A DNA stretch of 39,947 nt from Calditrichota bacterium (GCA_024277115.1 JAJRVW010000105.1:1-39947), one strand, 5' to 3'; counted from the first letter of the stretch, positions 1 to 39,947 are shown. Notes: generated by a model from the letters alone, not told the origin. Numbers and translations: made by a program.

Positions 1-87
1 CAGCGAAAATGGAAGGCGTATTACCCGAAAAAAAATTTCAGCAGCGCTGCTGAAAAACAAGAACAAGAACAGCCCTTTTTAATGTAA
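1..87 (+). CDS. C-terminal end of a rightward gene (partial)
   Basis: The first forward frame is open from base 1 and stops at TAA 85-87. It would encode the last 28 residues of a protein entering from the left, a Lys/Glu/Gln-rich hydrophilic tail ending PFLM. It converges on the leftward transposition operon, whose terminator hairpin lies inside this reading frame. Too little is visible to name it. A chance open frame of 28 codons is possible. Confidence 0.35.
   Translation, partial: QRKWKAYYPKKNFSSAAEKQEQEQPFLM
28..55 (-). terminator. Rho-independent terminator of the leftward transposition operon
   Basis: Bases 36-55 are a perfect 20-bp palindrome (TTTCAGCAGCGCTGCTGAAA). On the minus strand it is followed at once by an uninterrupted T-tract (A-run 28-35 on the plus strand). 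It lies 71 bases past the stop of the last gene of the operon, as expected for its terminator. Confidence 0.7.
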
Positions 88-103
88 AAAACACATTAAA
101 AAG
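75..103. repeat. AT-rich inverted repeat between convergent genes
   Basis: CTTTTTAATGT (75-85) and ACATTAAAAAG (93-103) are perfect 11-bp reverse complements around a 7-base loop. The left arm overlaps the stop of the partial rightward gene. It may act as a weak bidirectional terminator or mRNA 3' end with the palindrome at 36-55. Confidence 0.5.
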
Positions 104-125
104 CGTTAAAAACAGTCAACCTTTT

Positions 126-710
126 TCAGGACGCTTCATATAGCGCAAAGCCGTTTTTCCTCAGCCTTGCCTTAATTCCGTTCATTTCCGTTACCATGCC
201 CTTGCGGACATTTAGCGGCAGTTTCCCGCCGGTTAGTTCCGCCTGCACCTTCCGGAAGCGTTCGCGGTCTTTCAACACCCAATCCGGTTCAAACGCGCCC
301 TTGGCCATTTTGGTTTGCGCCATCCGCTCCCAGCGTGAGGTGTAATGCTTTCTTGTGAGGAAAAAGAAGACAATCGAACGGACGCCTTTCTTAACCTGGT
401 CGCGCATATCATCTACCAAAGTTTCCACGCCTAGTTGATGTACATAGCTCGCTATGGCCTCATCGAAGTTTGCCACATACTCCGGGCGCGTATCGGAAAA
501 ATACGCGCTCTTGCGGTCAAACATCCGGCAAAAGCTTTCTTTTACCTGCCGCACTTCCTTTTTATATTGTTTTAAAAATGTCCGGTTGATACAGATTTCG
601 TTTAATATTTCAATGCCTTTGTCATAGTTTCTGCCTCGCAGCGAGCGGACCAGGTTAAGCGGCACGTCGAGATCGCGGCTGATCTGCAGATCGGAGAATT
701 GTTGTTCCAT
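126..710 (-). CDS. Conserved-element hypothetical protein, 194 aa
   Basis: Last gene of the leftward operon, 78 bases after the ATPase gene and just before the terminator at 28-55. The product is soluble, strongly charged and probably helical, with no signal peptide or membrane segment. Arg, Lys and Glu are abundant, and a basic C-terminal third (about residues 130-190) could bind nucleic acid. I recognise no family. In Mu-like phages this slot just after the B gene holds small early genes that modify host or DNA metabolism, so an early accessory role is the best positional guess. Confidence 0.75.
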   Translation of the reverse strand: MEQQFSDLQISRDLDVPLNLVRSLRGRNYDKGIEILNEICINRTFLKQYKKEVRQVKESFCRMFDRKSAYFSDTRPEYVANFDEAIASYVHQLGVETLVDDMRDQVKKGVRSIVFFFLTRKHYTSRWERMAQTKMAKGAFEPDWVLKDRERFRKVQAELTGGKLPLNVRKGMVTEMNGIKARLRKNGFALYEAS

Positions 711-746
711 AATATTTAGCCTTATATTTAATTTTAATCTTGATAG

Positions 747-766
747 GGGCGTAACGCTTTACGCCC
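747..766. repeat. Small GC-rich hairpin between ATPase gene and 194-aa gene
   Basis: GGGCGTAA (747-754) and TTACGCCC (759-766) form an 8-bp stem with a 4-base loop inside the operon. The minus strand lacks a real T-tract after it, so it is more likely an mRNA-processing or attenuating hairpin than a full terminator. Confidence 0.4.
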
Positions 767-788
767 TTACACCCATTCAGTTGAAGGA

Positions 789-1943
789 TCATGACGCCAT
801 CTTTCTGTAGGCCTCTTCCACGATCTCCGGTGTTACCGGAAAACTGTCCACGTTAAAGGCAGACATAATGCTGTGGCTGGCCAGGACATTAATCATGATA
901 GGTGATGGCCGTTCGAGCTTTCGGTTCATCTCATCCAGGGCATCCGTTGTGAACAACTCATTTATGTTTCTTCCCGCTTTTTCGATTTTGAATTTCATAT
1001 AATCCTGAAGTACATTGCCGATGTGCTTAAGCTCGATCAGGTCTATCCGTGCAGTCACCTCGCGGACACGATAGTCCTTGTTTAAGCCATGAAACAATTC
1101 TTCCTGGCCGATAACAATAATGGCCAGCATTTTCTTAAACCCGTTCTGATGTTCATGAAAGCGTTTCAACGCCTTCATGGTATCGAGGGGGAGCTCGTGG
1201 GCTTCATCGATCACGAGCACTGCGCGTTTTCCCCGCCCGGTATGGTTGGCTAAGACGGCTCGGACAAGTCTGTTCTTAGCTTCCAATGTGCGGGGGGAAC
1301 GCATTTTTCCCAAGGCGGATATGCCACCCATTCCATACATAAAGTCTTCCACCATCGAATCGCACAGGGCTCCCGGCGAACATTTGCTGCGCTCAATCAT
1401 CAGCGGCTCGGAAATCATATAATTCTTTTCTTTGTTTAGGGTATCGATGAACAGGTTTTTGATGACACTCTTGCCTGATCCGACCGGGCCATAGATGCCT
1501 AAAAACTTTTGATTGGCCGCAGCGTCCATCATCTTTTGAAATACATAACTGTGCTGGCGTGAGTTAAAGACATCCATGCCAGATTCAAGTTCGTTGGTAA
1601 AGGGGTCTTTATTCAGACCAGCCTTGTCCAAGACCATTTGTGGTATCATTGCCACTCCTCTCTTAAGTAGTTGATAGTTCCTTTCGTGTTCGTCATCTTG
1701 CTTACTTACAAGCGACGTAATTGCCTTTTGGGCTTCTTCTTCCTGAAATCCTCCTTCCATTAAGCGTTGTTTAATTGCCTGTGACAGTTCTGACCGTTTT
1801 TGTTTCTTTGGCCAGGTCTGGTTGTTTATAAGCAGGGTTATTGCCGACCGGCTGATACCGATTCCCTCGGCCAGCCACTTTTGGCTTAAATTATACTTCT
1901 TTAAAAGCGCACCGAGATAGTGCTCAGAATAAGGTGTTTTCAC
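789..1943 (-). CDS. MuB/TnsC-like AAA+ transposition ATPase
   Basis: ATP-dependent DNA-binding target selector that would recruit and stimulate the DDE transposase of this operon. The N-terminus (about 18-46) is a helix-turn-helix with SQKWLAEGIGISRSAI, like the N-terminal domain of Mu B. Walker A is GPVGSGKS at 152-159, Walker B AVLVIDEAHE at 241-250, and a sensor-1-like strand IIVIGQ is near 275-280. At 384 aa it is longer than Mu B (312 aa). Translation starts at GTG 1943 with AAGGA upstream; the preceding gene stops only two bases before. The combination of N-terminal HTH and AAA+ domain favours a MuB-type protein over IstB or TniB. Confidence 0.88.
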   Translation of the reverse strand: MKTPYSEHYLGALLKKYNLSQKWLAEGIGISRSAITLLINNQTWPKKQKRSELSQAIKQRLMEGGFQEEEAQKAITSLVSKQDDEHERNYQLLKRGVAMIPQMVLDKAGLNKDPFTNELESGMDVFNSRQHSYVFQKMMDAAANQKFLGIYGPVGSGKSVIKNLFIDTLNKEKNYMISEPLMIERSKCSPGALCDSMVEDFMYGMGGISALGKMRSPRTLEAKNRLVRAVLANHTGRGKRAVLVIDEAHELPLDTMKALKRFHEHQNGFKKMLAIIVIGQEELFHGLNKDYRVREVTARIDLIELKHIGNVLQDYMKFKIEKAGRNINELFTTDALDEMNRKLERPSPIMINVLASHSIMSAFNVDSFPVTPEIVEEAYRKMAS

Positions 1944-1944
1944 A

Positions 1945-2214
1945 TTATGATCCTTTATTTTCGTGCCCTGAGCGATGTCGAAGGGCTGTTTCCATATCTT
2001 CTATCAATTGTTTTAAAGCAGTCAACGGGGTGATCTTTTTCTTCTTATAAAATTCCAGATTATTCTGCATGCGGGCATTCCTGGCCAGCTCAACTTTACG
2101 GGCGGTTATCTCTTTATTAAGCCAGTTTTTAGCGCGCATGATACGTTCCGGCAACGGCGTTGTACTTTTACCATCGCCGTATCGGCTGATCAGCTTTTGC
2201 AGGTCGCCTTTCAT
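1945..2214 (-). CDS. Small helical basic protein, 89 aa
   Basis: Unrecognised small protein, Lys/Arg-rich and probably all-helical. Its start overlaps the stop of the upstream gene as ATGA (2211-2214), and its stop abuts the GTG start of the ATPase, so the three genes are translationally coupled. It sits between transposase and ATPase genes, so it could be a transposition accessory factor, but no motif supports that. Confidence 0.65.
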   Translation of the reverse strand: MKGDLQKLISRYGDGKSTTPLPERIMRAKNWLNKEITARKVELARNARMQNNLEFYKKKKITPLTALKQLIEDMETALRHRSGHENKGS

Positions 2215-2372
2215 TGCAATGCCCCCTTCGTTGCTAAACGGCTTTTTAGTTTTAATATGCGCCTCAGGCAGGCTCTATACTCTTCCCGGAGCTTAGGTAT
2301 GTCCTTTAAAAAGACGGCGATTTGCCGCTGGTTATTAAGATCGTTAATTAACAATGCCCTTTGTGTGTACAT
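2211..2372 (-). CDS. Small helical protein, 53 aa
   Basis: I place the start at ATG 2372 (MYTQRALL) because GGGAGC lies six bases upstream; the longer frame from 2396 has no comparable ribosome binding site. The product is a short, basic, probably coiled-coil peptide. It overlaps the next gene by ATGA, giving tight coupling. No family recognised. Confidence 0.55.
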   Translation of the reverse strand: MYTQRALLINDLNNQRQIAVFLKDIPKLREEYRACLRRILKLKSRLATKGALQ

Positions 2373-2447
2373 AGCTTTGCTCCCTAAATCGTGCATAGAT
2401 TTAGTCCCGGTTTGTCCCGCCGGATGCAGGATGTTTTTATCGGGACA

Positions 2448-2804
2448 CTATTCTTCTATTTCCTCAATAGATATGTCATAGTCATCAGGTAAAAATTCAT
2501 CAACCGATACAATTTTAAATCCGTTTGTGCCATCCATTTTTGGCCAGCCTTCAATTCCCTTATCAAACACTCCAATTACCCCAAATTCGTTGTAATTATA
2601 TTCTATTTGTACCTGGATAATTTGTATTGCCAACATTTTTAAAACAGCATAAAGAACATTGTTCTCATTTGCATTTAACCGTTCTGTACTGCCACTCCAA
2701 AAATCATTTATCTGGTGTAAATCTTTCTCAGATATTTTGTTGTGGTCTACTTCGATCTCTATTTCTCTGAAATCATAGATGAGTTTATACTTCTTTACAT
2801 TCAT
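2448..2804 (-). CDS. DUF2528-like phage/mobile element protein, 118 aa
   Basis: Acidic small protein containing YDFREIEIEVDH, LHQINDFWSGSTERL and VLYAVLKMLA. This pattern resembles the DUF2528 family, small proteins of unknown function found in phages and mobile elements. That assignment is from memory of the family pattern and is not tested. It lies directly downstream of the transposase gene. The acidic tail (DDYDISIEEIEE) is compatible with DNA mimicry or protein contact, but no function is established. Confidence 0.65.
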   Translation of the reverse strand: MNVKKYKLIYDFREIEIEVDHNKISEKDLHQINDFWSGSTERLNANENNVLYAVLKMLAIQIIQVQIEYNYNEFGVIGVFDKGIEGWPKMDGTNGFKIVSVDEFLPDDYDISIEEIEE

Positions 2805-2841
2805 TGTTTTGCTCCCGGTTTTATAAATGGTTATGGGTTAA

Positions 2842-4449
2842 CTATCCTGCCTGTGCTGATTGATTGTTTTGGTGGATTATTATCTCTCCCGACTCCACCT
2901 TCTTAAAAATTTCTAAAAGTTCCTGTTCCGGCATTTCGGCCTCTCCTTTAAATATGCCTTCCACCCATCTTTTCTCAACCGGCATTATGGGTGTTTCCAG
3001 TATAAACCTGTCCTGGAGCGTTGTGATAAACCAGTGCTTTGTGCGCATGGTTGTTGTGCTGGGCATATCTGCCATGATCTTGGACTCATCAAATTCCTGG
3101 CCTTCTTTAGGCATCCACATGGCGCCAAATTTCTCTGCATAAAATCCGGTAAGCTTCCACTCCGGCGTCTCCATTTCCTCAATTTCTTCTTTCAGCTTAA
3201 CCGAGTCCGGCTGCATAACATGCTTAAATTCACCAACCGCATGGACGTCCGGTTTGCTGTATAATATCTCATAATCCTTTTCTTCTATGATCACAAAAAT
3301 GCGCTCGTCATCCCGGGGGTACCAGCAGATTTCCACTCGCTTGCCCACATAGTTTACAAAGGGCTGGCGGCGCGGTAATTGGAATTGCTTGCCAAACATT
3401 TCCACATGCAGGTCGGCGTGGATAAGGCGTGTACAGAAATCGAGGTGAAGCAGGTTAAAAAGTTCTTCCCCTGGCGCGTTTACAAGTGTGGCCGGATCAA
3501 TCTTTAACCAGCGTTCAAATGGCCGCTCCTTGGTGCTGGAGTGTGGGCGCGAATTATACCAGATTAGGAAATCAAACAGGGCTTCGTTGGCTTCATCCAG
3601 CGATGACCATTTTTTTATTTTAGTGACTTTCTCAAATTCCTGAAGGACCCGGAAACCGTTTTCCACCTTTCCTTTTGCCTGGGAATTCCCGACCTCATGG
3701 GTCTGGATTTTGACACCTAATTTTTCCATCGCCTTGGTGAAGCGTTTTGATTTGATGACACTGTCATTGTCCGAGTAAAGAATCTTGCAAAGGCCATAAG
3801 CCGGGAAATAGTTTACGCTCTTTTTTATCCAGAAATTATAGAGTGCTTCCATCCAGGCCAGGTAATGATTGCCCAGGGTAAAGCGCGCGTATTTCACACG
3901 GCTGTGGTCGTCTATAACCTGGATTAATACCAGGCGTGGTTTACGGTTGCCCGCTTTGTTTTTGTAGCGTTGTGAGGGCGACTCGTAACCCACCGAGCCG
4001 TCATCATCCAAATAAAACTGCTGGGCAACGGTCGAGTCAATTTGATGGAGTTGGTTGGGATATTCCGCTTCCCATCGCCGGAAGGGTTGAAGGTTGATTT
4101 TATTTTCCCGGCGTGACAGGCGTTTCTTCCGCAGGATTCGGTTGTAGGTACCGGGGTTGATATTAATACCGTTTTCCTCGGCAACCATCGCCAGGTGCGG
4201 AGCGGAGAAATCATGCTGAACCGTATAAACTAAAAGCTGCTTTAAATCCTCATCCGATACCGCGCGCAAAATGCCCTGATCTTTGCGCTTCTGTCTCCCC
4301 GGACGGACACTCTTGGAATAGTGGTATATCCGGGAAATATCGAAGCCCATTTTTGCTGCCAGGTACCCGGCTTTTATTTTTGCTTCGGTTCCCACAAGGC
4401 CAAACATTTCCTGTTCAATTTCCTGTCTTTGTTCTGCTGAAATAGCCAT
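2842..4449 (-). CDS. MuA/TnsB-type DDE transposase
   Basis: Catalyses end cleavage and strand transfer of the element. An N-terminal DNA-binding part (1-125) contains IRKK-type basic helices. An RNase H-fold integrase core follows, with catalytic residues in HQIDST (D138), YSDNDS (D227) and GKVENG (E263). The 35 residues between D227 and E263 match D,D-35-E enzymes such as TnsB, IS481 and retroviral integrases; MuA has a wider spacing. The C-terminal part (about 330-535) is a Mu-type beta-barrel followed by an acidic tail, the segment that contacts the ATPase in Mu. The start at ATG 4449 has AGGAG upstream. At 535 aa it is shorter than MuA (663 aa). The partner ATPase is encoded at 789-1943. 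Confidence 0.9.
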   Translation of the reverse strand: MAISAEQRQEIEQEMFGLVGTEAKIKAGYLAAKMGFDISRIYHYSKSVRPGRQKRKDQGILRAVSDEDLKQLLVYTVQHDFSAPHLAMVAEENGININPGTYNRILRKKRLSRRENKINLQPFRRWEAEYPNQLHQIDSTVAQQFYLDDDGSVGYESPSQRYKNKAGNRKPRLVLIQVIDDHSRVKYARFTLGNHYLAWMEALYNFWIKKSVNYFPAYGLCKILYSDNDSVIKSKRFTKAMEKLGVKIQTHEVGNSQAKGKVENGFRVLQEFEKVTKIKKWSSLDEANEALFDFLIWYNSRPHSSTKERPFERWLKIDPATLVNAPGEELFNLLHLDFCTRLIHADLHVEMFGKQFQLPRRQPFVNYVGKRVEICWYPRDDERIFVIIEEKDYEILYSKPDVHAVGEFKHVMQPDSVKLKEEIEEMETPEWKLTGFYAEKFGAMWMPKEGQEFDESKIMADMPSTTTMRTKHWFITTLQDRFILETPIMPVEKRWVEGIFKGEAEMPEQELLEIFKKVESGEIIIHQNNQSAQAG

Positions 4450-4460
4450 CCCTGGCGCTC

Positions 4461-5327
4461 CTATTCTTCCGTAATTATGTCGTCTGCCTTCGAGAAGTCA
4501 AAACGGTCATCGTTCTCAATTCTTGTTAATCCTGGATTATTACGATCATACGGTTCCGGGAATACCATATCGAATAACTGGGCTCTCAAAAGGTGCATCT
4601 TGTCATCAATTATTTTAAATTTTCCTTGTGCTAATTTTTGCTCCACATTGTTCTCGATTGGTGAAGCCTTTAGAAAATAGATGGCCTCTTCTATAGAGAC
4701 GATCACTTTGTTGATTACATGTTCAGGTTTAAAATCAAAGATGCCGGTTTGCTGTGCGTTTTTGATTTGCCGTAGCTCTTTGTTCTGGATTTTTAACTGG
4801 CGCAGCTCTTCAATCAGGCTCTTTTTATGGTTCGTTTCTTCCTCTAATTGGTAGGCTGTATTGCTTTCGTAGGCTTTAAGATGGTCTTTTAAATCATCAA
4901 TAGATAATGCAGCTGGTGAGACGTCTAATATAGTTCCTTTGTCTTTATATTCTTCAATTGCTTCTGGCGGGGCTTCCTGGTAAAGAGTGTGTATTTTTCT
5001 TAACCCTAACTCATTAACTTGATTAATAGAAAGCGAGAGTTTTAAACTTTCCTCAAATGTTCGAGCATAAAAATTGGCTGTACTTTCTTTGATCCCTGCG
5101 TATTTTTCTGCATATAATAGGAAATCTTTGTATGGTTCTTTTTTCCGAACTATCCATAGTTTTAATGCTGCCTGATAAAAGTATTCCTCAGTCTTCTTTA
5201 TAAAATGTTTTGCTTCTTTGCAGAATTTCTTTGGGTCATAGTTTTCATCTAATAATCCAATTTTCATTAAATGGGCATCAAGTTCCTTTTGCGCATTTTC
5301 AATTTTTTCAAGTTCCTTCTTTGCCAT
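4461..5327 (-). CDS. Coiled-coil protein of the transposable element, 288 aa
   Basis: Cytosolic protein with no recognised family. It begins with a charged helix (MAKKELEKIENAQKELDAHL). A segment around 40-95 contains aromatic-rich helices. A predicted coiled coil spans about 150-200, and the C-terminus is acidic. It lies 11 bases upstream of the transposase gene, so it is co-expressed with it. Its position early in the operon suggests a role in regulation or transpososome assembly, but this is inference only. Confidence 0.7.
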   Translation of the reverse strand: MAKKELEKIENAQKELDAHLMKIGLLDENYDPKKFCKEAKHFIKKTEEYFYQAALKLWIVRKKEPYKDFLLYAEKYAGIKESTANFYARTFEESLKLSLSINQVNELGLRKIHTLYQEAPPEAIEEYKDKGTILDVSPAALSIDDLKDHLKAYESNTAYQLEEETNHKKSLIEELRQLKIQNKELRQIKNAQQTGIFDFKPEHVINKVIVSIEEAIYFLKASPIENNVEQKLAQGKFKIIDDKMHLLRAQLFDMVFPEPYDRNNPGLTRIENDDRFDFSKADDIITEE

Positions 5328-5351
5328 TATAAAACCCTTTCCTTTTTACTC

Positions 5352-5386
5352 TACTTTACTGCGACCGGTCGGAGTTGGTCGGAGTA
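5352..5386. repeat. Tandem 10-bp repeat upstream of the coiled-coil gene
   Basis: On the minus strand ACTCCGACCA is followed directly by ACTCCGACC and then GGTCGCAGT, giving clustered CCGACC/GGTCG half-sites just before the gene at 4461-5327. It could be an internal binding site for an element-encoded HTH protein; only the repetition is seen. Confidence 0.4.
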
Positions 5387-5395
5387 AAAATAATA

Positions 5396-5725
5396 TTAAT
5401 AATTCACCCTAAACCCATTGATCTCATCAACAATTTTCATGTGTTCCTTTTCCAGCTTTCTGAAATAATTATGGCTTAGGTAAAGCAGGTCGTGCCCGAC
5501 TTTATAGGCCTTTTGTTGGGGATGTTTTTCTATCCATCCGATGCTTTCAAAACTTTTAATCACCCGGTAAATTTTATTATCAGTAAACTCGGGGCAGAGC
5601 TTGCTGAGCTCGGCGACGGTGTAATATTTTGACGGGGACAAATCCTCCATCATTTTTTTTATAACAGAACAGGAATCGATTAATGAGTCTATGATGTAGC
5701 TGCTGTTGTTTTCAGACATGTCCAC
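5396..5725 (-). CDS. Winged-helix DNA-binding protein, 109 aa
   Basis: Small probable transcription regulator. Residues about 30-80 (YYTVAELSKLCPEFTDNKIYRVIKSF...) look like a winged helix in which SKLCPEFTDNKIYRVI is the helix-turn-helix, preceded and followed by helices. No ligand-binding domain is present. The gene stop/start spacing to its 65-aa upstream neighbour is two bases. It probably tunes expression of the transposition genes; the target is unknown. Confidence 0.65.
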   Translation of the reverse strand: MDMSENNSSYIIDSLIDSCSVIKKMMEDLSPSKYYTVAELSKLCPEFTDNKIYRVIKSFESIGWIEKHPQQKAYKVGHDLLYLSHNYFRKLEKEHMKIVDEINGFRVNY

Positions 5726-5727
5726 TC

Positions 5728-5925
5728 CTATATAAAGGCCGGTATTTCAGATTTTTCAATGGTTAATTCTTTGCCACTGTTTAGCGTAAGTTTGCACTGT
5801 TTTTTGTTTGTCTTAATTTTGCATACTTGTCGCAAATTCATAAAAGCCGTGTCACAGGCAATTCTAAAATCTTTTATATCTTTAGCTTCTCTTTTTAAAA
5901 CATTTAAGAAATATTCTTTAAGCAT
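5728..5925 (-). CDS. Small hypothetical protein, 65 aa
   Basis: Unrecognised. The N-terminal half is helical and basic; the C-terminal half (about 35-65) has alternating Lys-rich strands (KQCKLTLNSGKELTIEKSEI). GGAGC lies upstream of the ATG. It sits in the leftward operon two bases ahead of the winged-helix gene, and its size and coupling suggest an early accessory protein. Confidence 0.55.
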   Translation of the reverse strand: MLKEYFLNVLKREAKDIKDFRIACDTAFMNLRQVCKIKTNKKQCKLTLNSGKELTIEKSEIPAFI

Positions 5926-6008
5926 AATTTGCTCCCTTCAGTCTGATTGAATGGGTCCCCTGGTCATAAAGATGAAGACCAAGATTATTTGTATAAAAAG
6001 TAATGTTA

Positions 6009-6479
6009 TCATTTTTCAAATAGCTCCAGTTGGCCACTTTGCACCCTTAAGCTTCTCAATATTGCCTGCTCATAATTGATACACTCATCAATGGCAAGGG
6101 CTATCTTATTGATAATTTCGTCGAGCGGGTTTTTAATGAGCTGGGCAAACAGGCCGGTGATTTGCATATAGCGTTTTTGCAGTTCGTAGAAGCGTTCCAG
6201 GTTGGTTTCGTGGTTCTTGGGATAAGCCAGATTTTTACTGCATTTAAAATTGAAGCGGCGGCAGATCAGTTTTAAAATTTTAAAATCTCTTTGCCTGTCC
6301 ATGCAAAGGATGATGGTTTCGAGGGTTGGGGATTTCCCGCCAAAATCAATAAAGTATTGCGCGTTTTGATATAACAAATTGGTACTGACATTCACCTCGT
6401 CCGAGAGCTCATCTATTGGTAGCCGTCCCTGGCGGATTGTTTGGGAAACCTGCTTGCCCAATTCCGCCCAGAAATTCAT
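6009..6479 (-). CDS. Phage regulatory-type protein, 156 aa
   Basis: I place the start at ATG 6479 (MNFWAELGKQ) because AAGGAA lies six bases upstream. A longer frame reaches back to 6734, but it overlaps the Ner-like gene and its extension has poor composition. Residues 5-50 (QVSQTIRQGRLPIDELSDEVNVSTNLLYQ) resemble the start of CII-like phage regulators with a helix-turn-helix; the remainder is helical. A later ATG at about 6613 is possible, adding 45 residues. A role in early gene regulation is likely but not demonstrated. Confidence 0.6.
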   Translation of the reverse strand: MNFWAELGKQVSQTIRQGRLPIDELSDEVNVSTNLLYQNAQYFIDFGGKSPTLETIILCMDRQRDFKILKLICRRFNFKCSKNLAYPKNHETNLERFYELQKRYMQITGLFAQLIKNPLDEIINKIALAIDECINYEQAILRSLRVQSGQLELFEK

Positions 6480-6618
6480 AATTAGTTCCTTTGTCTTGAG
6501 TAAAAAGAGTTGAATACCGGGTAAAATTGGACTGCATTCTTTTACCCATGTATATTTATTTTTTAGTTGATATAAGTTTTGTGCGTACATAATTTGATTT
6601 TGTAAATTCGTCATCTGA

Positions 6619-6822
6619 TTAAGCGGCATCCTTAACAGGTTTAATGGTCTTTTCGAATAGGTCCCAGAAACGCTGGCTGTAGGCGCGGCTATCCAGGTAC
6701 ATTGTAATGGCTGCCCTGGTGATGCCCAGCTCATTTGCCAGGTCAGATTGGGTTTTACCGGCTTTCCTTAATAAATAGCGGCTGTATGCCGGATCATAAG
6801 GGGCTTGTTTACGAGCTTTCAT
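6619..6822 (-). CDS. Ner-like helix-turn-helix regulator, 67 aa
   Basis: First gene of the leftward operon, in the position of ner in phage Mu. Residues 14-50 contain YLLRKAGKTQSDLANELGI followed by TRAAITMYL, a compact helix-turn-helix, and little else, as in Ner/Nlp proteins that damp early and repressor transcription. GAAGGGA precedes the ATG. The gene runs divergently from the repressor at 6926. Expected to bind within 6867-6908. Confidence 0.8.
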   Translation of the reverse strand: MKARKQAPYDPAYSRYLLRKAGKTQSDLANELGITRAAITMYLDSRAYSQRFWDLFEKTIKPVKDAA

Positions 6823-6866
6823 GTTTTATCCCTTCTTGGGGTTGTAAATTTTAATTGTTTAGGTGT

Positions 6867-6895
6867 AATATAACGCAGGATACTGCGCAAGTCAA
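6867..6895 (-). promoter_or_regulatory. Promoter of the leftward transposition operon
   Basis: Minus strand reads TTGACT (6890-6895), 17-bp spacer, TATATT (6867-6872), a near-consensus sigma-70-type promoter ending about 45 bases before the Ner-like start codon. Its spacer contains two CTGCG/CGCAG half-sites, so a repressor bound there would block polymerase. Confidence 0.8.
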
Positions 6896-6908
6896 TATAT
6901 GCGCAGTA
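6874..6908. promoter_or_regulatory. Repressor/Ner operator
   Basis: TACTGCGCA (6881-6889) and TGCGCAGTA (6900-6908) are perfect 9-bp inverted repeats with 10 bases between. A further half-site CGCAG at 6874-6878 pairs with CTGCG at 6883-6887. The half-sites cover the leftward promoter spacer and the region upstream of the repressor. This is the layout of a lysis-lysogeny type switch. Confidence 0.75.
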
Positions 6909-6925
6909 AATAACCTATTATTTAT

Positions 6926-7504
6926 ATGGATACTTTTGGAAGTAGGCTTAAAGCCTTATTAAAAAGGGCAAAAGTTTCTCAGGCTTTATTGGCTGAAAAA
7001 ACTAAAATTCCTTTACGAACGATATCGAGTTATGCAAATGATGATATTGAACCTGGGATTGAAAAAGTAAAAGCAATTGCCGGTGTACTACACGCGGATT
7101 TAAATCGGCTTGTTTTTGGCGTAAAATATAACCCAGATTTTGAAGAACCTGTTAAACCTTGGCGAGTGAGTGATGGGGCGGAAGAATATGCAGTTTCAGC
7201 AGATGCTGTTTATAAGCGCTTACGCATTATTTTACTGTTCACCAGTGAAGAACGCTTTAAAGAAATAATGAAGGATACGCCGGCGGATTTTGGTATAAAA
7301 CTCAATGCTCTGAACACACTCATAGAAGTTGCGAGGGAAGACGGGTTTAAAGAAGATATCTTTTGGTTGCTCACGGGGCATACATTAGAGCAATGGAGGG
7401 AAACAATCCTGGGTGAAGAAATGTCTAAGCTGACAAAAAAACTTGAGAATTTACCGAAAGATAAGCTTAAATTGGTTAAGGATTTAATCGACAATTTAAA
7501 GTGA
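6926..7504 (+). CDS. CI/XRE-type repressor, 192 aa
   Basis: Transcriptional repressor of the element. Residues 5-60 form an XRE helix-turn-helix (GSRLKALLKRAKVSQALLAE, then KIPLRTISSYANDDIEP). The rest is helical; no Ser-Lys LexA-type protease motif is evident, so induction by RecA cleavage is not supported. It is divergent from the Ner-like gene across the operator. There is no Shine-Dalgarno before ATG 6926. TATTAT at 6916-6921 would put transcription start at or next to the ATG, so the mRNA may be leaderless, as for lambda cI from PRM. It overlaps the next gene region by a few bases. Confidence 0.85.
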   Translation: MDTFGSRLKALLKRAKVSQALLAEKTKIPLRTISSYANDDIEPGIEKVKAIAGVLHADLNRLVFGVKYNPDFEEPVKPWRVSDGAEEYAVSADAVYKRLRIILLFTSEERFKEIMKDTPADFGIKLNALNTLIEVAREDGFKEDIFWLLTGHTLEQWRETILGEEMSKLTKKLENLPKDKLKLVKDLIDNLK

Positions 7505-7512
7505 GGTACAAT

Positions 7513-7980
7513 ATGAAAAGTTTTGCTCTTTTATTTCTATTTATTATTTCATGTGCTTCTAATAATTTAATGGTCGCAAATGGGGCTAATATTGAAAGTG
7601 AAAAATGGAATGATGGAATTGGCATTTTTTACGATTCATATAAATACCAACTAAATGAATTAAAATTATGGGATAAAGAAATTGTATCACAAAAATCTAA
7701 GACATTACCACCAGGCGGTACTGTTACAGTCCATATTATAAGACAAACAATAGAATCCGCTAATACAAGAAATTTCACTGTTATAGTGATGGAAGAGGGG
7801 AAAGAAGTATTTAGAAAAGTTGGTAAAGATAATTTTCCCAAAGCCTCCTCTGCAACGGCCAACTGGATTAGTTATCTCCCTGTACCTATTCCGAAAAAAT
7901 TAAATCATTCATTTGATGTTTATATAGTTGATGATATTCGTTTAAAAAAATACCATTATAAAATTACTCCTGAAGAGTAG
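7513..7980 (+). CDS. Small lipoprotein encoded behind the repressor
   Basis: I choose ATG 7513 because GTGAGG lies five bases upstream, next to the repressor stop. The N-terminus (MKSFALLFLFIISCASNN) is a lipoprotein signal with Cys at the lipobox. The mature part (about 135 residues) is beta-rich, with no recognised domain. Co-transcribed with the repressor, it would be expressed in the silent state of the element, as lysogenic-conversion or exclusion proteins are. That role is inference; only the lipoprotein signal and the coupling are seen. Confidence 0.7.
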   Translation: MKSFALLFLFIISCASNNLMVANGANIESEKWNDGIGIFYDSYKYQLNELKLWDKEIVSQKSKTLPPGGTVTVHIIRQTIESANTRNFTVIVMEEGKEVFRKVGKDNFPKASSATANWISYLPVPIPKKLNHSFDVYIVDDIRLKKYHYKITPEE

Positions 7981-8002
7981 AAATTATAAAAAATTGGTTG
8001 AT

Positions 8003-8875
8003 TTAATAGGATTTTCTCACAATTTCAATTACTATAGCTACTCCCTTGTCTGTTAAGTTATCTTCTTCATCCAATATCGCGAGATTTCTAAGTTCAATTT
8101 TTTTTCTTGGAGAAATGGTGTCTATTGCGTTTGTAAGTCTACGTTTAATTTGATCTGGTGTACTATTAAAAATATATTTTTTACTAACTTCTTTAGTCAA
8201 GGGGTAAAGAATATTTAAGATTCTGGCATTTATTATTTGGGGTTGGTATCCCGTTTGATTTTCATTATCTAATCTTTCTTGTAAGTACTGAAGCTCATTT
8301 TTAGCGGTCTGTAATTCAAAATCGTTCTCTTTGAGTTTTTTAAAAATAGCTTCTTTTTCTTTTTCTTGTAATTTAGCTTTATTTGCAAGGTCAAGAATTA
8401 TATTATTCTTCTCTTCCTCAACTTTCTGTACCTGTTCTTGTTCTTCTTTAATTTTTTGTTCAGCTTTATTTACATCAAACGGAATGTTTTCAACGGCAGT
8501 CTTTAAGCCTGAATATTCTTCACCAAGATGTTTGAGCTTCTCTCCAAAACCCGCCTCTAATCGTCCAAGAATTTCAGAAACATCCTTGGTAAATCGATAT
8601 GTGTTGTCATAAAAAACATTTGAAGTATCAGTGGCTTTGAGATAGAAAAGAACTGCAAGACTAATAGAAAACATAGCTAAAAACAATGATAGTAGATCTG
8701 AGAAATCAAAAGCAGCAAAGACATTACTTAAATCTAATGTCCACACTTTTATGATAAAGGTGATCGTCAATGATGAAAGTATTCCAACCTTTAACCAATT
8801 GTTTCTAATTGAAATTGTTTCCTTTGTGGTGATTTTAGTAGATATATTCGCTAGTGGAAGTTTATTAATTCGCAT
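8003..8875 (-). CDS. Membrane-anchored coiled-coil protein, 290 aa
   Basis: Two membrane segments (about 28-44 and 60-79) are followed by a long coiled coil (about 110-205, Glu/Lys/Gln-rich) and a C-terminal globular part (212-290) with a possible winged-helix look (LTNAIDTISPRKKIELRNLAILDEED...). No family recognised. AGGAG precedes the start and overlaps the end of a 15-codon ORF. It is antisense to the repressor transcription unit. Such two-TM plus coiled-coil proteins occur among phage-exclusion and defence genes, but here that is only a context guess. Confidence 0.7.
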   Translation of the reverse strand: MRINKLPLANISTKITTKETISIRNNWLKVGILSSLTITFIIKVWTLDLSNVFAAFDFSDLLSLFLAMFSISLAVLFYLKATDTSNVFYDNTYRFTKDVSEILGRLEAGFGEKLKHLGEEYSGLKTAVENIPFDVNKAEQKIKEEQEQVQKVEEEKNNIILDLANKAKLQEKEKEAIFKKLKENDFELQTAKNELQYLQERLDNENQTGYQPQIINARILNILYPLTKEVSKKYIFNSTPDQIKRRLTNAIDTISPRKKIELRNLAILDEEDNLTDKGVAIVIEIVRKSY

Positions 8876-8884
8876 TTTACTCCT

Positions 8885-8932
8885 TTAACAGTCTTGCATT
8901 ACTGTGATGGTTTGAGTTTTTAACTTAGTCAT
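8885..8932 (-). CDS. 15-residue leader ORF with strong Shine-Dalgarno
   Basis: AAGGAG lies six bases before ATG 8930-8932, and the frame encodes MTKLKTQTITVMQDC then TAA. The Shine-Dalgarno of the membrane coiled-coil gene (AGGAG) starts right after that stop. The spacing suggests translational coupling or a leader peptide. Its expression is unproven. Confidence 0.45.
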   Translation of the reverse strand: MTKLKTQTITVMQDC

Positions 8933-8976
8933 ATTGTCTCCTTCCCCCCGTAAATTAAAAGCGTCATTGCAGGCAA

Positions 8977-9004
8977 AATATACACAAAAGAACATTGAAA
9001 ACAA
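8977..9004 (-). promoter_or_regulatory. Possible promoter of the leader ORF / coiled-coil gene
   Basis: Minus strand TTGTTT (8999-9004), 16-bp spacer, TATATT (8977-8982), about 45 bases upstream of the 15-codon ORF. Based only on similarity to sigma-70 elements. Confidence 0.4.
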
Positions 9005-9020
9005 GCAAAACGAGTTGATT

Positions 9021-9048
9021 TTGTTAAACGTTAACAATATTGTATATT
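9021..9048 (+). promoter_or_regulatory. Possible promoter with palindrome upstream of the HNH gene
   Basis: TTGTTA (9021-9026), 16-bp spacer and TATATT (9043-9048) resemble a promoter. TTGTTAA (9021-9027) and TTAACAA (9031-9037) are inverted repeats overlapping the -35 element, so a dimeric regulator may bind here. Confidence 0.45.
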
Positions 9049-9111
9049 GGATTAATTAACTAAAAGAGGGGAAGGATAGTTATGTATAAATAAAACATTG
9101 GGAGCATCATC

Positions 9112-9411
9112 ATGGCTTATATTTATCCATTTAGTACTGCTAACGAAAACACCAAACTTGCTGTTTGGAAAAAAGGAAACATCATTCCCGACAAAGACGG
9201 CAAACATTGGTCACCCTCAGAATGGCGACTTGACTTTTGTGGTAAGCCCATAAAATATACCGAGCATGGAAATACAGACTCGGATGTGGGATGGGAAATA
9301 GACCACAAAACCCCAAGATCAAAGGGTGGCCAAACTATAATCGACAACCTCCAGCCTCTTCAATGGGAAAATAACCGTAGAAAGGGCGACACTTATCCTT
9401 GGTCTTGTTGA
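9112..9411 (+). CDS. HNH endonuclease, 99 aa
   Basis: Small nuclease with a C-terminal HNH motif: GWEIDHKTPRSKGG (about 61-74), TIIDNLQPLQ with the central Asn, and WENNRRKGD with the last metal-site residue. Only the nuclease module and a short N-terminal region are present; there is no DNA-recognition domain. GGGAGC precedes the ATG. It stands alone between divergent accessory genes. It could be a phage packaging-type HNH, a homing-type nuclease or a defence effector; the sequence does not decide. Confidence 0.85.
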   Translation: MAYIYPFSTANENTKLAVWKKGNIIPDKDGKHWSPSEWRLDFCGKPIKYTEHGNTDSDVGWEIDHKTPRSKGGQTIIDNLQPLQWENNRRKGDTYPWSC

Positions 9412-9530
9412 TATGGATTATCGGGTGAAACATCAAAATAGATATATTTTCCAGCTTTAACTGTGTCATAGCCAAACAGTAACATGGAAAGATGATTGCT
9501 GTGTTGTGAGATATTGGTCACAATATTAAT

Positions 9531-9551
9531 TAACTTAAATAACGTAAGTTA
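9531..9551. repeat. Short inverted repeat upstream of the antitoxin gene
   Basis: TAACTTA (9531-9537) and TAAGTTA (9545-9551) flank a 7-base spacer. It is the most regular element in the 254-base stretch 9412-9665, which has no gene. Possibly the autoregulatory operator of the toxin-antitoxin pair. Confidence 0.35.
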
Positions 9552-9665
9552 TTATCTGAAACTATTCATTTTCATTCACTTTCTTATCAAAAGCTCGGTT
9601 TTATCCGATAACTTCTTAAATGAATTTTGGTACGGGGCAAATTTAATTAAACTTTATATTCTTTT

Positions 9666-10265
9666 ATGAAAAGAGATCAAGATAAACTTGACCGCGTTGC
9701 GTGTTCAATTGTAGATCGTCTTGGCAGCGTTGGTGTTTTTCATCTCAATAAACTTACCTTCCTTTTTGAGTATTTCTATATCAAAAACTTTGGGGTGCGG
9801 TATACTAGAGAAGTGTTTACCAAACTTCCACACGGCCCGGTTATAGCCAATTATAAAACTCATATAAAATCCCTTCATACAAGCGCCTTTATTAATATAG
9901 ATATCAATTTATTAATGAAAAAAAGGGACTTAGACGATGACTTTGAATATGTGTCCTTAAACATCACCCCAAATGAAAGTATCAAAAGTTGTTTATTAGA
10001 AGATTCCCATGCTTCGTCATTGTTAGATCAAATTTTACACAAATACAGCTGGCTTCCTGGTCCTAAGTTAGAAAAAACTGTATACAAAACACCACCTGTG
10101 ATGGAATATTTAAGAAGGGTTGAAATGGGATATAAAAAGGAAACAGGTAGCTATATATTAACAGATTGTTTAAAAATGAATACAGTGAAAGCCAATGTTG
10201 ATCCTGGCATGAAACTATACTTGGAACATATAAAAAACATCCTGATTATAAACCTGAAGAAATGA
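9666..10265 (+). CDS. Panacea (SocA-like, DUF4065) antitoxin, PanA-type
   Basis: Panacea-domain proteins neutralise diverse toxins encoded beside them. The family pattern is visible at about 10-75: DRVACSIVDRLGSVGVFHLN, KLTFLFEYFYIKNFG, and the diagnostic HGPVI. The zero-frame product is 199 aa and stops at 10265. A -1 shift at A_AAA_AAC (10232-10238) would instead give LEHIKKHPDYKPEEMNKAAE and run on to TAA 10316-10318, overlapping the toxin ATG by one base. The extended version looks like the original end of the protein. A lost A in a homopolymer (mutation or sequencing error) explains it equally well. Confidence 0.8.
   Translation: MKRDQDKLDRVACSIVDRLGSVGVFHLNKLTFLFEYFYIKNFGVRYTREVFTKLPHGPVIANYKTHIKSLHTSAFINIDINLLMKKRDLDDDFEYVSLNITPNESIKSCLLEDSHASSLLDQILHKYSWLPGPKLEKTVYKTPPVMEYLRRVEMGYKKETGSYILTDCLKMNTVKANVDPGMKLYLEHIKNILIINLKK
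10232..10238 (+). other. A_AAA_AAC heptamer at the antitoxin frame break
   Basis: In the antitoxin frame the bases fall as A|AAA|AAC, the X_XXY_YYZ form of -1 slippery sites. Slippage gives Lys-Lys-His-Pro and an open frame of 26 more codons ending exactly on the toxin start. Whether it works in vivo is unknown. Confidence 0.5.
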
Positions 10266-10317
10266 ATAAAGCTGCAGAAGAGCTTTCATATTTAGAAGAA
10301 TATAGACCTGCGTACTA

Positions 10318-10733
10318 ATGAATCTAAAAGAAGTTTATCTTATGACACACGCACCATCTCCAGGTGAATTATGGCTAATTCAAGACAACAAAATTGTTAT
10401 GGACGATGCTAAAAAAAAGATAAACGATACAGACCTGCTATTGTTCTTTTTAATAGTGACTTACCAAATAGACAAACTTACAATATTATACCATGCAGTG
10501 CTTCAGTTGAGTTCGGTAAATTACACATTCCCGTTAAATCTGGCTTAATAAAAATCAGAGATGATTACAAGCCTTCTGCAAAGTCGTGCGCAATTATTCA
10601 TTTGTATCAACCTGTGAGATTAGATTGTTTTCATAAAAAAGTAGCAAATCTTGACTATTCTTTTTATAGAGCATTAATTATTTCACTTTGCCATGAGTTA
10701 ATTGGTTCACCTCAATTCGATGTTGAAGTTTAG
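10318..10733 (+). pseudogene. MazF/PemK-like toxin, reading frame broken by a -1 shift
   Basis: Probable toxin partner of the Panacea antitoxin; MazF/PemK enzymes cleave mRNA. The first part reads MTHAPSPGELWLIQDNKIVM, matching the PxxGxIW start of the family. The zero frame then runs out of homology and stops at 10548. In the -1 frame the family continues: KRYRPAIVLFNSD, YNIIPCSASVEFG, SCAIIHLYQPVRLD, up to TAG 10731-10733. The break lies on an eight-A run (10411-10418) containing A_AAA_AAG. The start codon overlaps the antitoxin's extended stop. Either a programmed frameshift, an inactivating deletion, or a sequencing error. Confidence 0.7.
10413..10419 (+). other. A_AAA_AAG dnaX-type slippery heptamer in the toxin gene
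   Basis: Positions 10413-10419 read A|AAA|AAG in the toxin's starting frame, the heptamer used for efficient -1 frameshifting in E. coli dnaX and many IS elements. Slipping back one base moves into the frame that carries the rest of the MazF/PemK homology. No strong downstream pseudoknot was recognised by eye. Confidence 0.5.
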
Positions 10734-10809
10734 ATCAGTATTTTTACACTACTAAAAACCTTCCCTTTTTTTACATTTAGATAAAGTTAATCAGTTCAAG
10801 GAGGAACAA

Positions 10810-11575
10810 ATGAAAAGCTTTATCGCATATCTGGGTGGAAAATCCAACCTTACAAAAAAAATAATCCCCTTAATTCCAAAACATACCTGTTACTGTGAAG
10901 TCTTTGCAGGCGCCGCCTGGCTCCTGTTCAAAAAGGAACCATCCCAGGTAGAAATAATAAATGATATTAATACAGATTTAGTAACATTATATAGAGTGGT
11001 CAAGAACCACCTGGAGGAATTTATTCGCTACTTAAAGTGGATACTCGTTGCCAGGGACCAGTTCGAAGTTTTCAAAAACACCGATCCTAATACACTAACA
11101 GACATCCAAGCGGGCCGTTCGTTTTTATTATTTGCTTAAAACTGGTTATGGAGGCAAAGTAACAGAACACTATTTTACCATCTCTACAGTCCGTAAATCA
11201 TCGTTCAATCTGCTCCGCATCGAGGAAGAATTATCAGCTGCACATCTTCGCTTGGCAAATGTCTTTGTAGATAACCAGCTCTACGAAAAGTTCGTTCTAA
11301 AACATGATCGGCCGCATACATTTTTTTATCTCGATCCACCATATTTCGGTTGCGAAAATTATTACGGCAAAGGAATATTTAACAGAGATGACTTTGCAAA
11401 AATGAACACTCTTCTTGCTTCAATCCAGGGAAAGTTTATTTTATCCATAAATGATGTACCGGAAATTCGTGAGGTGTTTAAAGAGTTTACTTTCCATAAA
11501 GTTGAAACCAGATATAACATCCAGGGGCGTTCAATTAACCATCGTGCAAAAGAGTTACTCATCACTAATTATTAA
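10810..11575 (+). pseudogene. dam: Dam-type DNA adenine-N6 methylase, frameshifted
   Basis: S-adenosylmethionine-dependent adenine methyltransferase of the D12/Dam class. The first frame (10810-11139) holds the SAM-binding start FIAYLGGKSNLTKKIIPLI, CEVFAGAAW and INDINTDLV. The second frame (to 11575) holds KTGYGGK, the catalytic FYLDPPYFG and INHRAKELLI. The frames join at a five-T run near 11120-11124; dropping one T restores GRSFYYLLKTGYGG and one 254-aa protein. The Shine-Dalgarno AAGGAGG is excellent. As read, the SAM and DPPY motifs are on separate peptides, so it is probably inactive. No restriction partner is adjacent; it may be an orphan from the mobile element. Confidence 0.85.
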
Positions 11576-11650
11576 TTTGACTCTGCATAAAAGTTTTTGA
11601 TTGGGTATCCCTTTTCTGGTAAATTCCTGTAAGTTTTTTGGTAGGTTTTA

Positions 11651-11716
11651 TTACACCATAGCCCGGTTATTGTGTTTTATAGGGTAGGTTATGGTGTTTG
11701 TTTTTATTATTAGAAG
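11651..11716 (+). terminator. Probable terminator after the methylase gene
   Basis: ACACCATA and TATGGTGT form an 8-bp stem, extended by CCC/GGG inside, and are followed by the T-rich TTTGTTTTTATT. It sits about 80 bases beyond the methylase stop. The loop is long (about 27 bases), so termination is plausible but not certain. Confidence 0.5.
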
Positions 11717-11792
11717 GCTTTGTATAACCTCCAAGAACTATCACTCTCCACAAGTAGGGTTAGCTATGCAAAGCCTCCTATTAATTTTATTT
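11711..11792. repeat. Imperfect long inverted repeat around AAGGCTTTG / CAAAGCC
   Basis: GAAGGCTTTGTATAACC near 11713 is mirrored by GGTTAGCTATGCAAAGCC ending near 11787, allowing a bulged stem around about 40 bases. It lies at the boundary between accessory genes and the next locus. Could be a remnant of a mobile element end. Confidence 0.4.
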
Positions 11793-11822
11793 ACACGCCT
11801 TAAAAAAGGGTTAATGAGACCG

Positions 11823-12278
11823 TTATACAGCGCTCCGAAATATTTCATACACTTTTTCCACATTATCCGCTTGTCTTACAATTTTCATAAAAATGGAATC
11901 ACAAAGCAGTTCCTTCATATCGGCAACGGCCGTTTGCAATTTCTCTGCATAATTTAAAGGCGCGATAATCAAAACAGCCAGGTCTATCGGTTCCCTTTTT
12001 TTTGAATAATAACCGATACCTTCTTCAAATCGTCCTATAATAATTAAGGGTTCCAGCACACCCCGGGAAGCAGCTTCAAAAGTAACACCACAACAATTTC
12101 GATGTTTTGCCCTCACTATTTCATTTTCAAAAACCGCATCTGCAACTTGGTCTAAATCAGTTACTTTTGGGGAATTTGATGCCCGCTCAAGTAAAATCCG
12201 TATAACCTCCAGTTCTGATTCTGCTTTTTGGTTAATGTAGAAATTTTCTTTTTTTAGCCAACCATAAATATACTTCAC
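11823..12278 (-). CDS. PTS EIIA-type (mannitol/fructose, EIIA-2) domain protein without the active His
   Basis: The fold pattern of PTS EIIA-2 / nitrogen-PTS proteins is visible over 151 residues: a first helix with KAESELEVIRILLERA, then GVTFEAASRGVLEPLIIIGR matching the canonical GIAIPHxRxxxVxxPxxAIGR, and a final helix DSIFMKIVRQADNVEKVYEIF. The phosphorylated histidine of the family (IPH) is replaced by Glu (TFE, residue 68), so phosphotransfer is not expected. A sensor or regulatory role is likely. Start is GTG 12278. It follows the zinc-ribbon gene in the same orientation by about 70 bases. Confidence 0.7.
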   Translation of the reverse strand: MKYIYGWLKKENFYINQKAESELEVIRILLERASNSPKVTDLDQVADAVFENEIVRAKHRNCCGVTFEAASRGVLEPLIIIGRFEEGIGYYSKKREPIDLAVLIIAPLNYAEKLQTAVADMKELLCDSIFMKIVRQADNVEKVYEIFRSAV

Positions 12279-12347
12279 ATTTGCCCGCTTATAAAAAGTT
12301 TAAAATATCAGCCTGCTATTTCAAAGGGAACTCGCTAAAACAAAAAT

Positions 12348-12536
12348 TCAGGCCTGTTCATTTTTTTTAAGAAATAGTTTATGATGCTCCGAGCCCTCCC
12401 TTAATAATTTAGCATTACAATTGGGGCATCGTTCCTGCTGGCAGGGAACCCCGTTTTTATGTTCTGCCCTAAAATCGCATTTTGGGCAAAGGCAAAAACC
12501 ACCGCCGCCCATATTGTGTCTGTTATTTTGTGACAT
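12348..12536 (-). CDS. Zinc-ribbon / rubredoxin-like small protein, 62 aa
   Basis: I choose ATG 12536 (MSQNNRHNMGGGG) because CGAGG lies upstream; a longer frame to 12566 lacks one. Two Cys pairs, CLCPKC and CQQERCPNC, form a four-Cys metal site. The Gly-rich N-terminus and this Cys pattern occur in small proteins encoded beside NifX-like proteins and DUF134 regulators. It probably binds Zn or Fe. Its function is unknown. Confidence 0.75.
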   Translation of the reverse strand: MSQNNRHNMGGGGFCLCPKCDFRAEHKNGVPCQQERCPNCNAKLLREGSEHHKLFLKKNEQA

Positions 12537-12566
12537 TTTTTTACCTCGTTTTTTTTGTAAACACAA

Positions 12567-12769
12567 TCAATGTTCACACCCCTTTTAAGGATGGTCTTCA
12601 AGTTTATTTTCCAAATAGAGATGCACCGCCTGAAGCACATCATTTTCTTCAACAATAAAGGGTTGGATATCCGCACTTTTCAGGTCATCATAAATGCGGC
12701 CCGGAGCCTTCCATGCCCAAAATGTGCCGAAATGGATATTCCATCATTTGATGCAATTGCAATTTTCAT
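12567..12769 (-). pseudogene. NifX/NafY-type (dinitrogenase FeMo-cofactor) domain protein, collapsed
   Basis: The family binds or carries metal clusters, and its small members are typically next to DUF134 regulators. From ATG 12767-12769 the frame reads MKIAIASNDGISISAHFGHG, the classic N-terminus. Shifting frame within the next codons gives GRIYDDLKSADIQPFIVEEN then DVLQAVHLYLENKLEDHP, the classic C-terminus. The central 50 or so residues, including the usual His-rich stretch, are missing at the junction. A TAA at 12585-12587 precedes a residual KRGCEH. An internal deletion with frameshift therefore destroyed the gene. Confidence 0.75.
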
Positions 12770-12785
12770 TATTAACTCCAAAAAT

Positions 12786-13223
12786 TTATTTTTTATCTTT
12801 CATTTGCTGCTCAATAAAAGGCTCTGCGAGATTGTTTACATTTTCCGAACCACACTCCCCGCACGGCGCTGTTTTTGTTTTGACCGGCTGCTGTACTTTT
12901 TCACCACAATCCTGACAATGGTGAATAGAATGGGCCAATTCAATATTACCGCCAACAATTACCAACTCCATGCCATCGATTATGGCCTGGGCTATGCGCT
13001 GCCGTGCTTTCTTGATCAAACGTGTAAACGTTGGCCGCGATACGTGCATTTTTTCCGCTGCCTCCTGATGCTCCAATCCCAAATAATCTGCCAGGCGGAT
13101 TGCTTCAAATTCATCGATACTTAACTCTGTTTTTTTTAGAAATTTTCGCTGGACACCACTAGGCTTAAAATTAGTAAAAAGAGGTGGCTGGCTTACTTTA
13201 CGCGTGCGATATGGTTTTTTCAA
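12786..13223 (-). CDS. DUF134 (UPF0251) DNA-binding regulator with zinc ribbon
   Basis: Predicted transcription regulator. Residues 35-95 hold a sigma-region-4-like HTH (LSIDEFEAIRLADYLGLEHQ then EAAEKMHVSRPTFTRLIKKA). The C-terminus carries two CxxC pairs (CQDCGE and CGECGS), a zinc or iron ribbon that may sense metal. Start is TTG 13221-13223 with GGAG five bases upstream; no in-frame ATG fits. Its promoter carries two copies of one palindrome, which suggests autoregulation. The downstream genes are the collapsed NifX-like gene, the zinc ribbon and the EIIA-like protein. Confidence 0.88.
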   Translation of the reverse strand: MKKPYRTRKVSQPPLFTNFKPSGVQRKFLKKTELSIDEFEAIRLADYLGLEHQEAAEKMHVSRPTFTRLIKKARQRIAQAIIDGMELVIVGGNIELAHSIHHCQDCGEKVQQPVKTKTAPCGECGSENVNNLAEPFIEQQMKDKK

Positions 13224-13236
13224 TTCTACTCCATAA

Positions 13237-13250
13237 TGAACTTATGTTCA
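13237..13250. promoter_or_regulatory. Operator copy 1 of the DUF134 gene
   Basis: TGAACTTATGTTCA is a palindrome (TGAAC/GTTCA) located just downstream of the predicted transcription start and 14 bases before the TTG start codon. The second copy is its exact reverse complement, 32 bp away centre to centre, about three helical turns. Confidence 0.7.
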
Positions 13251-13261
13251 ATTGATGGAAA

Positions 13262-13290
13262 AATATAATGAACATAAGTTCATTTATCAA
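13262..13290 (-). promoter_or_regulatory. DUF134 promoter with operator copy 2 in its spacer
   Basis: Minus strand: TTGATA (13285-13290), 17-bp spacer, TATATT (13262-13267). The spacer contains TGAACTTATGTTCA (plus-strand 13269-13282), so a dimer bound here would exclude RNA polymerase. The transcription start would be near 13255, between the two operator copies. Confidence 0.7.
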
Positions 13291-13739
13291 ATAAAACAAA
13301 CAACTTTTTTTTAATTGAACCAGATACAAACGAGGAGAGAAATAGCAAGATCATGATACCCTGATAAATAAAAACCAGAATGGAAGAAATCTCCCCAGAG
13401 GTTTTGATTTTTCCGGCTTAACTTCAGGTTATATACCTATCACTCGCAGGCTGGGAAATTTAACCAAATTAAAAAAATGCTGCTTGTGAAATAGTGTAAT
13501 GATAATTCAAAATAAGTAAGGCCGGTTCAGAATTCGCTCCGTGTATATACTTAGACAAAAAGAAGACCCATTATAAAAGAGGCTGGGAAACTGGGTTCTT
13601 TTATTTAAATTTTGCACCAATATTCGTCTTATTAAAACTCACGATAAACAGAAATAATTAATCATTTTTGATTAGATTTTTTGTAAATTTGAACGAGAGT
13701 GTAATCAATAAAATTTACTTATAAAAAGTATGGACTAAA
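13291..13739. other. Intergenic region upstream of ackA
   Basis: No convincing gene. The only regular structure is AAAAGAA-G-ACCCA near 13557-13569 pairing with TGGGTTCTTTT near 13592-13602, followed by TTATTTAAATTTT, a possible rightward terminator of an unknown transcript. The last 60 bases are AT-rich and must contain the ackA promoter, which I could not assign with confidence. Confidence 0.4.
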
Positions 13740-14990
13740 ATGAATATTCTTGTCTTAAATTGCGGTTCTTCTTCCGTGAAGTTCCAGCTTATCGAAACTA
13801 GCCTTAAGCAAATAGAAAAAAATATTGACCGCCGTTTGGCCCGTGGAATCCTGGAGCGGATCGGCAGCCACTCCCTTATTACCATGCAGGTTGAAGGCCA
13901 GCCCAAGGTACGCATGGATGCACCTGTAAGAAACCACCGTGATGCCATTGGCATAATTATGCGCTGGATAATATCATCCGATTCCAAAATTGAGGAGATA
14001 AAATCTTACGCGGATATACATGCCGTTGGCCACCGTATTGTTCATGGTGGGGAAAAGTTCAGCAAGTCTGTAAAAATAGATTCTGAAATTATTCAGGGTA
14101 TTGAAGACCATATCGAACTCGCCCCTTTACATAATCCAGCCAATATTAAAGGTATCCGGGCTGCGACTGAAATCCTCGGTGAAACAATCCCGCAGGTAGC
14201 TGTTTTTGATACAGCTTTTCATTCCACGATGCCAGACACATCGTATTTATATGGCCTGCCTTACCCGTTATATCGTCGTTATAAAATCCGTCGTTATGGA
14301 TTTCATGGTACATCGCACCGCTATATAGCCTATAAGTACCGGCAAGAAGCCAAAATTAAACGTGAACAGATCAACATTATATCCCTCCATCTTGGTAATG
14401 GCGCCTCTGCTTGCGCTATCGAAAATGGTGAATCGGTAGACACATCGATGGGTTTTACACCTTTGGAAGGGTTGTTAATGGGTACCCGGGCCGGGGATAT
14501 CGATGTTTCCATCCTCGAATATTTATACCACAAAGAAGGGCTGACCTATGCTGAGTTTGACACTATGCTCAATAAACGTTCCGGCTTGCTGGGCATTTCA
14601 GGTTTAACCCATGATATGCGCGAACTTCTGGAAGAGGAAGCCGAAAACGGCGATCGGCGCGCCACACTGGCCATCGATATTTTTTGCAAAAGAGTCCGAA
14701 AATATATTGGTAGTTATTTTGTGGAAATGGCTGGGAAGGCAAATGCCATTGTGTTCACAGGTGGTATTGGAGAAAATTCAGCTATTATCCGCGAGCGAAT
14801 TTGTAAGGGCCTTGATTCGATTGGGTTAAAAATTGACAAGAATAAAAACGACGCGTTAATTGGCGGTAAATCAGGATTAATCTCTACAAAAGAAAGTAAA
14901 TTAAAAGCATATGTTTTCCCTACAAATGAAGAGCTGCTTATTGCCCGCGATACGGTTCGTGTCGTTGAGGATGCACCACGCAGGTGGTAG
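13740..14990 (+). CDS. ackA: Acetate kinase
   Basis: Interconverts acetyl phosphate plus ADP and acetate plus ATP in the cytosol, giving ATP by substrate-level phosphorylation during fermentation. All family signatures are present: N-terminal ILVLNCGSSSVKFQL with the first nucleotide-binding loop, GHRIVHGGEKF, FDTAFHSTMP with the catalytic Asp, RYGFHGTSH, HLGNGASACAI, FTPLEGLLMGTRAGDIDVS and FTGGIGENSAIIRERI. Length 416 aa is within the usual range (about 400). It stands alone; no phosphate acetyltransferase gene is adjacent, so its partner must be elsewhere. No sign of decay. Confidence 0.96.
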   Translation: MNILVLNCGSSSVKFQLIETSLKQIEKNIDRRLARGILERIGSHSLITMQVEGQPKVRMDAPVRNHRDAIGIIMRWIISSDSKIEEIKSYADIHAVGHRIVHGGEKFSKSVKIDSEIIQGIEDHIELAPLHNPANIKGIRAATEILGETIPQVAVFDTAFHSTMPDTSYLYGLPYPLYRRYKIRRYGFHGTSHRYIAYKYRQEAKIKREQINIISLHLGNGASACAIENGESVDTSMGFTPLEGLLMGTRAGDIDVSILEYLYHKEGLTYAEFDTMLNKRSGLLGISGLTHDMRELLEEEAENGDRRATLAIDIFCKRVRKYIGSYFVEMAGKANAIVFTGGIGENSAIIRERICKGLDSIGLKIDKNKNDALIGGKSGLISTKESKLKAYVFPTNEELLIARDTVRVVEDAPRRW

Positions 14991-14998
14991 GCTTTTTT
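14973..14998 (+). terminator. Possible ackA terminator overlapping the last codons
   Basis: ACCAC (14975-14979), loop GCAG and GTGGT (14984-14988), followed by six T at 14993-14998. The stem is short and includes the stop codon region, so confidence is modest. Confidence 0.4.
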
Positions 14999-15059
14999 AA
15001 ACCTAAGAAAAGTTATACACCATATCTTGTCCACTATCAGGAATTTTACATACATTATG

Positions 15060-15126
15060 CCCGTTTAGATGTGTATTCAGATTATACTTTGTTGATAATT
15101 TTAAAGGAATATTAACTTTAAACGGG
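15060..15126 (+). promoter_or_regulatory. Long-range inverted repeat covering the Shine-Dalgarno of the lipoprotein gene
   Basis: CCCGTTTA (15060-15067) is the exact reverse complement of TAAACGGG (15119-15126), and the latter contains the GGGG that precedes ATG 15133. If both arms are transcribed, pairing would hide the ribosome binding site. Confidence 0.4.
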
Positions 15127-15132
15127 GATAAT

Positions 15133-15612
15133 ATGCGTGTATTTATTTATCTTTTAATAAGCTCTTTGTTTTTTAGCTGTAATAATAAACCGGCTTCTTC
15201 TCAACCCGACAAGCAAGCAACTGTTGCCGTATTTGACTCCACCCTGGCAAAAAAACTGGGCGCTGATGACTATGGCATGCACCAATATGTGGTGGCCTTC
15301 TTAAAAGCCGGGCCAAATCGTGTTCAGGATTCCACCAAGGCCGTAGAGCTTCAAAAAGCACACATGAAAAACATCAAACGCATGTCCAATGAGGGTACAC
15401 TGGTTTTAGCCGGCCCATTTTTAGATGGTGGCGAGTTGCGCGGTATTTATATTTTTGATGTAAAAACCATTGAAGAAGCGGAAGAGCTCACCAAAACCGA
15501 TCCGGCAATCCAGGCAGGAAGCCTTGCAATGGAACTGCATCCCTGGTATGGGAGCGCCGCTATAATGCAGGTCAGCGGCGTTCATAAAAAAATCAGCAAA
15601 ATAAAGTTGTAA
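15133..15612 (+). CDS. YCII-like lipoprotein, 159 aa
   Basis: N-terminus MRVFIYLLISSLFFSCNNKP is a lipoprotein signal with the lipobox Cys at 16. The mature part has the YCII/dimeric alpha-beta barrel pattern: MHQYVVAFLKAGPNR, then LQKAHMKNIKRMSNEGTLVL, AGPFLDGGELRGIYIF, DVKTIEEAEELTKTDPAIQA and MELHPWYG. The His-Asp-type catalytic pair of YCII proteins is not clearly conserved. It is an unusual secreted version of a normally cytosolic fold. Function unknown. Confidence 0.8.
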   Translation: MRVFIYLLISSLFFSCNNKPASSQPDKQATVAVFDSTLAKKLGADDYGMHQYVVAFLKAGPNRVQDSTKAVELQKAHMKNIKRMSNEGTLVLAGPFLDGGELRGIYIFDVKTIEEAEELTKTDPAIQAGSLAMELHPWYGSAAIMQVSGVHKKISKIKL

Positions 15613-15645
15613 TAAAATTTATTTGTGGATATAGCAAGCAGGCAT

Positions 15646-16509
15646 TTAGTCAAAAATAATTGTCCGCTTGTTTAAAACCATTACCCGTTTTTCCAGGTGT
15701 GCTTTTACTGCCCGTGCCAGAACAACCCGTTCCAAATCGCGCCCCTTGCGCACCATATCCTTTAAGCTATCCTTATGTGTCACCCGGATTACATCTTGTT
15801 CAATAATTGGGCCTTCATCGAGATCGGCCGTAACATAATGGCTGGTTGCACCAATTATTTTAACGCCCCGCTTATAGGCTTGTTTATAAGGATTGCCTCC
15901 AATAAAAGCTGGTAAAAAAGAGTGATGGATATTGATAATCTGATTGGGGTACAAGCTGCAAAAACTATCGGACAATATCTGCATATAACGAGCCAGGACA
16001 ATTGTATCTATTTCATTTTCCTGTAAAAGCTTTTGCTCGGCTTGTTCTTGCTCTACTTTGTTTTCTTTGCTGATTTTAAACACATAAAACGGAATATTGT
16101 AAAAAACGGCCAATGGCTCCAGATCGGGATGATTAGATATAATCAGTTTTATCTCACAATTCAATTCACCTGCTTTATAGCGCCATAAGAGATCGTGTAA
16201 ACAATGGTCAAATTTTGAAACAAAAATAACCACTTTGGGCGCCGGTTCTGAAAAATGGATTTCCCATTTCGCCTTAAATTCCTTGGCCAATGGTGCAATA
16301 GCATCTTTTAAGTCCTCTTTTGAAATAGAAAAATTATCCATCTCCCAGGCAACACGAATCGTAAATTCACCTTCATCGCTTGAGACGTGTTCATCCAGGT
16401 CAACAATATTGCCGCCACGTTCAAATAAAAAATGGGTGATACGCGAGACGAGCCCCGCCCTGTCCGGGCAGCTTAATAATAAAACAGCCGTATTTGAATT
16501 ATATGTCAT
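15646..16509 (-). CDS. purU: Formyltetrahydrofolate deformylase
   Basis: Hydrolyses 10-formyl-tetrahydrofolate to formate and tetrahydrofolate, balancing one-carbon pools. Residues about 8-85 are an ACT domain (VLLLSCPDRAGLVSRITHFL...) that binds the effectors glycine or methionine in E. coli. Residues 92-287 are a formyltransferase fold with INIHHSFLPAFIG (His195/196), GATSHYVTADLDEGPI (His224, Asp231) and IEQDVIRV. Length 287 aa is typical (280-290). Monocistronic, facing the lipoprotein gene. Confidence 0.95.
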   Translation of the reverse strand: MTYNSNTAVLLLSCPDRAGLVSRITHFLFERGGNIVDLDEHVSSDEGEFTIRVAWEMDNFSISKEDLKDAIAPLAKEFKAKWEIHFSEPAPKVVIFVSKFDHCLHDLLWRYKAGELNCEIKLIISNHPDLEPLAVFYNIPFYVFKISKENKVEQEQAEQKLLQENEIDTIVLARYMQILSDSFCSLYPNQIINIHHSFLPAFIGGNPYKQAYKRGVKIIGATSHYVTADLDEGPIIEQDVIRVTHKDSLKDMVRKGRDLERVVLARAVKAHLEKRVMVLNKRTIIFD

Positions 16510-16579
16510 TTCATCTTACTTTCATATCTAATTAATAATTTTTATCCTATCGTAATAAATTGAATTAAGATTATTTTAA

Positions 16580-16837
16580 ATGAAAACTATTTCTTTGGAC
16601 ACAACCCCAAAAGTTGAAAAAATTTGGATTGATTTGATCCGTACAAAAACAAACCAAGAAAAATACCATCAAACTTGTGCTCTAAGCCAGTCTGCGATTT
16701 CACTATCAAAACGAGCTATAATGCGTGCCAATCCTAACTCAACTCAGAGTCAATTAGATTTACTTTTTGTTGAGTATCATTATGGTTTGGATTTAAAAGT
16801 AAAGCTAAAAAATTATCTGGATGCCAATGGAAAATGA
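16580..16837 (+). CDS. Small partner protein of a nucleotidyltransferase, 85 aa
   Basis: Helical, with no membrane segment. Such small helical proteins commonly precede nucleotidyltransferase genes in bacteria. Its 3' end overlaps the start of the nucleotidyltransferase (ATG 16821), which indicates coupling. I recognise no family name. It may be the antidote or adaptor in a toxin-antitoxin-like pair, but this is inferred from architecture alone. Confidence 0.65.
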   Translation: MKTISLDTTPKVEKIWIDLIRTKTNQEKYHQTCALSQSAISLSKRAIMRANPNSTQSQLDLLFVEYHYGLDLKVKLKNYLDANGK

Positions 16838-17406
16838 AATAAATGCAGCACTGGAAAAATTGGTAAAAGCATTTAATAAACTCAACATTGAATATTTTAT
16901 TGGTGGGTCAGTAGCAAGTTCATTATATGGAATAGCACGTACAACCCTTGATGCGGACCTCGTGGCAAAAATAAAAAATGAACATGTTACTAGTATATAC
17001 TTTATTAAATAAAACGTATTATATTGACTCTGGAATGATTTTAGATGCTATTGAGCATAGCAGTACTTTTAATCTGATTCACCTTAAAACAATGATAAAA
17101 GTTGATATTTTTATTCCTGGAGACACCTCATACGAAAATGAAACTTTTAGACGAAAAAAATTAGACTCCTTTCCTGAAGAAAAGACAGCACTTTTTTTCT
17201 GCTCTTCAGAAGATATAATTATCAATAAGCTTAATTGGTACAAAAAAGGGAATATGGTTTCTGAAAGACAATGGACTGATATTATCGGCGTAGTTCGTGT
17301 TCAGTACAAATCCCTCGATTTAGAGTACTTAAAAAAATGGACAAAGCAACTTGGTTTGGAGGAATTGCTCACTAAGTGCTTTCATGATGCAGGTTATAGA
17401 ATTTAA
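16821..17406 (+). pseudogene. Nucleotidyltransferase (AbiEii/MNT-like), frameshifted
   Basis: The first frame (16821-17012) contains the nucleotidyltransferase signature FIGGSVASSLYGIARTTLDA followed by DLVAKI, i.e. GGS then DxD. The second frame (16978-17406) continues with TLLNKTYYIDSGMILDAIE, KVDIFIPGD, SSEDIIINKLNWYKKG and RQWTDIIGVVRVQ, the usual C-terminal half. The break is near 16993-16998 and removing one base restores continuity. The ATP/metal site is thus severed from the rest. Start could also be ATG 16827. Likely a decayed toxin or defence-type transferase. Confidence 0.75.
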
Positions 17407-17441
17407 ATTGGCCATATAAAAATAATTTCTATATGGCCAAT
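17407..17441. terminator. Bidirectional terminator between convergent genes
   Basis: ATTGGCCATATA (17407-17418) and TATATGGCCAAT (17430-17441) are perfect 12-bp inverted repeats with an 11-base loop. It starts one base after the nucleotidyltransferase stop and ends nine bases before the stop of the convergent aminotransferase gene. Confidence 0.7.
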
Positions 17442-17449
17442 GATAAAAG

Positions 17450-18643
17450 TTAAGCCTCCAATGCTTTCTTCACTTTTTCGAAAGCCCAGTCGATTTCCTC
17501 TTTGGTGATTACCAGAGGCGGTGCCAGGCGGATAACATTTTCATGCGTTTCCTTACAGAGCAGGCCATCTTGCTTTAATGCCTCACAATAAGGCCGTGCG
17601 GCTTCGTGTAACTCAATCCCAACAAAAAGCCCCTTGCCCCTAATTTCTTTAATCTTGCCGGTGTTTAAAGATTTTAATCTTTCGATAAGATAATCACCCA
17701 ACTCAGCCGATTTTTCTACAAGGTTTTCGTCGACAATCACATTCAATGCTTCCATGGCAACCGCACAGGCTAAGGGATTTCCACCAAAGGTACTGCCATG
17801 GTCGCCGGGTTTAAAAACCCCTAAAATTTCTTTACTGCTCAACACAGCCGAAACAGGATAAAAACCACCGGAGAGCGCCTTGCCCACAATCAACATATCC
17901 GGCTTATCCGCGACATAATGTTCGTATGCAAACATTTTACCAGTACGGCCTAATCCGGTCTGGATTTCATCGGCTATAAAAAGGACATTGTTTTCTTTAC
18001 AATGGTTTTGCGCCTTTTTTAGATAATCCGCATCCGGCATTAAAATCCCACCTTCACCCTGGATCGGTTCAAACATAAAAGCAACGGTATTTATATTGAT
18101 TGCATTTTTTAAGGCGTCAAAATCATCAAACGGCACTTCTACAAATCCCGGGGTAAAAGGGCCAAAACCATCTTTATATTGGCCTTCTGTTGAGAAGCCA
18201 ACAATGGTCGTCGTCCTGCCGTGGAAATTATTTCTGCAAACAATAATTTCGGCCTGTTCCGCCTCAACGCCTTTAATTTTATAGCCCCATTTCCGTGCGG
18301 CTTTAATGGCCGTTTCCACAGCTTCCGCCCCGGAGTTCATTGGCAACATCATTTCCATGCCGCTCAATTTGCAGGCTTGTTCATATAAAAAACCGAGCTT
18401 ATCATTACGAAATGCGCGTGACGTAAGGGTCACTTTTTGTGCCTGGTCAGTAAGCGCTTTTAAAATCCGTGGATGGCAATGCCCCTGGTTTACAGCTGAA
18501 TAGGCGCTAAGGCAATCCATATATTTTTTTCCATCCACATCGTAAACCCACACACCTTCGGCACGTTCTATTACAATATCCAAAGGATGGTAATTATGTG
18601 CACCGTATTTTTCTTCCAGCTCAATAAAGTCTTTTGATTCCAT
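17450..18643 (-). CDS. rocD: Ornithine aminotransferase
   Basis: PLP-dependent transfer of the delta-amino group of ornithine to 2-oxoglutarate, yielding glutamate semialdehyde; links arginine breakdown to proline and glutamate. I choose ATG 18641-18643 ([10 protein letters not shown]) with GAGGAAG upstream; the longer frame to 18769 would overlap the next gene and its extension looks non-coding. Signatures: [19 protein letters not shown] (104-122), [42 protein letters not shown] (Asp225), and the PLP lysine in [15 protein letters not shown] (Lys255). Length 397 aa matches. The SDR gene is 40 bases upstream in the same direction. Confidence 0.95.
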
Positions 18644-18683
18644 TTTGTTCTTCCTCGTTTTTATAATTAAATTTTTATTTGAT

Positions 18684-19394
18684 TTATGGATTGCTTGGCC
18701 GGATATCAATTTCGCTGACCATGGCATTTTGCGGCAGCTCAACCATGTGTAAAATGGCAGATGCGACATCTTCCGGTTTTAAAATCTTGCCGCGGTTTCC
18801 AGGACTAAACATTTTGCCATCATTGTCAAAAAAGGGTGTATCTACCGAACCCGGACAAATGGTTAAAACACGCACTCCGTTTTTCCGTTCTTCCAACATC
18901 AAAGATCGGCTAAACCCGACAACTGCATGTTTTGTGGCCACATACCCAGCCGCATTGGCGATGGCATTCTTCCCTGCAAGCGAGGCTACATTTACAATTA
19001 CCGATTCTTTGGCAGAACGTAACATGGGCAAAGCTTCCCGCGTCGTAATAAACAGGCCGCGCATATTAAGGTTAAACATTGTATCCCAATCATCCGTGCT
19101 TGTCCCGATTATTGGCTTAAAAATTCCAAGCCCGGCATTGTTTACCAAAATATCAATCCTGCCAAATTTATTTTTTACAGCCTGGATAAAGTTTATTATT
19201 TCGGCTTCAATAGACATATCGCCAGTGAAGATCATTGTCTCGTCTCCGCATTCCGAAGCCACTTCTTGCAACAGTTTTTCACTACGGGCAACCAAAGCCA
19301 ATTTAGCGCCTTTCTTGGCGAACATCAACGCAGCCGAGCGGCCAATTCCTTTACTAGCGCCTGTGATAACAACAACCTTATTTTCAATATTCAT
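18684..19394 (-). CDS. Short-chain dehydrogenase/reductase, 236 aa
   Basis: NAD(P)-dependent oxidoreductase of the classical SDR family. Rossmann loop TGASKGIG (11-18), NNAG (85-88), catalytic Ser138, and YxxxK at Tyr151/Lys155 (YVATK) are all present; the PG motif CPGSVDTPF is in place. The Arg after beta-2 (VARSE) suggests NADPH preference. The substrate cannot be assigned; FabG-like 3-oxoacyl-ACP or a small alcohol reductase are options. Shine-Dalgarno AAGGA precedes the ATG. Probably co-transcribed with the ornithine aminotransferase. Confidence 0.92.
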
Positions 19395-19501
19395 ATATTT
19401 TCCTTTTTTGATTTCAGCCGGCTCAAGCTAACACTTTAAAAATGCCAAATCAACACCTGCCACTACTTCTTTTGATTATTCGATGAACGTACATTTTGTG
19501 C

Positions 19502-19528
19502 AAAAAAAAAGGCCCGATTAAGGGCCTT
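19502..19528 (-). terminator. Rho-independent terminator of the LVIVD/Ig-repeat gene
   Basis: Minus strand AAGGCCC (19522-19528), loop of six, GGGCCTT (19509-19515), then T-tract to 19502. A textbook intrinsic terminator 20 bases after the stop at 19549. Confidence 0.92.
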
Positions 19529-19548
19529 AAGTTTAAAACAAAACGCGC

Positions 19549-22500
19549 TTAATTTGATGTCGTGTCAGCCGGAACTGGAACCGGTTGCGGCTTTGCAGAA
19601 ACAGTTACATTTAACCCCACTGTACTTTGCGCATTGCCATCCGATACAATCACGTTTACAGAATGTGTTCCAACCTGATCATCAGCAGGCGTCCAGGTTA
19701 AGCTGCCATTGTCATCAATCGTCATCCCAGATGGCGCGCCATCGAGACTGAAAGTTAAATCATCATTATCAGGATCGCTACTGCTGTAACTTAAACTCAG
19801 AGCTGAACCCGCCTCAACGGAACCTGAAGCCGGGCCATTAATCTCAGGCTCACGATTTGTATTATTCACTGTGATGTCAAAACTTGTATTAACCGATTCC
19901 CCTGCTGCATCGGTGGCGGTTACGCTAATGCCTGTATAAGAACCGGCCTGGTCAAAGTTTGGTGTCCAACTGACGGTATTGCTTCCCGCATCAAAGGTTG
20001 CGCCATCGGGTAAGCCCGAAACGGAGACCGTTAATTTTCCGGCATCTTCCTTGTCGGCATCACTTGCCGTGATTGAAACAGTTAACGGGCTATTTTCATT
20101 CACACTTTGGGCGGCGATATTTTCAAGAACCGGCGCGCGATTTATATGGTTCACAGTTATATCAACAGGCTGTTTTAATGTAAATTCCTTATCGGCTACA
20201 GAGAAAGTTACGGTATATTTACCGGATTGATCAAATGTGGGCGTCCAGTTAAATGTTCGGGAGGCAGCATCAAAAGTTGCGCCCTCAGGCAAACCTTCCG
20301 CAGAATAAACCAACTTACCCTCGTCCTCTTTATCGGGATCGGTTGCAGCGATCAATGTAAAACTCAAGGCAACATTTCCATCAACTGTTTGTGCCGATTG
20401 CGCTTCAAAAACCGGGGTGCGGTTTACATGATTTACTGTAATTTCAACTTCTTTCTGATCCGTTGCATTTTGGGGATCTGTATTTATAAAAGTGACCTTA
20501 TATGTCCCGGACTGCTCGAAAGTTGGCGTCCAATTAAATTGTCCCCTGGTTGCATCAAAGATTGCGCCTTCGGGCAAACCGTTCGCCGAAAGAAGAAACT
20601 TACCTGCATCTTCTATGTCCGGATCAGAACCCGTGACTGAAAAGGTAAGGGCTTTGTTTTCATCAACCTTTTGCGAAGCAATCTCATTTACAACAGGAGG
20701 ACGATTAACATGGTTCACCGTAATGGTTGTCTTTTTAGTTACTGTGAATTCTGCATCGGCAACTGAAAAACTAATCTCGTAAACACCCGATTGGTCATAG
20801 CCCGGTGTCCAGCTAAATTTTGCCCCATCTAAAACCGCGCCTTTTGGCATTCCTTCTGCAGAGTAAATTAATTTCCCAGCATCCTCTTTATCCGGGTCTG
20901 TGCCGAGCAGTTCAAAAGCCAAGGCTACATTTTCATCAATAGTTTTTTGCTCAATATCCGCCAATTGCGGTGTACGGTTTATGTGGTTCACTGTAATGGA
21001 AACCGTTTTTTCATCACTAAGCCCACTTGGGTCTGTCACGATAAACGTGGCTTCCTCATATTGGCCGGATTGCTCAAAGGTTGGCATCCAGCTAAACTGT
21101 AACGAGTCCGCATTAAAACTTGCACCTTCAGGCAATTTTTGTGCTGTATATGTAAGTTTCCCGGCATCTTCAACATCCGGATCACTTCCTGCAACTGAAA
21201 ATGTTAGGCTTTTATTTTCATCGATAGTTTGGGCTGCGATTGCCTCAAGCGCCGGGGCACGGTTTACATGGTTCACAGTTATATCAAGCGAAGTAGAATC
21301 ACTTAAAGCGCCTGCAGTGAAAACAAATAAAATATTTTTATATTCGCCGGACTGGTCATAACGCGGCGTCCAGGTAAAAGTGGCCGTATTTGCATCAAAA
21401 ACAGCACCTTCCGGAAGGTTTTCCGCTGTGTAAGAAAGTTTATCCTGATCTTCCGTATCCGGGTCTGTGCCCTCCAATTTAAAAGTTAGCAGACTGTTTT
21501 CATCAACAGCAGCATTTTCCAATTCGACTAAATTTGGCTTACGGTCCACATGGGTCACAGTTAAAGTCGCCCCATCACGCATAACCAAACCAAGCGGGTC
21601 CTGAATAAGAAAATCAACCGTATAAATACCCGATTGCTCAAAAGAAGGCGTCCAACTAAAGGTACGCGTTTGGGCATTGAATACCGCGCCTTCCGGCATG
21701 TTTTCTGCGAGGTAAACAAGCTTGCCCTTGTCTTCCACGTCAGGGTCAGAGCCTTCATCAAGGGTAAAGGAAATTAACTGGTTCTCAGCCACAGCCCCAT
21801 CGGCAACTTCCGGCAAAGATGGCCCGCGGTTTACATGATTGGCTGTAATATCAAATATGGTTGAGGCCGAAAGTTTGCTCACTGTTTTTTCACTTACAGT
21901 TATTTTTATTCCCGGATATGTTCCCGACTGCTCGTAAGTAGGCGTCCAGCTAAACAATCCGGTCTCAGTATCAAACAAAGCGCCATCTGGCTGGTTTTCG
22001 ATTTCAAAATAAATTGAGTCGCCATCCTGATCAAATGCTTCGGCATTAAAAATTAATGCGTTGTTTTCATCAACAGTCATATTATAAAGTTTGGTGATAA
22101 CCGGTGGGTGATTGTGCCGTACAATGATTGTCTTTGTATCCGCGGCAATAAAAACATACACATTGTTTTTCCATGTGGCATAAACTTTAGAATCTGTTTT
22201 GTACTCACCCTCTTTATAGGGTTTTGCAGGATCGAGTACATTGATAATATCCATACGCCTCTGTGTTTCGTTGGAGAGGAAAACTGAATTACCTGATTTG
22301 AAAGCATGATAAATATACCCACCCGGATTAACTTTACTAACAAGCGTTGGGAATGCCGGGTTTTTAACATCAAAAATCCACAACCCGTCAGCCCCATTGG
22401 AAACATAGGCAAAACCATCCTCTTCGTGAACTGTTTTGGCATAGCGCATGTCGTTAAATTGGCCAAGTCGTTTTGGCTTTGATGGATTGGACACATCCAG

Positions 22501-23106
22501 AATGATTAATCCACCGCTTTTATCACCTACATATAAAGTCTGTCCGTCAAGGTAAAGAGACCAAGCCCAGCCGGGTGTATCATAGCTGCCTATTAAACGT
22601 GGCATGGCAGGGTTGGAAATTTCATAAATATTTACCCCTTTTGTTTCTTCTGCAACATACATGTATTGGGCATCAGCAATCACAAAATACGCATCGCCCT
22701 GCGTTTTTACCCGCCCAATTTCGGTCGTTGCCGCCGGGTTGGTTACATCCAAAATTAAAACACCGTCAAGCTCGCTTGAAAGATACGCATGGTTCTCGTA
22801 TACAAAACAATTGTGCGACCTGTTTTCGGTAGCAAAACCACCAATATCTTTTGGATTATTTACATCTGAAACATCCAAGATTTGCAGGCCGGACCAAATA
22901 TTGGTCATATAAAGTTTTTGATTGGAGAAAAAAATATTTTTAATACCATCACGCGATTGTTCACCGCTGGCAAGCTTTCCGGGAAGCGCCTCAGCAACAT
23001 ATTCCGCACTCGCTTTTTGACTGAAGGAACTCGTGGGCAGTAGAACACTAAGCAGACATAAAAGAACTGCAACTTTGAGAACATTCTTTCTTTTTGGAAA
23101 AAACAT
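19549..23106 (-). CDS. Giant secreted LVIVD-propeller and Ig-like repeat protein, 1185 aa
   Basis: Signal peptide at 1-29 (ends SSFSQ). Residues about 40-335 are LVIVD-type propeller repeats: LQILDVSDVNNPKDIGGF, VLILDVTNPAATTEIGRV, VNIYEISNPAMPRLIGSY, LIILDVSNPSKPKRLGQF, LWIFDVKNPAFPTLVSKV and a degenerate sixth. From about 340 to 1165 come nine Ig/cadherin-like (He_PIG type) domains of about 92 residues, each with DPDxEDxGKL, LPEGAxFDA, WTPxFxQSGxY and ITVNHVNRxP. The tail is PQPVPVPADTTSN, with no T9SS sorting domain. The DPD motifs suggest calcium binding. Likely a surface or extracellular adhesin or scaffold. AGGAGC precedes the ATG; a strong terminator follows. Confidence 0.9.
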   Translation of the reverse strand: MFFPKRKNVLKVAVLLCLLSVLLPTSSFSQKASAEYVAEALPGKLASGEQSRDGIKNIFFSNQKLYMTNIWSGLQILDVSDVNNPKDIGGFATENRSHNCFVYENHAYLSSELDGVLILDVTNPAATTEIGRVKTQGDAYFVIADAQYMYVAEETKGVNIYEISNPAMPRLIGSYDTPGWAWSLYLDGQTLYVGDKSGGLIILDVSNPSKPKRLGQFNDMRYAKTVHEEDGFAYVSNGADGLWIFDVKNPAFPTLVSKVNPGGYIYHAFKSGNSVFLSNETQRRMDIINVLDPAKPYKEGEYKTDSKVYATWKNNVYVFIAADTKTIIVRHNHPPVITKLYNMTVDENNALIFNAEAFDQDGDSIYFEIENQPDGALFDTETGLFSWTPTYEQSGTYPGIKITVSEKTVSKLSASTIFDITANHVNRGPSLPEVADGAVAENQLISFTLDEGSDPDVEDKGKLVYLAENMPEGAVFNAQTRTFSWTPSFEQSGIYTVDFLIQDPLGLVMRDGATLTVTHVDRKPNLVELENAAVDENSLLTFKLEGTDPDTEDQDKLSYTAENLPEGAVFDANTATFTWTPRYDQSGEYKNILFVFTAGALSDSTSLDITVNHVNRAPALEAIAAQTIDENKSLTFSVAGSDPDVEDAGKLTYTAQKLPEGASFNADSLQFSWMPTFEQSGQYEEATFIVTDPSGLSDEKTVSITVNHINRTPQLADIEQKTIDENVALAFELLGTDPDKEDAGKLIYSAEGMPKGAVLDGAKFSWTPGYDQSGVYEISFSVADAEFTVTKKTTITVNHVNRPPVVNEIASQKVDENKALTFSVTGSDPDIEDAGKFLLSANGLPEGAIFDATRGQFNWTPTFEQSGTYKVTFINTDPQNATDQKEVEITVNHVNRTPVFEAQSAQTVDGNVALSFTLIAATDPDKEDEGKLVYSAEGLPEGATFDAASRTFNWTPTFDQSGKYTVTFSVADKEFTLKQPVDITVNHINRAPVLENIAAQSVNENSPLTVSITASDADKEDAGKLTVSVSGLPDGATFDAGSNTVSWTPNFDQAGSYTGISVTATDAAGESVNTSFDITVNNTNREPEINGPASGSVEAGSALSLSYSSSDPDNDDLTFSLDGAPSGMTIDDNGSLTWTPADDQVGTHSVNVIVSDGNAQSTVGLNVTVSAKPQPVPVPADTTSN
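19600..22080. repeat. Nine tandem DNA repeats of about 280 bp encoding Ig-like domains
   Basis: The repeat unit recurs about every 270-290 bases across this span, each ending with the motif for NHVNRxP and beginning with DPDxED. Copies are diverged in DNA but clearly homologous, so expansion by duplication and slow drift is likely; recombination between copies could change repeat number. Confidence 0.75.
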
Positions 23107-23351
23107 TTGTATTGCTCCTGATTGGGAAATTTATATTAAAGCGTTGGTTTTATTTTTTATTTAGAGAATCTTGAAAAGAATCGTCAGAATGTTGGTCTTT
23201 CTTTAGGAAAATGTGACGAAGATAACACGATTTCGAAGTGAATAATTTCCTCCAAAAAATCAATCTTCACTATTGTTTTTAATGACAATGGGGTAAAGTA
23301 TAAAGAAATGATAACTAGTACAAAGCAAAAATTATTATTAAAGATTATTTT

Positions 23352-24605
23352 CTAAAATTTATTAAATATTTCATCAAAAAAGGAGGCATATTGTTCTGCC
23401 AATCTTTCTCTGTAAAACCCAAGTATTTTTCTATCTGTTCTGATTTTGGGGGGAGAAGTAATCCAAGTTTGTAAAGTTTTTAAAACTCTTTGAGTGTCAG
23501 AGGGGTCTATCACAATTCCGGATTCAGTTTTATTTACACAATCTGCCGCCTCACCGGAGTGTGGAACGAGAGCTAATATTGGTTTGCCCAGTCGAAGGTA
23601 CTCATACACCTTTCCGCCAATTGTTTTATCGGCATTTTTATTGGTACTATCTAAAATAAAACAAAAAGCATCCATACCCGATAAGATTTCCAAACATTTT
23701 TTATGATTTTGATAGCCCCACTCCACAAGGTTATTTTGCAACCCGTGGCGCGCTGCTATTTTTTTTAAATTTTGTGCGGAACTGCCAATATGGTGAAAAC
23801 GGATTTTTTCCCGCTCTTCTTTGCCTAAACCTGCGATTGCCTGAAATAAAAATTTGGGATTATTTAAATGGGAATAAAAAGTGCCGGAAAATGCAATGTG
23901 AAATTTATTGGACTCCAAATTTTGTGGAATAATATTCTTAAAATCTTCCTCGTCAAAACCGTTCGGGATTGTCCGCCAATTATTTTTATCAAAACCTGCA
24001 ATCGAGGTAGAGTAGAAATTTACTAACGACTGGTAGGCGCTTATCCCGTATTTAATTTTTTTAATACTTTTCTGTTCACACTTCTGATCTTGCTTTTTAT
24101 GCCAGGATGTTGGATAAATTTTATAGGGATTTGTTGTCCAGGGATCGCGCATATCCAAAACAACCGGTATGGATAATTCTTCAGTCAACTCCGCGGCCAT
24201 TTGTGCCAGGGAATAGGGAGGGGAAGAAATTAATACCAGGTCGTAGTTTTTCTGCGCCAGTGTTTCAATAATGGATTTCTTGGCTACCTGAACCCATTTT
24301 TTATGCCGGTCGGGAATGAATAAAAAAGAGCTGATAAAACGAATTAAAAAAGTAGATTTAAGCGTACTCAAAAATTTATTTTTTCCATTATTCAAAAAAG
24401 AAACAGGAATTATTTCGACATTTTTCGGGATATCAGCTTGGAGAGTTTCATCGCTGGCAATATTCGCAGCACGCCCTGCTGAGGTAACAACACTAAATTT
24501 CCAATCCTGACGTGACAAGTATTTAATCAGTTTTAAATTTCGCTGGACACCACCGCCGCCGGTTGGCGGAAAATAGTAAGTAACAATCAAACACCTTTTA
24601 GCCAT
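23352..24605 (-). CDS. Glycosyltransferase family 4-like enzyme
   Basis: Retaining GT-B glycosyltransferase that would transfer sugar from a nucleotide donor to a surface or cell-wall glycan. N-terminal YYFPPTGGGGVQRNLKLIKYL is the acceptor-side Gly-rich loop. The C-terminal half has IAFSGTFYSHLNNPKFLFQA and the donor-binding EX7E-type region GGKVYEYLRLGKPILALVPH. The 417-aa length is normal. Cytosolic face of the membrane; acceptor unknown. Its start overlaps the deoxynucleoside kinase stop by 19 bases, so both are co-translated. Confidence 0.88.
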   Translation of the reverse strand: MAKRCLIVTYYFPPTGGGGVQRNLKLIKYLSRQDWKFSVVTSAGRAANIASDETLQADIPKNVEIIPVSFLNNGKNKFLSTLKSTFLIRFISSFLFIPDRHKKWVQVAKKSIIETLAQKNYDLVLISSPPYSLAQMAAELTEELSIPVVLDMRDPWTTNPYKIYPTSWHKKQDQKCEQKSIKKIKYGISAYQSLVNFYSTSIAGFDKNNWRTIPNGFDEEDFKNIIPQNLESNKFHIAFSGTFYSHLNNPKFLFQAIAGLGKEEREKIRFHHIGSSAQNLKKIAARHGLQNNLVEWGYQNHKKCLEILSGMDAFCFILDSTNKNADKTIGGKVYEYLRLGKPILALVPHSGEAADCVNKTESGIVIDPSDTQRVLKTLQTWITSPPKIRTDRKILGFYRERLAEQYASFFDEIFNKF

Positions 24606-25237
24606 GTTTGCTGTTCCAATTCTTTTATGGGGCGGTAAATAAGTTGAAAATCATCTTCGTTATTTTCAAAATCATGATTTTTTGTCTCGATGGTCACGAC
24701 GTGAAAGCCATCTTCTTTGGCACGCTCAATCCACTCATCGTAGGCTTCATTTAATTGAAGTAAATAATTAGGATCGATGGTCTTTTCATAATCACGGCCA
24801 CGTTTGGCTATTTGGCTGATAAGCCGATCCACAGATGAACGCAGGTATAAAATTATATCCGGCTTGCGCAGATACTCCACCATTGTGGAAAACAATTCGT
24901 GGTAGTTTTCATAATCCTTATCGGACATAGAACCTTGTTTGTGCAGGGTATGGGCAAAAATCTCCACATCTTCATAAATCGATCTGTCCTGAATGCAGGA
25001 ATCCGGCCAATCGTTAATTTCCCGTTGGTTTTTAAAGCGGTTGGACAAAAAGAAAACCTGTAGGTGAAAACTCCAGCGGTTCATATCCGCGTAAAAATCG
25101 GAAAGGTAGGGATTGTCGACCACTTTTTCATAGTAGGCTTTCCAACCCAACCGTTCGCTTAGTTTTTTTGTAAGTGTGGTTTTACCAACACCAATATTTC
25201 CGGCGATAGCAACAAATAGTTTTTGCTTTTTAGACAA
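24587..25237 (-). CDS. Deoxynucleoside kinase (dGK/dCK-like)
   Basis: Salvages deoxynucleosides to 5'-monophosphates. P-loop AGNIGVGKTT (about 12-21), YYEKVVDNPYLSDFY with the catalytic Glu, the DRSIYEDVEIFA motif with the DRS that binds substrate, and an RGRDYE lid are all present. I choose TTG 25235-25237 (LSKKQKLFVA) because AGGAG lies five bases upstream; the longer frame to 25294 lacks one. 216 aa is typical. In lineages of this kind, dGK/dAK-type kinases are common; specificity cannot be read here. Confidence 0.9.
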   Translation of the reverse strand: MSKKQKLFVAIAGNIGVGKTTLTKKLSERLGWKAYYEKVVDNPYLSDFYADMNRWSFHLQVFFLSNRFKNQREINDWPDSCIQDRSIYEDVEIFAHTLHKQGSMSDKDYENYHELFSTMVEYLRKPDIILYLRSSVDRLISQIAKRGRDYEKTIDPNYLLQLNEAYDEWIERAKEDGFHVVTIETKNHDFENNEDDFQLIYRPIKELEQQTWLKGV

Positions 25238-25329
25238 AATTGCTCCTGTTTTAAAATAGGGGTCTAATCTACAAAGCAAAGTTTTTCGCGGCAAGGGAAG
25301 GATAAAATAGTTTGATGGACTTAACTGTT

Positions 25330-27186
25330 TTATCGCAATAACATCATTTTGCGGCTAAAGATACGTTTATCTGTCTGTAAGCGCACATAATAAATCCCGC
25401 TGGAAAGTCCGCGCCCATTAAAACGCACAGAATATTCCCCGGCCTCCTGCACACTTTTTTCCAAGGTGCGTATATGCCGGCCCTGTAAATCAAAAATATT
25501 TAGTTGTACTTTTGACGAATGATCAAGACGGTAGGAAATTACTGTGGAAGGGTTAAAGGGATTAGGATAATTGGGTAGTAAAGCCGTTTGGTTTGGTATG
25601 ATTGGCGATGCTGAAATATTTAATTCGCCAATTATATTTATTTGGCCGGAATAATCTTCCTGGAGCAAGCGATAAAAATACTCTTTACCGCCAACAATAT
25701 CCGCATCAACAAAAACATATTCATTGACATAATTGCTATTGCCTGCGCCTCTTAGGGCAAGATCATTATTGTAGTGGGCGATTTGTTCATAGGACACTGA
25801 AAATTCATCACGCCGTTCTATGATAAAGCCTAAGTTTTCAATTTCGGATGCTGTCTTCCAGACCAGTTTTATGCCGGATTCTTCCTGGGCACCTTTAAAT
25901 GTAAGCAGCATCACAGGCAGGGCTTGGTCTAATTGTGTGTTATTATTGGTTTGCCCGGTTGTCTGCGTCGAAGGTGTATTCCAGGTAAAAGAGCGATAGG
26001 TATCGCCCGTTCCGGATAGCTGTAAACTAAGGCCTTCACTGTCAGTACCGTCTTCCATCAGACCAATATCGCTACTGGTTAATCCCGAGGCCGGGCCATC
26101 GACAGCCACAAAACTGCCTTCATAACTTAAAAACTGGATCACATTATTTTGGTAGACGAGCGCAAAACCGGCCATCCCATCCAGCAATCCCGCTATATTT
26201 TTTGAAATCAGTGTAAAGCCATCCTGCGTTGTACCCGTAGTAAAGGTGCTGCCAACATGGTCGGCGTATTGCAAACCGGTGCTGCCATCATACAAAATTA
26301 AATGCAGGTTTACGAAATCTGTAAAACTATCCGGGACAATCAACTCCACAAACTCGTTGGCATCAGCGCCATGGTCGTCATAGTGGAATTCATTGATCCA
26401 AAAGCGTGGATCGGTGATTGGTTTCTTCATCAACCAGTCCATTACCGACCAAAGGAATGGCCAATCGGAGCCATTATCCGAGTAAGCATCGGCAAAATTA
26501 TTACCATCGCGGTCACTGTCTTCTTCCGTTTCGGGATGTGGGCCGGAAAAGAAAACACGTCCGGCGCCATAACTAAAATTAACGATCGCCGGCAAGTTAT
26601 ACCAGGCATCCCATGTTGCAAGTGTATCCATTTGCTGCCCGGGCTTAGGCTCATAAACCGGCCCACCATAGTACAGGATCGATTCGTTTCCACCGCTATA
26701 GGCATTGATCGGGTTGTTCATGTTCATGGTCACGTCGGTCATGACATAAACAGGCCATGGCGCGATTGTGTCAATTGCCCCACGTGCAAAACCATTAAAC
26801 AGCTCCAATTGATAATCATAAATCCCACCTTCCCATTCGATGGAGTCGCACGCAAAATAGGAGCCGGCACACATGCCCATGTAATAGCCGCCACCGTTGA
26901 TCAAATCGCGGATACTTTGCAGGCCATTTGTATCGATGGCCACTTTATAATAATAAGCGTCCCCACCAGGAAAAAAGATGCCCTCATACAAATCTTTTAA
27001 AACGACTGTGTTTACATCCGTTGGCGAAACCTGTTCGTGGGCTATTCCTTTCCAATCACAAAACTTTTCAAACGAAGTAATGCCCTCGGGCCAGGTTCCG
27101 GGACCATTATAAATTGCGACTTGAGCGCCATTTACGGCAAATAGGTTTCCCGCTAAAATAAGAATTAGCAATAGACGATAGATCAT
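25330..27186 (-). CDS. Secreted class-I glutamine-amidotransferase-like (BPL_N) protein with T9SS tail
   Basis: Signal peptide 1-20. Residues about 21-250 resemble the BPL_N/GATase1-like domain: FFPGGDAYYY, GGGYYMGMCAGSYFACDSIE with a nucleophile-elbow Cys106, and a late SGPHPE carrying His and Glu, so a Cys-His-Glu triad is plausible. About 270-400 is a lamin-tail-like beta region (FWINEFHYDDHGADANEFVE). About 430-530 is a fibronectin-like domain. The last about 75 residues are a T9SS type A sorting domain (NYPNPFNPSTVISY...GIYYVRLQT). An extracellular hydrolase or amidase is the guess; the substrate is unknown. No Shine-Dalgarno is evident. Confidence 0.82.
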   Translation of the reverse strand: MIYRLLLILILAGNLFAVNGAQVAIYNGPGTWPEGITSFEKFCDWKGIAHEQVSPTDVNTVVLKDLYEGIFFPGGDAYYYKVAIDTNGLQSIRDLINGGGYYMGMCAGSYFACDSIEWEGGIYDYQLELFNGFARGAIDTIAPWPVYVMTDVTMNMNNPINAYSGGNESILYYGGPVYEPKPGQQMDTLATWDAWYNLPAIVNFSYGAGRVFFSGPHPETEEDSDRDGNNFADAYSDNGSDWPFLWSVMDWLMKKPITDPRFWINEFHYDDHGADANEFVELIVPDSFTDFVNLHLILYDGSTGLQYADHVGSTFTTGTTQDGFTLISKNIAGLLDGMAGFALVYQNNVIQFLSYEGSFVAVDGPASGLTSSDIGLMEDGTDSEGLSLQLSGTGDTYRSFTWNTPSTQTTGQTNNNTQLDQALPVMLLTFKGAQEESGIKLVWKTASEIENLGFIIERRDEFSVSYEQIAHYNNDLALRGAGNSNYVNEYVFVDADIVGGKEYFYRLLQEDYSGQINIIGELNISASPIIPNQTALLPNYPNPFNPSTVISYRLDHSSKVQLNIFDLQGRHIRTLEKSVQEAGEYSVRFNGRGLSSGIYYVRLQTDKRIFSRKMMLLR

Positions 27187-27691
27187 AAACTTTTACAAAT
27201 ATTAGGAAGGATTATAATAAATTAGGTGCGAAATAATACGCATAGAGGGCTTTAGATGCCACAGGTAAGATCACAAAACTATCAAATTAAAATGTTTTTT
27301 TATTAAAAATAACCTGAGTTCGATGTAACAGAAAGTTTTAGAAAATGTCATTCTGAAAGAATCTTTTTCTGGAAAACCATAAGAAAAGATGCTTACAGCA
27401 TGACATTAAGGGGTGTTTTCTTTTAAAACCTCGAAGAATTAAGCCCATTTTCTTCCGTCGAACTGACGTTAAAAAACGAATTTGATACCCCATTTACATA
27501 ACGTCATGTCTATAACTTTTACAACTTGTACTTCACTTTGATTAGAAATAATGTATTAGTATGCAGCAAAAGCACCTGATTCCAAACTCTGTTTTTGGGC
27601 AGCATAAAACTGAAACATAGTTTCAATTCAAATACATCCTGAATCCGGAGATCCAGAACGAGGGTGGTGCTGCGTATTTACACAATTGGAT
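27187..27691. other. 505-base gene-free stretch containing a hairpin repeat
   Basis: No gene is supported. It holds the 64-base hairpin at 27344-27407. The rest is AT-rich. It lies upstream of the amidotransferase-like gene, so that gene's promoter is expected here, and downstream of the T9SS propeller gene, whose terminator I could not identify. Confidence 0.6.
27344..27407. repeat. Imperfect palindromic hairpin element (GTCATTCTGAAAGAATCT type)
   Basis: Left arm 27344-27370 begins AATGTCATTCTGAAAGAATC; right arm 27382-27407 reads, on the other strand, AATGTCATGCTGTAAGCATC. About 22 of 26 positions match. Short elements starting GTCATTCTGA are widely dispersed in FCB genomes, so this is probably one copy of a family of noncoding hairpins. 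Confidence 0.65.
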
Positions 27692-29839
27692 TTAGCGCAC
27701 GTACAACATTTTGCGTGTCTCGATAAAATCACCTGACCTGAGCTGATAAAAATAAACACCGCTGGACAGGGTAGAACCATCAAAACGAATTGTGTGGACA
27801 CCCGCCTCAATAAATCCGTTGACCAGGGTTTTTACTTTTATGCCGAGCATGTCAAAAACGACTAAGCTTACCGAACTACTTTTGGGCAGGCTATAGCCGA
27901 TAACTGTACTCGGGTTAAACGGATTAGGAAAGTTTTGCTCCAGCTTAAAGTTGGCAGGTATAATTTGTGGGGCTGCTTCAATTGAAAAATCACGGCCACT
28001 TTCTTTAAGCCAAATATCCGATACAGCCACGGGAACAGAGCCATCGCCCTCAATGCGAATTTCAATTTTTCCATCCACAAAACTTTCAGCAGGGATGTCA
28101 AAATAATCTATTTCCTGCCCGTTCTTTTTAAATCCGGTCAACTCATAAACGGGCACGCCGTCAATAACTAATTGTACCTGCCCCAAATTTTCGGTAATAA
28201 AATAGGCGGCTGCAATTTTATACGACGAGCCCGGCTCAAGACCCGAAATTGAATAAATAACCCGTTCATCATCCTGTACAAAGGAAATACCTTTCTCTTT
28301 TTGTGCTTTCCCCTGAATTAATTTAATCGCCTTGGTTACGTCTTCATTTCCACAATCCACATGATAATAAAGGGGCAAATAAAAAGATGTTTTTTGGACA
28401 ATGACCTCATCCGAATATGCCGACGAAACCTCAAGCTCAAAACTATAATTTCCGGGCGCAACCTGGGCATTGTTTTGGTCCCTTCGTTGCCATGTCAGTA
28501 TGTTTGTGCCCGAAGCGTTCCATATTTTTTCACTCTCAAATATTTTTTTATTTCCCCGCGAGAAAACCGTAAAACGTGTTTCGGCAAAATCAGTGATTTT
28601 AAACTCCGCTTCCAGGCGGGCATTGTTTTGTGCAATATTTAGACGGGAATCCTGTAAACTTAGCCCGAGCTTTAATCGCTCCACGCCGCTTTCCTCATCC
28701 CAGGTTTGCAAAGCAAAAAGCTGATCAAAACCGGCCCAGTATTTTCCTTCGCCTTCAATCTCCACCATACCAAATGGGATGGCCAAATCGTTTATACCTT
28801 TGTTTTGCGGTAAGGAAGTTTTATCGAGCATATCCAGATTGGCGCTTAATTTAAACAAATCGCCATTCACCGCGTCCGCAAGATAAATTTGCCCAAAATG
28901 ATCTGTTTCCACCTTGGAAAAAGTCTGGTTATTTTTAGCCTTTATTTGCACAATTTCTTTCAGCTCGCCATTCAATTCTTCAAATAAAGTTACATTTTTA
29001 GCATAGCTGTCTACCACATAAAGCTGATTTGTATTTACCCCGTCCCAGCGTCCAACTGCAATGGAAACCGGCCACCTGAATCCTTTATATGTTTTGGAAA
29101 GGCTCGCTGCGTTTTCACCGATTTGCCATTTGCCGATTGTGTTTTTTGAGGCGTCGGCCACAAATAAAAAATCATCCGAACTATTAAAAGGTGTCCCGCC
29201 ATCGTTATAAGCCAGAGAGGTGGGCTCGCTAATGCCATCGATAGTAAAGTTTTGAACTAGTTTTGCTTCGGCCCCTTTTCCTACAACTTCAAAAACAATA
29301 ATGCGTGATTTTCCTTTTTCGGAAACAAATATTTTACCAAGCGGGCTTACGACAATTTCTCCCGGCCCGATTATCTGGTCATAGCTTTTCAACGATCCGT
29401 TTAATGCACCATAAAGCAACCTGTTCCAGCGGCTGTCGCTAACAATCTGCAATAAAGTTGATTCCACAAACAGGGCATTTTTATCATATTTTGCCCGATA
29501 GTATGTGGCCGAATATTGCGGTAAACCAAACAAGTCGCGCTTTAAAATAGTCCGGGCAACATCGCGGTTAAATGTAGTGATGCCATTTTCCACATCAAAG
29601 GGTAGTATTTCAAAAGTTTGGCCGATTTTTATTGAAGGCGCTGTTTCCTGCCAAAAATTATCTGCTGTTTTTTTTAGGGATTTAACCTTTTGGGGTGTGA
29701 TACTTTTTAAACCGCCTTTAATTATTTTCGCCCGGTGCGCTCCATACGTCCCCGCTATGTCCGAAGAGAACACGGACGATGCTACACTTAACAAAATTAT
29801 AAAGGTAAAAACTATGGGACGGTAAATTATTTTTTTCAT
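27692..29839 (-). CDS. Secreted beta-propeller (NHL-like) protein with T9SS tail, 715 aa
   Basis: Signal peptide 1-26. Residues about 130-380 show propeller-like blades (GEIVVSPLGKIFVSEKGKSR, EPTSLAYND, NQLYVVDSYAKNVTLFEEL, GQIYLADAVNGDLFKLS). A beta region with FlgD-like GNYSFELEV follows at about 420-500, then a carbohydrate-binding-like jelly roll at about 500-620. The C-terminus is a T9SS type A domain (NFPNPFNPSTVIGY ... GVYFYQLRSGDFIETRKML). Last gene of the nine-gene cluster, 15 bases after the DUF3570 gene. Surface-exposed; it may bind a substrate for the redox or metal proteins upstream. Start has AAGGA. Confidence 0.85.
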   Translation of the reverse strand: MKKIIYRPIVFTFIILLSVASSVFSSDIAGTYGAHRAKIIKGGLKSITPQKVKSLKKTADNFWQETAPSIKIGQTFEILPFDVENGITTFNRDVARTILKRDLFGLPQYSATYYRAKYDKNALFVESTLLQIVSDSRWNRLLYGALNGSLKSYDQIIGPGEIVVSPLGKIFVSEKGKSRIIVFEVVGKGAEAKLVQNFTIDGISEPTSLAYNDGGTPFNSSDDFLFVADASKNTIGKWQIGENAASLSKTYKGFRWPVSIAVGRWDGVNTNQLYVVDSYAKNVTLFEELNGELKEIVQIKAKNNQTFSKVETDHFGQIYLADAVNGDLFKLSANLDMLDKTSLPQNKGINDLAIPFGMVEIEGEGKYWAGFDQLFALQTWDEESGVERLKLGLSLQDSRLNIAQNNARLEAEFKITDFAETRFTVFSRGNKKIFESEKIWNASGTNILTWQRRDQNNAQVAPGNYSFELEVSSAYSDEVIVQKTSFYLPLYYHVDCGNEDVTKAIKLIQGKAQKEKGISFVQDDERVIYSISGLEPGSSYKIAAAYFITENLGQVQLVIDGVPVYELTGFKKNGQEIDYFDIPAESFVDGKIEIRIEGDGSVPVAVSDIWLKESGRDFSIEAAPQIIPANFKLEQNFPNPFNPSTVIGYSLPKSSSVSLVVFDMLGIKVKTLVNGFIEAGVHTIRFDGSTLSSGVYFYQLRSGDFIETRKMLYVR

Positions 29840-29854
29840 CGGTTTTCCTTCATA

Positions 29855-30979
29855 TTAAATCGCAAAATTTAAACTGGCCTGTACAATGTTTGCAGAGAAA
29901 TCCAGGTCATTTGTGTATCGCAGGTACATTACCTCAAAAGATGATTTTTCCAGAAATTCCCAACCCGGGTTGCCTTTGGCCAAACCACGGAATAAATAAC
30001 GCAAATTGAGGCCATAACTGTTGGATTGAAAAGGATTGAGTTTATAATCCGCCGTGCGCAGTTGTTGGCCTGAGTTTGGGGAAAGGTTGTATTTTTCCCT
30101 GTAAAAGGAAGCGCCGCCTTGCGTATAATAGCGATAATTAAAACCCGTAATAAAATCATCAAAAACATATTTATTAAAACGCACTTCGGCCGTATGCGAT
30201 TTAACCTGCCAGTCATCAAAATAATAACGGTAACTACCGATAACAGAGGCGTTAACCATATTTAGAAACTGGCTTATTTTCCCCGTGACAGCCTGCCGTA
30301 TGCGCTGGTTTGGATGATTTTCTTTTATAGTCTGAAAAACATTATTGGCGTCAAAAACCACAACCCGGCGGTATGGATCGCTTAAGTATCCGTCCATTTT
30401 CATAAAATCATAACTCAGGTTAAAAACGGCTGATTTTGATAAAACCTGCGAAAAGTTTAAGGCGCCGGTAATAACAGCTTTGTCTTTTCTTATCAATTGG
30501 CCGTCTTTCAAAAGTTCGCCCACTTTATCGTCATTATATTGGGCACGCACGGTAAGGGTGGTATTATTCTGAAAAAAGTCGCCACTTACGGTAAAAATAA
30601 GCGCATTGGAAAGATAATCAATTTCCTGGCTTCGATAGGCGTTTAACGCAAAAGTGGCCGCCCCAAAAGATTGCTCCACGCCCACAATAACCTGCCCGCG
30701 GTTTTTCTCAAAAACCTCGTCCTTTTTACGGGCCGGACGGGTTGCTCCGCTGGAGCCATCCACCGGCGGCAGGGAAACTTTATCCAGCTCAATATCCAGT
30801 AAAACGGCCGTTCCTTTGATTAATTTTTTGGCCAGCGAAAAGGATGTGGTCATAACATTATTATTGCCGCTGTCATTAAAAAAATAGGTGGTGTAACTGA
30901 TCTTATCCTGTGCGACAGAATTTTGCATGGTTAAAAAAACAAGTAGAATAAACACGTACATTTTTTGAGATTTTTTCAC
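29855..30979 (-). CDS. DUF3570 outer-membrane beta-barrel protein
   Basis: Family of unknown function usually encoded next to DUF4266 lipoproteins. Signal peptide, then a long series of amphipathic strands (DKISYTTYFFNDSGNNNVMT, SFSLAKKLIKGTAVLLDIEL...FEVMYLRYTNDLDF) ending in an aromatic strand QASLNFAI, so an integral outer-membrane barrel is likely. I choose GTG 30977-30979 (VKKSQKMYVF) with AAGGA five bases upstream; ATG 30985 would leave no spacing. About 374 aa. A terminator-like hairpin (31003-31071) separates it from the DUF4266 gene. Confidence 0.85.
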   Translation of the reverse strand: MKKSQKMYVFILLVFLTMQNSVAQDKISYTTYFFNDSGNNNVMTTSFSLAKKLIKGTAVLLDIELDKVSLPPVDGSSGATRPARKKDEVFEKNRGQVIVGVEQSFGAATFALNAYRSQEIDYLSNALIFTVSGDFFQNNTTLTVRAQYNDDKVGELLKDGQLIRKDKAVITGALNFSQVLSKSAVFNLSYDFMKMDGYLSDPYRRVVVFDANNVFQTIKENHPNQRIRQAVTGKISQFLNMVNASVIGSYRYYFDDWQVKSHTAEVRFNKYVFDDFITGFNYRYYTQGGASFYREKYNLSPNSGQQLRTADYKLNPFQSNSYGLNLRYLFRGLAKGNPGWEFLEKSSFEVMYLRYTNDLDFSANIVQASLNFAI

Positions 30980-31002
30980 AAACATCCTTTTTTTATTTCT
31001 CT

Positions 31003-31071
31003 AAAAAAAATTCGGCGTTTGGCCGGTGATTGCCAGGGAGCAAGGTCAAACCGGCCAGTTAAGCCGCCGAA
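31003..31071 (-). terminator. Terminator or attenuator between DUF4266 and DUF3570 genes
   Basis: On the minus strand two paired blocks, TTCGGCG/CGCCGAA (31011-31017 with 31065-31071) and GGCCGGT/ACCGGCC (31021-31027 with 31050-31056), close a long hairpin followed by eight T (31003-31010). It begins eight bases after the DUF4266 stop. Partial read-through would express the lipoprotein above the barrel gene. Confidence 0.75.
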
Positions 31072-31078
31072 AATTAAA

Positions 31079-31294
31079 TTATTTTGCGCAACCGCAGCCA
31101 CCGCCAATTCCACCGCCACCACCCATACTGCCTTCGCGAGAGGAGAAAAATTTCTCATCCAGCTTTTGCTTGGCAAACTGGCTTTGCGGCTCCATGATGG
31201 GGTCGGCAAGTTTCTCTTTTTCCCACGGTTTGATGGAAACGCATGAAGCATTCATAAAAACCGCAAAAAATATCAACAAAATCATTTTTTTCAT
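31079..31294 (-). CDS. DUF4266 small lipoprotein with GGGCGC tail
   Basis: 71-aa protein: signal MKKMILLIFFAVFMNASC with a lipoprotein-like Cys at 18, the family core VSIKPWEKEKLADPIM, then a Gly-rich end GGGGGIGGGCGCAK. The C-terminal CGC dipeptide-like pair and Gly stretch are diagnostic of DUF4266. ATG 31294 has AAAGG six bases upstream; an upstream TTG is less likely. Function unknown. It is genetically tied to DUF3570 and thioredoxins, so the Cys pair could be a metal or redox site. Confidence 0.88.
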   Translation of the reverse strand: MKKMILLIFFAVFMNASCVSIKPWEKEKLADPIMEPQSQFAKQKLDEKFFSSREGSMGGGGGIGGGCGCAK

Positions 31295-31375
31295 CTGCAA
31301 CCTTTTAATTTTTACTTCTCAGAATGTCCCCGTTTTTTGAGAAAAATAAACAAGCTTAAAAATTTGAGCCTTTTC

Positions 31376-31458
31376 AACTCACCCCTATGCAGTTTCTGCT
31401 GGTTTTTAAGTTTTTCAAGTCCCCTCTCTTTAAAAGAGAGGGGATTTAGGGGAGAGTT
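31376..31458. repeat. Nested palindromic intergenic element
   Basis: Outer arms AACTCACCCCTA (31376-31387) and TAGGGGAGAGTT (31447-31458) pair at 11 of 12 positions. Inside, CCCCTCTCTTT and AAAGAGAGGGG (31421-31443) form a perfect 11-bp stem around one base. The pattern matches a dispersed noncoding repeat type seen between genes in many bacteria. It interrupts the nine-gene cluster between TlpA and DUF4266 and could also stop transcription. Confidence 0.65.
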
Positions 31459-31549
31459 GTTTCCCAAAGAAGGATCAACCCTAAACTCTTTGTTCTCTAA
31501 AGTTTATACAAACTGTTTTGTAAATATCGCGGGACATTTAAATTAATTT

Positions 31550-32053
31550 TTACTTATGATCGATCAAACCACGAATGGCGAACTCAAGCTTTTTCATACT
31601 TTTCTCATTATAACCGGAATGGATGTATTGGATTTTACCATACTGGTCCACCAGGTAAGCCGTGGGCATTACCGGCACATTGTACTTTTCCACGGTTGTT
31701 TTGCCCGCATCAAAAACAGCGGTGATATCAATCTCAAACGTATTTAAAAATTTTAGCGCGTTCTCTTTGTCATCATCAATATTTATGGCGATAACTTCCA
31801 GGCCTTTATATTTATCATGCAGCCCTGCCAGGTAAGGCAATGATTTTTTACAGGGGGCACACCAGCTTGCCCAAAAATCAATCAGGACTACTTTGCCCCG
31901 TAATTTTGAAAGCGAAACAGGACCGGAGCCGTCTAATTTTTCCAAATTAAAATCCGGTGCAGATTGCCCGATTTGGTCTTTTGTACTGGCAAACAGCAAA
32001 CCAATCCCCAAAAGTGCAATAAAAAAGCTGTGATAAAATTTATTGTAATGCAT
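31550..32053 (-). CDS. TlpA-family thioredoxin-like protein
   Basis: Periplasmic thiol-disulfide oxidoreductase. N-terminal signal or anchor (HSFFIALLGIGLLFAS), then a thioredoxin fold with SAPDFNLEKLDG, the active site FWASWCAPCKKSLP (Cys65, Cys68) and the cis-Pro loop VPVMPTAYLVD. I choose ATG 32053 with GGGAG six bases upstream. The gene starts 10 bases after the diheme lipoprotein gene, so the two are coupled. It may reduce the CXXCH cysteines of that neighbour or the Cys pair of the DUF4266 protein. Confidence 0.92.
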   Translation of the reverse strand: MHYNKFYHSFFIALLGIGLLFASTKDQIGQSAPDFNLEKLDGSGPVSLSKLRGKVVLIDFWASWCAPCKKSLPYLAGLHDKYKGLEVIAINIDDDKENALKFLNTFEIDITAVFDAGKTTVEKYNVPVMPTAYLVDQYGKIQYIHSGYNEKSMKKLEFAIRGLIDHK

Positions 32054-32063
32054 GAGCAACTCC

Positions 32064-34292
32064 CTAATTTTCTACAGAACTTGAATACTGGGTTCCCATA
32101 TCGACCCATTCAATTATTCGCAATAATCCCCGATTGGCCGGATCGAACGGATCAATAAACGTACCTGTTTTTTTCCAAAGCGCCGTGTGGTCATAACTTG
32201 AAGGATTAAAATCTTCGTTGGAATCATCGTTAAGCTGGCGGTTGTATAAAACCCACAGCAGGGGCGATCGCCGCGCGCCGTCATCGGTAACATAATCGCG
32301 GGTATCACCCGATGGCGTTTGATATTGGCCGGTTTCTGTCAAGGTCTCGTAAACGGAGGTCGTCTCATTCCCATTATCGCCCTGTACGGTTCTGTCTGTG
32401 GCGGCCATTTCAAGATTTAACCCACCGGCAGGCGCGCCGCTTGCATGGCAAGAGATACATTTGGAATCGAAAACCGCCTGCACGGAATTGCTTCGAGATG
32501 GCCTTGTGCGGTCATAAAAATCGATGGTGTCTGCATGTGCCGCCTGATGGATCATCACATTTTCGGCATTGTTAAAACCCGATTTGTAAAATACGCCCGT
32601 CGCGCCGTTTAGAATCTTTTCATCCGGCTGGATATTCAGGTCGTTGATAACTTTATCTTTATTATGCGAATCATGGCAGCCGGTACACAAACGTTTTTCG
32701 CCGGGCATAACGTGTGTCCAGGAACGCTGACTGACCAACATCATGGCGTTTTCGTCCAAAGTTTGCAAATGCAGGGAAATATTGGCAGGCACTTCAATCG
32801 AAAAGGAGCCATCGCTGCGAATAGCGCCATAGCCAACCACCCGTTGTTTTTCCAGGTTGGTATTGCCCAAATCACCACCACGCTTGCTACGGTTTCGGGG
32901 CATGGAAACAGCCGCCAAAACCCGTACATATTTGGCCTGGCCGATGCTGCCATCTTTATTTATATGATTTTCGTCCGGGCGCATCAAGCGGTCTTCGGGG
33001 TCGCGGTGATAAACATTGCCATCAAAAAAGATGCCTGTTTGCTGATTGGCGGCCAACCCGTTTTCAATATTTTTATCCATCGGCACAACCTGCGGGATGC
33101 CACCTGGCAGTTCATCACGCGGTAAAACAGGTACGGCGTCAATCTCGTTAAACTGCGGATCGTTATAAATTAAACGCACGTTATTACCATCTTTGTCCAT
33201 TATATACAGGCCATAATCCACTTGCCGCTCTTTGCCATTTTCAAGCGGGATGGGCGAAATGGAAACAATAATTTTTTCCTTACGTGTGGATGAAGCGCTG
33301 TGATCAATTATAGGATGTGGCGAACGGTAAAGGGCGTTGGCATTTTCCGTGTCGTTAAAAGGAACGTCGCTTGGGGTAATAATGTTGATCTCATCATCCC
33401 CGCGTGAAATATCTTTTATAGCGATGGCCCCGCCTTCAAAAGGTGAATTACGTTCCATCAACGAGCAGATAATCCCGCCATCGGCCAATTCGCGCGGATC
33501 GAGATAAACACGGCTACCGCTACCACGGGGAAAGTGGTTTCCATATAAAACGAAAGGCCGTGAACCATCAGGATTTATGGTAAAGATAGAAAATTTATTG
33601 GGATCGCCTAAATGCTCCCAGCGACTGTAATACACTTTCCCGCTGGAATGGACCATCGGGTTGGTATCGTGGCTTTGATTAAAAGAAATTTGTCGGATAT
33701 TTGTTAAACGGCCATCGGCGGTACGGTCGGCAACATGTAATAAAGGTGATTCACGCCGTTCGTATTCATCCACAATTTGCGGGCGTGTCGAGGCAAATAA
33801 AATCTGGCCATTGGGCAAATAGATCGGGTCCATATCATGGCCGACAACCTGATCGGTAAGCTGGAGCAGGTTGGTACCGTCGATATTCATCTCATATAAA
33901 TGCCAGTTGCTATCCCTGTTACGGCGCATGGAAAAAAGTATTTTTTTACCGTCAAAAGATATTTCAGGATCAGCGGCGTGGCCATAGCGGTCCTCGCGGG
34001 TTTGCCCCTGGCGTGTGTACTGTTTTGTAAGGTTGCGCACATTGCCCTGTGGGGAAATGGGGTCTAAAATATAAATATCGGTTCCCGGATAATACTCGTC
34101 CACATTACTGCGCATGGCATTGCTGCGGTTATTAAAACGGCTGTTTTCTTTAACAAAAACAAGGGCAGCCTGACCCGATTTTTCCATAATAACATCGGCG
34201 GGCGGATTGCCACAGGCGTTTATTAAAACCTGTGCCAGTATGAACAAAGCTATTTTGGGAATGAATGAACCGAGATATTTTGATCTTTTCAC
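32064..34292 (-). CDS. Diheme lipoprotein, hydrazine-synthase-alpha-like (HzsA middle domain) propeller
   Basis: Exported lipoprotein: hydrophobic signal ending LINAC. About 60-420 is a PD40/TolB-like propeller (DPEISFDGKKILFSMRRNRD, MDPIYLPNGQILFASTRPQI, DTNPMVHSSGKVYYSRW). A middle domain follows, like HzsA alpha subunits. The C-terminal part has two c-type heme motifs, CTGCH (about 536) and CISCH (about 612). This resembles proteins annotated as hydrazine synthase subunits, but the organism need not be anammox. GTG 34290-34292 with GAGG five bases upstream is my start. Likely transfers electrons or binds a small substrate in the periplasm; followed 10 bases later by TlpA. Confidence 0.8.
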   Translation of the reverse strand: MKRSKYLGSFIPKIALFILAQVLINACGNPPADVIMEKSGQAALVFVKENSRFNNRSNAMRSNVDEYYPGTDIYILDPISPQGNVRNLTKQYTRQGQTREDRYGHAADPEISFDGKKILFSMRRNRDSNWHLYEMNIDGTNLLQLTDQVVGHDMDPIYLPNGQILFASTRPQIVDEYERRESPLLHVADRTADGRLTNIRQISFNQSHDTNPMVHSSGKVYYSRWEHLGDPNKFSIFTINPDGSRPFVLYGNHFPRGSGSRVYLDPRELADGGIICSLMERNSPFEGGAIAIKDISRGDDEINIITPSDVPFNDTENANALYRSPHPIIDHSASSTRKEKIIVSISPIPLENGKERQVDYGLYIMDKDGNNVRLIYNDPQFNEIDAVPVLPRDELPGGIPQVVPMDKNIENGLAANQQTGIFFDGNVYHRDPEDRLMRPDENHINKDGSIGQAKYVRVLAAVSMPRNRSKRGGDLGNTNLEKQRVVGYGAIRSDGSFSIEVPANISLHLQTLDENAMMLVSQRSWTHVMPGEKRLCTGCHDSHNKDKVINDLNIQPDEKILNGATGVFYKSGFNNAENVMIHQAAHADTIDFYDRTRPSRSNSVQAVFDSKCISCHASGAPAGGLNLEMAATDRTVQGDNGNETTSVYETLTETGQYQTPSGDTRDYVTDDGARRSPLLWVLYNRQLNDDSNEDFNPSSYDHTALWKKTGTFIDPFDPANRGLLRIIEWVDMGTQYSSSVEN

Positions 34293-34374
34293 ATAAACCT
34301 CAATTTTAATTTGATACAAAATTAATGGCACTTTTTAATAATTACAGGCTCAGCTTGGTAATTTGGCCGATGAG

Positions 34375-34932
34375 CTAATAAAAGAACTCCAGGTTAATTG
34401 TAAAAACAAGGTTATGGGCAAAAAAGGATTCTTTGTCATTAAAGCGCTGTTTTAAAATCTGGTCCCGCAAATCGTAACGCAGGCCAATTTTCCGTGAGCC
34501 AAAAAGCGTATCAAAATAAATACGGTTCCCTATACCGGCCACAAGCGCAAATTTACTTTGACCACCCTGGTTTATCCCGGCCACACCGGCCGTAAAATAA
34601 GGCAGGCTGGTCCACATTTTGGGATCGTATCCATAAACAAATTCATAAACAAGCAAACGCGTGTTTTCAAATAACCGGGCATTCGCGACCGTTTTCAATA
34701 CGTCCGATTCGATGCTGCTTATCCCGAAAGATGCCTCCACAAAATGGCGGCCTTGCTTTAAATAATGGTTGTAGCGAAAAGCGGCATACGGGTTTGTCCC
34801 AAACCCCGATGCGGCATAAATACCTGTGGAAATTGTAAAACCATTATTATACTTAATTTGGGCGCTTGCCTTATCCGGGCCAATAACAAAACCCGTCCAT
34901 AAAAAAATCATTACATAAAAAAAATTACGCAC
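34375..34932 (-). CDS. Small outer-membrane beta-barrel, 185 aa
   Basis: Signal peptide to about ASAQ, then regular amphipathic strands (YNNGFTISTGIYAASGFGTN, AAFRYNHYLKQGRHFVEASF) and an aromatic last strand FTINLEFFY. GTG 34930-34932 has GGGAG five bases upstream. Probably an 8-stranded barrel. It lies directly ahead of the diheme lipoprotein gene. Function unknown. Confidence 0.75.
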   Translation of the reverse strand: MRNFFYVMIFLWTGFVIGPDKASAQIKYNNGFTISTGIYAASGFGTNPYAAFRYNHYLKQGRHFVEASFGISSIESDVLKTVANARLFENTRLLVYEFVYGYDPKMWTSLPYFTAGVAGINQGGQSKFALVAGIGNRIYFDTLFGSRKIGLRYDLRDQILKQRFNDKESFFAHNLVFTINLEFFY

Positions 34933-35002
34933 ATGCACTCCCTGCATCTTTTAAAATTGTTCCAACAGACCTACAAACGAACAGCGCAGGTTCATTAATA
35001 AG

Positions 35003-35185
35003 TTATTCTTTTGTCCCGTAAAACAGGTTTTTCAGGCGGTCAAAAAAGCGTTGTATAAAATTGCGTTTTGGTTTCTCCACCGCGGTAAGGTTTCTTACAA
35101 CCGTATAAAATTGAAAATCCAATTCATCATTATTCGTTTTGTTTTCCTGATCTTGTTCCATTATTGGTTCCTCAATAGTTCTCAT
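35003..35185 (-). CDS. Small charged protein, 60 aa
   Basis: Hydrophilic N-terminus rich in Glu, Gln and Asn and a basic amphipathic C-terminal helix (NFIQRFFDRLKNLFYGTKE). No signal peptide, so probably cytosolic or peripheral on the inner membrane. AAGGATGG precedes the ATG. Sits between two barrel genes of the nine-gene cluster; function unknown. Confidence 0.6.
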   Translation of the reverse strand: MRTIEEPIMEQDQENKTNNDELDFQFYTVVRNLTAVEKPKRNFIQRFFDRLKNLFYGTKE

Positions 35186-35199
35186 TTTTTTACCATCCT

Positions 35200-35706
35200 T
35201 TAGTTAAAAACAAAAATTACACCGATTGTTACTTCCTGAAAAATTAATAACTCCTCACTGGCATCACGCTTACTTTTGATATTTGTTAAAAATTGATTTA
35301 CCCCGAGCCGTAGGCCAAAATCATCTGTAAAATAAAAACGGAGTCCGCCGCCAAAATTTAATCCCAGGCTGGACAAGGTCTTATTACCGATCGTTGTAGA
35401 TGGCACCGTGAGTAAAAGCCCAACACCCACGCCGCCATACGGGATCATATTTCCTTTTTTTGCTAAATTGAAAAGCAGGTTTACATTTAGCGGGTACAAA
35501 TCCGCTGTTTCGCCTATAACCTGTGCCGCCGAGAACTCCAGGTTAAAAGCTTTGTAGTTCATCGAAGCATCAAGTCCAAATTGACCGCTGCCATCCATAA
35601 AACCTGTGTGCGGCGAAAGCTCGAAGCGCACATTATCTTTATCTTGTGCGGATGCCGCGCTAATTAGCAGGCAGGCAAGCAGGCATGTTTTAATAAAGCC
35701 GGACAT
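35200..35706 (-). CDS. Outer-membrane beta-barrel, 168 aa
   Basis: I choose ATG 35704-35706 (MSGFIKTCLLACLLISAASA) because GGGAGG lies five bases upstream. The longer frame to 35802 only overlaps the previous gene. Signal peptide, then strands such as VRFELSPHTGFMDGSGQFGL and LSSLGLNFGGGLRFYFTDDF, ending FQEVTIGVIFVFN. OmpX/OmpW-like barrel by pattern. The start lies inside the 3' end of the preceding barrel gene (17-base overlap), so translation is coupled. Confidence 0.78.
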   Translation of the reverse strand: MSGFIKTCLLACLLISAASAQDKDNVRFELSPHTGFMDGSGQFGLDASMNYKAFNLEFSAAQVIGETADLYPLNVNLLFNLAKKGNMIPYGGVGVGLLLTVPSTTIGNKTLSSLGLNFGGGLRFYFTDDFGLRLGVNQFLTNIKSKRDASEELLIFQEVTIGVIFVFN

Positions 35707-36262
35707 TGATGCCTCCCGCAATTGTATAAACCCGGCGCAGATTGGAAAAATCGTAAAAACCAAATTGTGGGCGAATAAATAATGCAGCCTGTTTATAAAC
35801 ATTTTTGGAAAAATTTAACGCCATGCTCGCCATATAAAAACCTTCGTTTGCCCCTGCGATAGTTTTACTGCCCAATGCGCCCAATTGAAAAGTGTAAGCG
35901 CTTCTTTTAAAAAACTTCCAGCCAAAGCCAACAACCGAGCGGATGCTGAAAGTGAAAAAATTATTTGTAAGGGGATAGCTCAATGTAAAAACAAAATCAT
36001 TCACCTTGCTGGCGATTAAATCCGTACCGCCGGGCGTGTTTACTTTTTGATTGATATTATTGTCCTGAAATACCAAACCGGCAACTACACCCGATTGAAA
36101 TTTATAATTAAGCCCCAGATTAAAACCGGGGGCCGGACCATAATTTATATCCTTGCCGTATTGATCAAAGGCCAGTGCAGCGGAAATGTTTACTTGCGCC
36201 CAACCGGTCACGATAAAAAGAGAAAGAATAAAAATTATTTTAATGGTTTGTGTCACGCTCAT
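35690..36262 (-). CDS. Outer-membrane beta-barrel, 190 aa, first gene of the cluster
   Basis: Signal peptide (TIKIIFILSLFIVTGWAQ), then alternating strands (GPAPGFNLGLNYKFQSGVVA) and a terminal aromatic strand AGGINVRLY. ATG 36262 abuts AAGG, so GTG 36256 (spacing six) may be the real start. Resembles PorT/OmpW-type small barrels. It leads the nine-gene leftward cluster; its promoter must lie in 36263-36523, where I saw no clear box. Confidence 0.72.
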   Translation of the reverse strand: MSVTQTIKIIFILSLFIVTGWAQVNISAALAFDQYGKDINYGPAPGFNLGLNYKFQSGVVAGLVFQDNNINQKVNTPGGTDLIASKVNDFVFTLSYPLTNNFFTFSIRSVVGFGWKFFKRSAYTFQLGALGSKTIAGANEGFYMASMALNFSKNVYKQAALFIRPQFGFYDFSNLRRVYTIAGGINVRLY

Positions 36263-36469
36263 CCTTGTGGTGAATAAACTAATCCCACCCTGAAGACAAT
36301 CAATATGCGTACCAAAAACAAAAACCTATTAAAGACAAAAAAAACTTTAAAGGGATAAACGGCGTTTTATTAAGGGCTTAAGACGGAAAAGAATTTTATT
36401 TTGGAGTGCTGTGCGGAAAGGCATTTGGAAGGTCTTATTGAATCATTGTAAAAATTTGATACAGAAAAC

Positions 36470-36508
36470 CCGGCCTCATTTCCAGCTTGATATTGAAAAT
36501 GAGACCGG
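36470..36508 (-). terminator. Terminator of the GH39-like gene
   Basis: Minus strand CCGGTCTCATTT (36497-36508) pairs with AAATGAGGCCGG (36470-36481) with one wobble, then a short T-run (GTTTTCTG). It starts 16 bases after the gene's stop at 36524. Confidence 0.65.
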
Positions 36509-36523
36509 ATAAAAGAACAGTCG

Positions 36524-38188
36524 CTAGGGGACGAACAGCATTTTATTAATTTGGGTAAACTGTCCGGCTGTCAGTTTATAAAAATATACACCACCGCCAA
36601 TATTACTGGCATTAAAAGTCACCCGATAATTTCCGGCTTGCTGAACTTGCTGCACTAAAGTTGCTACCTCACGGCCAAGCAGATCAAAAACTTGCAGCTT
36701 TACATCGCCTGTATTTTTCAATGTGTAATATATTGTTGTTTGCGGGTTAAACGGATTTGGATAGTTGTTCAATTTAAATGCATCGGGTTTCTGAACCTGA
36801 GGATCATTAATCGAAGTAACCGGCCGGGTGCCTTTAAACAGGAACATATAAATCCCATGGTTTAATACATTGCGCGTATCCGCATAAGATGATTTATCAA
36901 GTATAATTGTCTCAATTTTTTCCAATTCTTTTGTAGCCGAATCATCAAAATAAGATGAGTGTTCAGGATCAATTAAATAAATTTGCACAGAATCGGCAAT
37001 AAAAGGGAGGCTGCTTATTGAAAGGTTTAACTCATTTACCGCATCTTGTTTGTTCCAAACCATCACACCAACTGTCGAGTCGTCCATGGCGGCCATTGCA
37101 TCAAGTTTTGTGTCGCCTACACTTACATCAACGCCCCAGTAAGGCATTTTGGCGTACATTTTAAACAGGTTAAATTTTGCTTTTGGCGTATTATCTGTTG
37201 TAATCAGGCCGTTGTATTTCCACTTGTCTGCTAATTCACCATTATTTGTAATTGTTTTATTAAAAAGCGCCAGGCGTGGCATTTCATTCAACATAAATTT
37301 AAAAGAACTGGCAAACCAGGCAGCACATTCTACTTTATCATATTTGCTGCCTTGCCCTGGGTCAAGCTCATAGGAGAATTCATTGAGGTGAATTTCCACG
37401 CTATCCATCCCACGCTGGTTCAGTTCATCTAAAATATCCAGATAACGGCTGTGGTACTTACTGCCTTCATCCTTAAATCCGTCTCTATTATCCTGTGCGT
37501 GATAGGAGAGAAAGTTGACCGGTAAATTATTTTCAATAATGAAGTCCAGGAAAGGACCAATCCAGTTTTTGGGGCTCTCGGCCAATGCGGGCCCACCAAC
37601 CATAGCATCGGGCACCGCACGACGGATACCTTTTACGGCATATTTATACATCTCAAAATAGTCCGCTTTACTGCCGGTAAAAAAATCACTGTAATCGGGT
37701 TCGTTCCAAACTTCAAATGAGTTTACACCATATTTTTCATTAAAATGTTTTGCCCACTGGTAATTAAATTCTTCCCAGGCGTCATAATTTTCTGGTGGCT
37801 TAAAAGCGCTGCTTGCATTAAGCGCTTCGGGCATATAACAATATCCAAGATTAATCTGCGCGCCTTCTTCAATAACAGGTTTTATCCAGTCATTATCCAC
37901 AGTAGAAAAATCATATGTAAAATTTGGGTATGTGCCCTTTACAATATCCAGGGAATTTCCAAAAATACCGCCAAAAAATGAACGGGCGCTTAATGGTGGA
38001 AACATGCGAACCATATTACTATTAATTTCCCTTAACCTGTTTTGTGGCGCACGGTTACCGGAGCGAAAGGCATCAAATATCTTGCGCATATTGGGATCTT
38101 TCTTTTGCGTGGCATCGATGGTTACATCTGTTGCATAAATCATCAGTGGAAAGAAAGAGAGTAGTAAAAGTGTGAATAATTTTTTCAT
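36524..38188 (-). CDS. Secreted GH39-like glycoside hydrolase with T9SS tail, 554 aa
   Basis: Signal peptide 1-19. Residues about 50-370 form a TIM barrel of GH clan A: FEVWNEPDYS has the acid/base Glu163 and IHLNEFSYE the nucleophile Glu270, and YHAQDNRD and GGPALAESP are typical of family 39 xylosidases and relatives. A beta domain follows (about 370-465). The C-terminus is a T9SS type A sorting domain (NNYPNPFNPQTTIYY...GVYFYKLTAGQ). Predicted to act on extracellular polysaccharide at the cell surface. Alternatives are other clan-A families. Stand-alone transcription unit with its own terminator. Confidence 0.87.
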   Translation of the reverse strand: MKKLFTLLLLSFFPLMIYATDVTIDATQKKDPNMRKIFDAFRSGNRAPQNRLREINSNMVRMFPPLSARSFFGGIFGNSLDIVKGTYPNFTYDFSTVDNDWIKPVIEEGAQINLGYCYMPEALNASSAFKPPENYDAWEEFNYQWAKHFNEKYGVNSFEVWNEPDYSDFFTGSKADYFEMYKYAVKGIRRAVPDAMVGGPALAESPKNWIGPFLDFIIENNLPVNFLSYHAQDNRDGFKDEGSKYHSRYLDILDELNQRGMDSVEIHLNEFSYELDPGQGSKYDKVECAAWFASSFKFMLNEMPRLALFNKTITNNGELADKWKYNGLITTDNTPKAKFNLFKMYAKMPYWGVDVSVGDTKLDAMAAMDDSTVGVMVWNKQDAVNELNLSISSLPFIADSVQIYLIDPEHSSYFDDSATKELEKIETIILDKSSYADTRNVLNHGIYMFLFKGTRPVTSINDPQVQKPDAFKLNNYPNPFNPQTTIYYTLKNTGDVKLQVFDLLGREVATLVQQVQQAGNYRVTFNASNIGGGVYFYKLTAGQFTQINKMLFVP

Positions 38189-38423
38189 AAGACCACCTTG
38201 TCGCTGTTTTTAATTTAAAATATAATTATATTACCCTGATTTGTTTGCGTTCCCGCACAAATGAGCCCATACTTTAAATTTAGTCTTTCAAAAAATATGC
38301 CACAGCACAACCGGCCAATATAGAAATAAGTATAAAATCACTTTGACAAGATTGCATTATATACTTCCAGCAATCTATCTTGCACACTTTTGTAAACCCC
38401 TCCACTAAAATAAAGAGAGATTT

Positions 38424-39665
38424 ATGGAACCACTCATTACCAACGATGCTGTCGTTTTTGGCATCTTAATGATCATTTTAGCCGTTGTCTTTAAAACCTC
38501 CAGCTTGGATACACCTTTCTGGAAAAAGTTTTACACCTTCATCCCGTCGGTCCTGCTTTGCTATTTTATCCCTTCGCTTTTCAACTCAGCTGGAATAATA
38601 TCAGGAGAAAAATCCCAACTTTATTTTATTGCGTCGCGCTATTTATTACCGGCCAGTCTTGTATTGCTCACACTAAGCATCGATTTAAATGCCGTTTTAA
38701 AACTAGGCTGGAAAGCCATCCTCATGTTTCTCACCGGGACAGTGGGGATTATTATTGGCGGGCCGATCGCTATTTTAATTATCTCCCTGTTTGCCCCGGA
38801 TATTGTGGGCGGTAATGGCCCGGATGCCGTTTGGCGCGGGCTTACAACAATCGCCGGTAGCTGGATTGGTGGTGGCGCCAACCAAACGGCCATGCGCGAG
38901 GTTTTTAATGTAAGTGACAAATTATTTTCACAAATGTTGCCCGTTGATATAATAATCGGTTATTTATGGATGGGGATTTTATTATATGGCGCGGGTATCA
39001 GCGATAAAATTGACAAATGGCTTAAAGCCGATGCCAGCGCGATAGACGAGTTACGCGACCATGTTGAGAAATTTCGTGCCAGTATTGCACACATCCCCAC
39101 AGTAAAAGAGATTACATTTATACTGGCCTTTGCTTTTGGCGTAACAGGTATCTCTCATTTTTTTTCAGATTTAATCGCCCCCTGGATTAAAATCAACCTG
39201 CCTTTTCTGGCGGACTTTGGACTGGCATCTAATTTCTTTTGGATTGTTGTGCTTGCTACAACCGGCGGGATGATTCTCTCTTTTACCAAAGCCCGCAAAT
39301 TGGAAGGTTCGGGCGCGTCCAGTTTTGGTACGCTTTTTTTATACATTCTTGTGGCCACAATAGGCATGAGTATGGACATTACGGCTATCGCTGAAAATCC
39401 CGGTTTGTTCTTAGTAGGGATAATCTGGATTATAGTGCATATCGTCTTGCTTTTTATTGTAGGCAAATTGATCCGGGCGCCCTTCTTTTTTATCGCGGTG
39501 GGCAGTCAGGCCAATGTGGGCGGTACGGCTTCGGCGCCGATTGTGGCATCGGCATTTCATACAGCGCTGGCTCCGGTGGGGGTTTTACTCGCTGTTTTGG
39601 GTTATGCGGCAGGCACGTATGGTGCTATTCTTACAGGATGGCTTATGCGGGCCGTTGCACCCTGA
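38424..39665 (+). CDS. DUF819 family integral membrane protein, 413 aa
   Basis: About ten hydrophobic helices span the whole length (for example VVFGILMIILAVVFKTSSLD, AILMFLTGTVGIIIGGPIAI, NFFWIVVLATTGGMILSFT, FFFIAVGSQANVGGTASAP). Gly-rich GGGANQTAMREVF and ANVGGTASAP motifs recall the DUF819/YjcL family of putative transporters. Substrate unknown. AGAGAGA precedes the ATG; a hairpin terminator follows at 39756. Confidence 0.9.
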   Translation: MEPLITNDAVVFGILMIILAVVFKTSSLDTPFWKKFYTFIPSVLLCYFIPSLFNSAGIISGEKSQLYFIASRYLLPASLVLLTLSIDLNAVLKLGWKAILMFLTGTVGIIIGGPIAILIISLFAPDIVGGNGPDAVWRGLTTIAGSWIGGGANQTAMREVFNVSDKLFSQMLPVDIIIGYLWMGILLYGAGISDKIDKWLKADASAIDELRDHVEKFRASIAHIPTVKEITFILAFAFGVTGISHFFSDLIAPWIKINLPFLADFGLASNFFWIVVLATTGGMILSFTKARKLEGSGASSFGTLFLYILVATIGMSMDITAIAENPGLFLVGIIWIIVHIVLLFIVGKLIRAPFFFIAVGSQANVGGTASAPIVASAFHTALAPVGVLLAVLGYAAGTYGAILTGWLMRAVAP

Positions 39666-39755
39666 TATTGTTGTTAAAATTATTGATTAAAAATCCTTTT
39701 CCCAAATTGTCAGGAAACAATATGTACTACTAATCTATTATCCCCTTGTCACAAA

Positions 39756-39783
39756 AACCTTGGAGGTTGCATCCTCCAAGGTT
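39756..39783 (+). terminator. Stem-loop terminator after the DUF819 gene
   Basis: AACCTTGGAGG (39756-39766), loop TTGCAT, CCTCCAAGGTT (39773-39783): a perfect 11-bp stem. The tail TATTAATCTT is only moderately T-rich. It is about 90 bases past the stop codon. Confidence 0.65.
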
Positions 39784-39947
39784 ATTAATCTTAGACTTGG
39801 CATTATTTACAATAGTGCCAAATGTCCCCTGACACATTAGTTTTTAATTTTAGTTATTTATCGGTTTTAATCAAGAGCGTCAAAACTGTGCTTGATCAGG
39901 ATTAAAGTCCTGATACAACTTGATATAAGCTCTTACCACTTTTAAGC
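39784..39947. other. Gene-free right edge
   Basis: No gene seen. ATCAGGA (39895-39901) and TCCTGAT (39908-39914) form a perfect 7-bp stem with a 6-base loop, possibly the terminator of a gene entering from the right or an RNA element. Confidence 0.4.

Follow-up and report, generated by a model that had tools for sequence, protein, structure and literature searches.

The window analysed here is the whole stretch of 39,947 nucleotides from a Calditrichota bacterium (GCA_024277115.1 JAJRVW010000105.1:1-39947). A direct read of this stretch revealed nine leftward open reading frames (ORFs) at positions 27692-36262, precisely where a sequence-only reading had placed nine envelope genes. Pfam matches (OMP_b-brl for the second barrel, HZS_alpha with PD40, AhpC-TSA, DUF4266, DUF3570, and NHL with Por_Secre_tail) confirmed the families named in that reading. 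The locus comprises the following features, listed in the order of the genes:

35690..36262, minus strand: gene A, small predicted outer-membrane barrel of 190 aa, fast-evolving (ORF; relatives at the same place 18-40% identical)
35200..35706, minus strand: gene B, small outer-membrane beta-barrel with signal peptide (OMP_b-brl, 6.7e-8; orthologues 45-80% identical)
35003..35185, minus strand: charged small ORF of 60 aa (45% identical ORF at the same place in the sister genome G001)
34375..34947, minus strand: gene D, conserved envelope protein (sub-threshold match to TIGR04565; orthologues 39-82% identical)
32064..34331, minus strand: HzsA-like diheme c-type cytochrome lipoprotein of 755 aa (PF18582, 77.8 bits; orthologues 58-85% identical)
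31550..32053, minus strand: TlpA/ResA-type thioredoxin with WASWCAPCK (AhpC-TSA, 1.3e-24)
31310..31540, no strand: dispersed repeat in the spacer between the TlpA and DUF4266 genes (search of its own genome)
31079..31294, minus strand: DUF4266 lipoprotein with the C-terminus GIGGGCGCAK, a CXC tail (PF14086, 8.4e-19)
29855..30985, minus strand: DUF3570 outer-membrane barrel (PF12094, 2.8e-44)
27692..29839, minus strand: surface propeller protein, NHL/lactonase-like propeller with a T9SS type A C-terminal signal (TIGR04183, NHL, Por_Secre_tail)

Three small barrels had been proposed for the locus, and only the second of them, gene B, has a Pfam barrel match of its own. Its start is most likely at 35706, where a signal peptide (MSGFIKTCLL...) begins, resulting in an overlap of 17 nt with gene A. 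As comparison of the profile of gene B with D and A gave no mutual match, genes A and D are likely, rather than established, to encode barrels. Three of seven members of the gene A family matched OMP_b-brl in Pfam; the gene evolves so fast that it fell below detection in several cluster genomes. Gene D, whose family carries an invariant NQGGQ motif and gave no Pfam match in 11 members, probably also encodes a small barrel. The 60-aa ORF, which has a basic amphipathic C-terminus, had no match in other cluster loci and was found in this genus only; G028 and G038 carry a long N-terminal extension on gene D in its place.

The last gene of the cluster encodes the propeller protein, whose orthologues are 34-58% identical. 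Its score against TIGR04183 was 37.4 bits compared with a cut-off of 23, and the T9SS translocon protein SprA was encoded in all 11 cluster genomes checked. Because of this type A tail and the presence of SprA, export of the propeller protein to the cell surface is likely.

Conservation and distribution of the cluster

The gene order barrel A, barrel B, barrel D, HzsA-like, (TlpA), DUF4266, DUF3570, propeller was identical in 13 other genomes over whatever part of the neighbourhood their contigs covered. This repeated order puts the arrangement far beyond chance, and the cluster is a real conserved syntenic unit. It forms a fixed block of about eight genes carried by uncultured bacteria, namely Calditrichota and relatives labelled Ignavibacteria. 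The flanking genes differ between these 13 genomes: the same 486-aa gene (glycogen-synthase-like by eye) lies downstream of the cluster in G025 and G028, and other genes were found elsewhere. A GH39-like protein with a T9SS tail encoded upstream at 36524-38188 was rejected as a member, since it occupies the same place in G001 only.

Co-occurrence of the cluster families across genomes, which the earlier reading had named as its own test, was found when the survey was run. HzsA-like orthologues of at least 60% identity and DUF4266 occurred in exactly the same nine of 60 relatives. A further survey covered 80 relatives of a metagenome-assembled genome (MAG) labelled Ignavibacteria. Each of the two genes was found in five of them, and four genomes had both; the HzsA-like gene found alone (G065) extends beyond the end of its contig, and the DUF4266 gene found alone (G062) sits in a plain thioredoxin-DUF4266-DUF3570 cluster. 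The named carriers are Calditrichota, Ignavibacteria and Chlorobi MAGs and one labelled Deltaproteobacteria, a distribution that represents a lower bound, as genome contigs were scanned by two short peptide patterns. Pairwise distances between cluster components correlate with r values of 0.79-0.94, which may reflect joint inheritance; plain species descent fits these values too.

The gaps between the genes are short except for those between TlpA and DUF4266 (about 250 bp), between DUF4266 and DUF3570 (93 bp) and around gene D, which is preceded by 55 bp and followed by 43 bp, counted up to the first start in the HzsA-like ORF. The largest gap might suggest two independently regulated halves, a possibility raised with the earlier reading. 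It holds a dispersed repeat with a palindrome-containing core of about 84 bp, which the genome contains about 30 times. This joint measures about 20 bp in G001 if the likely DUF4266 start is used, and the maximal ORFs even overlap. Because the spacer is a dispersed repeat and the joint is short in relatives, the gap is not an old operon boundary, and the idea of two halves was rejected. One longer relative of the repeat was observed at C145.

The thioredoxin gene is absent between the HzsA-like and DUF4266 genes in G032, G061, G071 and G075, that is in four of the 13 informative clusters. TlpA is therefore an accessory component, neither essential nor a core member. In G060, an unrelated gene is inserted between the HzsA-like and TlpA genes, and the TlpA of G036 (L051 4014-4502) carries WCTPS in place of WCxPC and has thus lost one active-site cysteine. 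The role previously assigned to TlpA, keeping the cysteines of an electron chain reduced, cannot be an essential one given these losses.

The HzsA-like diheme lipoprotein

The protein encoded at 32064-34331 consists of a TolB-like propeller, an HZS_alpha domain and a C-terminal haem domain, an architecture which it shares, together with two CXXCH motifs, with the hydrazine synthase subunit HzsA (PDB 5c2v) and its distant homologues. It matched 5c2v_A with an E-value of 1.2e-19, and with 1.7e-25 when a profile was used, the similarity extending over the propeller, the middle region and the C-terminal haem domain. The CXXCH motifs are located at residues 549-553 (C549-H553) and 625-629 (C625-H629), and both of them as well as the lipobox Cys40 are invariant in eight orthologues. 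Together with the PF18582 and PD40 matches, these residues bear out the original description of the protein as HzsA-like, with two haem motifs and a propeller. In the genome of the window (G000), it is the only HZS_alpha protein found. A second, different HZS_alpha protein of 808-828 aa is encoded outside the cluster in G025 (C32), G027 (C44) and G030 (C622).

Several features separate the protein from HzsA. Against the HZS alpha equivalog model NF052339, it scored 135.5 bits compared with a cut-off of 800. HzsA uses His587 as a zinc ligand and Tyr591 as the ligand of its haem iron (PMC12607021, PMC12758564). The former corresponds to H553, while Tyr591, the ligand of haem alpha-I, aligns to N557, a position that is variable among the orthologues. 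The HzsA zinc ligand Cys303 aligns to an invariant histidine, H266, but only weakly, as this stretch scores 1.6-3.4 bits. Near the first haem, H553 and H556 are both invariant, the latter being a candidate ligand. Unlike HzsA, the protein is a lipoprotein and is paired with a predicted flavin barrel system; no second cytochrome, of the HZS beta/gamma type or any other, was found in the cluster, where the HzsA-like protein alone carries CXXCH. The AlphaFold model of the protein (pLDDT 48) is too poor to judge the distance from haem to flavin.

Membership in the hydrazine synthases was rejected on the basis of the low equivalog score, the missing tyrosine and the lack of a cluster-encoded partner cytochrome. 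With these three features, nothing points to the small nitrogen species that had been suggested as a possible cargo of the system. Homologues of HZS-alpha from bacteria other than anammox organisms have likewise been judged not to be hydrazine synthases (PMC12758564). With the cluster, one group of orphan HzsA-like proteins gains a genomic setting unrelated to anammox.

The DUF3570 protein and its predicted flavinylation

Flavinylation of DUF3570 proteins and their association with DUF4266 and thioredoxin have been published under the name 'DsbD systems' (eLife 2021, PMC8238504), a paper which does not use the word 'barrel' and was the sole description of DUF4266/DUF3570 found in our literature search. 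In the DUF3570 protein of the window, SGAT at residues 79-82 represents the predicted FMN attachment site. A single [S/T]GA[S/T] motif was present at the same place in all ten readable DUF3570 proteins of HzsA-type loci, in the context P-[PA]-[VI]-x-x-x-[ST]-G-A-[ST]-R-P; shuffled DUF3570 sequences of the same composition contain [S/T]GA[S/T] anywhere in 2-4% of cases. Every complete DUF4266 copy of the cluster ends with the GGCGCAK tail.

The cluster resembles the DsbD systems (PMC8238504) in its adjacent DUF3570 and DUF4266 genes, the [S/T]GA[S/T] motif, the CXC tail and a thioredoxin-like gene, and also in that the genomes encode DsbD (10 of 10 cluster genomes checked) and the flavin transferase ApbE. 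It differs from them in four respects. ApbE was not found in the HzsA-type cluster but is encoded in trans in 13 of 14 cluster genomes, the exception being G038 (88% complete). The published family has two flavinylation motifs rather than one, the thioredoxin here is of the TlpA/ResA type and dispensable, and an HzsA-like diheme lipoprotein, small barrels and a T9SS propeller protein are added. The uncharacterised DUF3570/DUF4266 flavinylation system thereby gains a diheme cytochrome as a second partner that recurs consistently. In G027 and G030, plain clusters that include ApbE and lack an HzsA-like gene exist as separate second loci, and a lipoprotein-like ApbE is encoded at C83 of G000.

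An AlphaFold2 model of DUF3570 built from seven sequences (pLDDT 80, pTM 0.69) contained 16 long strands, and the protein is predicted to form a 16-stranded outer-membrane barrel. The best Foldseek match of this model was MtrB (6r2q_B, TMq 0.61), followed by TonB-dependent receptors (0.60). MtrB is a much larger barrel of 26 strands. In view of this size difference and the slight lead, the match supports only the assignment as an outer-membrane barrel and nothing beyond. The flavinylation motif is located in a low-confidence loop (73-91) between strands 3 and 4. With both ends of the barrel in the periplasm, as in the standard topology of outer-membrane proteins, this loop would lie on the outer side or be folded into the lumen. 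An outward position would not fit easily with a periplasmic ApbE unless the flavin were attached before folding. Our literature search found no description of a flavinylated outer-membrane barrel.

Possible functions of the cluster

Taken together, we propose with moderate confidence that the genes of the cluster together form a single redox module of the outer membrane, and that it is a variant of the DUF3570/DUF4266/thioredoxin flavinylation systems in which ApbE is located outside the cluster and an HzsA-like diheme lipoprotein stands in its stead. Such a module probably moves electrons at the cell surface rather than making hydrazine. The earlier reading had electrons, or a small nitrogen or metal species, passing from a periplasmic diheme protein through barrel proteins. 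Electron transfer at the outer membrane is still the best-supported idea, but the chain as written was wrong and had overlooked the published flavinylation of DUF3570.

In the mechanism that we infer, DUF3570 would receive its FMN from ApbE while it is still in the periplasm and not yet folded into a barrel, and the diheme lipoprotein, held at the outer membrane, would exchange electrons with this flavin. The DUF4266 CXC lipoprotein, together with TlpA where present, may feed or reset the redox state, and the barrel could have its surface partner in the propeller exported by the T9SS. In this way, electrons would cross the outer membrane or travel along it, towards an external partner or away from one, with no need for a multihaem cytochrome wire. 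The porin-cytochrome conduits (MtrCAB) likewise combine an outer-membrane barrel with redox cofactors and a surface partner, and MtrB was the best Foldseek match; the cluster differs from them in having no multihaem cytochrome, 16 predicted strands and a predicted covalent FMN on the barrel itself. The specific proposal that a covalent flavin on an outer-membrane barrel and a diheme lipoprotein form a transmembrane electron conduit lacking such a wire is put forward tentatively, and we regard it as unlikely. If the predicted FMN does sit on an outer-membrane barrel, this would mean flavin-based electron passage at the outer membrane for Gram-negative cells.

Alternatively, catalysis might reside in the HzsA-like protein itself, as a diheme enzyme whose small-molecule substrate is something other than NO plus ammonium; electrons or maturation would then come from the flavinylated barrel, DUF4266 and TlpA, and the barrels would let the substrate through the outer membrane. 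The conserved HZS_alpha domain, the invariant H553 and H556 near the first haem and the alignment of H266 with the zinc ligand would agree with an enzyme, and it has been suggested that HZS-like proteins belong to a broader family of enzymes that use other substrates (PMC10732223). However, the residue at the Tyr591 position is variable, the cluster contains no HZS beta/gamma-type partner cytochrome and the Cys303 alignment is weak, so that we consider this explanation possible but on the unlikely side.

Reduction and uptake of metal, with the barrel flavin and the CXC lipoprotein reducing and binding iron or copper at the outer membrane for import, appears distinctly improbable. Metal might bind to the CXC tail of DUF4266 and enter through the barrels, and the ferrous iron transporter VIT1 occurs in 25 of the published DUF3570 clusters (PMC8238504), but neither a metal transporter nor a TonB-dependent receptor was found in the cluster or among the other scanned genes of the window.

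The joint occurrence of T9SS cargo, several barrels and TlpA might also indicate a structural or assembly cluster of co-exported envelope proteins, whose redox proteins serve only disulfide or haem maturation of the surface propeller. This is very improbable: the propeller protein is almost without cysteines, and several relatives have lost TlpA yet kept the diheme protein, DUF4266 and DUF3570. A true hydrazine synthase or anammox-like nitrogen chemistry, to which the PF18582 and 5c2v matches could be taken to point, has practically no probability in view of the equivalog score, the absent tyrosine, the lack of any other cytochrome in the cluster and the published judgement on non-anammox homologues.

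Outside the cluster, the window also encodes a BPL_N-type (biotin-protein-ligase N-terminal) protein with a T9SS tail at 25330-27186 and, at 19549-23106, a protein of 1185 aa with LVIVD repeats and many Ig/cadherin-like domains.
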